Under the pieces are notes generated by a model that was not told where the DNA came from, searched no databases, and saw nothing but the letters and a program-made list of their open reading frames with translations. From Desulfurococcales archaeon (GTDB lineage Archaea > Thermoproteota > Thermoprotei_A > Sulfolobales > Desulfurococcaceae): a DNA stretch of 64,000 nucleotides. The position numbers and the translations under genes are program-made. Positions 1 to 64,000 of the stretch are shown here, one piece after another. Each line of letters begins with the position of its first letter. Positions within the stretch are counted from its first letter, which is position 1. Where the stretch lies: NCBI GenBank assembly GCA_027022365.1, contig JALVYU010000007.1, positions 124,001 through 188,000 of the forward strand. Direction: 5' to 3'.

Positions 1-1
1 G

Positions 2-127
2 GCTCCCAGCATTGATGGGCTCAGAATAGTTGTTATGCCGCATGTTACCAGGGAACATATTGATAGATTCACCGAGGCCTTCATGAAGATCTTAAAAGAG
101 AAAGCTGAGCAGGATAATAAGGGTTAG
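2..127 (+). CDS. mfnA: C-terminal end of a MfnA-like PLP-dependent decarboxylase (5' partial)
   Basis: Only the last 41 codons are in the window, read in frame 2 and ending in TAG. The visible stretch contains RIVVMPHVTREHID, which resembles the C-terminus of archaeal L-tyrosine/L-aspartate decarboxylases (MfnA, group II PLP decarboxylases). In archaea these supply tyramine or beta-alanine for cofactor synthesis; in Crenarchaeota the aspartate activity, leading to coenzyme A, is the likelier one. The catalytic lysine lies outside the window. The 3' end overlaps the convergent permease gene by 36 bp. Confidence 0.65.
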   Translation, partial: APSIDGLRIVVMPHVTREHIDRFTEAFMKILKEKAEQDNKG

Positions 128-1210
128 CACGACTACTGTTACGAGAAGACCCACAAGATTAATGCCTATTATACGGTTCTTTGAAGCTGTATAGATATCA
201 AAATAGTAAATGAGCAATGGATACATGGCAAGAGTACTGATAATACCTATGAATGCTGAACCGAATATTACCAGTTCTTCAAGTGCACTATGGCCTACGT
301 AGGCTATTATACATGACAGTATAAACATGAAGGCTACCACTGAGTAGAATACCTGGCTGATCTCCGATACTCTTGTCTTTAATACTTTAATGGATCCAGA
401 AATAATTCTGCCAACCGTAACAAAGATGGTCGACATAGCTAAAATAGTGGTTGATATGAGGCCGATAACGACAAGATACGAGTAATAATAGTCTTGTGAT
501 GTAAGCGCTAATGCTCCTATGATGCTTGTTCGAATGTTAGTTATAGACGCTATTCCACTTATTGAGAAACTGATAATTATCGAAACAAGTAGTGATAAGC
601 TTAGATCACCTAGATAATCATCGTCCTCTTGGACTAACATTGAATAGGGACTAGAAGCGGCTCCCCAAAGAGCAATTATCATCAGGAGAGACGGAGTACT
701 ATAAGATAACATCCTATCTACAGAGCCGTGAAACAAAGAAATAATGAAAGCCACAAAGTAGATTAAAAGAAATAATGACAAACCAGCAAGTATTTTCTCT
801 ATTGATCTACCGATACGTGAATTGCCTGGAATAAGTGATGCAACTAGAACTACCAGTAGCAGGTATGGTAGCCAGGATCCACCAAATAGATTACTTAGAA
901 GCACAGAGATTATGATCGCGTTTACAAGCAGTACCAGAATCGAGCCAAAATATATTGTAACCAGGTAGAAAACACCTGTCTTTCTCCTGTGCCTGAGGAG
1001 ATATGATGATGGTGTCGTGCCGTAAAGTATCTTGGGCACAGTTATTGCTTCTTGGACGAATATCATTGGTATAATACTTATTGTGACAAGTAAAACTCCT
1101 ATTAATCCATATAATCTCCCAAACAACATGTACATAAACACGTTTGTTAGCTCGATCCCCGATAAAACAGCTATAAAACCGGGCCCAAGGTTCTTCATTA
1201 TTTTCTTCAT
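92..1210 (-). CDS. Nramp-like multi-pass membrane transporter
   Basis: A 372-residue protein that is almost entirely hydrophobic, with about ten to eleven membrane segments. The N-terminal GPGFIA stretch (residues 9-14) is placed like the GPG of Nramp helix 1. A polar break near residue 185 (GAASSPYSMLVQED) sits where Nramp proteins carry the metal-binding MPH motif of helix 6, but the DPGN and MPH ligand residues themselves are not conserved. Transport of a divalent metal is therefore uncertain, and an amino-acid-type APC-fold substrate is possible. I chose the ATG at 1210, downstream of TTG/TGT codons, because it lies behind an ACGGG-like site. It is convergent with the decarboxylase gene. 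Confidence 0.6.
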   Translation of the reverse strand: MKKIMKNLGPGFIAVLSGIELTNVFMYMLFGRLYGLIGVLLVTISIIPMIFVQEAITVPKILYGTTPSSYLLRHRRKTGVFYLVTIYFGSILVLLVNAIIISVLLSNLFGGSWLPYLLLVVLVASLIPGNSRIGRSIEKILAGLSLFLLIYFVAFIISLFHGSVDRMLSYSTPSLLMIIALWGAASSPYSMLVQEDDDYLGDLSLSLLVSIIISFSISGIASITNIRTSIIGALALTSQDYYYSYLVVIGLISTTILAMSTIFVTVGRIISGSIKVLKTRVSEISQVFYSVVAFMFILSCIIAYVGHSALEELVIFGSAFIGIISTLAMYPLLIYYFDIYTASKNRIIGINLVGLLVTVVVLTLIILLSFLF

Positions 1211-1260
1211 ACACAACCCGTAAATCTATAACATGCGTATGGATTAAAAACGCAGGGCTC

Positions 1261-1500
1261 TTACTTGTTTGAGAGAATCCTCATTATCTCATTGATCTTC
1301 TTGTCATCTATCTCTCCCATGACGACAATTATTCCGTTGGAGCGTGGCCGAATACTTTTAGACCTAGTTCCGGAATCGGCCTTGTTTTCTGCAACATGTC
1401 TTCTTGAACTTGCTTTTATCTTCGTATGATTAAACAGAAGTGGTATTGCTAGTATCGTCATGTATGTAGTGATCATTATTATGCCGATCACATCTATCAT
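1261..1500 (-). CDS. Small single-pass membrane protein, unknown function
   Basis: 79 residues. Residues 1-25 form one hydrophobic membrane helix, followed by a basic, Ser/Arg-rich linker and a short C-terminal stretch (IIVVMGEIDDKKINEI) that looks like a small folded unit. The ATG at 1500 is chosen because GGTG lies 7 nt upstream; the frame is open slightly further 5'. It sits 50 bp upstream of the permease on the same strand, so the two may be co-transcribed. I do not recognise the family. Confidence 0.5.
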   Translation of the reverse strand: MIDVIGIIMITTYMTILAIPLLFNHTKIKASSRRHVAENKADSGTRSKSIRPRSNGIIVVMGEIDDKKINEIMRILSNK

Positions 1501-1677
1501 TAGCAACACCGCTAACCACTGCTTATCCGGTATTTAAATCGCCTATAGCCGGGTTTTTAAATGGGGGATAGGATATTAGCGGGATATATCAAGAGTATAT
1601 AAGTGTTTCTACACTCCAGTAATACAGAGTTAATCATAAAGTATCTAGAAAGAAGATTATACTTCCATGGTGATTTA

Positions 1678-2574
1678 ATGGTAAAGATCGGGCTAATATA
1701 TAAGCAACTAACACCACGAGACATTAAGGTATTAAATAGTATAGAGAGAGGGATGAAGAGATACGAGTATGTGCCATTAGAACTTATCGAAAAATACTCA
1801 AAATTACCCGAGACACACATTGTCCTGATTCTCTCAAAACTCCACAGACTAAAACTCGTTAAACGCAAAACAATTGCTGGATATAAATCGTTCCGATTAA
1901 CATATTTGGGTCTCGACATGCTTGCATTAAACACGTTTGTCCGCATGAATGTGGTCGAGGCTATAGGCGATAAAGTAGCTGTGGGTAAGGAGAGCGAGAT
2001 ATTCTGTGCTCTAGCACCTGGCGGTAAACAGATCGCTGTGAAATTCATGAGGATCGGTAGGACAAGCTTCCATATGACTCGCCGAGTAAGAGAGTGGGCT
2101 GATAATCCTCGGTTAGACTGGTATAAGCAAGCCAAGATCGCCGCGGAGAGAGAGTACAAGGCGACAAAGGAGATCTACAGAGAGGGCGGCAGTGTTCCAT
2201 CACCGATTGCATATAACAGGCACGCAGTCGTCACTGAGTTTATTGAAGGCGTTGAACTGTATCGGAAGCCTGAAATACATGATCCCCACGCCGTTCTGGT
2301 GAAAATCCTTGATACCGTACGTATCGCTTATACAAAAGTCGGGATCGTACACGGTGATCTAAGCGAGTACAATGTATTGGTCGATCTCACGAACAATAGG
2401 CCCTATATAATAGACTGGCCCCAATATGTTTACAAGGAGCACCCCCAATCGGAAGAACTATTGAGGAGAGATATAGAATATATAATCAGATTCTTCCGTA
2501 AGCAATACAGGGTAGAAATAGACACTGCTAAAGCTCTCAAATATGTGCGGGGAGAAGATGAACAAATCGAATGA
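1678..2574 (+). CDS. rio2: RIO2-type atypical serine protein kinase
   Basis: 298 residues with an N-terminal winged-helix domain (about 1-90) followed by a RIO kinase fold, the architecture that separates RIO2 from RIO1. Visible kinase features are the VGKESEIF nucleotide loop near residue 102, the AVKF lysine K122, the catalytic HGDLSEYN loop (H225, D227) and the metal-binding IDW (D246). RIO2 acts as an ATPase/kinase in late 40S/30S ribosome maturation. The open frame extends 25 codons upstream, but the ATG at 1678 has GGTGAT before it and gives the usual archaeal length. The downstream DUF460 gene begins within or just after its stop, indicating an operon. Confidence 0.9.
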   Translation: MVKIGLIYKQLTPRDIKVLNSIERGMKRYEYVPLELIEKYSKLPETHIVLILSKLHRLKLVKRKTIAGYKSFRLTYLGLDMLALNTFVRMNVVEAIGDKVAVGKESEIFCALAPGGKQIAVKFMRIGRTSFHMTRRVREWADNPRLDWYKQAKIAAEREYKATKEIYREGGSVPSPIAYNRHAVVTEFIEGVELYRKPEIHDPHAVLVKILDTVRIAYTKVGIVHGDLSEYNVLVDLTNNRPYIIDWPQYVYKEHPQSEELLRRDIEYIIRFFRKQYRVEIDTAKALKYVRGEDEQIE

Positions 2575-2584
2575 CCGAGGAAAC

Positions 2585-4603
2585 ATGGTCATAGCGGGAG
2601 TAGACATACTTCCCGGCTATAGCCCTTCATCATCTAATAAACAACCTCATTATGCAGTAGTATTCCTCAGAAATGGTGAGGTCATAGACAGCTACGAAGA
2701 CGTTAGTTTTGCACGCATGATAAGACTACTCTGGGAATATAAACCCGATATACTGGCAATAGATAATGTCTTCGAGCTGAAAGAGACAGTTAGCGGTCTC
2801 TCCAAGCTGCTCACACTCTTCCCGCCTAACACTAGAATCGTCCAAGTAACAGGGTGGGGTCCCGAAGCAGTTAATATCAAGACTGTCGCCCGAAATCTCG
2901 GGATAGATGTCCATGGCAAACTATCTCCTCTTAAAACAGCTTACTTGGCAGCAATGATTGCATGGAAAGGTGGAGGAGCAACCCTTCGCCTCCTAGAAGA
3001 GAAGACAAAGATCATAGTCACGAAGGGTAGAAGCGTAAGCCACGGAGGCATGAGCTATAATCGGTTCATGAGAAGTATAAGAGCCTCTATCCTAGCAACA
3101 ACTAAGGAGATCAAGCGGATACTTGATAAGAACAAACTAGACTACGATGTAACCTTTAAGAAAAGCATGGGAGGCCTCGAAAGAAGTGTCTTCGTGGTGT
3201 ATGCGCCGCGCGAGAAACTCTATGGACTAATAAAACCCATTAAGAACAAAAGCGTCCGTGTTATCATTAAACCGATATATCGGGAAAAAATTGTTCTCGA
3301 AACACCACATAAAAAGCCTGGCAAGAGCCGCGGAATAATTATAGGGTTAGACCCTGGTATCTATACTGGTGTAGCCGTTATAGATCTTGATGGAACCCCT
3401 CTTCTGGCATTCAGTTCTAAGAACCTTGATAGAGCAGATATCCTCGGAATGGTCTCAGGGCTTGGAAGAGTAGTAATGGTGGCCACGGATGTCTCTAAAC
3501 CACCCGCCAATGTTAAGAAGCTAGCGTCAACTCTAAATGTACAACTTTTCACTCCTGATAGAGATCTTTCTACTGAGGAAAAACAGGAGATAGTACGAGA
3601 CATCAGGGCCAAATATCCATGGATCGAGATAGATGATACTCATGAGCGCGACGCATTAGCTGCCGCGTACAAAGCATACCTTACCATAAGAGATAAGATG
3701 ATACAAGCCGAGGCCAAAGCCTCTGAAATGACATTTCCAATTAATATTGATCGGGTCAAGATAATGGTTGCAATGGGTGCTAGCATAGCAGAAGCAATCG
3801 AGCACGAGATAGAGACGGCCGTTGCAATGGTCAAGGAAGAAGTGGAAGCCCCCAGGAAGAAGCCGAGAAGGACACAATCGTTTGGTGAGAAGGAGCTCAT
3901 GGATAAAATAGATAATCTATCCCGGAAAATCAAGGTGCTCGAGGCCGAGAAGCGCAGGCTTTTGGATCAGCTTGAACAATATAAAAGACGGGTCGAAGAG
4001 CTTGAACTAGAGCTCAGAACACTGAGGCTCAGCCGCAGCGATAATGATGAGTTTGCTCGTCGCATCTATATATTGGAGCAAGAAAATAGAGACTTGTCGC
4101 AGAGACTGAAAAAGGCTCTTGAAGAACTACATCGTACTAAGAAGGAGAAGAAGAACCTTATTGAGATAGCGAAAAAGATAGTTCGTGGAAACTATGTAAA
4201 CGTGCTCTCCACGGAAATATTCAGTCCCAGCCTGATCTCATTGGTCCGGAACAGTGACTATCCTCCATTAATTCACGTACGTAATCCCGGAACATTATTG
4301 GCCGAACATATATTGTTGCTTAAACAGGAGAGGATAGGATTACTCCTTGAAAAACCCATTAGTATTAATGGAGTACCCGTTCTCGATCTCAATAATTATG
4401 ATCATGCATTTCTGGAAGATGAATTATTCGTCGAATCACGAGTTATCGGGGACTTAGAGAATGCGTGGGAGGAGATCGTAAGAAGAGAGGAGGAAGATAA
4501 ATTCATGAAAATGGTCAAGTTGATCGAAGACTACAAGAAGGAAAGGATGAAGAGATTGGGACTAAAAAAAGAACCGAGTCTCTGGGAATTCGACAAATAT
4601 TAG
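2585..4603 (+). CDS. DUF460 (COG2433) protein with RNase H-like fold and coiled coil
   Basis: About 672 residues. The N-terminus starts a RNase H-like fold (IAGVDILPG). A second such segment ([19 protein letters not shown], about residue 252) and [11 protein letters not shown] (about 350) carry the acidic residues typical of YqgF/RuvC-like nucleases. Residues about 430-540 are a charged coiled coil. This matches archaeal COG2433/DUF460, thought to be RNA- or DNA-associated but without established function. The start is ambiguous: ATGs at 2543 and 2558 overlap rio2, while 2585 has GAGG 4 nt upstream. Its position after rio2 suggests a role linked to ribosome or RNA metabolism. Confidence 0.8.
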
Positions 4604-5826
4604 TATAGCGTCTCCTTGCCTTCCAGTATTAGGTTAGTTATCTTCGTTATATTGGCGAGCTCCTCATCGGCTATGGCTACGGCCTCAGATTTAATGTGAG
4701 CTGGTATTTCGTCGGTGTTGTTTGGCGGTATGATCTTTATGCTAGCCATGAGGGGTTGATCGATGGGTTTACCTATCTGGCTTAGTAGCTCAACGTAAAC
4801 ATCTCTGGCATAGTCGAGCTCCTTATATATTCTCTCAGCTATTCTCCTGGCAACAATATTGTAGATCTTACCCACATGGTTCACCGGGTTCTTGCCAGCT
4901 GTTGCCTCGAGGCTTATAGGCCTCATTGGAGGGATTAAACCATTGGCACGGTTTCCTCTGCCTGTCGCACCGTCGTCTCCATGCTCGGCCGATGTACCAG
5001 TGACTGTTAGGTAAACAATGCCTTTCTCAGGCATATCAGCAGTATTTACGTAAACCTTAACATCGTAGTCGGGGACGATTTTGGATGCTAGGTCTAGTAC
5101 GTCGTTGACTATTTGTTCTTTTACGCTTAGGTATTCATCCAAGTCTTTGACCAGCGAATCGATTATGGCCGCGGCAATCGTTAGGACTATACTCTTTTCC
5201 CTACGCAACCCCATTACTTTTATGTCTTCGCCAACAGCAGGGTTTTTCTTCTTGTACTCGGGGGAGTTCAGGAGCTTCTCAGTATTATAGACGAGTTTCT
5301 CGAGAGGGGATAAGGGGGCGTATCCGACCCCGATGCTCGTATCGTTTGCAAGGGGGGCGCTTGTTCCTGCTTCGAATACAGAAACAAGGTCGGCGCTTCC
5401 TTTGCGTACTTTATAATCAATAATCACGTGAACGTCTGGATCGAGGAACCTCATGTTCTTCTTCAGCCAGTTTCTTACAGCTTCAACAATTATTCTACCA
5501 TAAGGTATCTTCAATACACCGTCTTCCGTTTTTACCTCTGTTGTTGCTCTACCGGCAACGACTATGTAGATTGGTTCAAGTACAGTGCCTCCACCAAATC
5601 TTGGATTGGCTTGTCCTCCAACCAGCAATGTCTTGTCGAGATTATGGTGGAGGATTACGCCGAACTCTTTCAAATAGTATTTGCTTAGAAGCCTCGACGC
5701 TTCTTCGCTTGCTGAATCGGCAATGTAGTCGGGATGGCCGAGTCCTTTGCGTTCCACCAGCTCTACCTTCATATCGGTTACGCTCTCGAACTTTAATGCC
5801 TCGACAACAATGTTTCTTTCAACCAT
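4600..5826 (-). CDS. mat: S-adenosylmethionine synthetase, archaeal type
   Basis: 408 residues. It makes S-adenosylmethionine from methionine and ATP and belongs to the archaeal MAT family (COG1812), which is highly diverged from bacterial MetK. Characteristic stretches include [15 protein letters not shown] near the N-terminus, [14 protein letters not shown], and the [16 protein letters not shown] nucleotide/phosphate-binding segment. The ATG at 5826 follows GGTGGTC; an in-frame ATG four codons upstream lacks a good site. The 3' end overlaps the convergent DUF460 gene by 4 bp. SAM made here feeds the several methyltransferases and radical SAM proteins in this window. Confidence 0.95.
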
Positions 5827-5991
5827 GTTGACCACCATCAGCTTCTAGTCTAAATACATATGTTCTTAGAATTTTCTAGTATGTAGAAAGTAATTTTAAG
5901 TGTATTTATCCATCCCTTATTGTTCCCACTGATTGAAATTAACATATTTTGTTTGAAAATAAAACTAAGAGAGCACTAATTTATTGTTTTT

Positions 5992-7971
5992 TCAATTATT
6001 ATAAGTATCTCCTTTACCAGCCTTTATTATGCGGGATGGCCCTGGGACTCTATACATGATTTCCTCGCTGGTAACAGACAAGGTAGTATTTGCTCTATTT
6101 CTAAGCACCGCCATGATCTTATCAGCTAATTCTTTTCCACGGTGTTCACCCGGTATAAGTACTACATATGCTAGGCTTCGCTGCCTAACTAGGTGTTCGG
6201 GCCCAATAATAACTCTCTGATACACACCATAGATAGGATCATCTATTTCCTCGATCCCTAGGGCGAGTTTCATCTCCACCCTAAGAAACTGTTTCTTGCC
6301 GTAAACCATGAAGGCACCCTTAGCGAGATATTCACCGCTTGGAGGCGATTTCGATACCTGATCGCCCCTCACCCAAAACACATCGAGGGCCCCCACGCCC
6401 TCCTTCCAGCCCCTCGAATAACACGCCGCTATAACTGCTGCCTCCTCGATACTTTTAATACCTGGATTCTTTCCCTGGGTCTTGATTACTGTGGCGGGAC
6501 CACCGTGTATCTCCGCGTGCAAGAATATATCTTCTGGCGACAAGTATTTTCTCACAATGGTCTCGTTTTGTCCTGCGTCCCTTCCGCCGATGACGAGGAA
6601 TCCCTCGCTGGTTATAAGCCAGTGATATTTCTCGTACCAGTGCCTAGGCCTTATCCCCTTAGTGATCCTGGTCTCAATTTTAGATCTCTTCTCCTCAAGC
6701 TCCCGGATTCTTTCCAGAAGTTTTTCCGCCTCTTTCTCCGCTCTCCTTGCTTTCCCGCGTAGCTCTCCTGCTTTCCTCTTCATTTCTAGGATGTTTTTCC
6801 ACGCATCAAACCTAACATTTATCTCTACAGGTTCACCGCGTACTTTCACCAAAACTTTGCCTTCACTAGGATTAACTGAAACTATCCCTGGACATTTCTC
6901 CCTAACTTTCTCCCATCCACCCTCTTTTCTGGTCCGATCTATACATTCAAGTAATTTTTCAAACAACGGGTAATTCGCCTGTAGTATATCGGAGATCTTT
7001 TCCAGTTTTTCAGCCTTCGCCTTATACTCGCCAATAGTTTTATATAATTTCTCATATGATTTCTTGAGCCTGCTAATTTCACTCATTATTCTTAATTCTT
7101 CCTGCTTTTCCGCAAATCTTCTCTCATATAGGGAGAAATACGGATCTAGGGCTTCATCAAGGGTATTCATTTCCTTGATTTCGGCCTCATATAGCATAGT
7201 GTATAGGATAGGTTTGTATGCAGTTACTAGTTCGAGTCTATTATCTATGTAAATGAGGTAACCTCTTCCTTGATAAGCCTCATCAAGTAGTTCGCTCAAC
7301 TTATCTTTTAATACAGCGACATCGCTGTCCGAGATTTTGCTGGGTTTAGCGGATTTAGAATCGTATAGTCCCGCGCGGAGCAGTATTTCCTCAGCAATAT
7401 AGCCCGGCAGCCCCCATCCCTTTACGATGCCGCGGACTAGGTCTTTTCCCCGGAGAAGCAGGCCCCGTAGCTCGTCGGTGCTCATAGTAATTAGGCTAGG
7501 CCTTAATGGTGGTGGGCGATATATTTGCCCCCTCTTGATCTCTCTATCTCTTAGTTTTTCAAATCTATTTGCATATAGGATCTTGTTATCCTCATCAGTT
7601 ATAACGAGGAAGCCACGAGGTATGATCTCATTGTAAATCATTAGTACTCTATCACGGCACTCAATCGTAAGTCTAACTATTCGTTCCCACCAAGGCATAT
7701 CGATTTGCCTTATTCTACATCCACGTATGTATTTCCTGAAATAAGCAGCGATGCGGTCGATTCCTTTCTCTCTCGGTTCAACCCTTGATAGGTGTATTCT
7801 CACACTTGGCTCTATTTTGAGCAGCGTCTTCCCCCTATTAGGACATCTAAGCTTAAATAGCCAGTAGTGACCGCACCAGTAGATATTCTCGATTCTACAT
7901 CCGCTCAGACTTTTTCCCGTATTTGTACACCAGCTTATTAGGTCGATTATGTCCATTGATTTTTTGATCAA
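5992..7971 (-). CDS. rqcH: Rqc2/RqcH (NFACT) homologue of ribosome-associated quality control
   Basis: About 659 residues with NFACT-N at the N-terminus, a long charged coiled-coil middle (about 270-440), and the NFACT-R domain after HWYEKYHWLITSEGFLVIGG (about 443 onward) with EDIFLHAEIHGGPATVIK. The family binds stalled 50S-peptidyl-tRNA complexes and adds alanine tails in bacteria; in archaea the role is inferred. Several starts are possible. The TTG at 7971 has GGGTG 7 nt upstream, and the frame is open to a GTG at 8001. It is transcribed divergently from the small membrane protein at 8065. Confidence 0.88.
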   Translation of the reverse strand: MIKKSMDIIDLISWCTNTGKSLSGCRIENIYWCGHYWLFKLRCPNRGKTLLKIEPSVRIHLSRVEPREKGIDRIAAYFRKYIRGCRIRQIDMPWWERIVRLTIECRDRVLMIYNEIIPRGFLVITDEDNKILYANRFEKLRDREIKRGQIYRPPPLRPSLITMSTDELRGLLLRGKDLVRGIVKGWGLPGYIAEEILLRAGLYDSKSAKPSKISDSDVAVLKDKLSELLDEAYQGRGYLIYIDNRLELVTAYKPILYTMLYEAEIKEMNTLDEALDPYFSLYERRFAEKQEELRIMSEISRLKKSYEKLYKTIGEYKAKAEKLEKISDILQANYPLFEKLLECIDRTRKEGGWEKVREKCPGIVSVNPSEGKVLVKVRGEPVEINVRFDAWKNILEMKRKAGELRGKARRAEKEAEKLLERIRELEEKRSKIETRITKGIRPRHWYEKYHWLITSEGFLVIGGRDAGQNETIVRKYLSPEDIFLHAEIHGGPATVIKTQGKNPGIKSIEEAAVIAACYSRGWKEGVGALDVFWVRGDQVSKSPPSGEYLAKGAFMVYGKKQFLRVEMKLALGIEEIDDPIYGVYQRVIIGPEHLVRQRSLAYVVLIPGEHRGKELADKIMAVLRNRANTTLSVTSEEIMYRVPGPSRIIKAGKGDTYNN

Positions 7972-8064
7972 TAATATACACCCATTATCTGGATGCGACA
8001 CTATAATAATTATAAATATGTTTTATCTAGTTGTATTCCCCTAGAAATCCCTGGTGCTACAGCC

Positions 8065-8352
8065 TTGTTTAGCTACAATAGAATAGATGATGAGATCGTT
8101 AAGATCAGGGGATTAATAGGCTTGTTTTACGGGATCACGGCCTATGTATTGTATAGGATCGGTTTGTGGAGTAATCCGCTGTTATCCAGTATTGTATGGA
8201 TGCTATCGGTGATTGTGTATATAGGCACGATCTTGTTTGTAGCTAAAAAACTTGGTGCCAATGACTGGTTCCACGGGTTCTTCAGAGGGATTGTTACTTA
8301 TTACTGTACATGGCTATTAGTTCTATTCATCCTCTATGACCTCATTGGATAA
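8065..8352 (+). CDS. Small membrane protein, unknown function
   Basis: About 95 residues with three membrane helices (roughly residues 18-35, 42-60 and 73-93) and a polar loop containing GANDWFHGFFRG. I chose the TTG at 8065: GGTG lies 8 nt upstream and a TATA-like ATTATAAATA at about 8010-8019 would place a transcript start near 8040. An ATG at 7993 is in frame but upstream of that TATA box. The 3' end overlaps the convergent methyltransferase gene by 30 bp. I do not recognise the family. Confidence 0.6.
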   Translation: MFSYNRIDDEIVKIRGLIGLFYGITAYVLYRIGLWSNPLLSSIVWMLSVIVYIGTILFVAKKLGANDWFHGFFRGIVTYYCTWLLVLFILYDLIG

Positions 8353-8943
8353 TATTTCCTTCAAAATATGATCTGGCACCCGCTTAGATAGGAGATACTC
8401 TTTTAGTCCTGGAGCCAATACAGGCTTGTTATCCCTGATAGGGTATCGGAACGGTAAGAAGACGTGTCCCTCCCTAGTATTGATCTTCACACCATCAACA
8501 TATTTGAATTCATTCATAGAGCCGTGCTTCCATAAATACATCACATAATAAACAGTTCCGTCAATACTGTACTGTCCCTCCCCGATGTTTCTCTTTTCAG
8601 CTCTAGGTGCTCTAGAGCTTAGCAGTTCCTTAGTCCTGCCACGTGGCGGGTAATCACCTAGTATTCCACCTACTACTATATATTTGCCGAGGAGATCATC
8701 ATATGTCAATGGTTTTTCAGCCTGGGGATCAAGGATTACGATCTTCTCTTGCGGCACAAGCTCTAATATACTCTTCTCATATACTCGGCCATATTTGCAC
8801 AATATCCTCTTGTACCTTGCTGGTATATTTGTAAACCAGAGCATGCCCCTGTCTCCGACTATTAGGCCCGCATGCCTGTATTCAAGAAGTATCCATAAGC
8901 TCATCTCAGGCTCAAGATGCTCGATCACTATGGTGGGCTTCAT
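8323..8943 (-). CDS. SPOUT-type SAM methyltransferase, DUF431/Sfm1-like
   Basis: 206 residues resembling the archaeal DUF431 family (COG2428), whose yeast member Sfm1 methylates an arginine of ribosomal protein Rps3. The segment GGILGDYPPRGRTKELL followed by RNIGEGQYSIDG fits the knotted SAM-binding region of that family. The substrate in archaea is unknown; either a ribosomal protein or an RNA is plausible. The start codon overlaps the stop of the upstream MBL gene (ATGA), so the two are translationally coupled. Confidence 0.75.
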   Translation of the reverse strand: MKPTIVIEHLEPEMSLWILLEYRHAGLIVGDRGMLWFTNIPARYKRILCKYGRVYEKSILELVPQEKIVILDPQAEKPLTYDDLLGKYIVVGGILGDYPPRGRTKELLSSRAPRAEKRNIGEGQYSIDGTVYYVMYLWKHGSMNEFKYVDGVKINTREGHVFLPFRYPIRDNKPVLAPGLKEYLLSKRVPDHILKEILSNEVIEDE

Positions 8944-9830
8944 TTATTGTCCCTCCAAAGCTCTTTTCTCCGGGCTTCAAGCTGCTCTACTGGTTGCCCC
9001 ATATACTCGGCGGCCGTCAATACTTCTGCATTACGAATTGCGGCAATTTCTATGATGTCTATGATCCTGTCTTTATAATCTAGGTCTCTCAGTAAGTGAT
9101 GATCTACAATGATGGTTCTTGGTCCTTCAGCATTACCCGCTATTCTCATTAGATTGTACAAGCCCTTCTCTATGTCTTCCCGTCGCATCTTCTTCCCCTC
9201 AAAATAGGTCGGGGGACCGCTAATGATCAGTATATCGGGTCTTTTCTCTAGAATCCATTTGAGGGGCGCCTCGCTTATTGGGCCCTGTACATCGCTGGCG
9301 TGAAGTATTCTATACCCGTTTATATCTATGAGAGTCATTATTACCCATCCCAGCCTGGTATCGTCGGGTCCATGAGGCATTGGCGGTGAGAATACAAGCC
9401 TAGCACCATCATCTAAGACATATGAGTTCCCATCGGAATAGATTATCTTTCGGGCTATACTATGTACCCCCATTTTCTTCAACAATATATAGGCTCTAAC
9501 CCTCTGGCTGTGATTGATCATTTGCTCCGGGTGTTTTATGTAGAGTATCTTTCCACGGTAAAACTCCTGTTCTCCTTCACGATATAAGTAGTGGTCTCTA
9601 TGGTAATGGCTTATGATAACTATGTCTGCATCGTACATCTCATCATGTATAATCTCCAAGTGCTTCTCCAACCTCTCAAGCTCTATAGGATGTGGGGGCA
9701 ACCCATATCTTCTAGGGGCGAAACTAACGCCTGGATCGATGAAGATCTTATGTGACCCAATATCAATTACTGTAGCCATCCCCCTAGTACCCATGCTATC
9801 GAAACCGATCAGCTTTATCTTGGCCCGCAA
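8940..9830 (-). CDS. UPF0282 metallo-beta-lactamase-fold hydrolase
   Basis: 296 residues. The metal motif SHYHRDH is at about residues 74-80, followed by further conserved His/Asp positions (HGPDDTRLGW, HASDVQGP, VDHHLLRD). The overall layout matches archaeal UPF0282/COG2248, whose activity is undefined. An ATG at 9836 abuts the GGGGAAGG ribosome site, so the TTG at 9830, 6 nt behind it, is the likelier start. It forms a two-gene operon with the SPOUT methyltransferase. Confidence 0.85.
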   Translation of the reverse strand: MRAKIKLIGFDSMGTRGMATVIDIGSHKIFIDPGVSFAPRRYGLPPHPIELERLEKHLEIIHDEMYDADIVIISHYHRDHYLYREGEQEFYRGKILYIKHPEQMINHSQRVRAYILLKKMGVHSIARKIIYSDGNSYVLDDGARLVFSPPMPHGPDDTRLGWVIMTLIDINGYRILHASDVQGPISEAPLKWILEKRPDILIISGPPTYFEGKKMRREDIEKGLYNLMRIAGNAEGPRTIIVDHHLLRDLDYKDRIIDIIEIAAIRNAEVLTAAEYMGQPVEQLEARRKELWRDNK

Positions 9831-9918
9831 ATACATCCTTCCCCAGAGCTCTTCATAGTGAAAGAATTATTTCCATGCTTATTTACTTAGTTCTAAGCGG
9901 TTGCGATGGTGTAGCGGC

Positions 9919-10704
9919 TTGAGGCTAGAGATCATAGAGAAACCGAGCCTAGAAAAAGCATTATCATGTATCAAGAAAGCGTTAAACAGCAGGGACTATC
10001 TGGTAGTCTTTGGAGAATGCTACGTAGAGTACGAGGGCAGGGGCTCGTCAAGGCTGACCAGCGGTGAACGAATGCTAATAGTTAAGCAAGATGGAGCGGT
10101 CCTCCTACACAGACCGGAGGGTTATTCTCCGGTCAATTGGCAGCCCTCAACCTCAAGTATTGAAGTAAGGCTTCTGCATGACGGCAAACTATTAATAACG
10201 GCCATTAGGTCTAGGCCACGCGAAATACTGAGAATATACTTCACGAACATCGAAGCAGTGATAAAGGGGCGCCTTAACGATAATGGAGAATTCGTTATGT
10301 ACCTCAGCGAAGCCGAGATCAGGGACATAATCTATGATAACCCAGAAATACTTGAGAAAGGCCTCCGAATAGTGGAGAAGGAGAAACCCATAGATATAGG
10401 CTATATCGACCTATTTGGATACGATATTAATGGAAACCCCGTAATCATAGAGCTAAAAAGAGTGCCCGCCTCCAAGGAGGCGGTGAGACAACTCTATAAT
10501 TATATTGTTCAATACAAGAAAAAGTATGGTATTAGACCGAGAGGCATACTTGTTGCACCGACATTCTATAAGTCGGCAATAGACGTTGCTGAAAAAATGG
10601 GTATTGAGTGGAAAGAGATCAATATACAAAAGCTGTGGCGTACGAAGAAAAAGAGCCGCGAGAAGGAGATGAGCACGCTTGACCGGTTCCTTAAGCGTCG
10701 ATGA
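9919..10704 (+). CDS. nucS: Mismatch/flap endonuclease NucS (EndoMS)
   Basis: 261 residues. The N-terminal half is the beta-sandwich DNA-binding/dimerisation region. The C-terminal nuclease core shows DIIYDNPEILEKGL, the Asp in GYIDLFGYD and the E-x-K of VIIELKRVPASKEAVRQL, matching the RecB-like active site of NucS/EndoMS (formerly DUF91). The enzyme cuts both strands at mismatches and serves noncanonical mismatch repair. A basic C-terminal tail may hold a PCNA-binding motif (STLDRFLK). The TTG at 9919 is preferred over the TTG at 9901 because of the upstream GGTG. It overlaps the next gene by 26 bp. Confidence 0.92.
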   Translation: MRLEIIEKPSLEKALSCIKKALNSRDYLVVFGECYVEYEGRGSSRLTSGERMLIVKQDGAVLLHRPEGYSPVNWQPSTSSIEVRLLHDGKLLITAIRSRPREILRIYFTNIEAVIKGRLNDNGEFVMYLSEAEIRDIIYDNPEILEKGLRIVEKEKPIDIGYIDLFGYDINGNPVIIELKRVPASKEAVRQLYNYIVQYKKKYGIRPRGILVAPTFYKSAIDVAEKMGIEWKEINIQKLWRTKKKSREKEMSTLDRFLKRR

Positions 10705-11305
10705 ACTATACAATATAACGTCACGTTCTTATGACACGCTTTATCGGGATGAGCAATACCGAAAGTATAGAACTATCTTTAAGATACTCGGCCAAAATAG
10801 TCTCAACATTGTTGCCGATATAGGATGCGGGACAGGCCTCTTAATAGATTATCTAAAGGAAAATAACATACGTTTTAATGAATACGTGTGTATGGATATT
10901 AGTGAAGGCATGATACGGGGAGCACGGGATAAACACAGCGATAACCCCAGGATAGTCTTCATATTAGCAGATGCTGAACAAATGCCTTTCCGAGACACGG
11001 TTTTCTCCGAGATCTTTATGATAACTGTCTGGAATAACATCGATAATAAGAAAGAAACATTAAAGGAAATATTCAGGATTATGGCTGGGGAGGGATCGGC
11101 TGTTGTAACCATCCTTAAAAAAGCCAAGGATATAACTCCCGACATGATAGATGAAAAATTCAAAGCAATAGCGGAAGATATTGATATCATATATGTTTAT
11201 AATAAAAAGGAGTCAATCAGACAATTCTTAAATACACCTAACTATATCATGGTAAAGCAGACCGGGAAAACCACTGAAGAGGATGAACCCCATGGTAGCC
11301 GCTAG
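10679..11305 (+). CDS. Class I SAM-dependent methyltransferase, substrate unknown
   Basis: 208 residues. Motif I is DIGCGTG (residues 47-53), with [12 protein letters not shown] as the acidic motif II region, [12 protein letters not shown] as motif III and VWNNIDNKK as the motif IV region. It looks like a small-molecule (methyltransferase 11-like) enzyme, but the substrate cannot be read from sequence. The only sensible start is the TTG at 10679, inside the end of nucS, with GGAG about 12 nt upstream. The stop overlaps the LSm gene, indicating co-transcription of nucS, this gene and LSm. Confidence 0.8.
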
Positions 11306-11570
11306 AACCACTAGACCCTCAACGCCGCTCAAATACCTTAGGAGCGCTGTGAACCAGACCGTACTAATCAAGCTGAAGGACGGCTATGAATATATAGGCA
11401 CACTAGAGCTCGTAGACCACACTATGAACGTTGTGCTAAGCGATTGTGAGGAGTACGATGATCAGGGCAACAAGGTCGCCCGTTATGGAAAAGTTCTGAT
11501 TCGTGGTAGCCACATATTATTTGTAAGCATAAACTATGGACAGGTAGCACCCGAAATAGCTCTGGGCTAG
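11292..11570 (+). CDS. Sm-like (LSm) archaeal RNA-binding protein
   Basis: 92 residues. Sm1 is in [31 protein letters not shown] and Sm2 in [13 protein letters not shown], the IRG-containing signature of archaeal Sm proteins that form hexa- or heptameric rings on U-rich RNA. A short disordered N-terminus precedes the fold. The ATG at 11292 is preferred over 11283 because GAGG lies 9 nt upstream. It lies downstream of nucS and the methyltransferase and upstream of the CBS cluster. Confidence 0.93.
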
Positions 11571-11580
11571 GTGTCAAGCT

Positions 11581-12009
11581 TTGGCCTACACGTTAAGAGC
11601 CCAAGACATAATGGTTCCCGAGCTAAGATACGTGGACAAGAACACGACGATTAAAGAGGCTGCTCAACGCATCATAAACGAGGGAATAGGTTCTCTCATC
11701 GTAACGGACCAGGGAAGCCCTGTCGGGATCGTTACGAAGAGAGACATAATTTGGGCGGTACTTTTCGAGAAGAGAGACGCCGAGAAAGAAACAGTTGATA
11801 AGATAATGTCCTCTCCACTGATAACAGTTAATGCCGATGATGAAATAGAAGTAATATTAGAGACTATGCTTAGGAATAACCTGACACATTTACCTGTGAG
11901 GATGGGGAATAAATTAGTCGGTATTATAACAGATAATGATCTGGTAATGCTCCTACGTGATCTCCTCGATATTGTCAAAAAGAAACTATCATCAGAAGAA
12001 GAGAAATAA
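11581..12009 (+). CDS. CBS-pair protein
   Basis: 142 residues made of two tandem CBS motifs (VDKNTTIKEAAQRI to GIVTKRD, and TVNADDEIEVILETM to GIITDNDLVML), forming one Bateman module without a catalytic domain. Such stand-alone modules usually bind adenine nucleotides and act as regulatory subunits. It has a TTG start with AGGTG upstream, 10 bp after LSm. It is the first of three consecutive CBS-only genes. Confidence 0.9.
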   Translation: MAYTLRAQDIMVPELRYVDKNTTIKEAAQRIINEGIGSLIVTDQGSPVGIVTKRDIIWAVLFEKRDAEKETVDKIMSSPLITVNADDEIEVILETMLRNNLTHLPVRMGNKLVGIITDNDLVMLLRDLLDIVKKKLSSEEEK

Positions 12010-12132
12010 TCGTTTTATATAATTTGACAATGTAACATGTTGTATCGCAGGACTTGAATTATTGGTAACTGTTTGTTCTTAGGATAACTAGTTAATCCTC
12101 TATAGACAAAGTATTAACCTAGAGGTGAGAGC

Positions 12133-13083
12133 TTGTCCAGGAGAGGATTAGGGCCGTCAAGGGGGGTACCCCGTAGACCTGAGAGACACAGATGGCTTCG
12201 AAGCGATGGAAAACCGAACTTTGAAGACCGGATATACAAGACCACCGAGGAAATGGAGATATTAGCCAAGAGACCCGTAGAGACAATATCTCCGCAGTCA
12301 CCGATCCTTGAAGCAGTCGAGAAGATGTCTAAGGGCTACAGAAGCCTCGTAGTAGAACAATCTGGATATCTTCGAGGTTTGCTCCTTCTATCACACATAA
12401 TCAACTACTTAGGAGGCGGCGATTATTACAACATAGTTAAGGAGAGATACAACTACAACATATACCAAGCGCTTAACAAAGAGAAAGTCGAAACACTTAT
12501 GATAAAAGACCCTATAGTGGCCTACATCGATGAAAAAATTCCGGATGTGCTGGAGAAAATGGTTCTTAATGAAGTAGGTATTATACCAGTCGTGCTCAGG
12601 GACGGTAAAGTATACGGTATCATAACGGAGCACGACTTACTAAAGTACTTCATAAGCGGGGTCAAAATAGGCGTCACGGTGTCCGATGTAATGTCGTCCC
12701 CCGTCATAACGATAGAGTCCGGCTCGCCATTAATAGATGCGATGAAGAAAATGATCAAGTACGGCTTCAGACGTATCCCCGTCGTGGGAGGCAACGTCGT
12801 CCTAGGCATAATCACAGCCATGGATGTAGTAAAGTACTTTGGAACCCATGAGGCATTCAAGCATGCTCCCTCCGGCAACATTGAGGAAGCCCTATCGATA
12901 CCTGTTGATGACCTAATGGTCAGAGAACTAGTGACGGCCAGACCAGACGAGGATCTGGGCGATGTTGCCCAGAGAATGGCTGAGAGGAATGTGGGCTCGG
13001 CCCTCGTGGTTAACGATAAAATGGAGCTCATAGGCATAATAACAGAGCGGGACATACTCTACGCTGTAACGGCTAAACACTAG
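12133..13083 (+). CDS. Four-CBS-domain protein
   Basis: 316 residues. A basic, proline- and arginine-rich N-terminus of about 30 residues precedes four CBS motifs (about 38-95, 115-175, 180-240 and 252-316), each with the GIIT-x-x-D ending in most copies. The basic tail is unusual for CBS proteins and could contact nucleic acid. The TTG start has GAGGTGAG 4 nt upstream. A 123-bp gap with TATA-like TTTATATAA near 12014 suggests its own promoter. No catalytic domain is present, so a nucleotide-sensing role is inferred. Confidence 0.9.
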   Translation: MSRRGLGPSRGVPRRPERHRWLRSDGKPNFEDRIYKTTEEMEILAKRPVETISPQSPILEAVEKMSKGYRSLVVEQSGYLRGLLLLSHIINYLGGGDYYNIVKERYNYNIYQALNKEKVETLMIKDPIVAYIDEKIPDVLEKMVLNEVGIIPVVLRDGKVYGIITEHDLLKYFISGVKIGVTVSDVMSSPVITIESGSPLIDAMKKMIKYGFRRIPVVGGNVVLGIITAMDVVKYFGTHEAFKHAPSGNIEEALSIPVDDLMVRELVTARPDEDLGDVAQRMAERNVGSALVVNDKMELIGIITERDILYAVTAKH

Positions 13084-13103
13084 TTTAGCCGGGTGGTTCA
13101 TCT

Positions 13104-13946
13104 ATGGCGAGAGTAGTTAATGATCTAATACGAGAAGACGTACCACGCATAGATAAGAACGACACACTCTATCACGCTTTTAAACTAATCGAGAAAAGCG
13201 GCATCGACAAAGTCATTGTACTAGAGAACAGGATTATAACGCCCGGCAAAGAGGTGAAAACGCTTGCCGGTATTATGACCAGTAGGGACATTGTACTCAA
13301 GCTGGCAACCCAGAGGCTAAGCAGAACTACGCCTGGTAGACTACATGTTGCGAGCTTTATGAACTCGCCAGCCATAACAATCGGGCCAGATAAATCCGTT
13401 TTGGAGGCCGCGAACCTTATGATTAGCAAGAAAATCGGTATCCTACCCGTCGTGAGCGGAGGAAATGTCGTTGGCGCCATACTAAAAACAGATATAGCCA
13501 GGCTACTCGAGCAAGACGATACAGAGGTAAGAACAATAATGGACGCATCACCAGTACTTGCTAGAACAACTGATAGGGTAGTGAAGGTCAGGCAGGACAT
13601 GCTAGCCACAGACACCAGCTTTGTACCAGTCCTTGACGAGAACGATGAACTAGTGGGATACGTAACGATATATGATCTAGCATACGCCTTCATGAAATTT
13701 GAAGACATTGTTCCCTCGAAATACAAGAAAGAGAGAATAACACACCTCATCATCGAAGATATTATGAGGTTCCGGCCGCCAAAACTTAGACTAACCGACA
13801 CGGTATCACAGGCTGTTGCAGAAATAATGAAGAAGGATAGCAGAGGAGCCGTAGTCATAGACGAGATTGGTAAAGTTGCTGGTGTTGTCACGATCGACAT
13901 ACTGCTGAAACACTTGGTAACTAATAAACAAGAGCTCCTGAGCTGA
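13104..13946 (+). CDS. Four-CBS-domain protein
   Basis: 280 residues that are essentially four CBS motifs back to back, the first beginning VNDLIREDVPRIDKNDTLYHAF and the last ending GVVTIDILLKHL. It starts with ATG 20 bp after the previous CBS gene and is probably co-transcribed with it. It is divergent enough from the preceding gene not to be a recent duplicate. Its function is presumably ligand sensing; the partner protein is not evident in the neighbourhood. Confidence 0.9.
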   Translation: MARVVNDLIREDVPRIDKNDTLYHAFKLIEKSGIDKVIVLENRIITPGKEVKTLAGIMTSRDIVLKLATQRLSRTTPGRLHVASFMNSPAITIGPDKSVLEAANLMISKKIGILPVVSGGNVVGAILKTDIARLLEQDDTEVRTIMDASPVLARTTDRVVKVRQDMLATDTSFVPVLDENDELVGYVTIYDLAYAFMKFEDIVPSKYKKERITHLIIEDIMRFRPPKLRLTDTVSQAVAEIMKKDSRGAVVIDEIGKVAGVVTIDILLKHLVTNKQELLS

Positions 13947-13997
13947 TCAGACTCGAATGCTTCTTTTCTAATAAACATATAGCTCCGAGGTAATATT

Positions 13998-14522
13998 TTG
14001 GAAGAAGTTAGATTCATCGTCGATTCTATGCTTGGGAACGTTGCGCGATGGCTACGCATGCTAGGCTATGACACCTTATATAACAGAGCATACAAGGACT
14101 GGAAAATACTGTATCTCGCCGAGAAAGAAAATAGGATAATAATCACTAGGGACAGAGGGCTTCATCACCGTGCCGTTAATAGGGGCCTACGGAGCCTGTA
14201 CCTCTATATGGATGATATGGCTGAAAGACTAGCATATATTGCGTACCATACAGGCATTAGGCTCTACATTGATCTAGACAAATCCCGGTGCCCAGTATGC
14301 AATGGTGAGCTAAAGAAAGTGAACAAGGAAGCCGTCAAAGGCCGTGTCCCTAAGAAGGTCTATGAACTACATTATGATTTCTGGGAATGCACCAGGTGTG
14401 GGAAAATATATTGGGTTGGCGGGCACTGGAAAGGAATAGAGGAAACACTGAAGAAAGCCCGGCAGGTTCTTGAGAAAATGAAAACTGGTGGAGTTTCCTG
14501 TTTCATGGAGGGAATAATATGA
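13998..14522 (+). CDS. Mut7-C (DUF82) PIN-like nuclease domain protein with zinc ribbon
   Basis: 174 residues. The N-terminal PIN-like part ([20 protein letters not shown], then IIITRDRGL) has the acidic residues of the Mut7-C family (COG1656). A zinc ribbon follows, built from CPVC near residue 97 and CTRC near residue 131. Family members are predicted RNases; the substrate is unknown. The TTG start lies behind GAGGT. It overlaps the AMMECR1 gene by 4 bp. Confidence 0.85.
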
Positions 14523-15202
14523 CCTCCCCCGTACACCCACGTGAGCTAAGCCTCGAAGAAGGGATATACGCGGTAAAGCTCGCGAGAAGAGCGATTAGAG
14601 AGAAGCTCGTCAACAACAGAGTAATAACTCTACCTCCTGATGCGCCATTAATTTTCAAGAGGCCCGGAATGGTATTTACAACAATAGAAACTTATCACGG
14701 AGAAAACATGACGGAGCTTCGGGGATGTATAGGTTTCTTAGCGCCTATATATTCGCTAGGCGAAGCCATCATTAGATCGGCTATTGAGGCCGCTATTAAT
14801 GATCCTCGTTTCCCTCCGATGACGAGTGAAGAATTAGACCATGTAGTTATAGAGGTCACGGTATTATCTGAGCCTCTTCCCTTCGACGTCGAGGATCGGA
14901 GGGAACTTCCTAAACACATAATTATCGGTAAACATGGTCTTGTGGTGGAAAAAGCGTGGTTTAGAGGTACGCTCCTCCCTATGGTTCCGGTGGAGTATTG
15001 CTGGGACGAGGAAACCTTCCTTGCTGAGACATGCATAAAGGCGGGATTAGAACCTGATTGCTGGCTGGACAACTCGACAAGGGTGTATTATTACGAAGGA
15101 AGAGCTTTCAAGGAGCTAAGACCTGGTGGTGAAATTATTGAGAGAGATTTAAACCGCGAATATATAGAGCTATGTAAGAAGAACTCAAATACTGGACGAT
15201 AA
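14519..15202 (+). CDS. AMMECR1-domain protein
   Basis: 227 residues matching the AMMECR1/TIGR00296 family. The hallmark LRGCIGF is present in [20 protein letters not shown], followed by [15 protein letters not shown] and [15 protein letters not shown]. The biochemical role is unresolved; related proteins in other organisms are linked to MEMO-like and radical SAM partners. It is coupled to the Mut7-C gene by an ATGA overlap. Its 3' end overlaps the convergent hypothetical gene by 18 bp. Confidence 0.92.
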
Positions 15203-15961
15203 TAAGCAGACCGAGCCCTTATGGAGAATCCTATATTTTATGCCCGATAATTTTTCAAGTAGTACTCTTATGAACTCGCAATAAGTATCGCTTGGACAAC
15301 CACATGTTATCTCAACGAATTGGGTACCCTTGTCGTACCATTTCCTGATAACTTTGCCAAGCCCAAGAACCGTTATTGTATCGATCAGTAGATCTCTGTC
15401 CTTAACATCCATTCCTAGGCGATTCTTGATTAAATCGACAAGTGAATCAATAATAGCCCCTGCATAATCCGAGTCTATTCTGCATAACGTCTTGAGAGGA
15501 ATTAATGACATAGTCTCTCTACCTATCTCTATAGGAAAAAGCCAGGGATTTACGATGTAACCGCGGCTCGAGGGTTCGGCGGCTTTGAGTACATCGATGT
15601 ATAGAAGATCGTTGAGAGACACAAGTTTATCTGTTAAAGCCCATATACTATCTTTGTTTTTAGACGACAAAATGCATGTGAGGTAAGGGCTTGATTTAAA
15701 ACGTATGTAACAATCGATTAATCTTGTATTTTCAGTATCATTTATCATCTGTATTGCATTGAGTAGAGTCTCGATCTTTCCTACTAAGCGAATGCAGAAT
15801 AAATTTTCATTACTCATTAGTAAGGGCGATGGTTTTTCAAAATATGTTGGCTTGTAAACTGTTTTTCCAGGAACACCTCTAAGCCTTCTCTCCAAAAGTA
15901 GTGATTCAACATAGTCCTTAAAACGATGAGTAAATATGCCCTCTTCACCCATACTGGGCAC
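15185..15961 (-). CDS. Hypothetical protein, unknown function
   Basis: 258 residues, soluble, with no recognised motif. The central part (about 50-115) alternates beta and helix in an ACT-like manner and contains [15 protein letters not shown] and [17 protein letters not shown], suggesting a small-molecule-binding or DNA-regulatory protein. This is only an impression from the pattern. A C-terminal [14 protein letters not shown] holds clustered cysteines. It starts at ATG 15961 and is divergent from nadE. Confidence 0.6.
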
Positions 15962-16093
15962 CTTGTCTCAGTATTTATAGTTATGACATAGGTTATGCTT
16001 AAGTATAATTTTTGTTTCTTAATGTGCAGAGGCTATTATAATCTGTTCACCTCATATTATCACCATGATACTATATACTGGGGTGTGTCTGAA

Positions 16094-16921
16094 TTGAAGC
16101 TCTCAATCAATGCATTGCTTACTTTTCCCGTAGAGAGAACAATCACCGAGATCGCCGAATTCATACGAAGATATGTTGAAGCCGCTGGTGCTGACGGTGC
16201 GGTTGTTGGTGTTAGTGGAGGCATAGACTCCTCAGTGGCTTTGGCATTAGCGGTCAAAGCTCTTGGAAAAGAGCATGTGACCGCTCTAATTCTTCCCGAT
16301 AGAAGGGCAACACCCAATCAAGACGTGGACGATGCACTGACTCTGGTGAAGCTTTTCGATGTAGGATATCATTTGATCTATATTGATGATATCGTTGATG
16401 CATTCTCCAAAATACCGTTCTTCGACCCCGACAACAATATAGCTACTGGAAATCTTAGAGCAAGAGTGAGAATGAATATTCTTTACTATTTTGCTAATAG
16501 ATTCAATAATCTCGTTTTGGGAACGGGTGATAGGAGCGAGATATTGATCGGTTATTTCACCAAGTATGGAGACGGCGCTGTAGATCTATTACCCCTCGCG
16601 TGTCTATACAAGACCCAAGTTAGACATATAGCGCAATGGTTGGGCGTGCTTGAGCGCATAATAAAGAAGCCTAGTAGCCCGAGACTCTGGCCTGGCCATC
16701 TAGCCGAAAAAGAACTTGGCATGAAATATGAGGATATAGACCTAATTCTCTATGGATTATTCGATCTAGGATTAACAGAGGAACAATTATCGGAACTTGC
16801 AGGTATACGTCTAGAACTTATTGAACGTGTGATAACTCTTCATAGGAGGAGTAGACATAAGCGTGGATTCCCGCCATATCCTAGGTTAACTTGGATCAGG
16901 GAACCATTGAAGGAGCTCTGA
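16094..16921 (+). CDS. nadE: NAD synthetase, ammonia-dependent type
   Basis: 275 residues. The enzyme amidates deamido-NAD with ATP to give NAD. The PP-loop SGGIDSS is at about residues 42-48, followed by NLRARVRMNILYYFAN, LGTGDRSEILIGYFTKYGDG and the C-terminal HRRSRHKRGFPP, all typical of NadE. No glutaminase domain is present, so ammonia is presumably the amine donor. The frame is open 33 codons upstream, but the TTG at 16094 has GGGTG at the right distance and gives the normal length. Confidence 0.95.
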   Translation: MKLSINALLTFPVERTITEIAEFIRRYVEAAGADGAVVGVSGGIDSSVALALAVKALGKEHVTALILPDRRATPNQDVDDALTLVKLFDVGYHLIYIDDIVDAFSKIPFFDPDNNIATGNLRARVRMNILYYFANRFNNLVLGTGDRSEILIGYFTKYGDGAVDLLPLACLYKTQVRHIAQWLGVLERIIKKPSSPRLWPGHLAEKELGMKYEDIDLILYGLFDLGLTEEQLSELAGIRLELIERVITLHRRSRHKRGFPPYPRLTWIREPLKEL

Positions 16922-16954
16922 TGTGCCAAAGTTTTTCATAACTACAAATCACAA

Positions 16955-17497
16955 CTACAAACTGGTTATTTTGATTTTCATAGTATTCTTATCCTGGAAG
17001 ATATCTAGATTTGCTCTCTCGACATACACCCATACTGCGGGAAAAGGCCATGTAATAAGGTTTATAATTGATTTTACATTTACTGTTATTACCGCCCTTT
17101 CTGATCTTATGTTTAAGTTATCATCTATGAATATTTGTACACCATCCTTATCTCCCCATATTCTCAATTTTAAGGGAATTAATACGGCTTTTACCCTGTC
17201 TTTTTCCTTATTTATTTTCTTGAAAGTATCGTTGATTATCTTCTCATCTACAAAATTCTTATCATAGACTACTATGGTTCCGTTCTCTTCACGTATTACT
17301 GGTAACTTGTCGAACCAGGCATTTAGACCTAAACTATCACGGTAGATCTCTATAAGCGCCCTGTCACAGCCCCTTAGGTATGCATGACTAGTGTGATAAT
17401 CACGCCCAGCTACGCTAATTCTCCCTTTCTCAACCCTTACGTTTATACTGGCTTCCTCGATTTTCTTCGGTAGGAATTTCTTTTTCACTCTTGCCAC
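16955..17497 (-). CDS. Hypothetical protein, unknown function
   Basis: 180 residues, basic N-terminus (MARVKKKFLPKK), predominantly beta-strand with a helix near DEKIINDTFKKINKEKDRV. No family is recognised. It is convergent with nadE (33 bp apart) and divergent from the phosphoesterase. Codon use resembles its neighbours. It is probably a real lineage-specific gene, because the frame is open throughout while the opposite strand carries only short ORFs. Confidence 0.6.
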   Translation of the reverse strand: MARVKKKFLPKKIEEASINVRVEKGRISVAGRDYHTSHAYLRGCDRALIEIYRDSLGLNAWFDKLPVIREENGTIVVYDKNFVDEKIINDTFKKINKEKDRVKAVLIPLKLRIWGDKDGVQIFIDDNLNIRSERAVITVNVKSIINLITWPFPAVWVYVERANLDIFQDKNTMKIKITSL

Positions 17498-17562
17498 CCC
17501 GAATAGATTTGTAGTCTAGCCTTAATACTCTATTCTACATTTCACTAGATAAGGGGAGCACT

Positions 17563-18225
17563 ATGAGAATTTTAGCACTAACCGATATACATGGCAGGAT
17601 TTCTAAGACTAAAAAGATTCTTGCCTCCGTTAGAGAAGTAGATATAGTAATAGTGGCTGGAGACATAACTCATTTTGAGCCATGGGAAAAAGCCGTTGAA
17701 ATACTCGAGATACTACGGGAGTCTTCTAATGCTACAGTACTTTTTGTACCTGGTAATTGCGACGATCCAGAGCTTCTAAATTATGAGGACAAAGATAATG
17801 TGATTATAAACATTCACGGCAAATCCTATGGCTTAAACAACTATATTGTGTTCGGTATAGGTGGAAGTAACCCGACACCCTTCGGTACACCTATCGAGTT
17901 CCCTGAGGAAAAAATCTCGGAAATACTCGACAAGTTTGAAGAAGATACAAGCGGACGTAGCATCATTATGGTCACCCATGCACCGATCCATGGTATCAAT
18001 GATAAAATTATGGATGTACACGTTGGCTCAAAAGCACTCCGTGATTTTTTAGAAAAGCATTCAGATAAGATAAGCCTGTGGATTACTGGTCATCTACACG
18101 AATACAGGTATGCTACAAACTATAATGGTACGATCATAATTAACCCGGGGCCTGCTATGCATGGATATTATGGATTAATCGAAGTAAGCCGTGAACGAGT
18201 AAAAGCATATCTAGGCAGTATATGA
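17563..18225 (+). CDS. Calcineurin-like metallophosphoesterase
   Basis: 220 residues with the complete metallophosphoesterase signature: D8 and H10 in LTDIHG, GDIT near residue 33, GNCDD near 60, VTHAPIH near 140 and GHLHE near 170. This corresponds to two-metal phosphodiesterases of the YfcE/MJ0936 type. The substrate is unknown. It starts with ATG preceded by GGGGAG. It is a single gene between two minus-strand units. Confidence 0.88.
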   Translation: MRILALTDIHGRISKTKKILASVREVDIVIVAGDITHFEPWEKAVEILEILRESSNATVLFVPGNCDDPELLNYEDKDNVIINIHGKSYGLNNYIVFGIGGSNPTPFGTPIEFPEEKISEILDKFEEDTSGRSIIMVTHAPIHGINDKIMDVHVGSKALRDFLEKHSDKISLWITGHLHEYRYATNYNGTIIINPGPAMHGYYGLIEVSRERVKAYLGSI

Positions 18226-18238
18226 GTAACAATTTGTT

Positions 18239-19024
18239 TTAACCAAAGAGCTCTGGATAATCATTTATGAATGAATACAGATCCTTGGCTACATATGTCG
18301 GCATATAAGGCGATGATTCAAGATCCTCCGGCTTCGAAGTGCCTGTCAGCACTAACAACGTATCCACACCAGCACGGTTGCCCAGGGCAATATCCGTGTC
18401 CAGCCTATCACCTATAACTAGGACTTCTTCTTTGTTTGTAGATTTAATCGCGAGATCGAGTATCCAAGTGTTTGGTTTGCCAGCGTTAAAATCCGGTTTT
18501 CTACCAGTAGCTCTTACTATCATCTCAACTATTGACCCGGCACCAGGATCAACCCCATCTTCCACGGGTAGTGTCGAGTCAGTGTTTGCAACAACAAATA
18601 CTGCTCCTCCGCTAATCATTCTTGAGGCTACTCTAACTTTACTATACGTCACGTGCCTATCAAGACCCACGATGACGTAATTGGCTATCATATCCTGTGA
18701 AACAGGGATCAATTCGTTGACTACTGCTTCATAATAAAGACCTGCTTCGCCTATGATGAACACGAACCTGCCACCTTGTTCGCTTATCCATCTGGTTGCT
18801 GCATAGGCGGAAGTAATAACGTCGTCTATACTGGCTTGCAGACCTAGTTTTCTAAGAATTTCCACGTATTCTGGCCGCGACTTGGTTGCGTTATTCGTTA
18901 GATACTTTACCTTAACGCCTCTGGCGATCAGTTGATTCAACGCCATTATGTTCTGTTTTAATGGTTTACCCCCTCTCCATACTACTCCATCGAGATCAGT
19001 TACGATAAGTCTATATTTTCTCAT
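18239..19024 (-). CDS. HAD-IIA (NagD-like) phosphatase
   Basis: 261 residues. The nucleophile motif is DLDG (D10, D12), followed by YLTNNATKSR (motif II), NAGKPNTWI (motif III lysine) and VIGDRLDTDIALGNRAG (motif IV). These fit the NagD/4-nitrophenylphosphatase group of HAD hydrolases, often annotated as phosphoglycolate phosphatase. The true substrate cannot be decided. The start overlaps the stop of the upstream small gene (ATGA). Confidence 0.9.
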   Translation of the reverse strand: MRKYRLIVTDLDGVVWRGGKPLKQNIMALNQLIARGVKVKYLTNNATKSRPEYVEILRKLGLQASIDDVITSAYAATRWISEQGGRFVFIIGEAGLYYEAVVNELIPVSQDMIANYVIVGLDRHVTYSKVRVASRMISGGAVFVVANTDSTLPVEDGVDPGAGSIVEMIVRATGRKPDFNAGKPNTWILDLAIKSTNKEEVLVIGDRLDTDIALGNRAGVDTLLVLTGTSKPEDLESSPYMPTYVAKDLYSFINDYPELFG

Positions 19025-19302
19025 AGAATGTTCGCCTCTATTTTCATGAGAATCTTCTTCGCTAGGACTTCAGTGTTTTCTCCAAAAGCGTATAGTCCTC
19101 TCGGATCATATTCGAGCATTCTACACTCCATTGCCGGCACTTTATCTGCTTTCATGATCTTCGCATAGGGTGCTTTACCTGTCAGGGAAATACATAAAAC
19201 ATAGTCTTCGCCGGCATACCGTGCTATGCACATAATGTATTTGCCCTGGTCCTCGCACAAGATTTTGTCAAAATATTTTGATAAAACAGTCCTGATACTC
19301 AT
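19021..19302 (-). CDS. Small conserved-looking hypothetical protein
   Basis: 93 residues with two cysteines in the first half and a mixed alpha/beta composition. I do not recognise it. The ATG at 19302 follows GAGTGAT. It is translationally coupled to the HAD phosphatase and lies 26 bp downstream of the DUF5622-like gene, so the three probably form one operon. Confidence 0.6.
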   Translation of the reverse strand: MSIRTVLSKYFDKILCEDQGKYIMCIARYAGEDYVLCISLTGKAPYAKIMKADKVPAMECRMLEYDPRGLYAFGENTEVLAKKILMKIEANIL

Positions 19303-19328
19303 AAGGATCACTCGTAGTTAGAAAAACA

Positions 19329-19568
19329 TCAGGCAAGATAGAGTTTCTTCCTCACTTCATCAGGTACGTCGTCTTCTCTCAAGATATAGTGTGATAGTGG
19401 AGCTTCCTTTGTTTTAGGTCCGACGACCACATATCTCGTCGGATCGTTTATATCGAACGATTCCTCTTTCTTACCCTTCTTTTTGAGCCTTATGTTCAGT
19501 ACTCTTACCTTGACATACCATCCATCCTTCCTCTGTATGTAGATATATTTGCCGTGTTTACCGCCCAT
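19329..19568 (-). CDS. Small crenarchaeal protein, possibly DUF5622
   Basis: 79 residues, strongly basic N-terminal half with KYIYIQRKDGWYVKVRV, then PTRYVVVG and a C-terminal helix. The layout resembles the short crenarchaeal DUF5622 proteins, from memory only. The ATG at 19568 has GGGTGAT 7 nt upstream. The compact basic beta-rich fold hints at a nucleic-acid or ribosome contact, which is inference. Confidence 0.65.
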   Translation of the reverse strand: MGGKHGKYIYIQRKDGWYVKVRVLNIRLKKKGKKEESFDINDPTRYVVVGPKTKEAPLSHYILREDDVPDEVRKKLYLA

Positions 19569-19635
19569 TAATAATCACCCATTCTTTCTGATTGGAGAAA
19601 AAGTGTTCATAGGCGAATATAAGGATTTATTTCCT

Positions 19636-20589
19636 CTATTTCTTCCAGGTATAGAATCTCCCTATCAAGTAGTTCAGAATAAATCCCGCAAGTATTCCAA
19701 AAGCAGCACTAACAATCACCTCGAAATGAAGTATACCTGTGAGTAGACCCATGGTTGCAGACTGGGCTAATAGGCTCCCGAGACTGGCTACATGATACTT
19801 GAGCCACCGCTTTATCCTCGATAATAGGCCTCTCTCCAATTCCAGGTCTCTGAAAGTCCATAGTTCGTGCAGGATGAAGTTCCAGGACAAGCTTATCTCG
19901 AAACCTGTATACGCCATGAGAAATAGGCCTAGCGGAGATGCGAGGAGAGCTGGATAATGTGTACTCAGGAATTGTATTGTGCCGAGATTAACTATTGCGC
20001 CTGAGAAGCCTACGAGGCCGAATTTGATAATGCGTAGCGGCTCATGTAGAGCTATTAGAAATGTCTTCGGTAGTCTGCCATATATAGTCAGTACGTAGTC
20101 ATATAGTGGTACATCGTATAGTACCTCAGCTATCCTTGTAGCCCTTTCTAAAAGATCATCGAGACTTGTTACATTATTGATTTTCTGGAGAAGATCCTTC
20201 CTAATAATCACTGCAAGGCTTGACTGGAGCTTACCACTCTTTAAAGGAATGGGGGATTTAGACAATGTAAGTAAGAGGCGTGAAAATGGAGACTTAGGCT
20301 TTCCTATCACGATGACTATGTCGTTGTCCTTAAACTCCTCGGCAATGCGGAGAATATCTCGTTTGTATGGGTAGAGTATGTCGGGCAGTATGATGTAGTA
20401 GTCAGCGTTGGCTTCACCTATTACATCATAAATCTCAGCAGGATCAACAGCATCCCTGTATTTCTTAAGCCCAAGTTTGCTCGTAAAATCCGATTTAATA
20501 ATGATCATCTTGTACATCATCGGTCTAAGTGGCACCTCGTAGTCTCTTATATTCTTCTCGCTACCATAAAATTTTCCTGTGATAAACAA
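19636..20589 (-). CDS. GtrA-family membrane protein fused to a reduced GT2-like domain
   Basis: 317 residues. The C-terminal about 130 residues form four membrane helices of the GtrA type (FGLVGFSGAIVNLGTIQFL, then NFILHELWTF and a final LNYLIGRFYTW), usually involved in flipping or handling lipid-linked sugars. The N-terminal about 180 residues keep the spacing of a dolichyl-phosphate-mannose-synthase-like GT2 domain (DADYYIILPDILYPYK) but lack clear DxD and catalytic residues. The TTG start at 20589 is divergent from, and 9 bp away from, the uracil-DNA glycosylase frame. Confidence 0.7.
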   Translation of the reverse strand: MFITGKFYGSEKNIRDYEVPLRPMMYKMIIIKSDFTSKLGLKKYRDAVDPAEIYDVIGEANADYYIILPDILYPYKRDILRIAEEFKDNDIVIVIGKPKSPFSRLLLTLSKSPIPLKSGKLQSSLAVIIRKDLLQKINNVTSLDDLLERATRIAEVLYDVPLYDYVLTIYGRLPKTFLIALHEPLRIIKFGLVGFSGAIVNLGTIQFLSTHYPALLASPLGLFLMAYTGFEISLSWNFILHELWTFRDLELERGLLSRIKRWLKYHVASLGSLLAQSATMGLLTGILHFEVIVSAAFGILAGFILNYLIGRFYTWKK

Positions 20590-20598
20590 ATACTGTTA

Positions 20599-21282
20599 TT
20601 GGTGTCCACGAAGTTGAGACTAGATAACAAGAATTGTTCTGAGGAATGGTATAGGATAATTGAGGAAATCATGAGATGTACGAAGTGTATGCTTCATAAA
20701 ACTAGAAGGAACCCGGTGCCGGGCGAAGGTCCATGTAATGCAGAGATAATGCTTGTTGGAGAAGCTCCTGGCAGTAAAGAGGATGAGACGGGACGACCGT
20801 TTGTCGGAGCCGCTGGGCAATTCCTTACGGAATTATTGTCGATGGCTGGGCTCAGAAGAGAGGATGTATTTATCACGAATATCCTAAAATGCAGGCCTCC
20901 AAACAATAGAGACCCCGAGCCCGACGAGATAGAGGCGTGTAAGCCTTACCTGGTAAGACAGGTCAAGCTCGTCTCGCCTAAGATAATTGTCACCCTGGGA
21001 AGATATGCTGGTAAAACATTGCTAGGTGACGCTGGGATAAAATGGAGTAGTATGAGCAGAATGCATGGTAAGGTGTTCTCGGTAGAGCTATATGGGGTAA
21101 AGCTCAAAATTATGCCGACATATCATCCCGCAGCTGCCCTTTACTATCCTAAGCTTAAACCCGTTATAATAAAAGACTTCAAAGAAATCCTTAAAGGGCT
21201 TGTCGAGGAAATTGAGGAAGAAAAAGAAAGTACGGGAAGGAGCAAAAAGAGACATACCATTCTTGATTTTTTGAGCGGTTAA
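20599..21282 (+). CDS. udg: Family 4 uracil-DNA glycosylase with Fe-S cluster
   Basis: Up to 227 residues. GEAPGSKEDETGRPFVGAAG is the uracil-pocket motif, and TYHPAAALYYP carries the C-terminal catalytic histidine. Four cysteines (about C27, C30, C98, C114) correspond to the [4Fe-4S] ligands of family 4 enzymes. It excises uracil arising from cytosine deamination, which is frequent at high temperature. The start is uncertain between TTG 20599, GTG 20602 and TTG 20614 (GGTG 9 nt upstream). TATA-like CATAAAATT near 20566 supports a short or absent leader. Confidence 0.92.
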   Translation: MVSTKLRLDNKNCSEEWYRIIEEIMRCTKCMLHKTRRNPVPGEGPCNAEIMLVGEAPGSKEDETGRPFVGAAGQFLTELLSMAGLRREDVFITNILKCRPPNNRDPEPDEIEACKPYLVRQVKLVSPKIIVTLGRYAGKTLLGDAGIKWSSMSRMHGKVFSVELYGVKLKIMPTYHPAAALYYPKLKPVIIKDFKEILKGLVEEIEEEKESTGRSKKRHTILDFLSG

Positions 21283-23043
21283 TTAACCGTAATACTTCTT
21301 AATCGAGAAGCCAGCGAGAAACGCCCCCATCGATATGAGAATTATGGCTATAACATAAAATATCATCTGAGAGACCGGAGGAGACGTTGTTTCCGATCCT
21401 TGTAATAGGTGAATAGTTGAACCACCACATGATATACACGAATATACAGGCACCATATATAACGCCTTGTACATTGTTAACAATGTGAGCTCTGATGTTA
21501 GGAGACCATCTATCGTTGTAAGGTTCTCCATTTCAACAGCATATGTTCTGCCAATATCAACCGTTGTTAATGCCGATAGAATAGGTGTTCCTGACTCATA
21601 TAAAAGATAATTGGCGACCCTTGAAACAGTCTTGTTAAGTTCAACAACGTATTCTGGAGTCAAGTATGGCGAGAAGACAGGGGGTTGTAGGGAAAGAAGA
21701 TCCGATATTAGTATATACTGAATGTAGGCTAGCTTAGCCAATTTGACGAGAACATTGCCTATGTGGTTGATTGTGGATAGAACGTTTATTGTTTGGTTGC
21801 TGATATACTTCATGCTCATAAAGTAGTTAATTGTAATATTTGTGAAAGTATGCAGGGTCTTGTAGGTAGACAACAATGTATTGTAACTGATCATTTTCTT
21901 CTCTATTGATGGAATGCTAGCCCATTGTTTGGCTGTTATGATTCTTGCTAGGGCGAGCACTATTTGAAGGGGAGAACCTGTTGCTTTATATAGTTGGTAT
22001 GCATTCACCGCTATGGAGTATCTAATGAAAGCATTAATGTATATATCGATATTCCAAAGATTTAAATGTCTATACGTGTAATTGCCTAGTTTCTCCAGAT
22101 CCTTGATCGCTTGGGTATAATTTCCGTCGTACCATTTCTCGAGGTGTGCAAGTAGCTCCTTATACTTCGTAGGCGCTCTTTCTTCGAGATAAATGGCGTA
22201 TGCAGATAATGCGTCAATATATGATCTAAAGCCGTAGCTGGCCGCAGTATACCAGTCCCCTTTGTTGGAGTATTTTTCGCTTAACCTGTAGAATTTCCAC
22301 GCCTCACTAGCATATCCTGCAGGGAAAAGAGATAATATATTTCTTGTCAGGTTCAGAAACTCCTTTGTTGCATTAACAAAGAATGATTGATAATTAATTG
22401 TTCTCGGTACAATGATCTCCTGGGTAGAGCCTAGAAGCTTTGTTTTTGTTATGGTATTGTATGCCTCGTAAGCAGTTATAACAGGTATGTAGTTAGTGCC
22501 CGGTATCTTCTCTATGTAGGGTCCAAGAAATAATTGTATGTTCCTCTTAGATGTCGCCTCGTACTTTAGATCAATACCTGAGACATTTCCTACAATAGTA
22601 TTTGGCATCAATATGCCTGTTGCTGAGAAGTCTTCTGGAATAGGTGTATTGGTTAATATCGCTGCGAAGACCAGTGTAAAGGGTAATGTTGCACTTGTCC
22701 CAGCAATATCAGTGTCTTTTGGGAAAATTATCTCGTAGTTATATGAGGATTTTTCTCTCCCCGTCATAATCGATGCAAGACCTAATGCGTACTTGATCGA
22801 TAAGACTGTTGATACAGAGACTTTTCCACCAGGATCAACGATCCGAATATTACCGTTGCCGGGAAATACCTTGATTGTTACCGGAATTACGATCCCTGTG
22901 TTATTGCTGGTTACTGCAGCAAGGTACAGTTTCTCTATACGAATCGGGTAAACATTGAGCGATGATACCATGGTGAATGGTGTCAGCATTGATAGTATAA
23001 GGAGAAATGAAAATATGCATGAAAACATTGTAGGCATTCTCAT
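21283..23043 (-). CDS. Membrane-anchored Lon-type (S16) serine protease-like protein
   Basis: 586 residues: an N-terminal signal-type helix, a Lon-like S16 catalytic domain (about 30-190), a long helical region, and a C-terminal membrane helix (about 560-580). In the protease part, GTSATLPFTLVFAAIL carries the nucleophile serine and VGNVSGIDLKYEATSK the lysine of the Ser-Lys dyad, as in COG1750. It lacks the AAA module, so it is not a classical Lon. The topology places the catalytic domain outside the cell, which suggests extracytoplasmic proteolysis. The ATG at 23043 follows GAGG. Confidence 0.75.
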   Translation of the reverse strand: MRMPTMFSCIFSFLLILSMLTPFTMVSSLNVYPIRIEKLYLAAVTSNNTGIVIPVTIKVFPGNGNIRIVDPGGKVSVSTVLSIKYALGLASIMTGREKSSYNYEIIFPKDTDIAGTSATLPFTLVFAAILTNTPIPEDFSATGILMPNTIVGNVSGIDLKYEATSKRNIQLFLGPYIEKIPGTNYIPVITAYEAYNTITKTKLLGSTQEIIVPRTINYQSFFVNATKEFLNLTRNILSLFPAGYASEAWKFYRLSEKYSNKGDWYTAASYGFRSYIDALSAYAIYLEERAPTKYKELLAHLEKWYDGNYTQAIKDLEKLGNYTYRHLNLWNIDIYINAFIRYSIAVNAYQLYKATGSPLQIVLALARIITAKQWASIPSIEKKMISYNTLLSTYKTLHTFTNITINYFMSMKYISNQTINVLSTINHIGNVLVKLAKLAYIQYILISDLLSLQPPVFSPYLTPEYVVELNKTVSRVANYLLYESGTPILSALTTVDIGRTYAVEMENLTTIDGLLTSELTLLTMYKALYMVPVYSCISCGGSTIHLLQGSETTSPPVSQMIFYVIAIILISMGAFLAGFSIKKYYG

Positions 23044-23247
23044 GGCTCATCCTCAGTGTAACACTGATTAATCATAGCACGGCTCATCTTTGCCGGGTGT
23101 CTTCATCGGTCTAAAATAGTTGTAGTATTTTCTAGCCTTTATAATAACTTCCGCTAAGATGTTGCTATGATCATATAAATTTGTCCTTTGGAATAACACC
23201 TCTTTCTTTTATGGGTTGAAAAACAAGAATAATAATAGGTGAGCTTA

Positions 23248-25068
23248 ATGGCCAGTGAGAAAGCGGTGTCCGCAGAGAGCGATATGCCATTCATGATACT
23301 AGCAGAGACATTCGAAAAAATAGAGGTCATATCCTCGAGAACCCAGATGACAGTTCTGCTTGTCAATTTATTCAAGCAGACACCACCAGCTATCATAGAT
23401 AAGGTTGTCTATCTATTACAGGGCAAGCTTTGGCCTGACTGGTACGGTATGCCGGAGCTCGGCATAGGAGAGAAGATGCTCATAAAGGCGATAGCCCTAG
23501 CAACCAATTCTACCGAGTCAGAAGTGGAAAAGCTCTATAAGACCCTAGGCGATCTAGGGAAGGCCGCCGAAAAACTCAGAGCTAAAGCTGAGAAGATAAT
23601 GTCAAAATCCTCGATCCTAGCCTTCGTATCGGTACGTCGCGAGCTCACGGTTCTCCGTGTATATGAGACGTTGTCAAGAATAGCTATGGCTCAAGGAGAG
23701 GGGAGTAGGGACATCAAGCTAAAACTGCTTGCGGGACTTATTAGCGAGGCCTCACCTAAAGAGGCTAAGTACATTGTCAGATTCGTCGAGGGAAGACTAA
23801 GGCTCGGCATAGGTGACGCGACAATAATGGATGCCCTCGCTATTGTCTATGGTGGAGGAGTTCATGCTAGGCCGGTCATTGAGAGGGCATATAACCTCCG
23901 AGCAGACCTGGGTAATGTCGCTAAAATACTTGCAACTCAAGGAATAGATGCATTGAAGAATATAAAGCCCCAGGTCGGAATACCGATCAGACCCATGCTC
24001 GCCGAGAGGCTTAACAACCCGGTGGAAATGCTCAAAAAAGTAGGTGGAAAAGCCTATGTAGAATACAAGTATGATGGTGAAAGGGCTCAGATCCATAAGG
24101 ACGGCGACAAGATCTGGATATATTCTCGAAGACTAGAAAACATAACGAGACAATATCCAGACGTTGTGGAGTATGCGAGAAAATACATAAAGGCTAAACA
24201 AGCCATCGTTGAGGGAGAAATCGTAGCATATGATCCGGAGACAGGCGAGCTAAGGCCTTTCCAGGAGCTAATGCATAGGAAGAGGAAACACGACATACAC
24301 ATAGCGATCAAGGAATACCCGGTAAAAGTATTCCTCTTCGACCTACTGTATGCTGATGGTGAAGACTACACTACGAAACCGTTGCCGATCCGTAGAGAGA
24401 AGCTAAAAGAAATAATCGAGGAAACAGACGTGTTCAGACTAGCTGAATATATCGAGACAAGCGATCCTGAAGAGCTAGAGAAGTTCTTCCTCAAGGCTAT
24501 CGAGGATGGCGCCGAAGGAGTCATGGTGAAAGCCCTCCATGAACGCTCCATATACCAGGCTGGTACAAGAGGATGGCTCTGGATAAAGTATAAGCGGGAC
24601 TATAAGAGCGAGATGATAGACACAGTAGACCTAGTGGTCGTCGGCGCGTTCTACGGCAGAGGTAGAAGAGGAGGAAAGTATGGCGCGCTCCTCATGGCAT
24701 CCTATAATCCCGAGAAGGACGTGTTTGAGACAGTATGTAAGGTTGGAAGTGGTTTCAAGGACGAGGATCTAGACAGGCTGCCCGAGATGCTCCAGCCCTA
24801 TATTATCGATAGAAAGCATCCCCGAGTCGTATCTAAGATGCAACCCGATGTATGGGTTACTCCGGCTCTTGTGGCAGAGATCATTGGAGCCGAGCTAACA
24901 CTTAGTCCTCTGCATACTTGTTGTCTCGACAAGGTAAAACCTGGTGTGGGCATATCGATCAGGTTTCCAAGATTCATAAGATGGAGACCGGATAAATCGC
25001 CCGAGGATGCAACAACGAGCCAAGAGCTTCTAGAGATGTATAAGCGCCAGTTAAAGAAGATTATATGA
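23248..25068 (+). CDS. lig: ATP-dependent DNA ligase
   Basis: 606 residues, the normal length for archaeal replicative ligases. The N-terminal DNA-binding domain is followed by the adenylation domain with the catalytic lysine K274 in [19 protein letters not shown] (motif III), EGVMVK (motif IV) and WIKYKRDY (motif V), then the OB domain with [12 protein letters not shown] (motif VI). It seals Okazaki fragments and repair nicks. The ATG at 23248 has AGGTGAG 5 nt upstream. A single-gene unit. Confidence 0.97.
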
Positions 25069-25181
25069 ATAATTTTTGATATAATATTAACTCAAGCACA
25101 TCATATAATTTTTCACCAAAATATCACTTCTACACAGAGAATATCAGCGAGACAGACAATCCAAAAATATGGATGATAACC

Positions 25182-25955
25182 ATGACATACATAGTGGTCT
25201 TCACTGGACCGGCTGGATCGGGAAAAACCACGTTGACAAAAATATATGGTGAATGGCTAAGAACCACTATGTTCTTGAACGTATGTCAGGTAAATATGGA
25301 TCCAGGAGCAGAGATCTTACCCTATAGGCCGTGCCTGGATATACGCGAGTTCATTACCATAAAAGACATAATGAAAGAGCATGGCCTAGGCCCAAATGGC
25401 GCGTTCATGAAAGCTGTCGAACTAATTTCTAAGATAATGGACAAAATAATGAGAAATAAGCCATTCAATGAACCTGAACACTGGGATGTCATAATAGTCG
25501 ATACTCCTGGGCAGCTGGAAGCGTTTATTTTCAGGCCTGAGACTCGTGAAATACTGGAAAGACTGCAGGAGATAGGGAGGACGGTTATAGCGTACCTGAT
25601 TGACTCTTCTATGATAAGAACCTCTACTGATGCTATTACAATGTGGTTTCTAGGAATACTACTTCAAGTTAAAATAGGCATTGACGTGATCCCCGTAATT
25701 ACTAAAGCAGATACACTTAGTAAAACAAGAGAAAACATAGTAAGAAGATTAATAACAAGTCCCGAGAAGCTACTGGAAGACATTAAGGATTCTGAAGGTA
25801 TTGTATCAGATATTCTCCCGGAACTTATCTCAATAGCAGTAAAGACGCGTGGTGCATACCGACCTGTACTTGTATCAATTAATAACCGGGAAAGCATCGA
25901 AGATCTCCATTTTGTGCTTCATGAGGCTGCATGTTCATGCGGTGATCTGACATGA
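25182..25955 (+). CDS. GPN-loop GTPase
   Basis: 257 residues. The P-loop is GPAGSGKTT (residues 9-17), the family-defining GPN is in LGPNGAFMKA, the Walker B/switch is VDTPGQLE and the base-specificity motif is TKAD. Eukaryotic homologues assist RNA polymerase II assembly; the archaeal role is less clear. The ATG at 25182 is three codons inside the longest frame. The upstream 110 bp are AT-rich and may hold the promoter. Confidence 0.93.
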   Translation: MTYIVVFTGPAGSGKTTLTKIYGEWLRTTMFLNVCQVNMDPGAEILPYRPCLDIREFITIKDIMKEHGLGPNGAFMKAVELISKIMDKIMRNKPFNEPEHWDVIIVDTPGQLEAFIFRPETREILERLQEIGRTVIAYLIDSSMIRTSTDAITMWFLGILLQVKIGIDVIPVITKADTLSKTRENIVRRLITSPEKLLEDIKDSEGIVSDILPELISIAVKTRGAYRPVLVSINNRESIEDLHFVLHEAACSCGDLT

Positions 25956-26060
25956 ACGTGTTACTTAATTATAATTCAACTCCGAATGCATTAGGAACTT
26001 TATCCATTCATAATAAATGATAATAAGCACTATAAATACTCGAATACTCACTAGAAAAAT

Positions 26061-26160
26061 GGGTGGGAACCCCCTTTGACGAACACCCGTTACGGGACAT
26101 GGGGATGATAAGGGGGGCCTTGCGGCCGCCAATACTACTGAAGTCAGTGATGGTGTGAAG
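26061..26160 (+). ncRNA. GC-rich structured RNA candidate or mRNA leader, class unknown
   Basis: About 100 nt of GC-rich sequence in an AT-rich intergenic region. A TATA-like CTATAAATA at about 26031-26039 would place a transcript start near 26060. Possible stems include GGGTG (26061-26065) with CACCC (26084-26088), and GGCC-TTGC-GGCC near 26116-26127. GGGATGA, CTGA and GTGATGG occur in C/D box order (26102, 26138, 26147), but the first spacer is too long and no second CTGA follows. It may be an independent RNA or the leader of the DUF2070 gene at 26166. Confidence 0.4.
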
Positions 26161-26165
26161 CAGAG

Positions 26166-27833
26166 TTGGTCTACAAGCCAAGAACAGGGCTCGAAAAATA
26201 CTATGCAGTTCTCTTCAGGCTTCCCGGCATACCCACTCTTGTAGCAGTAACACTCCTAATCAACATCGCAGCCTATCTAGTCAATAAGCGTGTCTTGTTC
26301 CCAGCTTTCCTCCTCTACATCCTGACGGTTTCTATCATACTCATTTACTCGAAGCTTTTCAATGGCCCATTAAGATACGCCAACAGAATACTCATGGCAG
26401 GTCTACTTATAGAGATATACTCATTGGTACTAATGTTCGTACTTGGTATTAAATATGGCTTAATAGCATCTAGTATTCTCTTAATAATAATAGTTTTAGG
26501 TATAAATGGCACGTCTATTCAGAACTATATCGTGGCAGTGATCCCAGTAATCATTACGTATGTCGTATATTATGGATTTGAACCGATACTATTTATTGGT
26601 ATTACGATCGCCGTACTATTGGATTTCATTATCTACAAGATAATGTCAATTCATAAACTAGCGGGGTACCCAGCCCCCGATCTTGGAACTCTTTTCGTAA
26701 AGAACTGGCTAGATAGGGACAGAGCGATCGAACAGGTATTCAAAGAGATTAGTTCTGAACAACAAGTGAAGCCAAGGATCCTGAAGCTTGGAAACGGGTT
26801 TGTCGTGTACACTGATATACATTATGGGCCGTTCTCAAATGTTGGGAGCAGTATGTTTCCAAGAGTGCTCGAGGAATTATTAAGATATCCCGTTATAGCC
26901 CTTCATGGGGCTGGAAGCCATGATAGGGATGTACCGTCTTTTGATCTCTCTAGGAAATACGCTGAGAAAATAGCGCAGTGTATAAATGGATCATGCGAAT
27001 TTCATGCGTTGAGAGGATATAGCCCATTCAGTATCAAGATTGAGGATGGATGGAAGTTTCTTGTTATACCGTTTGACAAGCTTAACTTAGTGCTCATATC
27101 TAGATCTAAGGGTATAGATGATCTGCCATATGAGTATCAGACTTGGGTCGGGAAAATATGTGAAAATAAACGCCTTCCCGACACGATAATTGTTGATTGT
27201 CATAATCATGAAGTAGAGGAGCCCATGAATTTCGATGTATTGAGAAAAGGCCTAGAACAAGTGATCGGAAGAATAGAAGAGGTCACAACAACCAGTGAGC
27301 CCAAAGAGGTTTTGGGGAGAATAGTTGTTGTTGGAAACATTAGATCACTAGGTGTCATAGGAGATAAAATTTATGGAGTAGACCTTGTCTGGCCTGACGA
27401 GGGTCACCGAGTCGTACTCGTATATATTCCAGGCAATAATATGGAGCCGGGATTATGTGAAAAGATACGTAGAAGAGTAGCTGATCAGCTAAATTTGGAT
27501 ATTAACTATGTTGAAGTCCTAACTAATGATGAGCACACAGAAACAGGTGTTTATTCGTCATCAACATATTATCCGGTCATAGAGACGAGGGAGCTTCTGA
27601 GAGGAATAGATACACTTATTGAGAAGTTGAAAGCGCAGGGTAGCGAATACCATGAAGTCAAATATGCTTTCTTCAAATACACTGTTCCCCTGCTTAACGA
27701 CTCAGCTTATAAACTCGTTGAAATAGTTAAGAAAAATGTCCCCTTATCATCAGTTCTTCTTCTAGGCTATCTGTTCCTAGGACCATTTCTAGTCGGTTAC
27801 ATGACGAGCCTCATAGACTACTTTATTCATTAG
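26166..27833 (+). CDS. DUF2070 membrane protein
   Basis: 555 residues. About seven membrane helices fill residues 15-165, a soluble domain follows, and one helix lies near the C-terminus (about 525-548). The soluble part has repeated metal-ligand-like motifs: YTDIHYGPFSNVGSS, HGAGSHDRD and DCHNHEVEEP, which match archaeal DUF2070 (COG3356). These His/Asp clusters suggest a hydrolase, but function is unknown. The TTG start at 26166 follows GGTGTGAAG. Its leader contains the structured element just upstream. Confidence 0.85.
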   Translation: MVYKPRTGLEKYYAVLFRLPGIPTLVAVTLLINIAAYLVNKRVLFPAFLLYILTVSIILIYSKLFNGPLRYANRILMAGLLIEIYSLVLMFVLGIKYGLIASSILLIIIVLGINGTSIQNYIVAVIPVIITYVVYYGFEPILFIGITIAVLLDFIIYKIMSIHKLAGYPAPDLGTLFVKNWLDRDRAIEQVFKEISSEQQVKPRILKLGNGFVVYTDIHYGPFSNVGSSMFPRVLEELLRYPVIALHGAGSHDRDVPSFDLSRKYAEKIAQCINGSCEFHALRGYSPFSIKIEDGWKFLVIPFDKLNLVLISRSKGIDDLPYEYQTWVGKICENKRLPDTIIVDCHNHEVEEPMNFDVLRKGLEQVIGRIEEVTTTSEPKEVLGRIVVVGNIRSLGVIGDKIYGVDLVWPDEGHRVVLVYIPGNNMEPGLCEKIRRRVADQLNLDINYVEVLTNDEHTETGVYSSSTYYPVIETRELLRGIDTLIEKLKAQGSEYHEVKYAFFKYTVPLLNDSAYKLVEIVKKNVPLSSVLLLGYLFLGPFLVGYMTSLIDYFIH

Positions 27834-27903
27834 ATATTCAGGAGTATTCTTCTAAGTGCTTAGTGCTTAATTAATTAAATGAGGAAGGGAGACCGGCCGG
27901 TAT

Positions 27904-27934
27904 CCGCCGCTCTACCAGGCTGAGCTACGGGCCC
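27904..27934 (-). tRNA. Split tRNA-Lys(CUU), 5' half
   Basis: Reading the minus strand from 27934: acceptor strand GGGCCCG, UA, D-arm GCTC/AGCCTGGTA/GAGC, G26, then GCGG as the 5' side of the anticodon stem. The tRNA stops there. The following 16 nt (27902-27887) read TACCGGCCGGTCTCCC, the exact reverse complement of the arm preceding the 3' half at 31803-31818. The acceptor strand pairs perfectly with CGGGCCC of the 3' half. TATA-like TTTATAA at 27968-27975 gives it its own promoter. The junction is after tRNA position 29 or 30 because of a GG ambiguity. Confidence 0.93.
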
Positions 27935-27967
27935 ATAAGCTCAACCGTATTCTAGTCCCAATTCTGG

Positions 27968-27975
27968 TTATAAAC
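27968..27975 (-). promoter_or_regulatory. TATA box of the tRNA-Lys 5' half
   Basis: GTTTATAA on the minus strand, with its centre 37 nt before the first tRNA nucleotide. That leaves a short leader of about 10 nt for RNase P to remove. Confidence 0.6.
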
Positions 27976-28001
27976 GTATCGACCATTGTTTTTAAGGGAG
28001 T

Positions 28002-28010
28002 ATTTATAAA
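28002..28010 (+). promoter_or_regulatory. TATA box of the tbp gene
   Basis: ATTTATAAA with its centre about 40 nt before the tbp ATG, predicting a transcript start near 28032 and a leader of about 15 nt that still contains the GGGGGA ribosome site. Confidence 0.65.
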
Positions 28011-28037
28011 CCATGAGATTGTTTTTAAAAACGGGGG

Positions 28038-28046
28038 ATTTATAAA
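28038..28046 (+). promoter_or_regulatory. Second TATA-like box abutting the tbp start codon
   Basis: ATTTATAAA is repeated exactly and ends one base before the ATG at 28047. It cannot drive tbp with its own start codon unless a downstream start is used. It is placed where bound TBP would block transcription, so feedback repression is possible. Confidence 0.4.
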
Positions 28047-28631
28047 ATGAGCGGGCTAGAAGAGGAGATCTCACTTAATCCTACGACTAAGATAGAGAAT
28101 ATTGTAGCTACAGTAATACTTGACCAGACTCTCGATCTAAATCTGATCGAGAGTCGTGTCCCTAACGTAACCTATCAGCCAGACCAGTTTCCAGGACTTA
28201 TACTTAGACTAGAACGTCCCAAGACAACTGCCCTTATCTTTAAATCAGGCAAAATGGTCGTTACTGGAGCTAAGAGCACAAGCGAGCTCATAGAGGCTGT
28301 TAAGAGAATAATCAAGCTCCTCCGCAAGCATGGGATCAAAATAACATCGAAGCCCAGGATACAGATCCAAAACATCGTGGCGAGCGGGGACATCAACGCG
28401 ATGGTAAACCTTGAAAGAGCGGCATATCTCCTCGAGGATAGTATGTATGAGCCGGAGCAGTTCCCCGGTTTAATCCACCGTATGAGGAGCCCCAGGGTAG
28501 TGCTCTTAATATTTAGTAGCGGTAAAATGGTCATAACTGGAGCAAAGGAAGAAAGAGAAGTCGAGGAGGCTGTTAGAAAGATAGCTCAGAAGCTTCTCGA
28601 ACTAAAATGTCTGTTTCCGAGAAGAGGATAA
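28047..28631 (+). CDS. tbp: TATA-box-binding protein TBP
   Basis: 194 residues made of two pseudo-symmetric repeats. Repeat 1 has [30 protein letters not shown] and [13 protein letters not shown]; repeat 2 has [29 protein letters not shown] and [12 protein letters not shown]. Each repeat keeps the FPGL and SGKMV(I)TG signatures of archaeal/eukaryal TBP. It nucleates transcription with TFB at TATA boxes. A GGGGGA site 10 nt upstream supports the ATG. Two identical TATA-like boxes lie upstream. Confidence 0.98.
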
Positions 28632-28671
28632 CCAGGCTAATAAATCCCTTTACATAAATCCTTTTCTTTGA

Positions 28672-28732
28672 ATGATGACGTGGGCAGCCTGAGACCCTCC
28701 TACGGGGGATGAAGACCCTAGTCTCACACTGA
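28672..28732 (+). ncRNA. C/D box sRNA candidate
   Basis: Ordered elements on the plus strand: C box ATGATGA (28672-28678), 10-nt spacer, D' CTGA (28689-28692), C'-like GGATGAA around 28707-28713, then about 15 nt and D CTGA (28729-28732). The D'-C' interval (about 14 nt) is longer than usual. Guides would be CGTGGGCAGC before D' and the stretch ending AGTCTCACA before D. The GC content contrasts with the flanks. It lies in the leader of the 28758 gene, with TATA-like CATAAATCC near 28652. Confidence 0.5.
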
Positions 28733-28733
28733 C

Positions 28734-28755
28734 AGGTCCTTCTCGAAGGTGACCT
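28734..28755 (+). promoter_or_regulatory. Hairpin covering the ribosome-binding site of the 28758 gene
   Basis: AGGTC (28734-28738) and CTTC (28739-28742) pair with GAAG (28745-28748) and GACCT (28751-28755), with GT bulged. The Shine-Dalgarno GGTGA is within the 3' strand, so the stem could limit initiation at the ATG 3 nt downstream. Confidence 0.45.
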
Positions 28756-28757
28756 AG

Positions 28758-29192
28758 ATGTTTGTCGAAGGCGTAATCATAGTAGCAGATCTCGATAGAT
28801 TCGACGAGTTTGTTGAAAAACATGGACTCAGCCGATATAGACCTAATATTATCACCGGGACACTGACTCATTTATTCTATAACTTCACCAATAGGTGGCG
28901 GGGAGTTGTTGTTTACGGTCTAGATTTTGGAAGGGGTACTGAAGAAATCATAATAGAGATCCCTATGCCTGATGAGTTGGATGGTATTCTTAATGAGCTC
29001 AAACGAATAAAGAGGACTATTAACGAGCTTGGGGCCTCAATAACTATAGTGGTCGTAAGGGACTATGTGCCATGTAGACCTGCTAGGAATCGTAGGGAAG
29101 CGTATTATGGGACTCCAGGCAGAAGGAGGGCAATCCGCCTCTTAAAAAGTGTCAAACGTAAAGGAGGAAACACTATTTATATTGAGGTGTAA
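28758..29192 (+). CDS. Hypothetical protein with possible nucleotide-cyclase-like ferredoxin fold
   Basis: 144 residues. The N-terminus (VIIVADLDRFDEFVEKHGL) starts with a strand followed by DLDRFD, then GVVVYGLDFGRGTEEIIIEIP and a helix with LDGILNELKRIKRTINELG. This loosely recalls the GTP cyclohydrolase III/minimal nucleotidyl-cyclase layout, but no GGDEF-like motif or complete metal site is visible. The C-terminal third is arginine-rich (ARNRREAYYGTPGRRRAIRL), suggesting nucleic-acid contact. The ATG follows GGTGACC. Function unknown. Confidence 0.65.
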   Translation: MFVEGVIIVADLDRFDEFVEKHGLSRYRPNIITGTLTHLFYNFTNRWRGVVVYGLDFGRGTEEIIIEIPMPDELDGILNELKRIKRTINELGASITIVVVRDYVPCRPARNRREAYYGTPGRRRAIRLLKSVKRKGGNTIYIEV

Positions 29193-29232
29193 GGAAACAA
29201 TATTAGTTTTCCATAATTAATGAGTTACGTAG

Positions 29233-29293
29233 ATGATGAGGCCGACATAGTCGGATAAATCCCATAGATTATGAAGAGGGGTCGATTGGCTGA
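29233..29293 (+). ncRNA. C/D box sRNA candidate
   Basis: C box ATGATGA (29233-29239), 12-nt spacer, D' variant CGGA (29252-29255), C' variant TATGAAG (29270-29276), 13-nt spacer AGGGGTCGATTGG, and D CTGA (29290-29293). Length and spacing suit an archaeal C/D sRNA, but both internal boxes are degenerate. The region between the genes ending 29192 and starting 29467 has no ORF of note. Part of the first guide (GCCGACAT) is complementary to AUGUCGGC, as in a conserved 23S segment, but pairing fails next to D'. Confidence 0.5.
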
Positions 29294-29466
29294 AAATAAT
29301 TTGTCATTCCAAGTTTCAAGTAATAGTCCGTGTACTCTATATAGATCATGAGTATAATGTTTTATATTGCGAGCAAAATATTGAATGGTAGGTATTAATA
29401 ATGAATTAGAATAAATACCGCCTTGGAACAAAGATGTTTAAGTATTTAATATTTATGGTGTAGATT

Positions 29467-30477
29467 TTGTCTGGCGAAGAGCTAGTTGAGATAAAGGTTC
29501 ATGAAAGACTTGACGAGTTAAGCAAGAAAATTTCTTCAAGTTCTTTTGAGGCCCACATCACTCTTGAAGGCATATTTCAGGGGATCGAGAGAGTAATTGG
29601 TGATAAGATACCACATGTTTTCAAAATGCTTGCGGAAAGATCAAAGGATACATGTATTTTCGATAGAATAAATCTGAAAAGGAGAACAAGTAGTTGGGAC
29701 GAAGTTGTATTACTTCTGTGTAATGGAGTAGTTATCGGTGCACATGGAGAAATTAACGGTCAGAGACTTTATGGCTACAAGCTTTTGGAGCAGCTTTCCT
29801 ATAACGTAAATAATAATGTGTATTCTCATATAATCATAGAAGAGACGCTTCTGCCCTCCGAATTTGTGAAGAAATACCTTAATCTCGAAGGCTTTGAAGC
29901 AAGGAAACAAACGCCCAAACCTGAGGAACGGGGAGCGAAACCAGCCAAGCCCATTGTGAAAGTAGATGCTTATGCTAAAACAACTCAGCTCAATATACCG
30001 ATAGCGTCAACTATTCCTGTCGAAACATCGCTTGATAAGACCAAAGTACTTCCTAGAAGACCGATACCGCCTGGTTTCGTGCCTCCTAAGTTTATCGCTA
30101 TGACGGATACACAGAAGCATGAGGCTGAGGAAGAAGATATAGCCGGATCCAAAAAACCGATGACCATTTACTTAGTTATGAGTCTATCCGACAAGGTATT
30201 GGATCTAAGTAATCGCTTGGTAGAGTTGGCCGAGACCGAGGGCATAGGAGTTTCTTATTCTTCATTATCATATAACGGGACAGCTTACATTCTCGAAACA
30301 AATGTTACAAGAGTTGGATTCATTAGAAAACACGAGAAAATACGTAAGATCGCGGAAAAAATAGCGTCTATCCTTATAGAATGCATGGAGGATTCTCCGC
30401 TAAGGTTTGATCGTGTGATTGTCATCCTTCGTCACGGTTTCGATACTGTTCGTGTTGTGAAAAAAGTATACAGCTAG
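29467..30477 (+). CDS. Two-domain hypothetical protein
   Basis: 336 residues. An N-terminal domain (about 1-140), a proline/lysine-rich flexible linker (about 145-230, with RRPIPPGFVPPKF), and a C-terminal alpha/beta domain (about 232-336) beginning MTIYLVMSLSDKVLDL. No catalytic motif or membrane segment is evident. The two-domain arrangement with a disordered linker suggests a scaffold or adaptor. The TTG start follows GGTG. The family is not recognised. Confidence 0.65.
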   Translation: MSGEELVEIKVHERLDELSKKISSSSFEAHITLEGIFQGIERVIGDKIPHVFKMLAERSKDTCIFDRINLKRRTSSWDEVVLLLCNGVVIGAHGEINGQRLYGYKLLEQLSYNVNNNVYSHIIIEETLLPSEFVKKYLNLEGFEARKQTPKPEERGAKPAKPIVKVDAYAKTTQLNIPIASTIPVETSLDKTKVLPRRPIPPGFVPPKFIAMTDTQKHEAEEEDIAGSKKPMTIYLVMSLSDKVLDLSNRLVELAETEGIGVSYSSLSYNGTAYILETNVTRVGFIRKHEKIRKIAEKIASILIECMEDSPLRFDRVIVILRHGFDTVRVVKKVYS

Positions 30478-30731
30478 ACAAAGTAGTCGCCATGCTTGTA
30501 TTTCGGGTATTTGTGGAACTATGAATGCTCATATGGGCTCCTTTATCGTAGGATAATGAAGTATAGTGGAAGAGGAGAGAATATGTGATATATCCAACTC
30601 AAGAAATACTGGGAAAAACCAAAGGAATTCCGTGGAAGAAAGGCAAAAGGTAAATAGTAATAATAGAGACGGAGCGGCTTCCCAAATGCTACTAGGTTTT
30701 CGCAATGCCATTAACGTTTAAATAGTCTCAA

Positions 30732-31649
30732 CTATACACCGCATAGTATTAACGCTGTTACTATATCAGAAAAGTCAAGCATTATTACTCTCCTTGTCTC
30801 AAAAATGTACTCCTTAAGACTAAGAAGATCAGATGAAAGTGATAGAAGAGGCGTTTTTAAGGCCTCCTCTGTGAGTGAGCCTTCATCATTAGATAACCAT
30901 GCTACCGGTTTTCCCTGCTCGATTACACAGTACTTCTTAATTATAGGAGATAAGTATTCGGATGCTGAAGGCGTAATAGTAGTTCCTGACTGGTAGGGCC
31001 CGATCGCTGGTACGACTATGACGTAGTTATCTGTTCTGGTTGGGATGAATAAGAATGATGGAAGCTTATATGTACCGAAACATCTCAGGCTCGGATGTTC
31101 GTGGCCGATGATCACAGCATCATATCCAGTTATATCGACGTCTACATGCCCATGTGTTACGAGTATTTTTTCGCTACCTATGTCAATCTCCAATTCTCTT
31201 TGGAGCTCTAGGCCATAATCTCTCAATATCATTCTTAGGAAATTATCGTGATTTCCTCTTATAATCTTTAGATCTTTGATACCTAGGTCATTGAGGATGA
31301 ATTCTAGGAGTTCCCTCGTTTCACGCCGCTCTTGACGTAATAGCCTGTCGAAGGCGTGTTTAAGGTCGCCATTTATGATGATTCTTCGAGGCTTAACTAA
31401 ATTATATATGTTCCTTAAACTTTCCTTGATCTTTTTCAGCTGTATCCTCGGAACAATCATTCCTGGAAAATACTTTGCCGCTTTATCGGAATAGTCCAAG
31501 CCTCGTGCAAGGGCTTCTTCAAAGCCTAGATGTAGGTCATTTATGATAATAGCATCGTATTTGCTGATATATAGTGCTGGCTCACCCGGAATTATGTAAA
31601 TACTCTCGAACGGTATATTCCTAGGTTTGTAGAGCTTCTCATTCATCAT
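30732..31649 (-). CDS. ICC-like metallophosphoesterase (COG1407)
   Basis: 305 residues. The metallophosphoesterase motifs are NDLHLGFEEAL (near residue 37), NGDLKHAF (near 93), RGNHDNFL (near 135), THGH (near 164) and IGHEH (near 176). The gap between the first two motifs matches COG1407, often encoded next to Lhr-type helicases in archaea; here the lhr gene is about 20 kb away. The start is ATG 31649 or 31646. A 16-bp palindrome sits 24 bp upstream. Confidence 0.88.
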   Translation of the reverse strand: MMNEKLYKPRNIPFESIYIIPGEPALYISKYDAIIINDLHLGFEEALARGLDYSDKAAKYFPGMIVPRIQLKKIKESLRNIYNLVKPRRIIINGDLKHAFDRLLRQERRETRELLEFILNDLGIKDLKIIRGNHDNFLRMILRDYGLELQRELEIDIGSEKILVTHGHVDVDITGYDAVIIGHEHPSLRCFGTYKLPSFLFIPTRTDNYVIVVPAIGPYQSGTTITPSASEYLSPIIKKYCVIEQGKPVAWLSNDEGSLTEEALKTPLLSLSSDLLSLKEYIFETRRVIMLDFSDIVTALILCGV

Positions 31650-31672
31650 TAAATCGGCACCATATATTCATC

Positions 31673-31688
31673 TAGCAATATATTGCTA
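31673..31688. promoter_or_regulatory. Perfect 16-bp palindrome upstream of the phosphoesterase gene
   Basis: TAGCAATATATTGCTA is perfectly symmetric and lies 24 bp upstream of the start at 31649. The AT core could serve as a TATA element or the whole as a dimeric regulator site. No second copy was noticed in the window. Confidence 0.4.
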
Positions 31689-31753
31689 CATGGTTTGACG
31701 CCTAAGCATTCCCGTAATATCCTCGTGTTCCGTGATAGAAAAGTATGGGCGAG

Positions 31754-31796
31754 CGGGCCCGCCGGGATTTGAACCCGGGACCTACGGGTTAAGAGC
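31754..31796 (-). tRNA. Split tRNA-Lys(CUU), 3' half
   Basis: Reading the minus strand from 31796: G31, anticodon loop CTCTTAA with anticodon CUU, CCCGT as the 3' side of the anticodon stem, variable AGGTC, T-arm CCGGG/TTCAAAT/CCCGG, acceptor CGGGCCC and discriminator G; CCA is not encoded. GCGG from the 5' half plus G31 pairs with CCCGT (one G-U). The 5' flank holds GGGAGACCGGCCGGTA (31818-31803), complementary over all 16 nt to the trailer of the 5' half. Together the halves give a 74-nt tRNA with normal arms and no other D-arm nearby. Confidence 0.93.
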
Positions 31797-31846
31797 CTCG
31801 ACTACCGGCCGGTCTCCCCAGGCTCTTCTAGGTATCCCTTCTGGAT

Positions 31847-31854
31847 TATTAAAT
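31847..31854 (-). promoter_or_regulatory. TATA box of the tRNA-Lys 3' half
   Basis: TTTAATAA on the minus strand. A transcript start about 25 nt downstream falls near 31824, just ahead of the 16-nt complementary arm. It overlaps the region just beyond the stop of the upstream radical SAM gene. Confidence 0.5.
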
Positions 31855-31859
31855 CTTTC

Positions 31860-32903
31860 CTATAGCCTCCCTATGGTTCTCCCGATCAGTAGTCCATCTT
31901 GATCCTCAGTAACGTATGCGGCCACAATATCTCCCGGTTTGAGCCTACCTCTCCTGAGGGTTATGAGCCATTCTTTACCCATCGTTACACCAATATACTC
32001 GCCCCTGAATACGCCTCTTGATAGCACCTTTGCATAGACTCTATCACCTTTTTTGAAAGGGGCTGGATAGCGACGTGCTTTCCTCATTCCCCATTCCTCC
32101 AAGCTCCACCTGAGCTTCACTCCGAGTCTTGCCTCGAGCTCCTCTATTTTCTCCCAGAAACAACGCCAGCTCAACGGCTTCACTCCCGGTAGTTTTCTCC
32201 CATACTTATGGGCGTTGTACTTCTGGATCGTCACGGGAGGCCATCTCTTTCCAGCCCCTATCCTTATAGCCCATTTGATAACCTGGACGACATCATCATC
32301 GTTCACGCCGGGAATCCAGACAGGCGTCACATGAAGGTCAATATTTGTTTCTCTGACAAGGTATTCCGCCATCTCCATGACACGTTTAACGTTATACCAA
32401 GGTGTGCCCTGGAGAAAGCGGGCCTTCTCCGGGTTTAGCGTATCTATGCTTAGGTTGATCCTATCGAGGCCTGCATCGTCAAGCCGATCAATAGTTTTTC
32501 TTGTAAGGAGAGCGCCGTGTGTTTCAAGGGCTACACTCGAAACGTATGGACGGGTCTTAAGCTCCTTAATGAGACGTGTTATCCACGGATACGTTAGTGC
32601 TTCGCCAATAGTATCGATGAGCGCCTCTATACTTGTCTCCTTGTACCTCGCCACAATGTCAACAGTATTCAGCAGACCCTCGAGCCCGACAATGAACTCG
32701 GCCCACCTATTAATGGATAATGGACCCGCGTCTACGCTGCAGAAAATACAGCTGAGAGGACATATGGTCGTTGGTCTTACCTGTAGGACATTTGTTCCAC
32801 GATCAATTACTCCAAACCCTATATACCCCAGTAGCTTGTCGCCCTTTACAAAATATAGTGGCCTTCTACCCCAAAGCAGCGTTCTCTCCACGACCTCTAT
32901 CAA
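31860..32903 (-). CDS. Radical SAM protein (COG2100-like) with C-terminal TRAM-like domain
   Basis: 347 residues. The [4Fe-4S] motif CPLSCIFC gives C48, C52 and C55; the TIM-barrel continues with ALETHGALL and NLSIDTLNPEKA. The C-terminal about 60 residues (KKGDRVYAKVLSRGVFRGEYIG to AAYVTEDQDGLLIG) look like a TRAM RNA-binding domain, so RNA modification is plausible though the substrate is unknown. The TTG start at 32903 follows AGGTG. Its start region lies within the end of the upstream methyltransferase gene (38-bp overlap), so they are co-transcribed. Confidence 0.85.
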   Translation of the reverse strand: MIEVVERTLLWGRRPLYFVKGDKLLGYIGFGVIDRGTNVLQVRPTTICPLSCIFCSVDAGPLSINRWAEFIVGLEGLLNTVDIVARYKETSIEALIDTIGEALTYPWITRLIKELKTRPYVSSVALETHGALLTRKTIDRLDDAGLDRINLSIDTLNPEKARFLQGTPWYNVKRVMEMAEYLVRETNIDLHVTPVWIPGVNDDDVVQVIKWAIRIGAGKRWPPVTIQKYNAHKYGRKLPGVKPLSWRCFWEKIEELEARLGVKLRWSLEEWGMRKARRYPAPFKKGDRVYAKVLSRGVFRGEYIGVTMGKEWLITLRRGRLKPGDIVAAYVTEDQDGLLIGRTIGRL

Positions 32904-33450
32904 GTCTCACACCCATCTGCCTAGCAATTATTTTTGGACAAATAGGCTTTAAAGACAATATAGATGCTTTCGGCTCGCTTAAACCTCTAATGTAAAGGAA
33001 GATTGTCCTAATGATTCCAGCTTCATCGATTATTCTCTTGACAAGCACTGGAGTCCATGACTTAATCGGGAAATCAATAGTTATGATCCGCGTTCCAAGG
33101 GCGAGTTCTCTTTCAAGCTTAGGGGCTAGAGCTTCATTAATGGATGGATAGAGGTATTGATACACTATGGTTGCATTGCCGAGGTATACATCGTAGAAAC
33201 TGGCTTCGAGGACGCCGATACGGTCTCTTAAACCAAGCTCCTCAGCCTTATACCTTATCAGCATGGCTAGATCATGCTCTATCTCCACGGCAATAGCGTG
33301 TGCCCCCATCCTCGCAGCCTCTATTACTACGCGCCCATCGCCTGCCCCTAAATCATACAGTACATCTCCCGGCCCACACCTGGATATTTCAAGCGCCTTC
33401 CTAACAACACTAATAGGTGTCGGTATAAACGGTGGTTTCTTCAAGCTCAT
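32866..33450 (-). CDS. aKMT-like protein lysine methyltransferase
   Basis: About 194 residues. PPFIPTPISVVRKALEI precedes motif I YDLGAGDGRVVIEAA, then VEIEHDLAMLIRYKAEELG and the motif IV region YLYPSINEALAPKLERELALG. The order matches the crenarchaeal lysine methyltransferase aKMT, which broadly methylates lysines including those of chromatin proteins, and resembles DOT1-type enzymes. The C-terminal about 45 residues extend beyond the core and overlap the radical SAM gene. The ATG at 33450 follows GGTG. Confidence 0.8.
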   Translation of the reverse strand: MSLKKPPFIPTPISVVRKALEISRCGPGDVLYDLGAGDGRVVIEAARMGAHAIAVEIEHDLAMLIRYKAEELGLRDRIGVLEASFYDVYLGNATIVYQYLYPSINEALAPKLERELALGTRIITIDFPIKSWTPVLVKRIIDEAGIIRTIFLYIRGLSEPKASILSLKPICPKIIARQMGVRLDRGRGENAALG

Positions 33451-33494
33451 TAGGGACACCGCTGATCTTCATAGTTTCTATTAATAGAATCAAG

Positions 33495-33502
33495 TTTATA
33501 AA
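33495..33502 (+). promoter_or_regulatory. TATA box of the oligopeptide transporter ATPase genes
   Basis: TTTATAAA about 90 bp upstream of the GTG start at 33584, the first gene of the plus-strand transporter unit. It predicts a start near 33525 and a leader of roughly 60 nt. Confidence 0.5.
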
Positions 33503-33583
33503 AGAGAGTCCATAGTTTTACTACGGGGATAAAGAAAGAATTGTATTGCGTACTTGTCACTCCCTCTAATGGGGTGTTTATGA

Positions 33584-34552
33584 GTGTCAGAGACATTGCT
33601 AGAAGTGAAGAACCTGAAAACATATTTCTATACCACTAAGGGTGTCGTTAAAGCCGTTGACGGTGTTTCTTTTAAGCTCAACAAGGGCGAGGTCCTGGGC
33701 ATAGCTGGCGAGTCGGGATGTGGTAAGAGCACTACTGCTTACTCTCTCATCAGATTGGTACCTCCACCCGGCAAGATCGTTGATGGAGAACTAATATTTG
33801 AAGGACGCGATATACTGAAGCTTAGTGAAGAGGATTTCAGGAAGCAGATCAGGTGGAAGAAGATATCAATGGTATTCCAGGGAGCAATGAACGCGTTAAA
33901 CCCAGTATACACCGTCGGTGACCAGATAGCAGAAGTGCTGATGCTCCACAAGCATATGACCAAGGAAGAAGCAATGAAGGAGGTTTACAAGCTCCTAGAA
34001 ATGGTAGGCATAGATCCCAAGCGCGCCAAGAGCTATCCACATGAGCTCTCGGGCGGTATGAAGCAACGTGTAGTAATAGCAATGGCCCTAGCGCTAAGAC
34101 CGCCTCTAGTAATTGCGGACGAGCCGACCACGGCTCTCGATGTCGTTGTCCAAGCACAGATCATGAACCTGCTCAAGAGATTGCAGCGTGAGCATCAGAT
34201 GTCGATAATTCTGATCACCCACGACCTCAGCCTCATTGCGGAGATGGCTGAGAAAGTAGCGATCATGTATGCTGGTAAAATAGTTGAATATGGTACTGCG
34301 GAGCAGGTATTCCTTAATCCGCAGCATCCGTACACCAGAGGTCTACTGGCTAGTATTCCGAGGCTAACGGGTGATATACACAAGCTGGAATTCATACCTG
34401 GCGTACCACCAGACCTATCGAATCCACCGCCTGGATGCCGTTTTGCCCCGAGATGTAAGTTCAAGTTTGAGCCCTGTGATAAAGAAGAGCCGCCCGTAAT
34501 AGAGGTGGAGCCCGGTCACTATGTGTCTTGTTGGCTCCACGCAAAGAAATAA
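33584..34552 (+). CDS. oppD: Oligopeptide ABC transporter ATP-binding protein, OppD type
   Basis: 322 residues. Walker A is GESGCGKST, the Q-loop is in MVFQGAMNALNP, the signature is LSGGMKQR and Walker B is LVIADEPTTALD, followed by the H-loop THDLSLI. The C-terminal oligopeptide extension has the cysteine cluster CRFAPRCKFKFEPC plus CWLH, as in Opp/Dpp ATPases that may bind an Fe-S cluster. The start is GTG with GGGGTG upstream. It pairs with OppF 13 bp downstream. Confidence 0.95.
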   Translation: MSETLLEVKNLKTYFYTTKGVVKAVDGVSFKLNKGEVLGIAGESGCGKSTTAYSLIRLVPPPGKIVDGELIFEGRDILKLSEEDFRKQIRWKKISMVFQGAMNALNPVYTVGDQIAEVLMLHKHMTKEEAMKEVYKLLEMVGIDPKRAKSYPHELSGGMKQRVVIAMALALRPPLVIADEPTTALDVVVQAQIMNLLKRLQREHQMSIILITHDLSLIAEMAEKVAIMYAGKIVEYGTAEQVFLNPQHPYTRGLLASIPRLTGDIHKLEFIPGVPPDLSNPPPGCRFAPRCKFKFEPCDKEEPPVIEVEPGHYVSCWLHAKK

Positions 34553-34565
34553 AGGGTGACCATGT

Positions 34566-35708
34566 ATGCCCAACATATATGTTCCCAAGCCTAGTAGTGA
34601 CACCGTCGTATACGTTAAAGACCTGCGCACATGGTTCCCTGTAAGAAGAAGCTTCATCGACGTCATTAGGAGACGTCCTCCCCTCTACGTACACGCCGTT
34701 GATGGCGTATCCTTCGACATAAAAGAAGGTGAAACCTTTGGTCTCGCCGGAGAATCCGGATGTGGTAAAACCACAACAGGTAAGACTATCCTCCGCCTCG
34801 TAGACCCTGTCGGGGGAATAATCGCTTACAGGCCGCGTGAAAGGCTCTTAAAGGAGTGGGAAGAGATAGGCTATCATCCAAAATTCATCGATCAGTACAA
34901 GAGCGTTGACATCTCAAAAATACCTAGCAAGTATCTGAAACCACTACGTAAAGAGATGCAGATGATATTCCAGGATCCGTACGGCAGTCTTAACCCGAGA
35001 TTCACAGTCTACAAGATACTCGAGGAACCACTTGTTATACACGGCATCGGTGAAACTAAGGAGGAAAGATACGATCTAATTGTGCGTGTACTGGAGCAGG
35101 TAAAGCTGACACCACCCGAGGAGTTTCTGAACAGATATCCACACATGCTCTCGGGTGGCCAGAGACAGAGAGTAGGTATTGCCAGAGCATTGCTGCTACA
35201 GCCGAGATTCATAGTAGCGGACGAGCCCACCTCGATGTTGGATGTGTCAATACGTGCAGAAATACTCGAGCTAATGATGGAGCTGAAGGAGAGGTACAAG
35301 CTGACCTATGTGTTCATCACACACGACCTCGCATTGGCTAGATATATCTGTGACAGGATCGCCATAATGTATCTAGGCAGAATAGTCGAGATGGGTAATA
35401 CACGCCGCGTTCTGGAGAACCCGTTGCACCCATATACAAAAGCTTTAATATCAGCGATCCCGGAGCCTGACCCGAGATACAGGAAGATCCTTAGAGAGCT
35501 TCCGATAAAGGGCGAAGTACCTAGCCCTATCAACATACCACCGGGATGTAGGTTCAGGCCTAGATGTGTAACATATGATAAGACAACCGAGATACAGAAG
35601 TACTGTGAGACAGAAGAACCGCCGCTGATAGAAGTCGAGAAAGATCATTACGTATCCTGCTGGCTATATGGTACACCTGAGGAGGTACGGGAGCTAATAA
35701 AGAAGTAA
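34566..35708 (+). CDS. oppF: Oligopeptide ABC transporter ATP-binding protein, OppF type
   Basis: 380 residues. Walker [11 protein letters not shown]-loop [13 protein letters not shown], signature LSGGQRQR, Walker [13 protein letters not shown] and H-loop THDLALA. An insertion of about 50 residues between Walker A and the Q-loop (about 80-135, containing [18 protein letters not shown]) is longer than in bacterial OppF and typical of archaeal members. The C-terminal cysteines (CRFRPRC, CETEEPP, CWLY) match the OppD pattern. Energises peptide or oligosaccharide uptake with the permeases downstream. Confidence 0.95.
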
Positions 35709-35717
35709 TCTTCTTTG

Positions 35718-36365
35718 CTAAGTATACTCATATTTTTGGGTAGATACAAGATACAACAAGTTATAGCTCTTGAGGCACGGTTGTTTCTTCTTTTGACCAT
35801 ACGGAACCTTAGTTAGCGTGTACTGCACTAGTAATTTGAACATCAGAGCTAATGATACTAGTGCAGCTATCATTCCCGGGATCGCTAGGAATGATAGTTT
35901 GTGCTCATAGCCACTAATGTATATGGTAATATTAACTGTGCAGTCTCGGCCAGTAACTGATCCGATAGTTATGACCGAGTCGAGCGACGATATGGGATAC
36001 TCTGCTCCTTTATTGCTACTAATCATCAGCCACTCGCTCTTGTTGTAGACAATATCTGTCATCAGGATCTTTGCTGTGCCGTGTGAAGTCGGTGAGAATC
36101 TGATATATGATGTATTATCGATAATTAATGAAGTATCAGTTATGTTGGTTAGTTGATAAATAGTATACATCTTTCCCGGCGATAAATGAAAGTTTTCGAG
36201 AGTCACAATTTTTGTGTAGTTAAACGACATCATTGATGCGAAGCTTAGTCCTAGTGCAAGCACCATGAATAAGAACATGAGTATCGCGTGTCTTATTAGC
36301 CTTTTTTCTTCATCATCAGTGATTTTTCTCTTTTTTGAACCCAGCATGGTCTTTTTCCGCACCAC
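35718..36365 (-). CDS. Membrane protein of unknown function in the transporter cluster
   Basis: Up to 215 residues: a basic cytoplasmic N-terminus, a membrane helix at about 28-47, an extracytoplasmic beta-rich domain with several N-x-S/T sequons (about 50-155), a second membrane helix at about 160-182 and a basic tail. This two-helix layout with an outside domain resembles the next gene, although the sequences differ. It is the only minus-strand gene in the cluster. The start is uncertain (GTG 36365 or ATG 36347). Confidence 0.6.
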   Translation of the reverse strand: MVRKKTMLGSKKRKITDDEEKRLIRHAILMFLFMVLALGLSFASMMSFNYTKIVTLENFHLSPGKMYTIYQLTNITDTSLIIDNTSYIRFSPTSHGTAKILMTDIVYNKSEWLMISSNKGAEYPISSLDSVITIGSVTGRDCTVNITIYISGYEHKLSFLAIPGMIAALVSLALMFKLLVQYTLTKVPYGQKKKQPCLKSYNLLYLVSTQKYEYT

Positions 36366-36488
36366 TCTTTAATAATGAGTTATACCTAATCTAGGAATAA
36401 CGGGCTTAAAGGTCAAACAAATCTTTTATTGTCAATTCTCAGGTGTAAGACTATTAGCAGTTGAGGTATTTATTCAGTGGTGACTGTT

Positions 36489-37322
36489 TTGTCAGTCAAG
36501 AAAGAACGATTGAAGAAAGAGTACAAGAAAACGATCGTTCTACTCGCAATACTCGTTATTACTTTGTTCTCGATCCCCGTTGTTTACATAGTAAACCCAA
36601 AGTATGAAACCCATATTAGGGTAGAACTAAAAACAATGCCTCTCGAGCAGTTCGTGTATGTTCATCTGACAGAAATCGATGTTTTGATGAAACCACCGTT
36701 CCTATCTAACGAGACTCCTATAATGCTTAGGGTGATTATTTATCCATACAACTCGACGAAGCCGATATACAATGTGACTCTAGCATTGTTCAAACCTATA
36801 GTTGGTTTTAATCCTGCTATCGATCGTGTTCTTACTCTTCCCGTTGAACCTACTACGAAGGGTTACTCGATTAGATTATGGGACAATTTTACAAAAGTCT
36901 CTATACCGGTAGCGTATGTGTTTTATAATGGTCCTAGATTTCACACTTATCAGGGTTCAAGCTTCTATAAAGCCAGCCTCGTTGTTGCTCTCGTGAACAA
37001 AGGACTCGTGATCGAAAAAATAGGTGAGCCAAGCCTCGATGTATATTATAATTTGACATATACTGATGGAACCAATTATGTTGGTCATGTAGCGATCGGA
37101 CCCGGAGACAATAATATAACACTATCCAACACTAGAGAGTATCTGCGTGTCTCGCTAACGGCTTACCATTTATTCTTCATATTTGAATCTAAGCTTGTAG
37201 GCAATGAGTTAGTAGTGGATGCTAGGTCGAATTGGGCCTTATTGTTACTGGTATCGATACTTATATTAATTGGAATATATCTGATGTATCGTAAATACCG
37301 TAAGTTGTCGCATAGTTTGTAG
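36489..37322 (+). CDS. Membrane-anchored extracytoplasmic protein of unknown function in the transporter cluster
   Basis: About 277 residues: a basic N-terminus, a membrane helix at about 15-36, a long extracytoplasmic beta-sandwich-like domain with N-glycosylation sequons (about 40-245), a C-terminal helix at about 249-268 and a basic tail. It lies directly upstream of the solute-binding protein and may be an accessory subunit or part of a cell-surface complex. The TTG at 36489 has GGTGA 6 nt upstream; GTG codons at 36477 and 36480 lack one. Family unknown. Confidence 0.65.
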   Translation: MSVKKERLKKEYKKTIVLLAILVITLFSIPVVYIVNPKYETHIRVELKTMPLEQFVYVHLTEIDVLMKPPFLSNETPIMLRVIIYPYNSTKPIYNVTLALFKPIVGFNPAIDRVLTLPVEPTTKGYSIRLWDNFTKVSIPVAYVFYNGPRFHTYQGSSFYKASLVVALVNKGLVIEKIGEPSLDVYYNLTYTDGTNYVGHVAIGPGDNNITLSNTREYLRVSLTAYHLFFIFESKLVGNELVVDARSNWALLLLVSILILIGIYLMYRKYRKLSHSL

Positions 37323-37424
37323 GGGATAATAATTGAATATCTATACTCATTTGTTTTGATTAATCCCACAATTATGAGCAAAGATATATGGATTCTATAT
37401 ATACAGATATGCAATGGATAAGCT

Positions 37425-37432
37425 TTTTATAG
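37425..37432 (+). promoter_or_regulatory. TATA box of the oligopeptide-binding protein gene
   Basis: TTTTTATA about 50 bp before the ATG at 37482, placing the start near 37455. A strong AGGGGTG ribosome site follows at 37467-37473. Confidence 0.55.
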
Positions 37433-37481
37433 CCACATAAAAAACACTATAGAGTGGAACCCGATTAGGGGTGTGTAACTT

Positions 37482-40439
37482 ATGAAAAGACTCCTAGGTA
37501 TAGTTCTACTAGCAGTTATACTCCTAGCATATGGAGCCTCTCTCTCATTCGCATTGCAGGCTCAGACGATTCAGCAGAACGAAAAAGGACCTGCCGCTAA
37601 TGAACTGGTGTACTCGGCTCTACCCACTGATCAGGTGCCCTACGCTATAGGGAAGTCTATCGACGTATATCTATTCGGACTACGCCCGCAGCAGGCAACA
37701 CAGCTACCTGCCGATGTTAAGCTATTGACTCCGCCTAGCGGTATAGTTGATTTTATACTTAATCCGGCCCCGGTATATACGAAGACATACAACGGAACAT
37801 ATACTGCTGAGCAGATCGCTAAGATGGAGAACGTACCAGTAGGTGCAATAGTCTACGTTAACCACACTAACGGCAAGACCTATGTAGAGTTTGGTGCTTA
37901 CCCAGGCAAGGGCATCAATCCATTCGCATTTAGAAAGGTCAGATTTGCTGTCAATTACTTGATCGATAGAAAGTACATCATTCAGAACATCTACCGTAAC
38001 TATGCCGCCCCAATGTATACATTCCTATCAATATATGACCCAACCTACACGATAATCGCCGACATCGTGGCAGAGTACCAGTTCACATACAACCCGACAC
38101 TAGCAGCCAAGATGATAAGTCAGGCACTAACAGCGGCCGGCGCAAAACTAGTCAACGGTAAGTGGTACTATGACGGCAAACCTATAGTCATAAAGTTCGT
38201 CATCAGAACCGAGGACGAGAGAAAAGAGATTGGTGACATGCTGGCCAACGCATTAGTAGCGGTCGGCTTCACCGTAGACAGAATGTACATGACCTTCGGA
38301 CAGGCAATCAGGACGGTCTACTTCACCAACCCTGCAGACCTCAAGTGGCAGATCTACACCGAGGGATGGGGCAAGGGCGGTATGGACAAGTGGGACTCAG
38401 TAACAATCTGTCAGTTCGGCGCACCATGGTTCGGATGGCTACCAGGACTGCAGAACCCTGCATGGTGGAACTACCACAATGCAACCATTGATGAGCTAAC
38501 CAAGAAGATATTCAACGGCCAGTTCACCAGCAAGCAGGAGTACATCTGGCTATACAGGAACGCGACCATCCTTATACTTCACGAATCAGTACGTGTATGG
38601 GTTGCAACCAGATTAGAGCTACAGCCATACGCCAGCTATGTGACCGGAATAACCGATGACCTAGGAAGCGGTCTAAGAAGCCCATTCAACCTACGCACCA
38701 TGGACACACCCAATGGAGTAGTACGTGTAGGGCATCTACACGTATGGACGCCTAGCAGCATCTGGAATGACTGGGGAGGCTTCCAGGACGTATACAGCGT
38801 AGACATAATGAGAGCTACAACAGATCCTGCAGACTGGAGGAACCCGTTCAACGGCGAGCCAATACCTTTCAGAGTATCGTGGACAGTCCAGACAGCAGGG
38901 CCTAAAGGCTCACTAACCGTGCCCAGCGATGCAGTGATCTGGGACGCCAATAAGGAGAAGTGGGTACCAGTCGGCAGCGGTGTAACCGCCAAGAGCAAGG
39001 TAACCTTTGACTTCAGCAAGCTACTGGGCAGCAAGTGGCATGACGGCACCACGATAACCTGGGCCGACATAGTCGGCTACCTAGCACTATTATTCGACAT
39101 AGCATACAACCCTACAAAGAGCAGCCTGGAGAGCAGCATATCAGGCCCACTAAAGTTCAGCCTACAGCCGATCAAGGGCTACGTATTCCACTGGGACACC
39201 GGCAAGGTAGACGTATACCTAGACTACTGGCACTTCGACTCCAACTACATTGCTGACTACGCTATCTTCAGCCCGTCCGTGCCGGTCGAGCTTGACATAC
39301 TAGAGTTCTACCTAGCATTCGACCTCAAGACCTATGCTCTAAGCAGTGACAGAAGCGAAGCACAGGGTATACCGGTCATCGACCTAGTAGTCCCATCAGT
39401 AGTGCAGGATGTCAAGAAAGCCGCTGAGGATCTAATCGCTAAAGGCGCCATACCGTCAGACTACAAGAGCATATTTGATGTAAACGGTAAAGTGCTAATG
39501 ACTGATCAGGAGTTCGTGCAGAGGCTCAAGAACCTGGTAAACTGGATCAACGAGCACGGCAACGCATGGGTAAGCGACGGGCCATTCTATCTAGATAACT
39601 TCAACAAGGACGCACAAACAGCAACCCTGAAGGCCTTCAGAGACCCAACCTATCCATTCACTCCGAGCACCTGGTACTTCGGCACACCAGTATTCACCAA
39701 GATACTAAGCATTAACCCGAGACCGATCATCGTTGGCGAGCCCTACGTGACCTTCGTATCGGTGACCGGGCAGGGAACACTACATGCTAAGTTCCTGTTG
39801 ATCGACACTACAACCAACAAAGTCATCTATGCAGGTGACGCAGTACCTGCCGGTGCAGGCCAGTTCAAGATCGAGATACCAGCCGATGTTACCAAGACCC
39901 TACAGCCATACTACACCTACGAGTTGCTGGTCATCGCGTACAGTGACCAGGTAGCACTGCCTGCAGTCTCATCGATACAGGTGACATCGCTACCAGCGAC
40001 ACAGAAACAGCTAGAACAAATGCAGCAGCAGATAGGAAACCTACAGACACAGCTAACCAACCTACAGAGCCAGATGCAGAAACAGATAGAGGAGCTAAGA
40101 ACACAGCTAGCACAGCAGCTAGGCGCTCAGGTGTCACAGGCGTTTAACCAGCTATCAGCATCAATGCAGAACTTTACCACTACCATGCAGCAGTCCATTT
40201 CAAAGCTCGCTGTAACATTATCACAATCACTTGGACAGGTCAACAACAAGATATCAGCACTAGAAGGAACAATATCATCACTACAGGCAAGCATTAATAG
40301 CCTCAAGTCAACAACAGAGTCAACATCATCAGACGTCAGCAGCCTCAAGGGAACAGTTGGAACACTGCAGATACTCAGCATAATAATACTGATCCTAGTA
40401 ATCATAAGCATAATCGTGCCCTTTGTCAAGAAACACTAA
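37482..40439 (+). CDS. oppA: Extracellular solute-binding protein, family 5 (OppA-like), with coiled-coil stalk and membrane anchor
   Basis: 985 residues, far larger than bacterial OppA. A signal peptide (about 1-26) is followed by the SBP family 5 fold, recognisable by KVRFAVNYLIDRKYI, LTAAGAKLVNGKWYYDGKP and KWHDGTTITWADIV. Residues about 850-955 are a Gln/Ser-rich coiled coil, and 960-980 a hydrophobic helix ending in KKH, so it is probably tethered at its C-terminus by a stalk. Codon use (TAC, TTC, AAC, CTA rich) is more biased than in neighbours, consistent with high expression. Binds peptides or oligosaccharides for OppBCDF. Confidence 0.92.
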   Translation: MKRLLGIVLLAVILLAYGASLSFALQAQTIQQNEKGPAANELVYSALPTDQVPYAIGKSIDVYLFGLRPQQATQLPADVKLLTPPSGIVDFILNPAPVYTKTYNGTYTAEQIAKMENVPVGAIVYVNHTNGKTYVEFGAYPGKGINPFAFRKVRFAVNYLIDRKYIIQNIYRNYAAPMYTFLSIYDPTYTIIADIVAEYQFTYNPTLAAKMISQALTAAGAKLVNGKWYYDGKPIVIKFVIRTEDERKEIGDMLANALVAVGFTVDRMYMTFGQAIRTVYFTNPADLKWQIYTEGWGKGGMDKWDSVTICQFGAPWFGWLPGLQNPAWWNYHNATIDELTKKIFNGQFTSKQEYIWLYRNATILILHESVRVWVATRLELQPYASYVTGITDDLGSGLRSPFNLRTMDTPNGVVRVGHLHVWTPSSIWNDWGGFQDVYSVDIMRATTDPADWRNPFNGEPIPFRVSWTVQTAGPKGSLTVPSDAVIWDANKEKWVPVGSGVTAKSKVTFDFSKLLGSKWHDGTTITWADIVGYLALLFDIAYNPTKSSLESSISGPLKFSLQPIKGYVFHWDTGKVDVYLDYWHFDSNYIADYAIFSPSVPVELDILEFYLAFDLKTYALSSDRSEAQGIPVIDLVVPSVVQDVKKAAEDLIAKGAIPSDYKSIFDVNGKVLMTDQEFVQRLKNLVNWINEHGNAWVSDGPFYLDNFNKDAQTATLKAFRDPTYPFTPSTWYFGTPVFTKILSINPRPIIVGEPYVTFVSVTGQGTLHAKFLLIDTTTNKVIYAGDAVPAGAGQFKIEIPADVTKTLQPYYTYELLVIAYSDQVALPAVSSIQVTSLPATQKQLEQMQQQIGNLQTQLTNLQSQMQKQIEELRTQLAQQLGAQVSQAFNQLSASMQNFTTTMQQSISKLAVTLSQSLGQVNNKISALEGTISSLQASINSLKSTTESTSSDVSSLKGTVGTLQILSIIILILVIISIIVPFVKKH

Positions 40440-40452
40440 AAACACCTTACCT

Positions 40453-40476
40453 TTTTTCCTAAAAACTTTTCTTTAG
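40453..40476 (+). terminator. T-rich transcription terminator after oppA
   Basis: A run of pyrimidine/T tracts including CTTTTTTCC and ACTTTTCTTT directly follows the oppA stop, as expected for intrinsic archaeal termination without a hairpin. It would separate oppA from oppBC. Confidence 0.55.
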
Positions 40477-40537
40477 CCAAATACTATATACAATATTTGA
40501 TTCTCTGTTCAATAACCCTTACTGGAAATCTGATAAG

Positions 40538-40545
40538 TTTTTATA
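40538..40545 (+). promoter_or_regulatory. TATA box of the oppBC unit
   Basis: TTTTTATA in the 214-bp gap between oppA and oppB. Together with the T-tract terminator it implies the permeases are transcribed separately from the binding protein. GGAGGTG at 40638-40644 is the ribosome site for the TTG start. Confidence 0.5.
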
Positions 40546-40653
40546 TTAAAAATAGAATTGAATAAGCATTGGAAATCGTCTCTTTCAATATCAGCAAGAA
40601 ATTAATCCATAGAAAAACCTACACAATACATAGCCCTGGAGGTGCAGTAGGGC

Positions 40654-42312
40654 TTGGCAGGCGTGGGCGTTATACTTGCTAGAAGAGCAGTAGCATTGAC
40701 CGTTGCGCTCATCATTATTGTTTTCCTCACAGGAATAATCATGGAGGCCACTGGCTATGCTGAAGCAGTATGGAAAGCGATCATTAATGCTAAAGTGGAT
40801 GCATATACAAAGGCCCTTATGCTAAAAGCCCGTGGAGGCATGTATTGTCAGCCTCTAGGCGAGGAAATATCCACTAGTACAACCAATTTCGAAGCGGTAA
40901 ATAGTTCGTCGTATAAAACAGTTATAACCATTGATCTTTCATCACCATCACTCAATTATAAAACCATACATAATCCGCCCGGTCTACCAGAGATAACTCT
41001 GATAAACTTGACAGTATACAAAGTAAACAACAAGTTCTATGCACCTAAGATACTTGTTATCGCTGTTAGACCGGATGGCTTAAAAGTACCAGTATATGAA
41101 GGCTCTCCAACAGTTTCTAATGCAACTCGAGTAAATGGTAGATTAGTGTCTATAACCCCGATCAAACTTAAAATAAGTAGCTCCTATGTGGCAGAACAGC
41201 TCACAAAGATATTGTCAACTAGATATCCCGGTATAAATGTGACAGCAAGCCAGGCGGCAGCATACCTCTATGGTGAACCCTACAAGAACGGTACTAGCAT
41301 ATCGTTAAAACCATTGGTTGGCAAATATGATTTCGTCATAGACTTCATCTATCCAGCAAACGTTACGGTCAGCAAGCCTGTAGACGAGGTAGCCGTAAGG
41401 ATACCCCCGCCGCAGAACTGTATAATGATCTCGCAGCTCATATCACAGTATCGTGCAAAGCTCGAAGAACTATATGGACTTAATAAGCCATGGTACGACA
41501 GAGTACTACCACTAGTATGGAGGACACTCACCTTCAACCTAGGCGAGACAAAACAGCCCACAGTAACTGGTGTTGCTGGTCTCCCAGCTCCAGCCCCCGT
41601 ATCAGCTGTAATACTAGCCTGTCTCCCGAGAACAATAGTGATGCTCACAATTGCAGAGATAATATGTTTCGCAATAGCAATACCTCTTGCGCCGAAAATA
41701 GCGTATCACTATGGCACGCTTCTCGATAGATTAGTGGTTAGCTATGCCGCATTGTTCAACGCCATACCAGTATGGTGGCTAGGTATGGTATTCATATTGT
41801 TGTTTGCCTACATGATACCGATATTCCCGCCTCAGGCAATGCCGATAATAGATCATATTAATCACTTCTTCCAGAATCCACCATATCACCTGGCAATGAT
41901 CATATACTACGCGGCACTACCGATTATCACTATCGTAATAACATTCCTAGGCTCATGGCTATATAGTGTAAGAGCGGTAGTGCTAAGAATTGTCCGTGAA
42001 GATTACGTGATGGTAGCTAAGGCAAAGGGACTTCCAGAGCGCGATATTATCAAGAAGTACATTGTAAGAGTGGCTGCACCACCAATAGTGACATACGTAA
42101 TACTGGCTCTAGCAGGCTCACTAGGAGGAATGATAATTACGGAGTCAGTCTTTAACTATCCAGGAATGGGTTCACTCTACTATGCAGCAATACAGGCTGG
42201 TGATGTACCAACAATACTTGGTCTAACCTACGTCTTGACCCTCGTCTACATTATAGCTAGGTTCATCCTCGAAGTACTATACATATACCTAGACCCGAGG
42301 GTGAGATACTAA
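40654..42312 (+). CDS. oppB: Oligopeptide ABC transporter permease, OppB type
   Basis: 552 residues. One N-terminal helix is followed by an extracytoplasmic insert of about 250 residues with sequons, then five helices of the BPD_transp_1 domain. The EAA loop (YVMVAKAKGLPERDIIKKYIVR) contacts the ATPase. The insert between helices 1 and 2 is much longer than in bacterial OppB. The TTG start has GGAGGTG 9 nt upstream; the stop overlaps the start of oppC by one base. Confidence 0.93.
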   Translation: MAGVGVILARRAVALTVALIIIVFLTGIIMEATGYAEAVWKAIINAKVDAYTKALMLKARGGMYCQPLGEEISTSTTNFEAVNSSSYKTVITIDLSSPSLNYKTIHNPPGLPEITLINLTVYKVNNKFYAPKILVIAVRPDGLKVPVYEGSPTVSNATRVNGRLVSITPIKLKISSSYVAEQLTKILSTRYPGINVTASQAAAYLYGEPYKNGTSISLKPLVGKYDFVIDFIYPANVTVSKPVDEVAVRIPPPQNCIMISQLISQYRAKLEELYGLNKPWYDRVLPLVWRTLTFNLGETKQPTVTGVAGLPAPAPVSAVILACLPRTIVMLTIAEIICFAIAIPLAPKIAYHYGTLLDRLVVSYAALFNAIPVWWLGMVFILLFAYMIPIFPPQAMPIIDHINHFFQNPPYHLAMIIYYAALPIITIVITFLGSWLYSVRAVVLRIVREDYVMVAKAKGLPERDIIKKYIVRVAAPPIVTYVILALAGSLGGMIITESVFNYPGMGSLYYAAIQAGDVPTILGLTYVLTLVYIIARFILEVLYIYLDPRVRY

Positions 42313-43892
42313 TGAGCAAGAAGTCCGGCATAGAAAAAGTATCAAAAAGGCTCGGGCTTACCGCTCTCAAGGAAGGATTCAAGGAGGTATGGAGGTACGG
42401 TACAGGTAAAATTGGGATCGTGATGCTCGTCGTACTAGTATCAATCGCCATCTCAGCAATAATAGTCCTACCTCCCAACTTTCCCGCCTTATGGAATAAC
42501 ATCAAGGCCTGGCAGGAAAACCCCAAGCTAGTACCCCCTGCCTGGGTGGCCTACCTTGGCGTTCCCGCGGTACAGCAGTTCGAGCAAACCATTCCCGGCT
42601 CCCAATACGCAGTAAACATGACGACGACACAATACTATACAGTGCCCGTGCTGTACTATACGTTGAACTATAATTTGAACAAGAAAGTATTCCCAACGGG
42701 ATTACTGTTTGAGATACAGAAGATCAAGTTGCTGGATAGATATAGAGCGTACAATATTACGAGCGGCGAAAGATACAAGGTACCAACAATAATTATTACC
42801 ATAACGCGTCCCGACGGTATAAAAATGGTGCTCTACGATGGAACACCATCGATACTCTACGAGAAGAACATAACGGGAGAAGCGTATATCTATGTAGATC
42901 AGCCGCTTTACATATCACCAACAAATGTGATCAATGCCGATGAGGTACAGAAGGCATTCCAGAATATTTATAACGTCACAGTAAATCTTGCAGCGGGAAT
43001 GGGCAATGTGTATAAACTATCAAACGTAGTATTCGGCAAACCAGTTGCTACAACGGGGGCCGCCAGTAACGTCACATTTGTGCCGCTCGAAGGAACATAT
43101 ACTGTATCAATATACTTTGTGACACTGCCGAACTTCCCCGTTGCATTGGCGACACCGCCTGCGGGCAGCATCAAGGTGGTCATAAAGGGATCAGTGTATG
43201 GTGTCATGGGTACAGACACGTATGGTAGAGACTTAGCACTAGGACTTTACTTCGGATTCCCGGTAGCACTATCAATAGGTCTTGTAGTAGCATTCCTCGA
43301 CACTGTGATCGGTGTGATCGTTGGTGCTATCAGTGGCTACTATGGTGGCCTAGTTGACGAGTTCATACAAAGGACCGTTGACGTAATGGGTAACATACCA
43401 TTACTACCTATACTAATAATCATCGGTGAGATCGCTAGACAGCTCTACCCGAACAATCCCGTGCTCGTAATCTGGATAATACTGTTGACAATAGTTATAT
43501 TCTCGTGGGGAGGACTAACGATCGTAATCAGGTCAATGACATTATCAATTAAAGGAGAACAATACGTTGAGGCCGCTAAATGTCTTGGTGCGAGCAACAA
43601 ACGCATCATATTCCTACATATTATCCCGCAGGTAATACCCTATGCTGTGGCAAGCATGGTGTTCTCGGTGCCAGCAGCAATACTGACAGTTGCTGGACTC
43701 GCTGTGCTAGGCATAATTAAGAACATGCCCTCATGGGGTACAATACTTGCGGATGCAAGGGCGAACGCTGCGATCACTGACTGGTGGTGGATAATACCGC
43801 CAGGTATACTCATAGCTATAACAAGTCTAACATTCGTACTAATAGGAATGGCCCTAGAGAGAATAGTTGAGCCAAGGCTGAGAACAAGGTGA
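42312..43892 (+). CDS. oppC: Oligopeptide ABC transporter permease, OppC type
   Basis: 526 residues. As in oppB, an N-terminal helix (about 38-57) precedes an extracytoplasmic domain of about 230 residues, ending at GTDTYGRDLALGL, the typical OppC entry motif. The transport domain then follows with the EAA loop QYVEAAKCLGASNKRIIFLHI. Forms a heterodimer with OppB; the paired large external domains may interact with the stalked binding protein. ATG overlaps the oppB stop. Confidence 0.93.
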   Translation: MSKKSGIEKVSKRLGLTALKEGFKEVWRYGTGKIGIVMLVVLVSIAISAIIVLPPNFPALWNNIKAWQENPKLVPPAWVAYLGVPAVQQFEQTIPGSQYAVNMTTTQYYTVPVLYYTLNYNLNKKVFPTGLLFEIQKIKLLDRYRAYNITSGERYKVPTIIITITRPDGIKMVLYDGTPSILYEKNITGEAYIYVDQPLYISPTNVINADEVQKAFQNIYNVTVNLAAGMGNVYKLSNVVFGKPVATTGAASNVTFVPLEGTYTVSIYFVTLPNFPVALATPPAGSIKVVIKGSVYGVMGTDTYGRDLALGLYFGFPVALSIGLVVAFLDTVIGVIVGAISGYYGGLVDEFIQRTVDVMGNIPLLPILIIIGEIARQLYPNNPVLVIWIILLTIVIFSWGGLTIVIRSMTLSIKGEQYVEAAKCLGASNKRIIFLHIIPQVIPYAVASMVFSVPAAILTVAGLAVLGIIKNMPSWGTILADARANAAITDWWWIIPPGILIAITSLTFVLIGMALERIVEPRLRTR

Positions 43893-43989
43893 AGATAAAC
43901 ATCTTTATTTTAGCCTTATAATTAAACATAGAAGCGATTTTTTACTATCACAATAATATCCTAAGACTTGAATCAGGGGTGAAGCTGTT

Positions 43990-45048
43990 TTGCGTCCGGA
44001 GACAAGCGTAGGTATAATTGGCTGGGGATCATATATTCCCCGTTGGCGCTTACCATTATCAGAGATCGCAAAACTATGGGGGTTCGCCCCAGAAACACCA
44101 CGGGGCCTGAACGTAGTTGAAAAGGCTGTGGCAGGGAGAGACGAAGACGCTGTAACCATGGGCTGGGAAGCCGCTCGTAACGCCCTTCTAAGAGCAGGTA
44201 TAGATCCGAAGGAGATAGAGGCCGTATGGTTCGGAACAGAATCTAAGCCATACGCAGTAAAGCCTTCAGCCACAATCATTGCCGAAGCCCTAGGAATAAC
44301 ACCAGATACAATGGCTACAGACCTCGAATTCGCCTGTAGAGCGGGGAGCGAGGCATTGAGAATAAGCATAGGAGCCGTCGCATCCGGCCTAGTTAAATAT
44401 GCTCTCGTTATCGGTAGCGATACAGCCCAAGCCAATCCAGGCGATATACTCGAGTTCACAGCCTCGTCAGCGGCTACAGCGCTTATAACAGGTCCTGCGA
44501 GAGAAGCAGCGGCGGTTTTCGAGGCAAGCCACACCTATGTCACCGATACCCCGGACTTCTGGCGCAGGGCGCATCAGCCCTACCCGTTGCACGGTGAGGG
44601 ATTTACTGGCGAACCAGCATACTTTCACCATATAGTAAACGCCGTTAAAGGCCTTCTAGAACAAACAGGGCTCGAACCCAATGATTTTGACTATGTAGTC
44701 TTCCACCAGCCAAACGGTAAATTCCCGTTAGCCGTGGCAAAGAGGCTGGGATTCCCCAAGGAGAAGGTGCTGCCAGGCCTAGTCGCACCATACATTGGTA
44801 ATAGTTACAACTCATCGGCACTGATAGGCCTATCGAGGATCCTAGACATAGCTAAGCCTGGACAGAGAATATTGTTAGCACCATTCGGAAGCGGAGCAGG
44901 CAGTGATGCATACAGCATTGTAGTAACTGATAAAATCCTTGAGAAACAGGATAAGGCGCCGAAAGTCGATGATTACATCAATAGAAAATATCTGATCGAT
45001 TATGCTACCTATGCTAAATTCAGAGGAATAATCACACGTATAAGGTGA
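43990..45048 (+). CDS. hmgcs: Hydroxymethylglutaryl-CoA synthase, archaeal type
   Basis: 352 residues. It condenses acetyl-CoA with acetoacetyl-CoA for isoprenoid lipid synthesis. The thiolase fold shows the catalytic cysteine C116 in [12 protein letters not shown], the acid in [13 protein letters not shown] (E84), the histidine in [11 protein letters not shown] and [10 protein letters not shown]. The TTG start is preceded by GGGGTGAAG. It is followed 6 bp later by the DUF35 partner; the acetoacetyl-CoA thiolase that usually sits in this operon is absent. Confidence 0.95.
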
Positions 45049-45054
45049 AAGACC

Positions 45055-45483
45055 ATGAGGTTCTCAATCCCAAGGTACTGGAGGGAAAGACACAGCCACT
45101 ACAGACTATACGCGAAGAAATGCCCTAAGTGCGGCCGAGTAAACTATCCACCATCAAACATCTGCAGATACTGCGGCTCAACAGAGCTCGAAGACTACTA
45201 TCTCGACAGCGAGAAAGCCAAGATAATCTCCTGGACAATAATCTACCCAGCACCGGAGGGCTTCGAAGAGCAGAGACCACGGATCATAGCTCTACTAGAA
45301 ACCCTAGAGACAAAAACCCACATAATAGCGCCACTAGCAGATATACTTCCGGAGGAGGTAAAGGAAGGACTAATAGTGGAGCCTGTCCTTAGAAGGATAA
45401 AAGAAGATAGAGAAGCCGGACTAATACACTATGCAATAGCTTATAGGCCGGTGATAGGGTCAATTGGGACAAATAAGCAATGA
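45055..45483 (+). CDS. DUF35 OB-fold/zinc-ribbon protein, partner of HMG-CoA synthase and thiolase
   Basis: 142 residues. The rubredoxin-like zinc ribbon has C23, C26, C37 and C40 (KCPKCGRV, ICRYCGS), followed by an OB fold (IISWTIIYPAPEGFEEQRP). In archaea this protein scaffolds thiolase and HMG-CoA synthase so that acetoacetyl-CoA is channelled. ATG start 6 bp after the synthase; its end overlaps the HMGR-like gene by 20 bp. Confidence 0.93.
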   Translation: MRFSIPRYWRERHSHYRLYAKKCPKCGRVNYPPSNICRYCGSTELEDYYLDSEKAKIISWTIIYPAPEGFEEQRPRIIALLETLETKTHIIAPLADILPEEVKEGLIVEPVLRRIKEDREAGLIHYAIAYRPVIGSIGTNKQ

Positions 45484-46543
45484 AGATATCAAGAAAATAT
45501 TCGAGGAAATAGGAGAATCCGATGAGACATTAAGAGAACTGGAGAAGAAACTCGACAATGAAAACCTGGCCGCACTGGTAAGGAGAAAGTTTTTTGAGAA
45601 AAAACTCGGCATATCACTTTCAGCGACAGGCTCTTCTATACTGGATTTCGTCGATACAGAGGGAAGAATATCTTACAGGCCTATCGGTGCGATACAAATA
45701 CCAGTAACAATAATCGGTCCCGTTGATGTTGAAGGAGAGGAGGTACGGGGCCCGAAATACATCCCATTATCATCAATATATCCTGCACTCATGGAAACAA
45801 TGGATCTAGGGGTATCCATTAGCCGTAACACGAAAATAGTTGTAAAAACCGAGAATTGCTGGATACGCATATTCAACATAGGTAGGCAAGAGAAATGCTT
45901 GCAGATAGAATCAGTGATCAAGACTGAGAACAAAAAGCTTCACATTCTCTGCTATGGAAGAGAGTCAGGGGGACTTGTAGAATCAATACTGATCGGCGAA
46001 GCTGCTCCCTGTAAAACAATTAAGTCAATGATCACTAATGGAGAGGTTGAGAAGCTGGTAAAAATAATTGGGCCGACAAAGATCCCTATACTTGCCCCAT
46101 ACATCACGCTGGACTATAGGCTATCGGTCTTCATCCCGAGACTTACTCTCTCATCCATGGGTATAGGGCAATCAGAAATAGTGAAAACATATAATGCTCT
46201 AGAAAATATGAAGGGAATAGACAATTCAATAATACCGATAACCCTTGGCGTCCTAACATCCTTTTACCTATCGATAGGGATCAAGCCTGAATACGCTCTG
46301 AGAAGCGAGATCAGGAGATACTACCTTATAAGCGGTTTCCGCGGATTAAGACTTGGCCTGGATATACGCATAGCCCTACCTTACGCTGTATCGGAATCTG
46401 AGCAAACAATAATGAATAGAGAGTTATACAGCATCATAGACGGTGGAAGAATAAATCCTTTAATAGTAGGAGAACTAGCATCTTCTCTAGCGCTTATATC
46501 CTATATCGGAGAACTAGCTATGATCGCCAGAGGCGCTCCTTAG
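45464..46543 (+). CDS. HMG-CoA reductase homologue, probably catalytically inactive
   Basis: 359 residues. The N-terminus follows archaeal class I HMG-CoA reductase: ALVRRKFFEKKLGISL, then IGAIQIPVTIIGPVDVEG and the GPKYIPL strand, and the C-terminus ELASSLALISYIGELAMIARG matches the family's last helices. However, SSIY (residues 103-106) replaces the TTEG that carries the catalytic glutamate, and neither DAMGMN nor GQD is recognisable. A genuine reductase is presumably elsewhere. Position in the mevalonate operon suggests a retained structural or regulatory role. TTG start within the DUF35 gene. Confidence 0.75.
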   Translation: MGQISNEDIKKIFEEIGESDETLRELEKKLDNENLAALVRRKFFEKKLGISLSATGSSILDFVDTEGRISYRPIGAIQIPVTIIGPVDVEGEEVRGPKYIPLSSIYPALMETMDLGVSISRNTKIVVKTENCWIRIFNIGRQEKCLQIESVIKTENKKLHILCYGRESGGLVESILIGEAAPCKTIKSMITNGEVEKLVKIIGPTKIPILAPYITLDYRLSVFIPRLTLSSMGIGQSEIVKTYNALENMKGIDNSIIPITLGVLTSFYLSIGIKPEYALRSEIRRYYLISGFRGLRLGLDIRIALPYAVSESEQTIMNRELYSIIDGGRINPLIVGELASSLALISYIGELAMIARGAP

Positions 46544-48079
46544 CAACGATACCAACTGTTCATACTCACCAGCCGCAATCTTATCACATAGTTTATCGAT
46601 AACTATTTTTGACCATGGAAGCTCTTCGCCCGGCTCATAACCATTGAATACGTAATTAATACTATAGTTTGTCATTTTCAGCGCCTTCCTCCATCCAGAC
46701 AGGCCGCCACCAAACTTGGCGGCCTGTAGTAAGGTCTCAGAAATGTCTCTTCCCGCCAATGCAATTGCAGCTTGCATCACAGCCCATCTCACATCATAGT
46801 CTCTGAAATCAACATGTCTTCGCAACCTATTTTTCAGTGATTTTATTAAACGCTTGAGCCTAACGGGGTCGGGCATACCTATCCACTGAAACAGCGTCCT
46901 TGGCTTAGGGATGAGAGGATTTACACTAACAACTATCTTTCTACCCTTCCTCTTCGCCCTACTACTTATTTTTTCTATATATTTTATTTCATCAAGATCT
47001 ATATTTTCGAGTCCTCTAACACCTACTATCATGTATATCTTTAGGTCGAATCCTTTATCAAGTATTAATTCTAGATCATCAAGCAATTCTTTTCCATAGT
47101 ATTTCCCGAAAACATATTTCTTGGCGGGAAGAAATGATTCTGGAGCAATTGTGATGGTTTTCTGGCCAAGCCTACTTATTAATTCTAGAGAATCTTCATC
47201 AAGATGATCGATCCTCATACTTGGAAGCACAGCACCAATATTGTTTTCCACCAAATACTCCAATAATTCCTTCTCGTAATGATTGCCTAGGAAACATAAT
47301 GAGTAAATAACTATTCTATTTACATTATTCATGCGTATACCATGCTCAACAAGATTTTTCATAACATGAAAACTCCGCACACGATACGGCTTGAATAATC
47401 TGCCCTCCATGCAGAACCTACACCAGTATTTGCAGCCCCTGCTTGTTTCGAGGAGGAAGCCACGGCCATAGACAGGCTCGATCTCTGTATTCTGGATTTG
47501 TTTAACTGGATAGAATGACTTATCTAGATCACTGACAAAGGATTTTCTGGCGTTCTCCTTAATATCCGGAACATAGACGTCATTATATGAAGCTATCTTC
47601 TCTAGGTATTCCTTCTTATCCCTAATTTCAACCCAATCCTTGACGAGACGCGGGATAGTGTTCTCGATTTCTCCAATTATGAATGCGTCAATGAAATCAG
47701 AGTAAGGTATAGGATTGGATATCACTACCGGGCCGCCAGCAATTATAACTTGTTTTCTCTTTTTTCTATATGGTTCTATACCTGCAGATAGGAGAGCTCT
47801 AAGAACATCTATTATTGAGAGCTCGTAGTGGAGGCTCACGATGATCAGTTCGAAGCTCCTAAGAGGGGCTCCTGTCTCTATACTTCTAGGAGGGGGTTCT
47901 TCTCCTTGGAACTTCTTTATGTGGAAGCGTTCCAAGTATACATCATCTATATTGTTTACCATATAGTATATCATATGGGTTGGGAGACTAGATAACATAG
48001 CCTCATATGTGGACGGAAATAAATAGGCGATTCTGGCCATACCAGCCCTAAATTTTTTAAGTACAAGATTGAATTCCAT
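46514..48079 (-). CDS. Radical SAM protein with B12-binding-like N-terminus (COG1032)
   Basis: 521 residues. The N-terminal about 180 residues resemble a cobalamin-binding Rossmann-like domain (RIAYLFPSTYEAMLSS, VIIAGGPVVISNPIPY). The cluster motif CKYWCRFC gives C216, C220 and C223, followed by the radical SAM barrel with VVSVNPLIPKPRTLFQW, which is common in COG1032 enzymes. The reaction is unknown; methylation or methylthiolation-type chemistry is possible. It starts at ATG 48079 behind GGGGAGGC. Its 3' end overlaps the convergent HMGR-like gene by 30 bp. Confidence 0.85.
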   Translation of the reverse strand: MEFNLVLKKFRAGMARIAYLFPSTYEAMLSSLPTHMIYYMVNNIDDVYLERFHIKKFQGEEPPPRSIETGAPLRSFELIIVSLHYELSIIDVLRALLSAGIEPYRKKRKQVIIAGGPVVISNPIPYSDFIDAFIIGEIENTIPRLVKDWVEIRDKKEYLEKIASYNDVYVPDIKENARKSFVSDLDKSFYPVKQIQNTEIEPVYGRGFLLETSRGCKYWCRFCMEGRLFKPYRVRSFHVMKNLVEHGIRMNNVNRIVIYSLCFLGNHYEKELLEYLVENNIGAVLPSMRIDHLDEDSLELISRLGQKTITIAPESFLPAKKYVFGKYYGKELLDDLELILDKGFDLKIYMIVGVRGLENIDLDEIKYIEKISSRAKRKGRKIVVSVNPLIPKPRTLFQWIGMPDPVRLKRLIKSLKNRLRRHVDFRDYDVRWAVMQAAIALAGRDISETLLQAAKFGGGLSGWRKALKMTNYSINYVFNGYEPGEELPWSKIVIDKLCDKIAAGEYEQLVSLLRSASGDHS

Positions 48080-48150
48080 TCAAGCCTCCCCTATGTACGA
48101 TAAGTTTATGAATTGCATGGTCTTGGATATATTATAATCGGTGGAAGGCT

Positions 48151-49365
48151 TTGGATCATTATGAGAAGTTCTATAGCCGCGTGGCAAAATCCATACAAGC
48201 CTCGGAGATCAGGGAGCTCCTTGCAATCATTAAGCAGAGACAAGACGTTATCAGCCTCGCTGGAGGCGTACCTGATCCTAGAACCTTCCCTATTGATTAT
48301 CTCGCAAAAATAACCTATGATATAATTAAGAATAAAGGTGCTTATGCTCTCCAGTATAGTGAGACTAAAGGCATATTGGAAGTCCGCGAGATGCTGTCGG
48401 AGTTTCTCTATAAGGCAAGAGGAATAGTTGTTGATGCAGAAAACGTTATAATAACTACTGGTAGCCAGCAGGGACTCGACCTTATCGCGAGGGCTCTGAT
48501 AGATCCGGGTGATGTTGTGATCACTGAGAATCCTTCATATCTTGCGGCATTGGGTGCTTTTAAGATTAGAGGTGCAGAACTAGTAGGCATTAAGATCGAT
48601 AAGAATGGTATGAGGACTGATATTCTCGAGGATACTGTTAAGAAGCTGGTTAAAGAAGGTAAGAAGATAAAGTTTATCTACACCATTCCAGTAGCTCAGA
48701 ACCCAGCTGGAACCACGATGCCTCCTGAGAGAAAGAAGCATCTAATAGAGATCGCCAACAAGTATGATATTCTCGTCGTCGAGGATGATCCTTATAGTTA
48801 CTTTGTCTTCGATGACACGGTGGACGTAAGGCCGGTTAAAACATGGGACACAGAGGATAGAGTCATCTACATGAGCACTATAAGCAAGATACTAGCGCCG
48901 GGACTCAGGATAGGCTGGATAGCCGCGCCGAAAATGCTCACCCGCAAATTAGAGCTAGTAAAACAGTATATGGACCTCCACACCCCGACGCTTAATCAGT
49001 ATATAGTTGCAGAGGCTATCCGCTCGGGATTCATACTGGAGCATGCAAACAAGATAGCCCCTATATATAAGGAAAAAAGAGACGCCATGCTCAAGGCAAT
49101 AAAAGACTACTTCCCCGAGAACGTATGGTACACTGAGCCTGTCGGAGGCTTCTTCGTATTCGTATATGTCAACAAGCCCGGCTTCGACACTAAAAAACTG
49201 ATGAAAGTTGCCCTAGACAAGTATAAGGTGGCATATGTCCCTGGCAAGAGCTTCCACACCGATGGCTCAGGAGCAAATAGTATGAGACTAAGCTTTAGCT
49301 TCCCGCCACCAGAGGTCATCGTAGAGGGTATTAGAAGACTCGCAGAGATGATTAAGAACGAGTAA
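48151..49365 (+). CDS. Fold-type I PLP aminotransferase (aromatic/2-aminoadipate type)
   Basis: 404 residues. LAGGVPDPRTFP and LQYSETKGILEVREML are N-terminal hallmarks; the PLP lysine is K246 in STISKILAPGLRIGW; MRLSFSFPPPE holds the carboxylate-binding arginine. It resembles archaeal multi-substrate aminotransferases (LysN/Aro8-like) acting on 2-aminoadipate, aromatic or branched-chain amino acids with 2-oxoglutarate. The TTG start follows GGTGG. The substrate cannot be fixed from sequence. Confidence 0.93.
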   Translation: MDHYEKFYSRVAKSIQASEIRELLAIIKQRQDVISLAGGVPDPRTFPIDYLAKITYDIIKNKGAYALQYSETKGILEVREMLSEFLYKARGIVVDAENVIITTGSQQGLDLIARALIDPGDVVITENPSYLAALGAFKIRGAELVGIKIDKNGMRTDILEDTVKKLVKEGKKIKFIYTIPVAQNPAGTTMPPERKKHLIEIANKYDILVVEDDPYSYFVFDDTVDVRPVKTWDTEDRVIYMSTISKILAPGLRIGWIAAPKMLTRKLELVKQYMDLHTPTLNQYIVAEAIRSGFILEHANKIAPIYKEKRDAMLKAIKDYFPENVWYTEPVGGFFVFVYVNKPGFDTKKLMKVALDKYKVAYVPGKSFHTDGSGANSMRLSFSFPPPEVIVEGIRRLAEMIKNE

Positions 49366-50230
49366 ATGATATGATAACGCCGGGCTTAGGCGGGGGCACT
49401 AATCCGAATACATCAACAATATTGTTTAGCTCTACAAAGCCTAGTAGCCTCCTAATTTTTTCGACAACTTCTCTCTTATACTCGATCCTAGAAGGCATAG
49501 GCATAATGACCTCTACTCTCCTAATAGAGTGCATCAACATAATAGAAACCCTATTAATTAAAGGAGAAACGACAAGCTTCGAAATGCCCCGCCTTAGCAA
49601 GCTTCTAAGCATCCAGGGGGCATTTGAGGTATATACAACTGATGAATATTCTTCTTTCAAGTATTCAAGTGATTGGATCGGGACAAGACCAACAGATCTA
49701 GCGTACCTCAAAGACTCTCTCCTAACACATATAATCTCAGGACTGCCACCATCCGAAAGAACATGTAGAGCGGTCATTAGACCTGAAACGCCGCAACCGA
49801 CAATCAACGGATTAGGCCCGGCCTCCAATGCTAGTCTATATGATAGTGAAGCGATACATGATAGTGCTGATAATGGTCTAGGCACAGTATTCGTTACACC
49901 TATAATGTGCTCTTCGGGAACGACGACATATGTGGATAAAAGTCCATCGAGATCAACAGACAATAAGCCTTTGTATGATACTGGCGAGACGAATGCTACC
50001 TTACCGCTAAGTCCTTCGTTGGCAGATGGTGCCTCCAGAACCCTTATAACACCTGTTGAGCCTAGAGCAACTGGTTTATCGATAGGATATATACCGTTGA
50101 TAACTGCGTTTTCAATACCATCAATAAATACATGGAGGGGTTTACCTATGATGTATCCCCTAGGAACAATTTGCGCTGGCAACTCCAAAGTTCTAACTAC
50201 TCCATCATATACTATCTTCACTACCCTCAA
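49352..50230 (-). CDS. Zinc-less medium-chain dehydrogenase-like protein
   Basis: About 292 residues. The middle has a Rossmann motif PLIVGCGVSGLMTALHVL, and the N-terminal part keeps the order of the GroES-like domain of medium-chain alcohol dehydrogenases, ending in TYVVVPEEHI. The GHE and cysteine zinc ligands of that family are missing. It may be a non-zinc reductase or an inactive paralogue. The TTG at 50230 follows GGGTGG; the frame is open further upstream. It is divergent from the HTH regulator gene, 66 bp away, which may control it. Confidence 0.7.
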   Translation of the reverse strand: MRVVKIVYDGVVRTLELPAQIVPRGYIIGKPLHVFIDGIENAVINGIYPIDKPVALGSTGVIRVLEAPSANEGLSGKVAFVSPVSYKGLLSVDLDGLLSTYVVVPEEHIIGVTNTVPRPLSALSCIASLSYRLALEAGPNPLIVGCGVSGLMTALHVLSDGGSPEIICVRRESLRYARSVGLVPIQSLEYLKEEYSSVVYTSNAPWMLRSLLRRGISKLVVSPLINRVSIMLMHSIRRVEVIMPMPSRIEYKREVVEKIRRLLGFVELNNIVDVFGLVPPPKPGVIISFTRS

Positions 50231-50296
50231 AATACCAGCCACCCAGAATACTATTAGGGTGGCAAGAAAATTAAGTAGGTTGTACTGGTGATTACA

Positions 50297-50647
50297 TTGG
50301 ATGACGAGTACGGAATAGTTCATTGGATCAGCAAGGATGCCAGATACAGGATAATCGAGCTACTCCTAACAACACGAAGCGTTAGACAATTGGCGAATGA
50401 GCTCGGTGTATCAGCAACAGCCGTGAAAAAATATTTAGAGCGGAAAACCCATCCAAGCGATACAACGATGATAAAACTGCTAACAATACTAGCTCCGTAC
50501 GAGCAGGACAAGGTATATGAGCTTATAATAAACGATTTATTTGACGCCCTTACAAGACTAATAGAGCTGATAGGAGACAATGAACGCCTCCTCAACATAG
50601 TCAGGGAAAAATTAAAGGAGGTTGAACTATTCGTTGAGCGAAGATAA
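50297..50647 (+). CDS. HTH-domain DNA-binding regulator
   Basis: About 116 residues. A helix-turn-helix (SVRQLANELGVSATAVKKYLERKTHPS, about residues 28-54) of the lambda-repressor/Cro-like type is followed by a helical C-terminal region (LFDALTRLIELIGDNERLL). The TTG at 50297 has GGTGAT 4 nt upstream; a GTG lies at 50288. Being divergent from the dehydrogenase-like gene, it may autoregulate the shared promoter region. The target is unknown. Confidence 0.75.
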   Translation: MDDEYGIVHWISKDARYRIIELLLTTRSVRQLANELGVSATAVKKYLERKTHPSDTTMIKLLTILAPYEQDKVYELIINDLFDALTRLIELIGDNERLLNIVREKLKEVELFVERR

Positions 50648-51014
50648 ACCATTTTTCGCTACTGGTGAGATAATTCAAGACTACTCATTGCTCAAAAAAT
50701 ACTGGGAACTGCTCAAGAAGAAAGGAAAAGACGTAGAACCTGCTCTTCTATCCAGAGAGGACTTTGATTATATCAAAAAATTAATTAGACGAAGAAGGAT
50801 CAGGCTAGACGAGATCTACGATATCATCGTAAATTACTTTATTGATAGGATTGATCCCGAGACAGCGCTCAATGCATATAAGGAGACATATGGTGTAGAA
50901 ATAGACCCCGAGACAGCTAGGCGGAAAATAGCTGAGATAATGGCTGGGTGGCTTATTGAGGCCTCAAGTTATCTCGGTAATATCAAGATAAACATTCCGT
51001 GGAAGAATAAGTAG
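50634..51014 (+). CDS. Hypothetical helical protein
   Basis: About 126 residues, almost all helical and highly charged, with IKKLIRRRRIRLDEIYDIIV and two similar DPETA turns (DRIDPETALNAY, EIDPETARRKI). No membrane segments. It overlaps the end of the HTH gene, with GGAGG at 50617-50621 and TTG codons at 50622 and 50634; I prefer 50634 because 50622 touches the ribosome site. Probably co-transcribed with the regulator. The family is not recognised. Confidence 0.65.
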   Translation: MSEDKPFFATGEIIQDYSLLKKYWELLKKKGKDVEPALLSREDFDYIKKLIRRRRIRLDEIYDIIVNYFIDRIDPETALNAYKETYGVEIDPETARRKIAEIMAGWLIEASSYLGNIKINIPWKNK

Positions 51015-51200
51015 GGGACGCCGATTCGTATCGAGGATATCGAGTGGATCGTCCATGACAATGTCGCACCAATCACTAAAATCATCGCAAATAACTAATC
51101 TTTTCTCGCAAATATTTAGAAGATCCCTTAATTGTCTACATGGTTCCATAAAATCAAGTTTCTCCAAAACTATGACCACATTTATGCAGGGATGACTCAT
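50964..51200 (-). CDS. Small hypothetical protein on the opposite strand
   Basis: 78 residues with balanced composition and alternating strand/helix (VVIVLEKLDFMEPCRQL, LVICDDFSDWCDIV, LILPRNVYLDI). The ATG at 51200 has GGAGTG 6 nt upstream. Its 3' end overlaps the plus-strand gene by 51 bp, and the remainder fills an otherwise empty 184-bp gap. Its start codon shares bases with the start codon of the divergent gene at 51199. It is plausible, but conservation is needed for certainty. Confidence 0.4.
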   Translation of the reverse strand: MSHPCINVVIVLEKLDFMEPCRQLRDLLNICEKRLVICDDFSDWCDIVMDDPLDILDTNRRPLLILPRNVYLDITEIT

Positions 51201-51471
51201 GATTTCACTCCAGGATATCATAGATATTACTGCAAGCATAATAAAAGAATTGAGATATAGGTACGGGGAAACATATGTTGAGAAGTTTAAGGATAGAAAA
51301 ACAAAGGTAGAAATCTATATGGTCATAAATAAACGTAGAGCTAAAATTATTGTGGATAAATATAGTGAAAAAGTAAGAGTTTATACTGGCCTTAAAGGTC
51401 AGGAGATAGCGATCAGGCGAATATTTACGAGAGAAATAGAAAAACAGAAGAGGCTGAAAAGATTTGCCTGA
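51199..51471 (+). CDS. Small basic hypothetical protein
   Basis: 90 residues, strongly basic, with an initial helix (LQDIIDITASIIKELRYRYG) and a beta-rich middle (KVEIYMVINKRRAKIIVDKY). Composition suggests nucleic-acid binding. ATG with a weak AGGGA upstream. Overlaps the DUF2192-like gene by 8 bp, so the two are coupled. Family not recognised. Confidence 0.6.
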   Translation: MISLQDIIDITASIIKELRYRYGETYVEKFKDRKTKVEIYMVINKRRAKIIVDKYSEKVRVYTGLKGQEIAIRRIFTREIEKQKRLKRFA

Positions 51472-52219
51472 CCGAAACCCCTATAGGAAAAGGATCCAGA
51501 TCATCGTAGACCTGCTCGGCGAGATAGTCCGGCATGGAAACGTCACTACAAGGGAAGAACTACGAGAACTCGTCAAACAGACGTATGAGAAGTATGGGAT
51601 AGTCCCGATTAAAGGTAAAGCTTCTCCTCCGGATCTCTACGATAAAGAGATTGCTAGCCTGTATGTTATAGCGAAGTATGGACTAGCTCTCGATGATGAG
51701 TATCCATCCTTATTCAGCAACTTGTTCTATACAGAAGAGAAATACGAGGAAGCCATAAAGAAAATCTTGGAAGACAAATACGAGGAGGCACGGAAACTCC
51801 TCCTAGAAGCGTCTTCTCAAGATCAAATAGATAGCAATACTGTTGCTCGCATGCTGAGAGTAGCGTTCACAAAGCTTCTCTTCGGCTTCATGACAGAGGA
51901 AGAGTTCGCGGAGATACTACGAAAAACAGCCGAAGCAATACCTGAAGAAGAAAGAACTGTTCGGAACTTCGTAAGATTCTATATAGCCTTCAAGGTCGCC
52001 GAGATGATATCCAAAGGAGAGATAAGGAATAAAGGATTCAAAGAAGCATCTAAGAAAGCGATAGGTTTGCGTCTGGGATTCCCACGTATAGCGCCACGCG
52101 ACGACTACATAGAGGCTATAGCTAAGGAGGTATTCATGGTTCCTGACAAAATATTGGAGAAGATCCTTGTAGTCAATCGTGGAGAAAAGAATGATAAGAA
52201 CAAAGGGAACAGCTCCTAA
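51464..52219 (+). CDS. Archaeal conserved protein, probably DUF2192
   Basis: 251 residues, helical, beginning NPYRKRIQIIVDLLGEIVRHG and ending with a Lys/Asn-rich tail. The length and N-terminal pattern recall DUF2192 (COG4919) of Crenarchaeota, from memory. No catalytic motif. The TTG start overlaps the preceding gene. Convergent with the lhr gene, 7 bp apart. Confidence 0.6.
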   Translation: MPDRNPYRKRIQIIVDLLGEIVRHGNVTTREELRELVKQTYEKYGIVPIKGKASPPDLYDKEIASLYVIAKYGLALDDEYPSLFSNLFYTEEKYEEAIKKILEDKYEEARKLLLEASSQDQIDSNTVARMLRVAFTKLLFGFMTEEEFAEILRKTAEAIPEEERTVRNFVRFYIAFKVAEMISKGEIRNKGFKEASKKAIGLRLGFPRIAPRDDYIEAIAKEVFMVPDKILEKILVVNRGEKNDKNKGNSS

Positions 52220-52226
52220 AAACAGA

Positions 52227-54869
52227 TTATTTTGATAGATCAATACCTTTCATACGTAGTATTTCGAGTACTTTATCGTGGAGTCTCATTATTAGTTTCC
52301 TCATATCCTCCATGAGAACCACGTCGCTGTAACCATGAGCTATTATATTATGGGCAAATGGGCTTGGAACCGTTGTCGGTCCGAACACGACAATACCGAT
52401 CTCGCCCTTATCGATTTTTTCGAGAACTTCTTTAGCAGCATCTATATGCATATAGTCCTCCAGGATCTCCCTGTACGTCTCCTTCAAAACAGGGAAGTTA
52501 GGGATATCCTCGACAGCTCTGAGTAGCTCCTCGGCATTGATTTGTAGTTTATGAACACTCTTCTCGTACCCCCTATACCTTCTGAGGATCATGAATGAAC
52601 GGACAGCACAGTGTCTAAATCTTCTTTTCAGCATCTCGGTTCTTCGTAGGACCTTTTTGAGCACATCTTCGACGTTATTGGGGGTTATCATTCTGAATAT
52701 TGCTTTCCAGTCTCCATTCGGATGACCCTTTATGCTCAGCATGAATCCATTATCGGTCACAGTTATCTTGACATTAACTCCTAATGTTTTTCCGACGAAA
52801 TAGGCGTAGGCTCTTGATAATGCAGCATTAACACGTCTCCCGAACAAGCTATGAACAATTATGTTTCTTTCATGGGGCTCGTCATACACCTCTATCATTA
52901 TGAGTTTATCGCTAGGAATTACTCCCTCGGTGAACAATATTTGTTCCCTGATGTACTCGTATATATTCTCGGCCGCTGTTTTCTGTAGCCTGTAATTCTT
53001 CCTTAGCCACTCGACTACTTTCTCCTTGGGCTCCATCATTATCTTCTCGGCGACTAGCCTCCTAAACTTGCCAACCTCTAGTGCTGAGTCGTAAGCTAGT
53101 GGTAGCATTTCGCTGAACCAGCTGGGAACGGTTGGACGTGCGCCATCCGCGGGTTTCACTATGACGCGGAATCCACGGCTTCCCAAGTACTCGTATACTC
53201 GCCCACCAAGCACGAAAAGATCTCCAGGGACGAGGTATTCTACGAAAGACTCTTCCAGAGTCCCAACGTATTTACCATCTATTGTGAATACATGTGCCTT
53301 GCTCTCATCGGGAATAGTACCTATGTTTTGATAATAAATCATACGTGCACTCCTCTTTCTACCAAAGACACCCTCTTCTTCATCAAACCATATCTTTGAG
53401 TATACTTTTGCATGCTCGAAATAATCACCGTATCTTCCGCTCAAATATCTTAATACGCTCATATAGTCTTCCCAGGAAAGATCGTGGAACGTATAGCTTC
53501 TCCTTATAAGCCTATAGGCTTCATTCACATGCCATTTCTTTTCAAGCGATAAACCAACAATATGTTGCGCAAGGACATCAAGGGGGTTCCGAGGTATCCT
53601 GACACGGTCTATCTTATGCTCATACGCAGCCTTAGCGAGCACTGTGCATTCCACTAGATCGTCTCTGTCGACAACGATGATCCTGCCCTTACTAACCTCC
53701 CTAATATGGTGGCCTGCCCTCCCTATCCTCTGAAGTAGTCTCGAGACGCTCTTGGGACTGCTGAGCAGGACAACGAGATCAATGTAGCCTATATCTATTC
53801 CAAGCTCTAGGCTTGTAGAACTTACTATTGCTCGTAGTTCGCCTTTTTTCAGCTTCTCTTCTATCTCTAACCGTACCTCTCTACTGAGACTACTGTGATG
53901 AGCTTCTATCTTATCGACGTCGATTATTTTTTCCTTCTCCATGATTTTTCTCAGTTTATAGACGACTCTCTCCGTCGCGCTTCTCGTGTTAGTAAAGATT
54001 AGGGTAGTCTTGTGGTGTTTGATCAAATTAATGAGTGTCCTGTATATTTTCTCCTGGATCTCCTCTGCCGTTGCATGGACAAGGTCTCTGAGAGGCGATA
54101 ATACCCTGATATCTATTGGCTTGGCGAACCTGGCATCCACAATGACACAGTCTCTGGGCTCACCATTATCGTTGTATCCGACAAGGAATTTAGCTACCTC
54201 TTCGAGTGGCGCTATCGTGGCACTTAATCCTATTCTCGTCAGTGGACGGCCTACGAGATTCTCTAGTCTTTCAATACTAAGGCTCAGATGGCTGCCGCGC
54301 TTACTGCTGGCTAGTTCGTGTATTTCATCTATGATCACTACCTCTGCAGTCCTTAGTCTTTCTCTGAACTTCGGAGCATTCAGCGCTATGGCAAGACTCT
54401 CCGGGGTAGTGATCAATATATGTGGAGGATCTCTGGTCATTCTTTGTTTCTCACTAGGACTAGTATCGCTTGTTCTGACAGCTACTTTTATCTTGGGCAG
54501 GATCTTCCCCATCTTCTCCGCTACTTCCCTTATCTCAGTAATTGGCCTTATCAGGTTTCGATACATATCATTATTGAGAGCGCGGAGCGGGCTAACATAT
54601 ACGACTCTTATTCCTTCGGGAAGCTCCCCATTTTCCTCGTAATATTTGTAGAGATCATCTATTATTCCGAGAAAAACAGCCAAGGTCTTACCTGTACCGG
54701 TTGGAGACGAGATCAGTGTATTCATGCGTCGCTTAATAAGTGGGATTGCCATGCGCTGGGGCGGTGTGAAAGTCTCAAATCTAGACTTAAACCATTTCCG
54801 AACATACGGTCTCAGTAATCTATAGATGTATCTATCACTGTATGCCTTCTTGGCAAATCTTATTGGCAA
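52227..54869 (-). CDS. lhr: Lhr-family ATP-dependent helicase
   Basis: About 880 residues. RecA1 carries the Q-motif region FTPPQRMAIPLI, Walker A SPTGTGKT, motif Ia YVSPLRALNND, motif Ib TPESLA, DEIH and SAT; RecA2 carries IFTNTR, SSTSLELGIDIG and QRIGRAGHH. A winged helix and the Lhr-specific C-terminal domain follow (about 400-880). Archaeal Lhr enzymes are 3'-5' helicases acting on DNA forks and R-loops. The TTG at 54869 is preferred over the GTG at 54878 because of the GGGTGAT site. Confidence 0.95.
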   Translation of the reverse strand: MPIRFAKKAYSDRYIYRLLRPYVRKWFKSRFETFTPPQRMAIPLIKRRMNTLISSPTGTGKTLAVFLGIIDDLYKYYEENGELPEGIRVVYVSPLRALNNDMYRNLIRPITEIREVAEKMGKILPKIKVAVRTSDTSPSEKQRMTRDPPHILITTPESLAIALNAPKFRERLRTAEVVIIDEIHELASSKRGSHLSLSIERLENLVGRPLTRIGLSATIAPLEEVAKFLVGYNDNGEPRDCVIVDARFAKPIDIRVLSPLRDLVHATAEEIQEKIYRTLINLIKHHKTTLIFTNTRSATERVVYKLRKIMEKEKIIDVDKIEAHHSSLSREVRLEIEEKLKKGELRAIVSSTSLELGIDIGYIDLVVLLSSPKSVSRLLQRIGRAGHHIREVSKGRIIVVDRDDLVECTVLAKAAYEHKIDRVRIPRNPLDVLAQHIVGLSLEKKWHVNEAYRLIRRSYTFHDLSWEDYMSVLRYLSGRYGDYFEHAKVYSKIWFDEEEGVFGRKRSARMIYYQNIGTIPDESKAHVFTIDGKYVGTLEESFVEYLVPGDLFVLGGRVYEYLGSRGFRVIVKPADGARPTVPSWFSEMLPLAYDSALEVGKFRRLVAEKIMMEPKEKVVEWLRKNYRLQKTAAENIYEYIREQILFTEGVIPSDKLIMIEVYDEPHERNIIVHSLFGRRVNAALSRAYAYFVGKTLGVNVKITVTDNGFMLSIKGHPNGDWKAIFRMITPNNVEDVLKKVLRRTEMLKRRFRHCAVRSFMILRRYRGYEKSVHKLQINAEELLRAVEDIPNFPVLKETYREILEDYMHIDAAKEVLEKIDKGEIGIVVFGPTTVPSPFAHNIIAHGYSDVVLMEDMRKLIMRLHDKVLEILRMKGIDLSK

Positions 54870-54948
54870 AACAATCACCCTTGAAAAACAGTGGGGCTGG
54901 GGAACAGTATTTGTTAGGCCTCGTTTATTGTTTATTTCTTGTTATCCC

Positions 54949-56355
54949 TTATCGCCTGATTATGTCTTCGAACCACCTGTAGCAGGTATAAATGTATCCC
55001 AGACTATATGCTATGAACCAGAGTCCGGTATAGATTAGATTTATTAAAAACAGATATAATCCGAACAGGAAAGTCGTCGCTCCAATGATCAGTTCCCATG
55101 GTACTCTATATCCATGGGTCTTTTCCTCGTGCCTCCCCTTAGGTGTTCTCTTGTATATGAAGGGCATCCTAAGCAGTGCTTTGAATGAAGCATAGGTTAA
55201 GGTAGGTGTCAATGAAACTGTTGTAGCAGATGATCTGCCTAGGTTCACGATTATCCGCCATATATTGCTATCTGACTCTCTGAGCGAGTCTATGTAGGAG
55301 TAGGCGTAGACAGCTGCTGATACTATCCATGGAATACCCATAAACCAGTACAGCTGAAGGTAGTCGATGGGCGATAAGATACATGCAATCACTAGCATCA
55401 AGACACCTATTATCCCGAGAACTGCCGGAGTATATTGGAGGAGAAACACCAAGCTATCAAGACGGGCAAATAGTGGATATGGTGCAAGTATTATGTCTTT
55501 GAACCTTGACAACGCAACATCTAATGCACCATAAGCCCATCTCTCCTGCTGAATCCGTAAGCTCCTATATCTTCTGGGTACTTCAACCAACACCTTGTTC
55601 TTATCGTAGTACAGTATCCTCTTGCCCAGCCTCATCAGTCTGGCACCGATCTCCATGTCGTCTTGGATCCTCCTCTCATCCCATCCTCTAAGCTCTTTTT
55701 TAAGCACCTTGGCTTTGTAGAGTGTTCCCGTACCCAGAGGGAACACTGGTAAGCCTCTGCCCGCTCTCCCCTTATAGATTGTATCGACAACAAATTTCAT
55801 CGAATAAGCTATTGCTTCGGCTATACGGCTATCCCTGTTTTTCGGGGCCCACCTAGCTACAACAGCATCAGCTTCTCCCTCCTCTATCAGTTTGGCTGCA
55901 TTAACCAGGAATTCCTCATCTATACGGCTATCAACATCCATGACGTAAACGTATCTACCACTGGAAGCATACAGGCCCACATTGAGGGCACCTGTCCTGA
56001 ACCCTCTTGCCTCGCTCCTCCATATTAGTGACACGTCTAAGCCCTTCTCTCTCCATTTCTCGACTATGTTTCTTATTTGGTCTAGTCTCTTGGGAGGATC
56101 ATCAGAGACTACTATGACCTCCTTATCGATCTTTAGTTGAGAGAGGAAAGCAAGGGCTTCATACAATAGTTCAAAAGGCTCTTTCCTAATAGGGATAATT
56201 ATTGACACGCGTCCGAGACGCGCCCCATTGTACTTGGGCGTTGGAAGCCTATACTTCTTTTTCGAGTGATACATTATTGTCTGAAACAAGAAGAGGATTG
56301 TTGATGGAACCATTATCAGTACTAGTCCTATAATCCCTATTATAGCGGCATCCAT
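54949..56355 (-). CDS. Membrane glycosyltransferase, family GT2 (processive type)
   Basis: 468 residues. An N-terminal membrane helix (about 5-28), then the GT2 catalytic core with IIIPIRKEPFELLYEAL, DVDSR (donor/metal site), RIQDDMEIGARL (acceptor base region) and QQERWAYG (the QxxRW product-channel motif). Several C-terminal helices follow. The motif set is that of cellulose/hyaluronan-synthase-like processive enzymes, so it may make or extend a surface polysaccharide or glycolipid. Single gene, ATG at 56355. Confidence 0.9.
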   Translation of the reverse strand: MDAAIIGIIGLVLIMVPSTILFLFQTIMYHSKKKYRLPTPKYNGARLGRVSIIIPIRKEPFELLYEALAFLSQLKIDKEVIVVSDDPPKRLDQIRNIVEKWREKGLDVSLIWRSEARGFRTGALNVGLYASSGRYVYVMDVDSRIDEEFLVNAAKLIEEGEADAVVARWAPKNRDSRIAEAIAYSMKFVVDTIYKGRAGRGLPVFPLGTGTLYKAKVLKKELRGWDERRIQDDMEIGARLMRLGKRILYYDKNKVLVEVPRRYRSLRIQQERWAYGALDVALSRFKDIILAPYPLFARLDSLVFLLQYTPAVLGIIGVLMLVIACILSPIDYLQLYWFMGIPWIVSAAVYAYSYIDSLRESDSNIWRIIVNLGRSSATTVSLTPTLTYASFKALLRMPFIYKRTPKGRHEEKTHGYRVPWELIIGATTFLFGLYLFLINLIYTGLWFIAYSLGYIYTCYRWFEDIIRR

Positions 56356-56752
56356 GGTAGACCACGCCGTATATTCGGCATAATAACGATTTAGTCACAT
56401 CTTCATTAATTAAAAATAATACTAATTGTACCAGGTTTTGTCTGCTTCCCTCGCAATTTCAAATTATGTTTAACGTTTTGTATACAGACATTAATTGATA
56501 CTATTATAATCATTCTATGCGTCGTTATATGGTTTGTTTCTCCAAATTATTACTCCACACATAATTAACTCGTAAAGTATCATATTCTCCTTCATTTTTA
56601 TCTAAGTCTTTGAGGGTCCTAAAACCTTACATATTTTGTAATAGTAGGATAGGTTCAATAAAGACGGAGCGCCTAATTGGTTAGGCGTGATAAATAAATC
56701 CCGAACCATATAAGTATCTTGCTCGACGTAATGGTATATGGGTGGCTAAGCA
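56356..56752. other. 397-bp AT-rich intergenic region between divergent genes
   Basis: No ORF of note and no tRNA-like element. It holds the promoters of the glycosyltransferase (minus) and of the MBL gene (plus). The only clear structure is the CGCCTAA/TTAGGCG inverted repeat at 56670-56687 followed by TATA-like GATAAATAAAT at about 56689. Confidence 0.6.
56670..56687. promoter_or_regulatory. Inverted repeat upstream of the MBL-hydrolase promoter
   Basis: CGCCTAA-TTGG-TTAGGCG, a perfect 7-bp inverted repeat with a 4-nt centre, immediately upstream of a TATA-like GATAAATAAAT. The position, next to BRE/TATA, suits a regulator-binding operator better than a terminator. Confidence 0.4.
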
Positions 56753-57400
56753 ATGCCTATGGTTAGATGGCATGGACACGCCTGTGTGGAGATCAGGAGA
56801 CTTAATGGCTATACGGTGGTATTTGATCCCCATGATGGTTTAAGCATAGGTTTGCCTAGACCGGATGTTAAAGCAGATCTAGTTCTGATAACGCATGATC
56901 ATTTCGACCATAATGCGGCAGAGATAGTTTCAAAACCAACGACAAGGGTTTTTAAGCAGTTCTATGGTGAGGCACGAATAGATAATATTGTAGTACATGG
57001 TTATAAGACGTATCATGATAAGTTCCAGGGAAAAAGAAGGGGCGAGAACACAGTCTACATAGTCGAACTAGACGGTTACAGAATAGCGCATCTAGGTGAC
57101 CTGGGCCATATACCCGATAAAGACGTGCTGAAAAAGCTAGCAGAGGTAGATCTTCTAATTATACCTGTAGGGGGAGTATACACTATATATCCCGATGAGG
57201 CATGGAAAATAATCGAAGAAACCAGGCCAAAGAACGTCCTCCCTGTACATTATTGGGTGGAAGGCCTCCGCCTACCATTACATCCCCTCAAAGACTTTAT
57301 TGCTTTTGTGAAAAAGTATAGTGTTAAAAGACTAGATAAAAGCTCGTTTGATCTACAGGACTATGAGAACTCCATAATAGTTCCTAAGCCTCCCTATTAA
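56753..57400 (+). CDS. UlaG-like metallo-beta-lactamase-fold hydrolase
   Basis: 215 residues. WHGHACVEI is at the start and the metal motif THDHFDHN at about residues 46-53; GDLGHIPD and LPVHYW contribute further ligands. It belongs to the COG2220 Zn-dependent hydrolases (UlaG-like, sometimes annotated UPF0173). The substrate is unknown. The ATG has GGGTGG 7 nt upstream. Confidence 0.88.
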   Translation: MPMVRWHGHACVEIRRLNGYTVVFDPHDGLSIGLPRPDVKADLVLITHDHFDHNAAEIVSKPTTRVFKQFYGEARIDNIVVHGYKTYHDKFQGKRRGENTVYIVELDGYRIAHLGDLGHIPDKDVLKKLAEVDLLIIPVGGVYTIYPDEAWKIIEETRPKNVLPVHYWVEGLRLPLHPLKDFIAFVKKYSVKRLDKSSFDLQDYENSIIVPKPPY

Positions 57401-57425
57401 AATAATGTTGTTAAAGTGATCTAAT

Positions 57426-57650
57426 TTGAGGAACGAGTACGGGCATGCTGGAAGCGTTGAAAAAGAAGAGGCTAAACTAAGAGAATTATCTATGAAGTTC
57501 TTGTCAAGGCTCGGAATATCCGCTCCAGCTGAGAGGATTAACAGGGTTTTACTACTGCATAATATTATTGATAGCCTGTATAGAAGCAGGTTGATCGGCC
57601 GTAATGATGAGAAGACTGCGCAGACGGGTGAAGACGGATCAACCGGCTGA
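57426..57650 (+). CDS. Small hypothetical protein
   Basis: 74 residues. The central segment (KLRELSMKFLSRLGISAPAERINRVLLLHNIIDSL is the region 17-51) is helical, flanked by charged disordered ends. No family recognised. TTG start 25 bp after the MBL gene with GTGAT upstream, so it is probably co-transcribed. The minus-strand C/D sRNA lies just beyond its stop, tail to tail. Confidence 0.55.
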   Translation: MRNEYGHAGSVEKEEAKLRELSMKFLSRLGISAPAERINRVLLLHNIIDSLYRSRLIGRNDEKTAQTGEDGSTG

Positions 57651-57654
57651 GCGG

Positions 57655-57707
57655 TCAGGCCGCTGAAAGCTCATCATTTTATCAGGCACTGACGGTTTCC
57701 TCATCCC
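57655..57707 (-). ncRNA. C/D box sRNA with a 23S rRNA-complementary guide
   Basis: On the minus strand: C box GGGATGA (57707-57701, one mismatch to RUGAUGA), 15-nt spacer, D' CTGA (57685-57682), 4-nt spacer, perfect C' ATGATGA (57677-57671), 12-nt guide GCTTTCAGCGGC, D CTGA (57658-57655). Spacing is textbook for archaea. The D guide is complementary over 11 nt to CCGCUGAAAGC, a conserved stretch near the 3' end of 23S rRNA (recalled from the E. coli sequence). It should direct 2'-O-methylation of the C paired five nt from D. TATA-like ATTATTTAG is upstream near 57744-57752. Confidence 0.8.
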
Positions 57708-57753
57708 AAAACATACAATATTATTTTACCAAGTCATAGCGCTAAATAATAGT

Positions 57754-57840
57754 GCGGGATGAGCGTATCCCGCCCCATATTGGAGGCCCAGCCGATGAAA
57801 TCACCAGGCCGGATGCGACCGCATATTTAGTAGAGAGACA
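57754..57840 (+). other. GC-rich structured element upstream of the 57888 gene
   Basis: A perfect 7-bp hairpin GCGGGAT (57754-57760)/ATCCCGC (57767-57773) is followed by GGCC arms enclosing a CGATGAA (57785-57809 region), a short ATGC/GCAT stem, and ACA at about 57838. The GC content stands out from the AT-rich flanks. The order loosely recalls an H/ACA RNA, but I could not confirm a guide pocket. It may instead be the 5' leader of the next gene. Confidence 0.35.
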
Positions 57841-57887
57841 ATCAATAACTTGTAGCGTATCTCGACCAGAAATAAAGGTGTATGATA

Positions 57888-58178
57888 TTGGCCTACGTCT
57901 GGGAGCCGAGATGGGAACCATACATCGTTGAAGTAAATGGTATAAAGATAAGGACATGCAGAGACAAGACAACAGGCATGATAGCATGTCCCATATGTAT
58001 TCATGCTGCCTCGAAGTGCCTAGAATTATCCAAAGAACCACACAACTACAACTATGAGAACAGCTTCTTCTTCTCACCTATTGACTTGATTATTCACATT
58101 AAGGAATATCATCTAAGAGGAAAGAATGCAAGGATACTGCGTGAAAAACTTGCCGAGGCAAGCAAGAATAAACACTAG
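57888..58178 (+). CDS. Small crenarchaeal-type protein with cysteine/histidine cluster
   Basis: About 96 residues. TCRDKTTGMIACPICIHAASKC carries four cysteines in the middle (this is the region about 22-43), followed by two histidines in LIIHIKEYHLRGK, compatible with a zinc site like a C2H2 finger. A DNA/RNA-binding role is possible. The ATG at 57882 is only 1 nt from GGTG, so the TTG at 57888, 7 nt from it, is the better start. 11 bp upstream of the sugar-kinase-like gene. Confidence 0.65.
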   Translation: MAYVWEPRWEPYIVEVNGIKIRTCRDKTTGMIACPICIHAASKCLELSKEPHNYNYENSFFFSPIDLIIHIKEYHLRGKNARILREKLAEASKNKH

Positions 58179-58189
58179 GGGATATTATA

Positions 58190-59044
58190 GTGGAAATAGT
58201 ACTCATCGGTAATCCCACGATAGACAAGATATATGTTGATGGATTCTTCATAAGAGAAAGTATTGGTGGCGGCATATATTATTCTCTGGAAGCATTGAGG
58301 GAAATCTATGGAAGACGATATAAAATAGCAGTTATAACAGCTATTTCTCCGCATCAGTATTCCTGGTTATCAATACTTCATCGATCGGGGGTAGAAATCA
58401 TAGCTTATCCATCACTTCTGACCAATGTCTTTGTCTTGAAATACGAGGGCGGTAAGAGAAGAATCTATATCGAGGAAAAATCGCCTCCGCTAATCTTCTC
58501 TTTTGATAAAATATATGATGTCGCAATCGTTAATCCAGTTATGAACGAAATACTACCCCACCAACTAAGAATAACAAAGATAAAAACACGGTTCACAGCG
58601 ATAGACATACAGGGATTTATTCGTAGATGCAGAGACAAGTTTATCGAGTACTATAGGCCCCCCCATCTAAAGGATCTATTTAGATTCAGTAATGTGGTAC
58701 ATATGAATGATGATGAGGCACAGTATCTCACGGGAACACTACGTTTCGACGAGCAAGTCAAAAAACTAGTCGAGCTATCTCCTAATACTATATTCATAGT
58801 ATCATCGCCGGAACACGTTGCGATGGGCACACAGAGCCTCTATGAGTATATTGAAGTACCCGATACACGTTATCCGGATACAACAGGGGCAGGCGATTAT
58901 CTGCTCGCTGTATTTGCGGTTGAGCTCTATAGATCAAATGATCCTATGATTTCGCTTGTAAGGGCAATTAAGAAAACACAGGAATGGCTAAATAGGAAAA
59001 ATGCCTCATCGCGGCCTGCCACCCCCAACCACCACCGCCACTGA
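58190..59044 (+). CDS. PfkB-family carbohydrate kinase-like protein
   Basis: 284 residues. The C-terminal PfkB signature DTTGAGDYLLAVFAVEL carries the catalytic aspartate and anion hole. The N-terminal GGGIYYSLEAL matches the sugar-binding GG region, and VVHMNDDEAQYLTG the NxxE-like motif. Sequence between is divergent, so the sugar is unknown. GTG start. The last about 12 codons are low-complexity (Pro/His-rich) and form one arm of an inverted repeat with 59220-59275. Confidence 0.85.
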   Translation: MEIVLIGNPTIDKIYVDGFFIRESIGGGIYYSLEALREIYGRRYKIAVITAISPHQYSWLSILHRSGVEIIAYPSLLTNVFVLKYEGGKRRIYIEEKSPPLIFSFDKIYDVAIVNPVMNEILPHQLRITKIKTRFTAIDIQGFIRRCRDKFIEYYRPPHLKDLFRFSNVVHMNDDEAQYLTGTLRFDEQVKKLVELSPNTIFIVSSPEHVAMGTQSLYEYIEVPDTRYPDTTGAGDYLLAVFAVELYRSNDPMISLVRAIKKTQEWLNRKNASSRPATPNHHRH

Positions 59045-59275
59045 TCTCCCGGCCATATAAAACCCGGGGGAAGAGCGGCCACTATTCATTTTGAATAATA
59101 TGATATTGTTTAGTTCCCAACTACTGTGCAAAGGAATTACTGGGATTATATCTTATTAGAGTGTTAGGCCCTAGCTATTGGGGGCGTCGCCGGATACATT
59201 ATATGAGCATTGTTTCGCAGGCGGTGGTGGTTTAATGTATTATCCTAATTACTGTGGGTGGCAGGCCGCTCGGCA
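59001..59275. repeat. Interrupted long inverted repeat at the 3' end of the PfkB-like gene
   Basis: Left arm 59011-59039 consists of GCGGCCTGCCACCC then CC then AACCACCACCGCC. The right arm, inverted, has GGCGGTGGTGGTT (59220-59232), a 23-nt AT-rich insert, then GGGTGGCAGGCCGC (59256-59269). Outer flanks ATGCC (59001-59005) and GGCAT (59271-59275) extend it. The 180 bp between the arms carry no gene. A T-rich stretch follows the right arm. Confidence 0.65.
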
Positions 59276-59332
59276 TGTATTATTTTATTTAAACATTTTA
59301 ATAAATGTTTGGATTACTGTTCAAAGAATAGA

Positions 59333-59707
59333 TTAGTCAACCATGACGGCACCCTCGAAGAAGCCAGTATAATACGTGGCGGCAAAAACAATACCTTCTT
59401 GTCTCGGAGGCGGTGTTTCCCCTAGCCTGTCCATTATATAGTCTATTAGCTCTTCTTCGCTGGGCGCTCTGCCGATGAATGCCGTTCTACCGTTAACAAG
59501 GATCTTTGGAAGATCAGGTATCTCAAGGCCTATGGGATCCGTTAACCAGATATGTACAGGGATTATTTCTACCCATATATTCTTTTGCTCGAGAAGCTTC
59601 TTAGCAACATTCCAAGCCGTCTGGAGAGCCTTATCGCTCTCATCATCGAAACCGAGGTAAATTGTTACTTGTACTTTTATAGGCTCTATAATTATTTCTT
59701 CACTCAT
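59333..59707 (-). CDS. Thioredoxin-fold protein without CXXC
   Basis: 124 residues. An initial strand (VQVTIYLGFDDESDKAL), a long helix, then WVEIIPVHIW and IPDLPKILVNGRTAFIGRAPSEEELI, where the LPKILVNG cis-proline strand-turn-strand and final helix are typical of thioredoxin-like folds. The redox cysteines are absent, so it is probably a binding or structural member. ATG start; TATA-like TTATAAAT near 59801 (minus strand). Confidence 0.65.
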   Translation of the reverse strand: MSEEIIIEPIKVQVTIYLGFDDESDKALQTAWNVAKKLLEQKNIWVEIIPVHIWLTDPIGLEIPDLPKILVNGRTAFIGRAPSEEELIDYIMDRLGETPPPRQEGIVFAATYYTGFFEGAVMVD

Positions 59708-59832
59708 CCCGGTCCCCGGCTATAGAATCGTTTCCGTACAGGGATTTAAACCCGGAAAACTGGTGTAACCGAGGGAATACCGAGTCCCAGGATTTATAAG
59801 GATGTGGAATAAGCGGATTTCATGCATAAAAC

Positions 59833-61215
59833 TTACTGTATCTTTTCTTTCTTGATAGGATGGATTGCGTCTTTCGGTGCAGCTTTGAACACTTCAAGAT
59901 AGGGTCGCAGAACCCTGGGTATTACAACGACTCCATCAGGCTCCTGATAGTTCTCAAGGATAGATGTTATAGTCCTCGTGCTGGCGATAGCCGTTGAGTT
60001 CAGTGTATGGAGATATTCCTTTACCATACCTTTTCTCCGTATAAGCCTAATTCCTAGTCTGAAGGCTTGCCAGTCAGTACAGTTGCTACAACTTACCATT
60101 TCTCTGTATCTCCCCTGCGCGGGCATCCATGTCTCTAGGTCGTATTTCTTGGCTGCCGGTGCTCCTAGGTCGCCGCTTGCAATATTTACAATACGGTAGG
60201 GGAGGCCTAGGCCTTGGAACAATGCCTCGGCATTAGCGATCAGTTCCTCCATTATCTCCCAGCTCTCCTCGGGCTTAGCATATACGAATTGTTCAACCTT
60301 ATGGAACTGGTGTACACGGAATATGCCTTTCAGGTCTCTGTTTCCTGCGCCCGCCTCTTTTCTGAAGCATGGACTTATGCCTGCATATTTGAGGGGCAAC
60401 ATTTCTTCGGGGATGTCTTCTCCTGCGTGGAGCGCTGCTAGAGGATGCTCTGCTGTTGCTATAAGGTATAGGTCTTCTCCCTCGATCTTGTATATTGCGT
60501 CCCTGAATGTGTCCATGTCGATGACGCCCATCATTATATTGTATCTAAGCATATAGGGTGGTAGGACGAGCGCGAACCCCTTGCTTGTCAGATAGTCTAC
60601 GGCATAGGCTAGTAGAGCCATATCAAGGAACACGATATCCTTGAAGAGATAGTAGAACCTGCTACCAGCTACTTGTCCAGCTTTAAACGTGTCCCCGAGG
60701 CGCAACACTTTTTCCAGCATATCTGCGTGTCCGATAGGCTTCCAGTCAATTACTTCGTAGTCTATCTTAAACCCGTATTTCTCGGTTTGTTCCTTGAACT
60801 GATCGATATATCCTTTCCATACCTTGGGCTTACCCCAGAACCTTATCGGTACATTATAGGTATCATCAGGGCCTATGGGTACCGATTCGTGGAGAATATT
60901 CGGTAATTTGAATAAGAGTTTGATCCTCCTCTCTTCTAGCTCTTTGAGCTCCTTTTCTAATTCCTCGAGCTCTGCTTTCAGCTCCCTAACTTCTCTTATC
61001 TTCTCTTCTCTCTCCCGGCCCTTAAGCCTCGCGATTTCTCGGCTCAACACGTTGTGTTTATGTCTTATCTCTTGGATCTTAGTCAATAGCTGGCGCCACT
61101 TGAGATCGGTCTCGTAGGCTTCATCAACTATTCTGGGATCCATGAACCTCTTCTTAACATACTCTCTGAGCTTGTCGGGATCATTACGGAGTAGCTCGAG
61201 TATACTCCATGGCAT
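59833..61215 (-). CDS. serS: Seryl-tRNA synthetase
   Basis: 460 residues. The N-terminal coiled-coil arm (about 35-110), which grips the long variable arm of tRNA-Ser, is followed by the class II core: motif 2 in [44 protein letters not shown], and motif 3 in [19 protein letters not shown]. This is the common bacterial-type SerRS, not the rare methanogen type. ATG at 61215 with AGGTGTG upstream. Normal length. Confidence 0.97.
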
Positions 61216-61292
61216 ATGTGTTCACACCTGCAAAGAAAAGATGCTTTTCTTATGAAAAATCTTTTTCTATCATTGAACCATAATATCTGGTA

Positions 61293-61661
61293 TTATTTTT
61301 GACCATAGGCTTTCCTATACTCTTCGACTATATCGTAACCGAATCTCTCCTTGAATATTCTTCGTCCTTTCTCCGTCATGCGCTCAGGGGTCCAGGGAGG
61401 ATCATAGACGAGTTCTATCTCTGCATCGACCCCAAGCTTTTTCTTCAGTTCTTCGGCAACCATCATTGGCAAAATATTCGCGAGGGGACAGAACGGGGTT
61501 GTTAGCCCCATTTGTATCTTTACATGTTTATTGTCAATGATCTTGATGTCGTAGATTAGCCCTAGATTCCACAGATCTATTCCTATCTCGGGATCAGTTA
61601 TTGTTTCGAGAATTGATATGATCTTTTTCCTTAGTTCTCCATAATCTTGGTTTTCCGGCAT
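61293..61661 (-). CDS. DUF59/MIP18-family Fe-S cluster assembly protein
   Basis: 122 residues. ITDPEIGIDLWNLGLIYDI and LTTPFCPLANILPMMV (with the reactive cysteine) and VYDPPWTPERMTEKGR are the three hallmarks of the MIP18/SufT/PaaD family, which helps deliver Fe-S clusters. A client in this window could be any of the Fe-S proteins (radical SAM enzymes, UDG). The ATG at 61661 follows GGTGAAG; upstream codons in frame cross the structured leader and are unlikely to be translated. Confidence 0.9.
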   Translation of the reverse strand: MPENQDYGELRKKIISILETITDPEIGIDLWNLGLIYDIKIIDNKHVKIQMGLTTPFCPLANILPMMVAEELKKKLGVDAEIELVYDPPWTPERMTEKGRRIFKERFGYDIVEEYRKAYGQK

Positions 61662-61691
61662 ATTCTCTTCACCGCTGAGAAAATATAGTGC

Positions 61692-61752
61692 GGGGGACAA
61701 GTCCCCCCAAGTCATCCAATACCCCTACTGCGGGGGCGTCGTACTTGGGGGG
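61692..61752 (-). promoter_or_regulatory. GC-rich leader with mutually exclusive stems before the DUF59 gene
   Basis: Two alternative stems share bases 61703-61707. One pairs 61743-61752 with 61703-61712 (10 bp, CCCCCCAAGT with ACTTGGGGGG); the other pairs 61701-61707 with 61692-61698 (GGGGGAC, loop of 2, GTCCCCC). An inner CCCC/GGGG stem (61722-61725 with 61732-61736) is also possible. TATA-like ATAAATAA near 61774-61781 puts the transcript start near 61750. Confidence 0.45.
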
Positions 61753-61809
61753 CGGCGCGCATGTTAAAAGGATTATTTATCGGCCTTTTTTACTCTTACT
61801 TGAAGAAAT

Positions 61810-62097
61810 CTAGGATTTGCCGAATAATTTGCTCCTGATGAAATTTATATAGCTCTTGGAGGCGGGGACATTTGTTGCTTTAACAGCTATTGTATATAAG
61901 ATCTTGACTTCTTCCTCGGTAGCATAATCCAGTGGTATACCTTTTCTTTCATGCTTCTCCCACCTGGCATAGAGGCTATCCAGTATTTCTTGTACTGTTG
62001 GGTTAGAATAGAATGCTATTTTCCTCCCATCTTCACGGCTCTCATCAACCATTTCGATAATCTTTTTCTTCATCGACTCTATATCCACTATGATCAT
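61810..62097 (-). CDS. Small helical hypothetical protein
   Basis: 95 residues, helical and charged, with SMKKKIIEMVDESREDGR and VQEILDSLYARWEKHERKG. No membrane segment or recognised motif. The ATG overlaps the R15P isomerase stop (ATGA), but GGAGG abuts it, so a GTG at 62088 could be the real start. Co-transcription with the two isomerase-like genes is clear from the overlaps. Confidence 0.6.
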   Translation of the reverse strand: MIIVDIESMKKKIIEMVDESREDGRKIAFYSNPTVQEILDSLYARWEKHERKGIPLDYATEEEVKILYTIAVKATNVPASKSYINFIRSKLFGKS

Positions 62098-63086
62098 TCC
62101 TCCAGTGTCTCCTCGAACCTAATTCTACCTATTCCACCTTGTTTAATCTTTTCCAGAGCCCACCCGAACCTCTCAAGCAATATTAGTATCGCTGACTGCG
62201 GCGGTATAACGCCTAGCTCCGTTATTATAGCGTCAATATACTCGGGCGGAGTGACATCGAATGACGGATTGAGTACACGAACATTTGGATGCGATGCAAT
62301 CCAGTCAGCTGGCACTATCTCTGTAGGATCTCTGAACTCTATTGGTACGAGCTCGCCAATAACAGTTGCCGGGCTGAACTTATAGGTTTCCGCTGCTACA
62401 AATACCCTGACTCTCGCCTCATGAGCTGCGAGTGCTACTTGACTGGTACCTATTTTGTTAACAACTGCGCCGTTACTCGTAACAGTATCGGCGCCGACCA
62501 CTACTTGATCAACCTCATGCATTATGTACCTTACAGCACTATCGGGTATTTGAGTCACTGGTACTCCCTCTCTTGTTAGATGCCTGAACGTTATCCTTCC
62601 CTGGAAGAAAGGCCTTGTCTCCGTGCTATAGACATGCCTTATCTTCCCCATCTTATAGGCCTCAACTATAACTGACACAGCGGCGGTACTGTGGCAATGA
62701 GTAAGTACAACAGCATCGTCCTTGATTCTCTTTGCCCCTATTACGCCGATCTTCTTGACTGCCTCAAGGCTTTCCGCTATAAACGTGTCTGCAGCACGTA
62801 TAACGGCATCTCGTAGCTCAGCAACATTTCCTTCAGCTTTCTCGAGGTGGTACATGACATAGTACACTGCGTTCGGAAGGCTAACCGCTGTAGGCCTCGT
62901 TGATATGAGCAGGTCCGCTACTCGTGCCATGTATCTACGGAACTCGTGTGGGTCATCTGCTCCCTCGTATTTCTGTGCGGCTATTTTTAATGCTTTAGCG
63001 GCAGCTCTAGCAATACGTCCAGCTCCTCTTATACGCATGGTCTTTATGTCTTCCGCTATCTTGATTATCTCTTCTGGGATTTTCAT
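62094..63086 (-). CDS. Ribose-1,5-bisphosphate isomerase (eIF2B-like)
   Basis: 330 residues. THCHSTAAVSVIVEA carries the catalytic cysteine, and GADTVTSNGAVVNKIGTSQ the catalytic aspartate of archaeal R15P isomerase, which makes ribulose-1,5-bisphosphate in the AMP/nucleoside salvage route. FDVTPPEYIDAI is a conserved C-terminal stretch. The RIRGAGRIARAAAKAL helix at the N-terminus is typical. The ATG at 63086 has GGTGAT upstream; GTG/ATG codons lie a few residues before. RuBisCO and AMP phosphorylase are not in the window. Confidence 0.88.
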   Translation of the reverse strand: MKIPEEIIKIAEDIKTMRIRGAGRIARAAAKALKIAAQKYEGADDPHEFRRYMARVADLLISTRPTAVSLPNAVYYVMYHLEKAEGNVAELRDAVIRAADTFIAESLEAVKKIGVIGAKRIKDDAVVLTHCHSTAAVSVIVEAYKMGKIRHVYSTETRPFFQGRITFRHLTREGVPVTQIPDSAVRYIMHEVDQVVVGADTVTSNGAVVNKIGTSQVALAAHEARVRVFVAAETYKFSPATVIGELVPIEFRDPTEIVPADWIASHPNVRVLNPSFDVTPPEYIDAIITELGVIPPQSAILILLERFGWALEKIKQGGIGRIRFEETLEE

Positions 63087-63091
63087 GTACA

Positions 63092-63988
63092 TCACCACAT
63101 GTATTTCTTTTCGAGAGACTCAATTATCTCGTCTACACGAAGTATTCTCGGCGGGAAACTACCATAGATCTGCTTAAGAATTACAGGAACAGCTTGTGGA
63201 GCGAATAAGCCTGCATCAGTTGCTATCCCATCAATATACTGTGGAGGTGTGACGTCATAAACAGGTGCTCTTGCGCGATAGTTGTCTGGAAGCGTAGCAC
63301 GGACATCAGGGCTCATTAATAGGGTCCAATCACCCTCGGGTAACTTCAATAGCTCACCATATATTGTCTCAGGGCTAAACTTGTATAGCGGTGCGATAAC
63401 GTATACTCTTACCCTGGCCTCGTTCGATGCCAGGCTCAATAAGCTACTACCAATCTTTCCAACGACGGCCCCATTCACCGCTACGGCTTCAGCACTTATG
63501 AACGCCTTTGTACAGTTCTTTACGAAGAAGCGTGCGGCAGAGTCCACGATAAGATATGTCTCGAAGCCGAGCTTATCCAGGTAGTCTGCAAGATCTATTC
63601 CTTCCATTCCAGGCCTAGACTCCATAACATAGACCTTTACCTTTCTCCCTGTATCAGCGAGTATTTTGAAGAATCTTCTAAGGCAGACACCGCGGCTCAA
63701 TGTTATCAAGACGTCATCACGTAGTACCCTGTGAGACGCCACTCTTGCGGCTTCCCAGCATGCTTCATCGATCTTTTTCCTCAGATCTTCGATGAATGAT
63801 ATGAAGGAATCTTTCTCATAGTCTTTTTCTATGAGGTATTTCCCTATTTCTCGCATAATGTTCCAAGCACCAGCATTTACGGGCCTACGTTCTTTCAGCT
63901 CATCGACTATGCCCTTATAAGCCTCGATAACGTCTTCCGGATCACCTTTTTTGGCTACGGCTTTGAATCTTTCAAGAATTAGAAACAT
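63092..63988 (-). CDS. eIF2B-like paralogue of R15P isomerase with altered active-site region (possibly 5' partial)
   Basis: At least 298 residues. YDVTPPQYIDGI, NEARVRVYVIAPLYKFSPETI and NGAVVGKIGSS align with the neighbouring isomerase. At the catalytic positions, GADTV is replaced by SAEAV, and THCHSTAAV by LSRGVCLRRF, so isomerase activity is doubtful. The ATG at 63988 has no good ribosome site in the 12 remaining bases, and the frame stays open to the window edge, so the true start may lie outside. Its stop overlaps the start region of the isomerase gene. Confidence 0.8.
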   Translation of the reverse strand: MFLILERFKAVAKKGDPEDVIEAYKGIVDELKERRPVNAGAWNIMREIGKYLIEKDYEKDSFISFIEDLRKKIDEACWEAARVASHRVLRDDVLITLSRGVCLRRFFKILADTGRKVKVYVMESRPGMEGIDLADYLDKLGFETYLIVDSAARFFVKNCTKAFISAEAVAVNGAVVGKIGSSLLSLASNEARVRVYVIAPLYKFSPETIYGELLKLPEGDWTLLMSPDVRATLPDNYRARAPVYDVTPPQYIDGIATDAGLFAPQAVPVILKQIYGSFPPRILRVDEIIESLEKKYMW

Positions 63989-64000
63989 ATACTCTGTACC

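Follow-up and report, generated by a model that had tools for sequence, protein, structure and literature searches.

A degenerate class I HMG-CoA reductase, very probably a pseudoenzyme under selection, in a mevalonate gene cluster of Desulfurococcales archaea

The third gene of a mevalonate cluster in a heat-loving Desulfurococcales archaeon (ORF 45464-46543) descends from a class I HMG-CoA reductase (HMGR) and has lost the catalytic motifs of that enzyme. The gene product is very probably a pseudoenzyme, that is, an enzyme homologue that lacks the catalytic residues and is maintained by selection. HMG-CoA reductase, which acts in membrane-lipid synthesis, is a textbook control enzyme. Positions refer to the window, the whole stretch of 64,000 nucleotides that was analyzed, and the features discussed are collected in Table 1.

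RESULTS

Similarity to HMGR is concentrated at the N terminus

The family model TIGR00533 matched residues 11 to 136 of the ORF with an E value of 2.6e-13 and a score of 49.7 bits, short of the cut-off of 441.8, and PF00368 scored 19.4 bits, short of the cut-off of 27. PDB entry 6hr7 matched residues 30 to 135 (E value, 8e-7), and profile-profile alignment with hhalign, in which 12 homologues of the 360-aa form represented by the ORF were set against 16 intact class I HMGRs, gave a probability of 99.7% over residues 1 to 118 and nothing beyond residue 118. Similarity to HMGR was far above chance and confined to the N-terminal third of the protein (roughly the first 120 to 135 residues); this region was 45 to 47% identical to intact class I enzymes, and the remainder was 12 to 16% identical. 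When an AlphaFold2 model with a mean pLDDT of 66.7, in which residues 47 to 104 fell below 50, was compared with the PDB by Foldseek, the 29 best matches were all HMGRs (E values, 1.9e-7 to 5.5e-4). Judged by this predicted model, the ORF beyond the N-terminal region is HMGR-like at the level of the fold only. The initial annotation had placed HMGR landmarks at both ends of the protein, of which the N-terminal part was recognizable by sequence and the C-terminal part was recoverable only as a fold. The best matches were to class I, and the ORF is not a class II HMGR. We conclude from the N-terminal region, the fold, and the syntenic slot described below that the ORF shares common descent with the class I HMGR superfamily.

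The catalytic motifs have been lost

Within the part of the profile-profile alignment that is confident, Tyr106 of PLSSIYP occupied the position of the catalytic Glu in PLATTEG, in agreement with the earlier reading of the TTEG motif as SSIY. The Glu was replaced by Tyr in all six tabulated 360-aa copies, and IYP was invariant in 12 of 12. Inclusion of class II sequences distorted the core, and the motif alignment was therefore made without them; in that alignment, DAMGMN, DKKP, GQD, and the C-terminal His were absent from the protein. The aligned catalytic columns held other residues or gaps, except that some copies had a Lys where the first catalytic Lys would be, with no DKKP motif around it. 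Because the core alignment is uncertain, the Lys, Asp, and His assignments are weaker than that of the Glu; the annotated absence of DAMGMN and GQD was confirmed, with their column placement in the core uncertain. The marks of a functional class I HMGR were lacking throughout, namely the Glu, the Lys/Asp/His residues, DAMGMN, and scores at the PF00368 and TIGR00533 cut-offs. We conclude that the ORF is indeed a degenerate HMGR, as first annotated, with an HMGR-derived N terminus and fold from which the catalytic motifs are gone.

Table 1. Features of the gene cluster and of the degenerate HMGR (positions in the window)
Feature	Positions	Strand	Remarks
Archaeal HMG-CoA synthase, first cluster gene	43990..45048	+	NF003274 / TIGR00748 above cut-off
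DUF35/ChsH2-like protein (zinc ribbon + OB fold)	45055..45483	+	PF12172 and PF01796 above cut-off
Class I HMGR pseudoenzyme (very probable)	45464..46543	+	359 aa, TTG start
20-bp overlap, pseudoenzyme start / DUF35 end	45464..45483	+	
Retained N-terminal region, residues 1-118, including dimerization element PIGAIQIP	45464..45817	+	hhalign, identity
TTEG slot = SIYP	45773..45784	+	Catalytic Glu replaced by Tyr106 at 45779-45781
DAMGMN (cofactor motif) slot = SGGLVE	45965..45982	+	Alignment, core less certain than N terminus
GQD slot = GIK	46277..46285	+	Catalytic Asp replaced by Lys; alignment, core less certain
Convergent radical SAM gene (TIGR03960-like), synteny-block marker, outside the system	46514..48079	-	

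The ORF occupies the ancestral class I slot

The cluster is tightly packed, with the ORF following the genes for HMG-CoA synthase and DUF35. The annotated coupling of the ORF to DUF35 by overlap was borne out, and overlaps of the same kind were present at the other 360-aa loci and at several intact class I loci. M1 and G2 were invariant across 12 homologues of the ORF. The survey covered 40 genomes of the window family (f1), and the named relatives in the genome collection were Desulfurococcales MAGs and Staphylothermus sp. AUK105. In three genomes (G007, G008, and G011), the HMG-CoA synthase and DUF35 genes were followed by an intact class I HMGR and then by the radical SAM gene, and each of the three had an additional class II copy elsewhere; the intact operon enzyme of G008 was assigned to class I by its match to PDB 6hr7 (E value, 5.5e-140). 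The dead 360-aa form was found in the same slot in the window genus and in several other genera, whose copies were 43 to 48% identical to the window protein. Two genera carried a shorter, more diverged form of 253 to 274 aa in that slot, and the remaining family genomes with a readable locus had other genes after HMG-CoA synthase and DUF35. The radical SAM neighbor was common to intact, 360-aa, 260-aa, and gene-less loci. We conclude that the ORF sits in the ancestral class I slot of the operon.

In a tree of HMG-CoA synthase and DUF35, the 360-aa copies formed one clade with the intact copies outside it, and the short forms and gene losses fell in the sister group of that clade, with partly low support within the sister group. 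Because the gene has been lost in other lineages that have class II HMGR, it is not universally essential. One genome without the pseudoenzyme gene (G014; L094:1343-2818) had HMG-CoA synthase and DUF35 fused in a single 491-aa ORF, and its sister genome keeps the short form. In genome G010 (L097:327-3000), a different HMG-CoA synthase-thiolase-DUF35 cluster was present; its synthase shared 57% identity with the window synthase, which points to replacement of the entire cluster. Thiolase was missing from the window operon, as had been noted, and one thiolase gene was located elsewhere in the genome (G000:C31). At four loci of the window family (L167, L173, L170, and L177), thiolase was found outside the mevalonate cluster, adjoining a gene that resembled an acyl-CoA carboxylase subunit, as judged from its N terminus only.

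An intact class II HMGR is encoded elsewhere in the genome

A search for a second, intact HMGR, proposed with the initial annotation, found one on contig C11 of the window genome. The C11 enzyme was of class II, with P. mevalonii HMGR (1qax) as its best PDB match (E value, 9.8e-130), and the class II motifs were kept, with small variants, in 40 of 40 aligned copies. Class II HMGR presumably provides the reductase activity in this organism. Because an intact class II enzyme is encoded elsewhere in the genome, the window gene is a displaced ancestral class I HMGR and no recent duplicate, and the earlier designation as a paralogue has to be given up; the working enzyme belongs to class II and lies at another locus. 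Nearly all genomes with a degenerate class I gene carried class II HMGR, the two exceptions being MAGs. No class II gene was found by search in G027 and G033, MAGs that have a 360-aa copy.

Degenerate class I HMGRs in other families

Degenerate copies were also found in family f6, at 228 to 237 aa in G109 to G111 and G099 and at 398 to 407 aa in G093 and G094, where TTEG was replaced by TTRR or TTRK, and in family f3, in G122 (354 aa) and in G134 and G135. A direct search confirmed class II HMGR in G093, G094, G099, G109, G122, G134, and G135, and in G110 and G111 it adjoined the degenerate gene. Thiolase was retained in the operons with degenerate copies in G109 to G111 and G099. No DUF35 was found in G122, yet the degenerate copy there follows HMG-CoA synthase; that MAG also held two class II copies (L132 and L133) beside the degenerate one. 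In families f2 and f9 and in genus g18 of f3, HMGR scores lay in the class II range, and no HMGR-like ORF followed DUF35 in the representative genomes inspected. Degenerate class I HMGR likely had at least three origins, because the families are distinct, other members of f1 and f6 still have an intact class I enzyme, and the class II copies occupy separate positions in the class II tree. The deep branches of the class I tree itself were weakly supported.

In two species of family f11 (G046, L134:1586-2846; G184, L135:1440-2700), the class I HMGR was split into a 108-aa ORF and an ORF of 300 to 315 aa, the frame being offset by one base at a stretch of six or seven T immediately ahead of TTEG. 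The split could be a programmed frameshift or transcriptional slippage that also yields the N-terminal region alone, or a sequencing error in both species. The split gene was considered as proof of a separate N-terminal module and was downgraded, as the junction looks like a frameshift or recoding site.

Degenerate copies are under purifying selection

The ratio of nonsynonymous to synonymous substitution (dN/dS) was computable in nine species pairs, which represented four types of degenerate copy; another two pairs were saturated. Values ranged from 0.04 to 0.22 with upper 95% bounds of at most 0.37, including pairs with dS above 0.6, and comparisons within the genus gave 0.04 to 0.28 where dS was unsaturated. 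The 360-aa form was constant in length (359 to 367 aa), with 43 to 59% identity between genera.

Intact class I enzymes were 58 to 68% identical to one another in the N-terminal region and 64 to 72% identical in the core. Degenerate copies were 37 to 59% identical to intact enzymes in the N-terminal region and 12 to 39% in the core. The N-terminal 100 residues or so were the best-kept part of all degenerate forms, and the core had collapsed; the forms of 228 to 274 aa had a core that was cut down and diverged beside a retained N-terminal region, and short forms matched class I over the first 90 to 95 residues or so only. By these identities, constraint in the degenerate copies has shifted away from the core and onto the N-terminal region. 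Four cysteines (C132, C145, C163, and C183; window 45857-46012) were invariant in 12 of 12 360-aa copies and may form disulfides or a metal site in a remodeled small domain.

DISCUSSION

Selection has probably preserved the pseudoenzyme as a non-catalytic partner that acts as a dimer, and the HMG-CoA synthase/DUF35 assembly is the most plausible candidate for what it binds. Among the solved structures of class I HMGR, the archaeal one included, the whole N-terminal subdomain of one monomer is swapped onto its neighbor (PMC10070635), and thus the part retained in the degenerate copies would largely be the dimerization region. Once catalysis had passed to class II HMGR, the class I protein would have been released from that task and maintained for a non-catalytic function residing in its N-terminal region. 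As a scaffold or regulatory subunit, the pseudoenzyme dimer may bind or regulate HMG-CoA synthase/DUF35, the assembly encoded beside it.

The choice of HMG-CoA synthase/DUF35 as the partner is itself put forward tentatively. DUF35 serves as a scaffold in the complex that archaeal thiolase and HMG-CoA synthase form (PMC6996347). Gene order gives no independent support, because the coupling to DUF35 was in place before catalysis was lost: in the ancestral arrangement HMGR already comes directly behind DUF35, with the gene intact in G007, G008, and G011, and the coupling was rejected as evidence of interaction. Moreover, several lineages lost the pseudoenzyme gene and kept both HMG-CoA synthase and DUF35, so the assembly sometimes dispenses with it. 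Replacement of a lost thiolase was also rejected, as relatives whose HMGR is intact already have thiolase away from the cluster, and degenerate copies adjoin thiolase in G109 to G111 and G099. The initial annotation had suggested a regulatory or scaffold subunit at the acetoacetyl-CoA/HMG-CoA step on the grounds of the DUF35 coupling and the missing thiolase. A non-catalytic role was upheld, with strong purifying selection in its favor, and the two original grounds, both already seen where class I is intact, fell away.

Alternatively, the remodeled core could make the protein a sensor of CoA, HMG-CoA, or an isoprenoid, or could carry a new activity, which seems unlikely. The four cysteines, W133, R135, and a GxKPEYxLR motif are among the invariants of the 360-aa core, and Foldseek also returned the regulatory domains of aspartate kinases. 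The aspartate kinase matches were weak, however (E value, 1e-3; low TM), and the small domain of HMGR is itself ferredoxin-like. Moreover, the forms of 228 to 274 aa have kept the N-terminal region beside a shortened, diverged core.

A regulatory or structural partner of class II HMGR, binding and tuning the new enzyme, is rather improbable. Class II HMGR also dimerizes, through its ENVxG element. Degenerate copies do share their genomes with class II HMGR, and in G109 to G111 and G099 the degenerate and class II genes are convergent neighbors, but displacement of class I by class II would in any case lead to such co-occurrence. Furthermore, the class II gene of the window genome lies on another contig, and the N termini of class I and class II enzymes are strongly different in sequence.

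Decay toward deletion of a functionless relic is very improbable: loss of the gene in other lineages of the same family and the shorter, more diverged 253- to 274-aa forms would fit it, but dN/dS was low, its upper bound staying well under 1 for all measurable pairs, and the 360-aa form has held its length and its identity between genera. It is extremely improbable that the protein still works as an HMG-CoA reductase by means of catalytic residues that have moved or been exchanged: its overall fold is HMGR-like, but the Glu is a Tyr within the confidently aligned block, the cofactor, Lys, Asp, and His motifs are absent, and the genome encodes an intact class II enzyme.

Relative to archaeal class I HMGR (6hr7/6hr8), the pseudoenzyme shares descent, operon slot, fold, and the N-terminal region with its dimerization element; it differs in lacking the catalytic Glu, Lys, Asp, and His and the cofactor motif, in its shortened small domain, and in its missing C-terminal tail. 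Class II HMGR of the P. mevalonii type is present in the same genome as a separate class at a locus other than that of the ORF. The window DUF35 is of the kind that scaffolds the archaeal thiolase/HMG-CoA synthase complex (6et9), and the role proposed for the pseudoenzyme is likewise that of a non-catalytic subunit at the same step, although the DUF35 fold is unrelated. An HMGR-derived subunit of the thiolase/HMG-CoA synthase complex was not found in the literature searched, nor was an HMGR pseudoenzyme or such a displacement of class I reported in the open literature searched, the coverage of which was incomplete.

A natural series, in which both classes are intact, a dead class I protein is kept, a dead class I protein is shortened, or the gene is lost, is repeated across archaeal families, and through it the catalytic role of class I HMGR can be told apart from a second function that the protein may have. 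It is possible, though less likely than not, that class I HMGR of Thermoproteota has a second, non-catalytic role in its domain-swapped N-terminal region, for example in organizing HMG-CoA synthase/DUF35, and that this role alone was retained after the class II takeover, so that dead HMGRs arose in parallel in three or more families. The series bears on how enzyme displacement may leave functional remnants and on the organization of lipid precursor synthesis in archaea.
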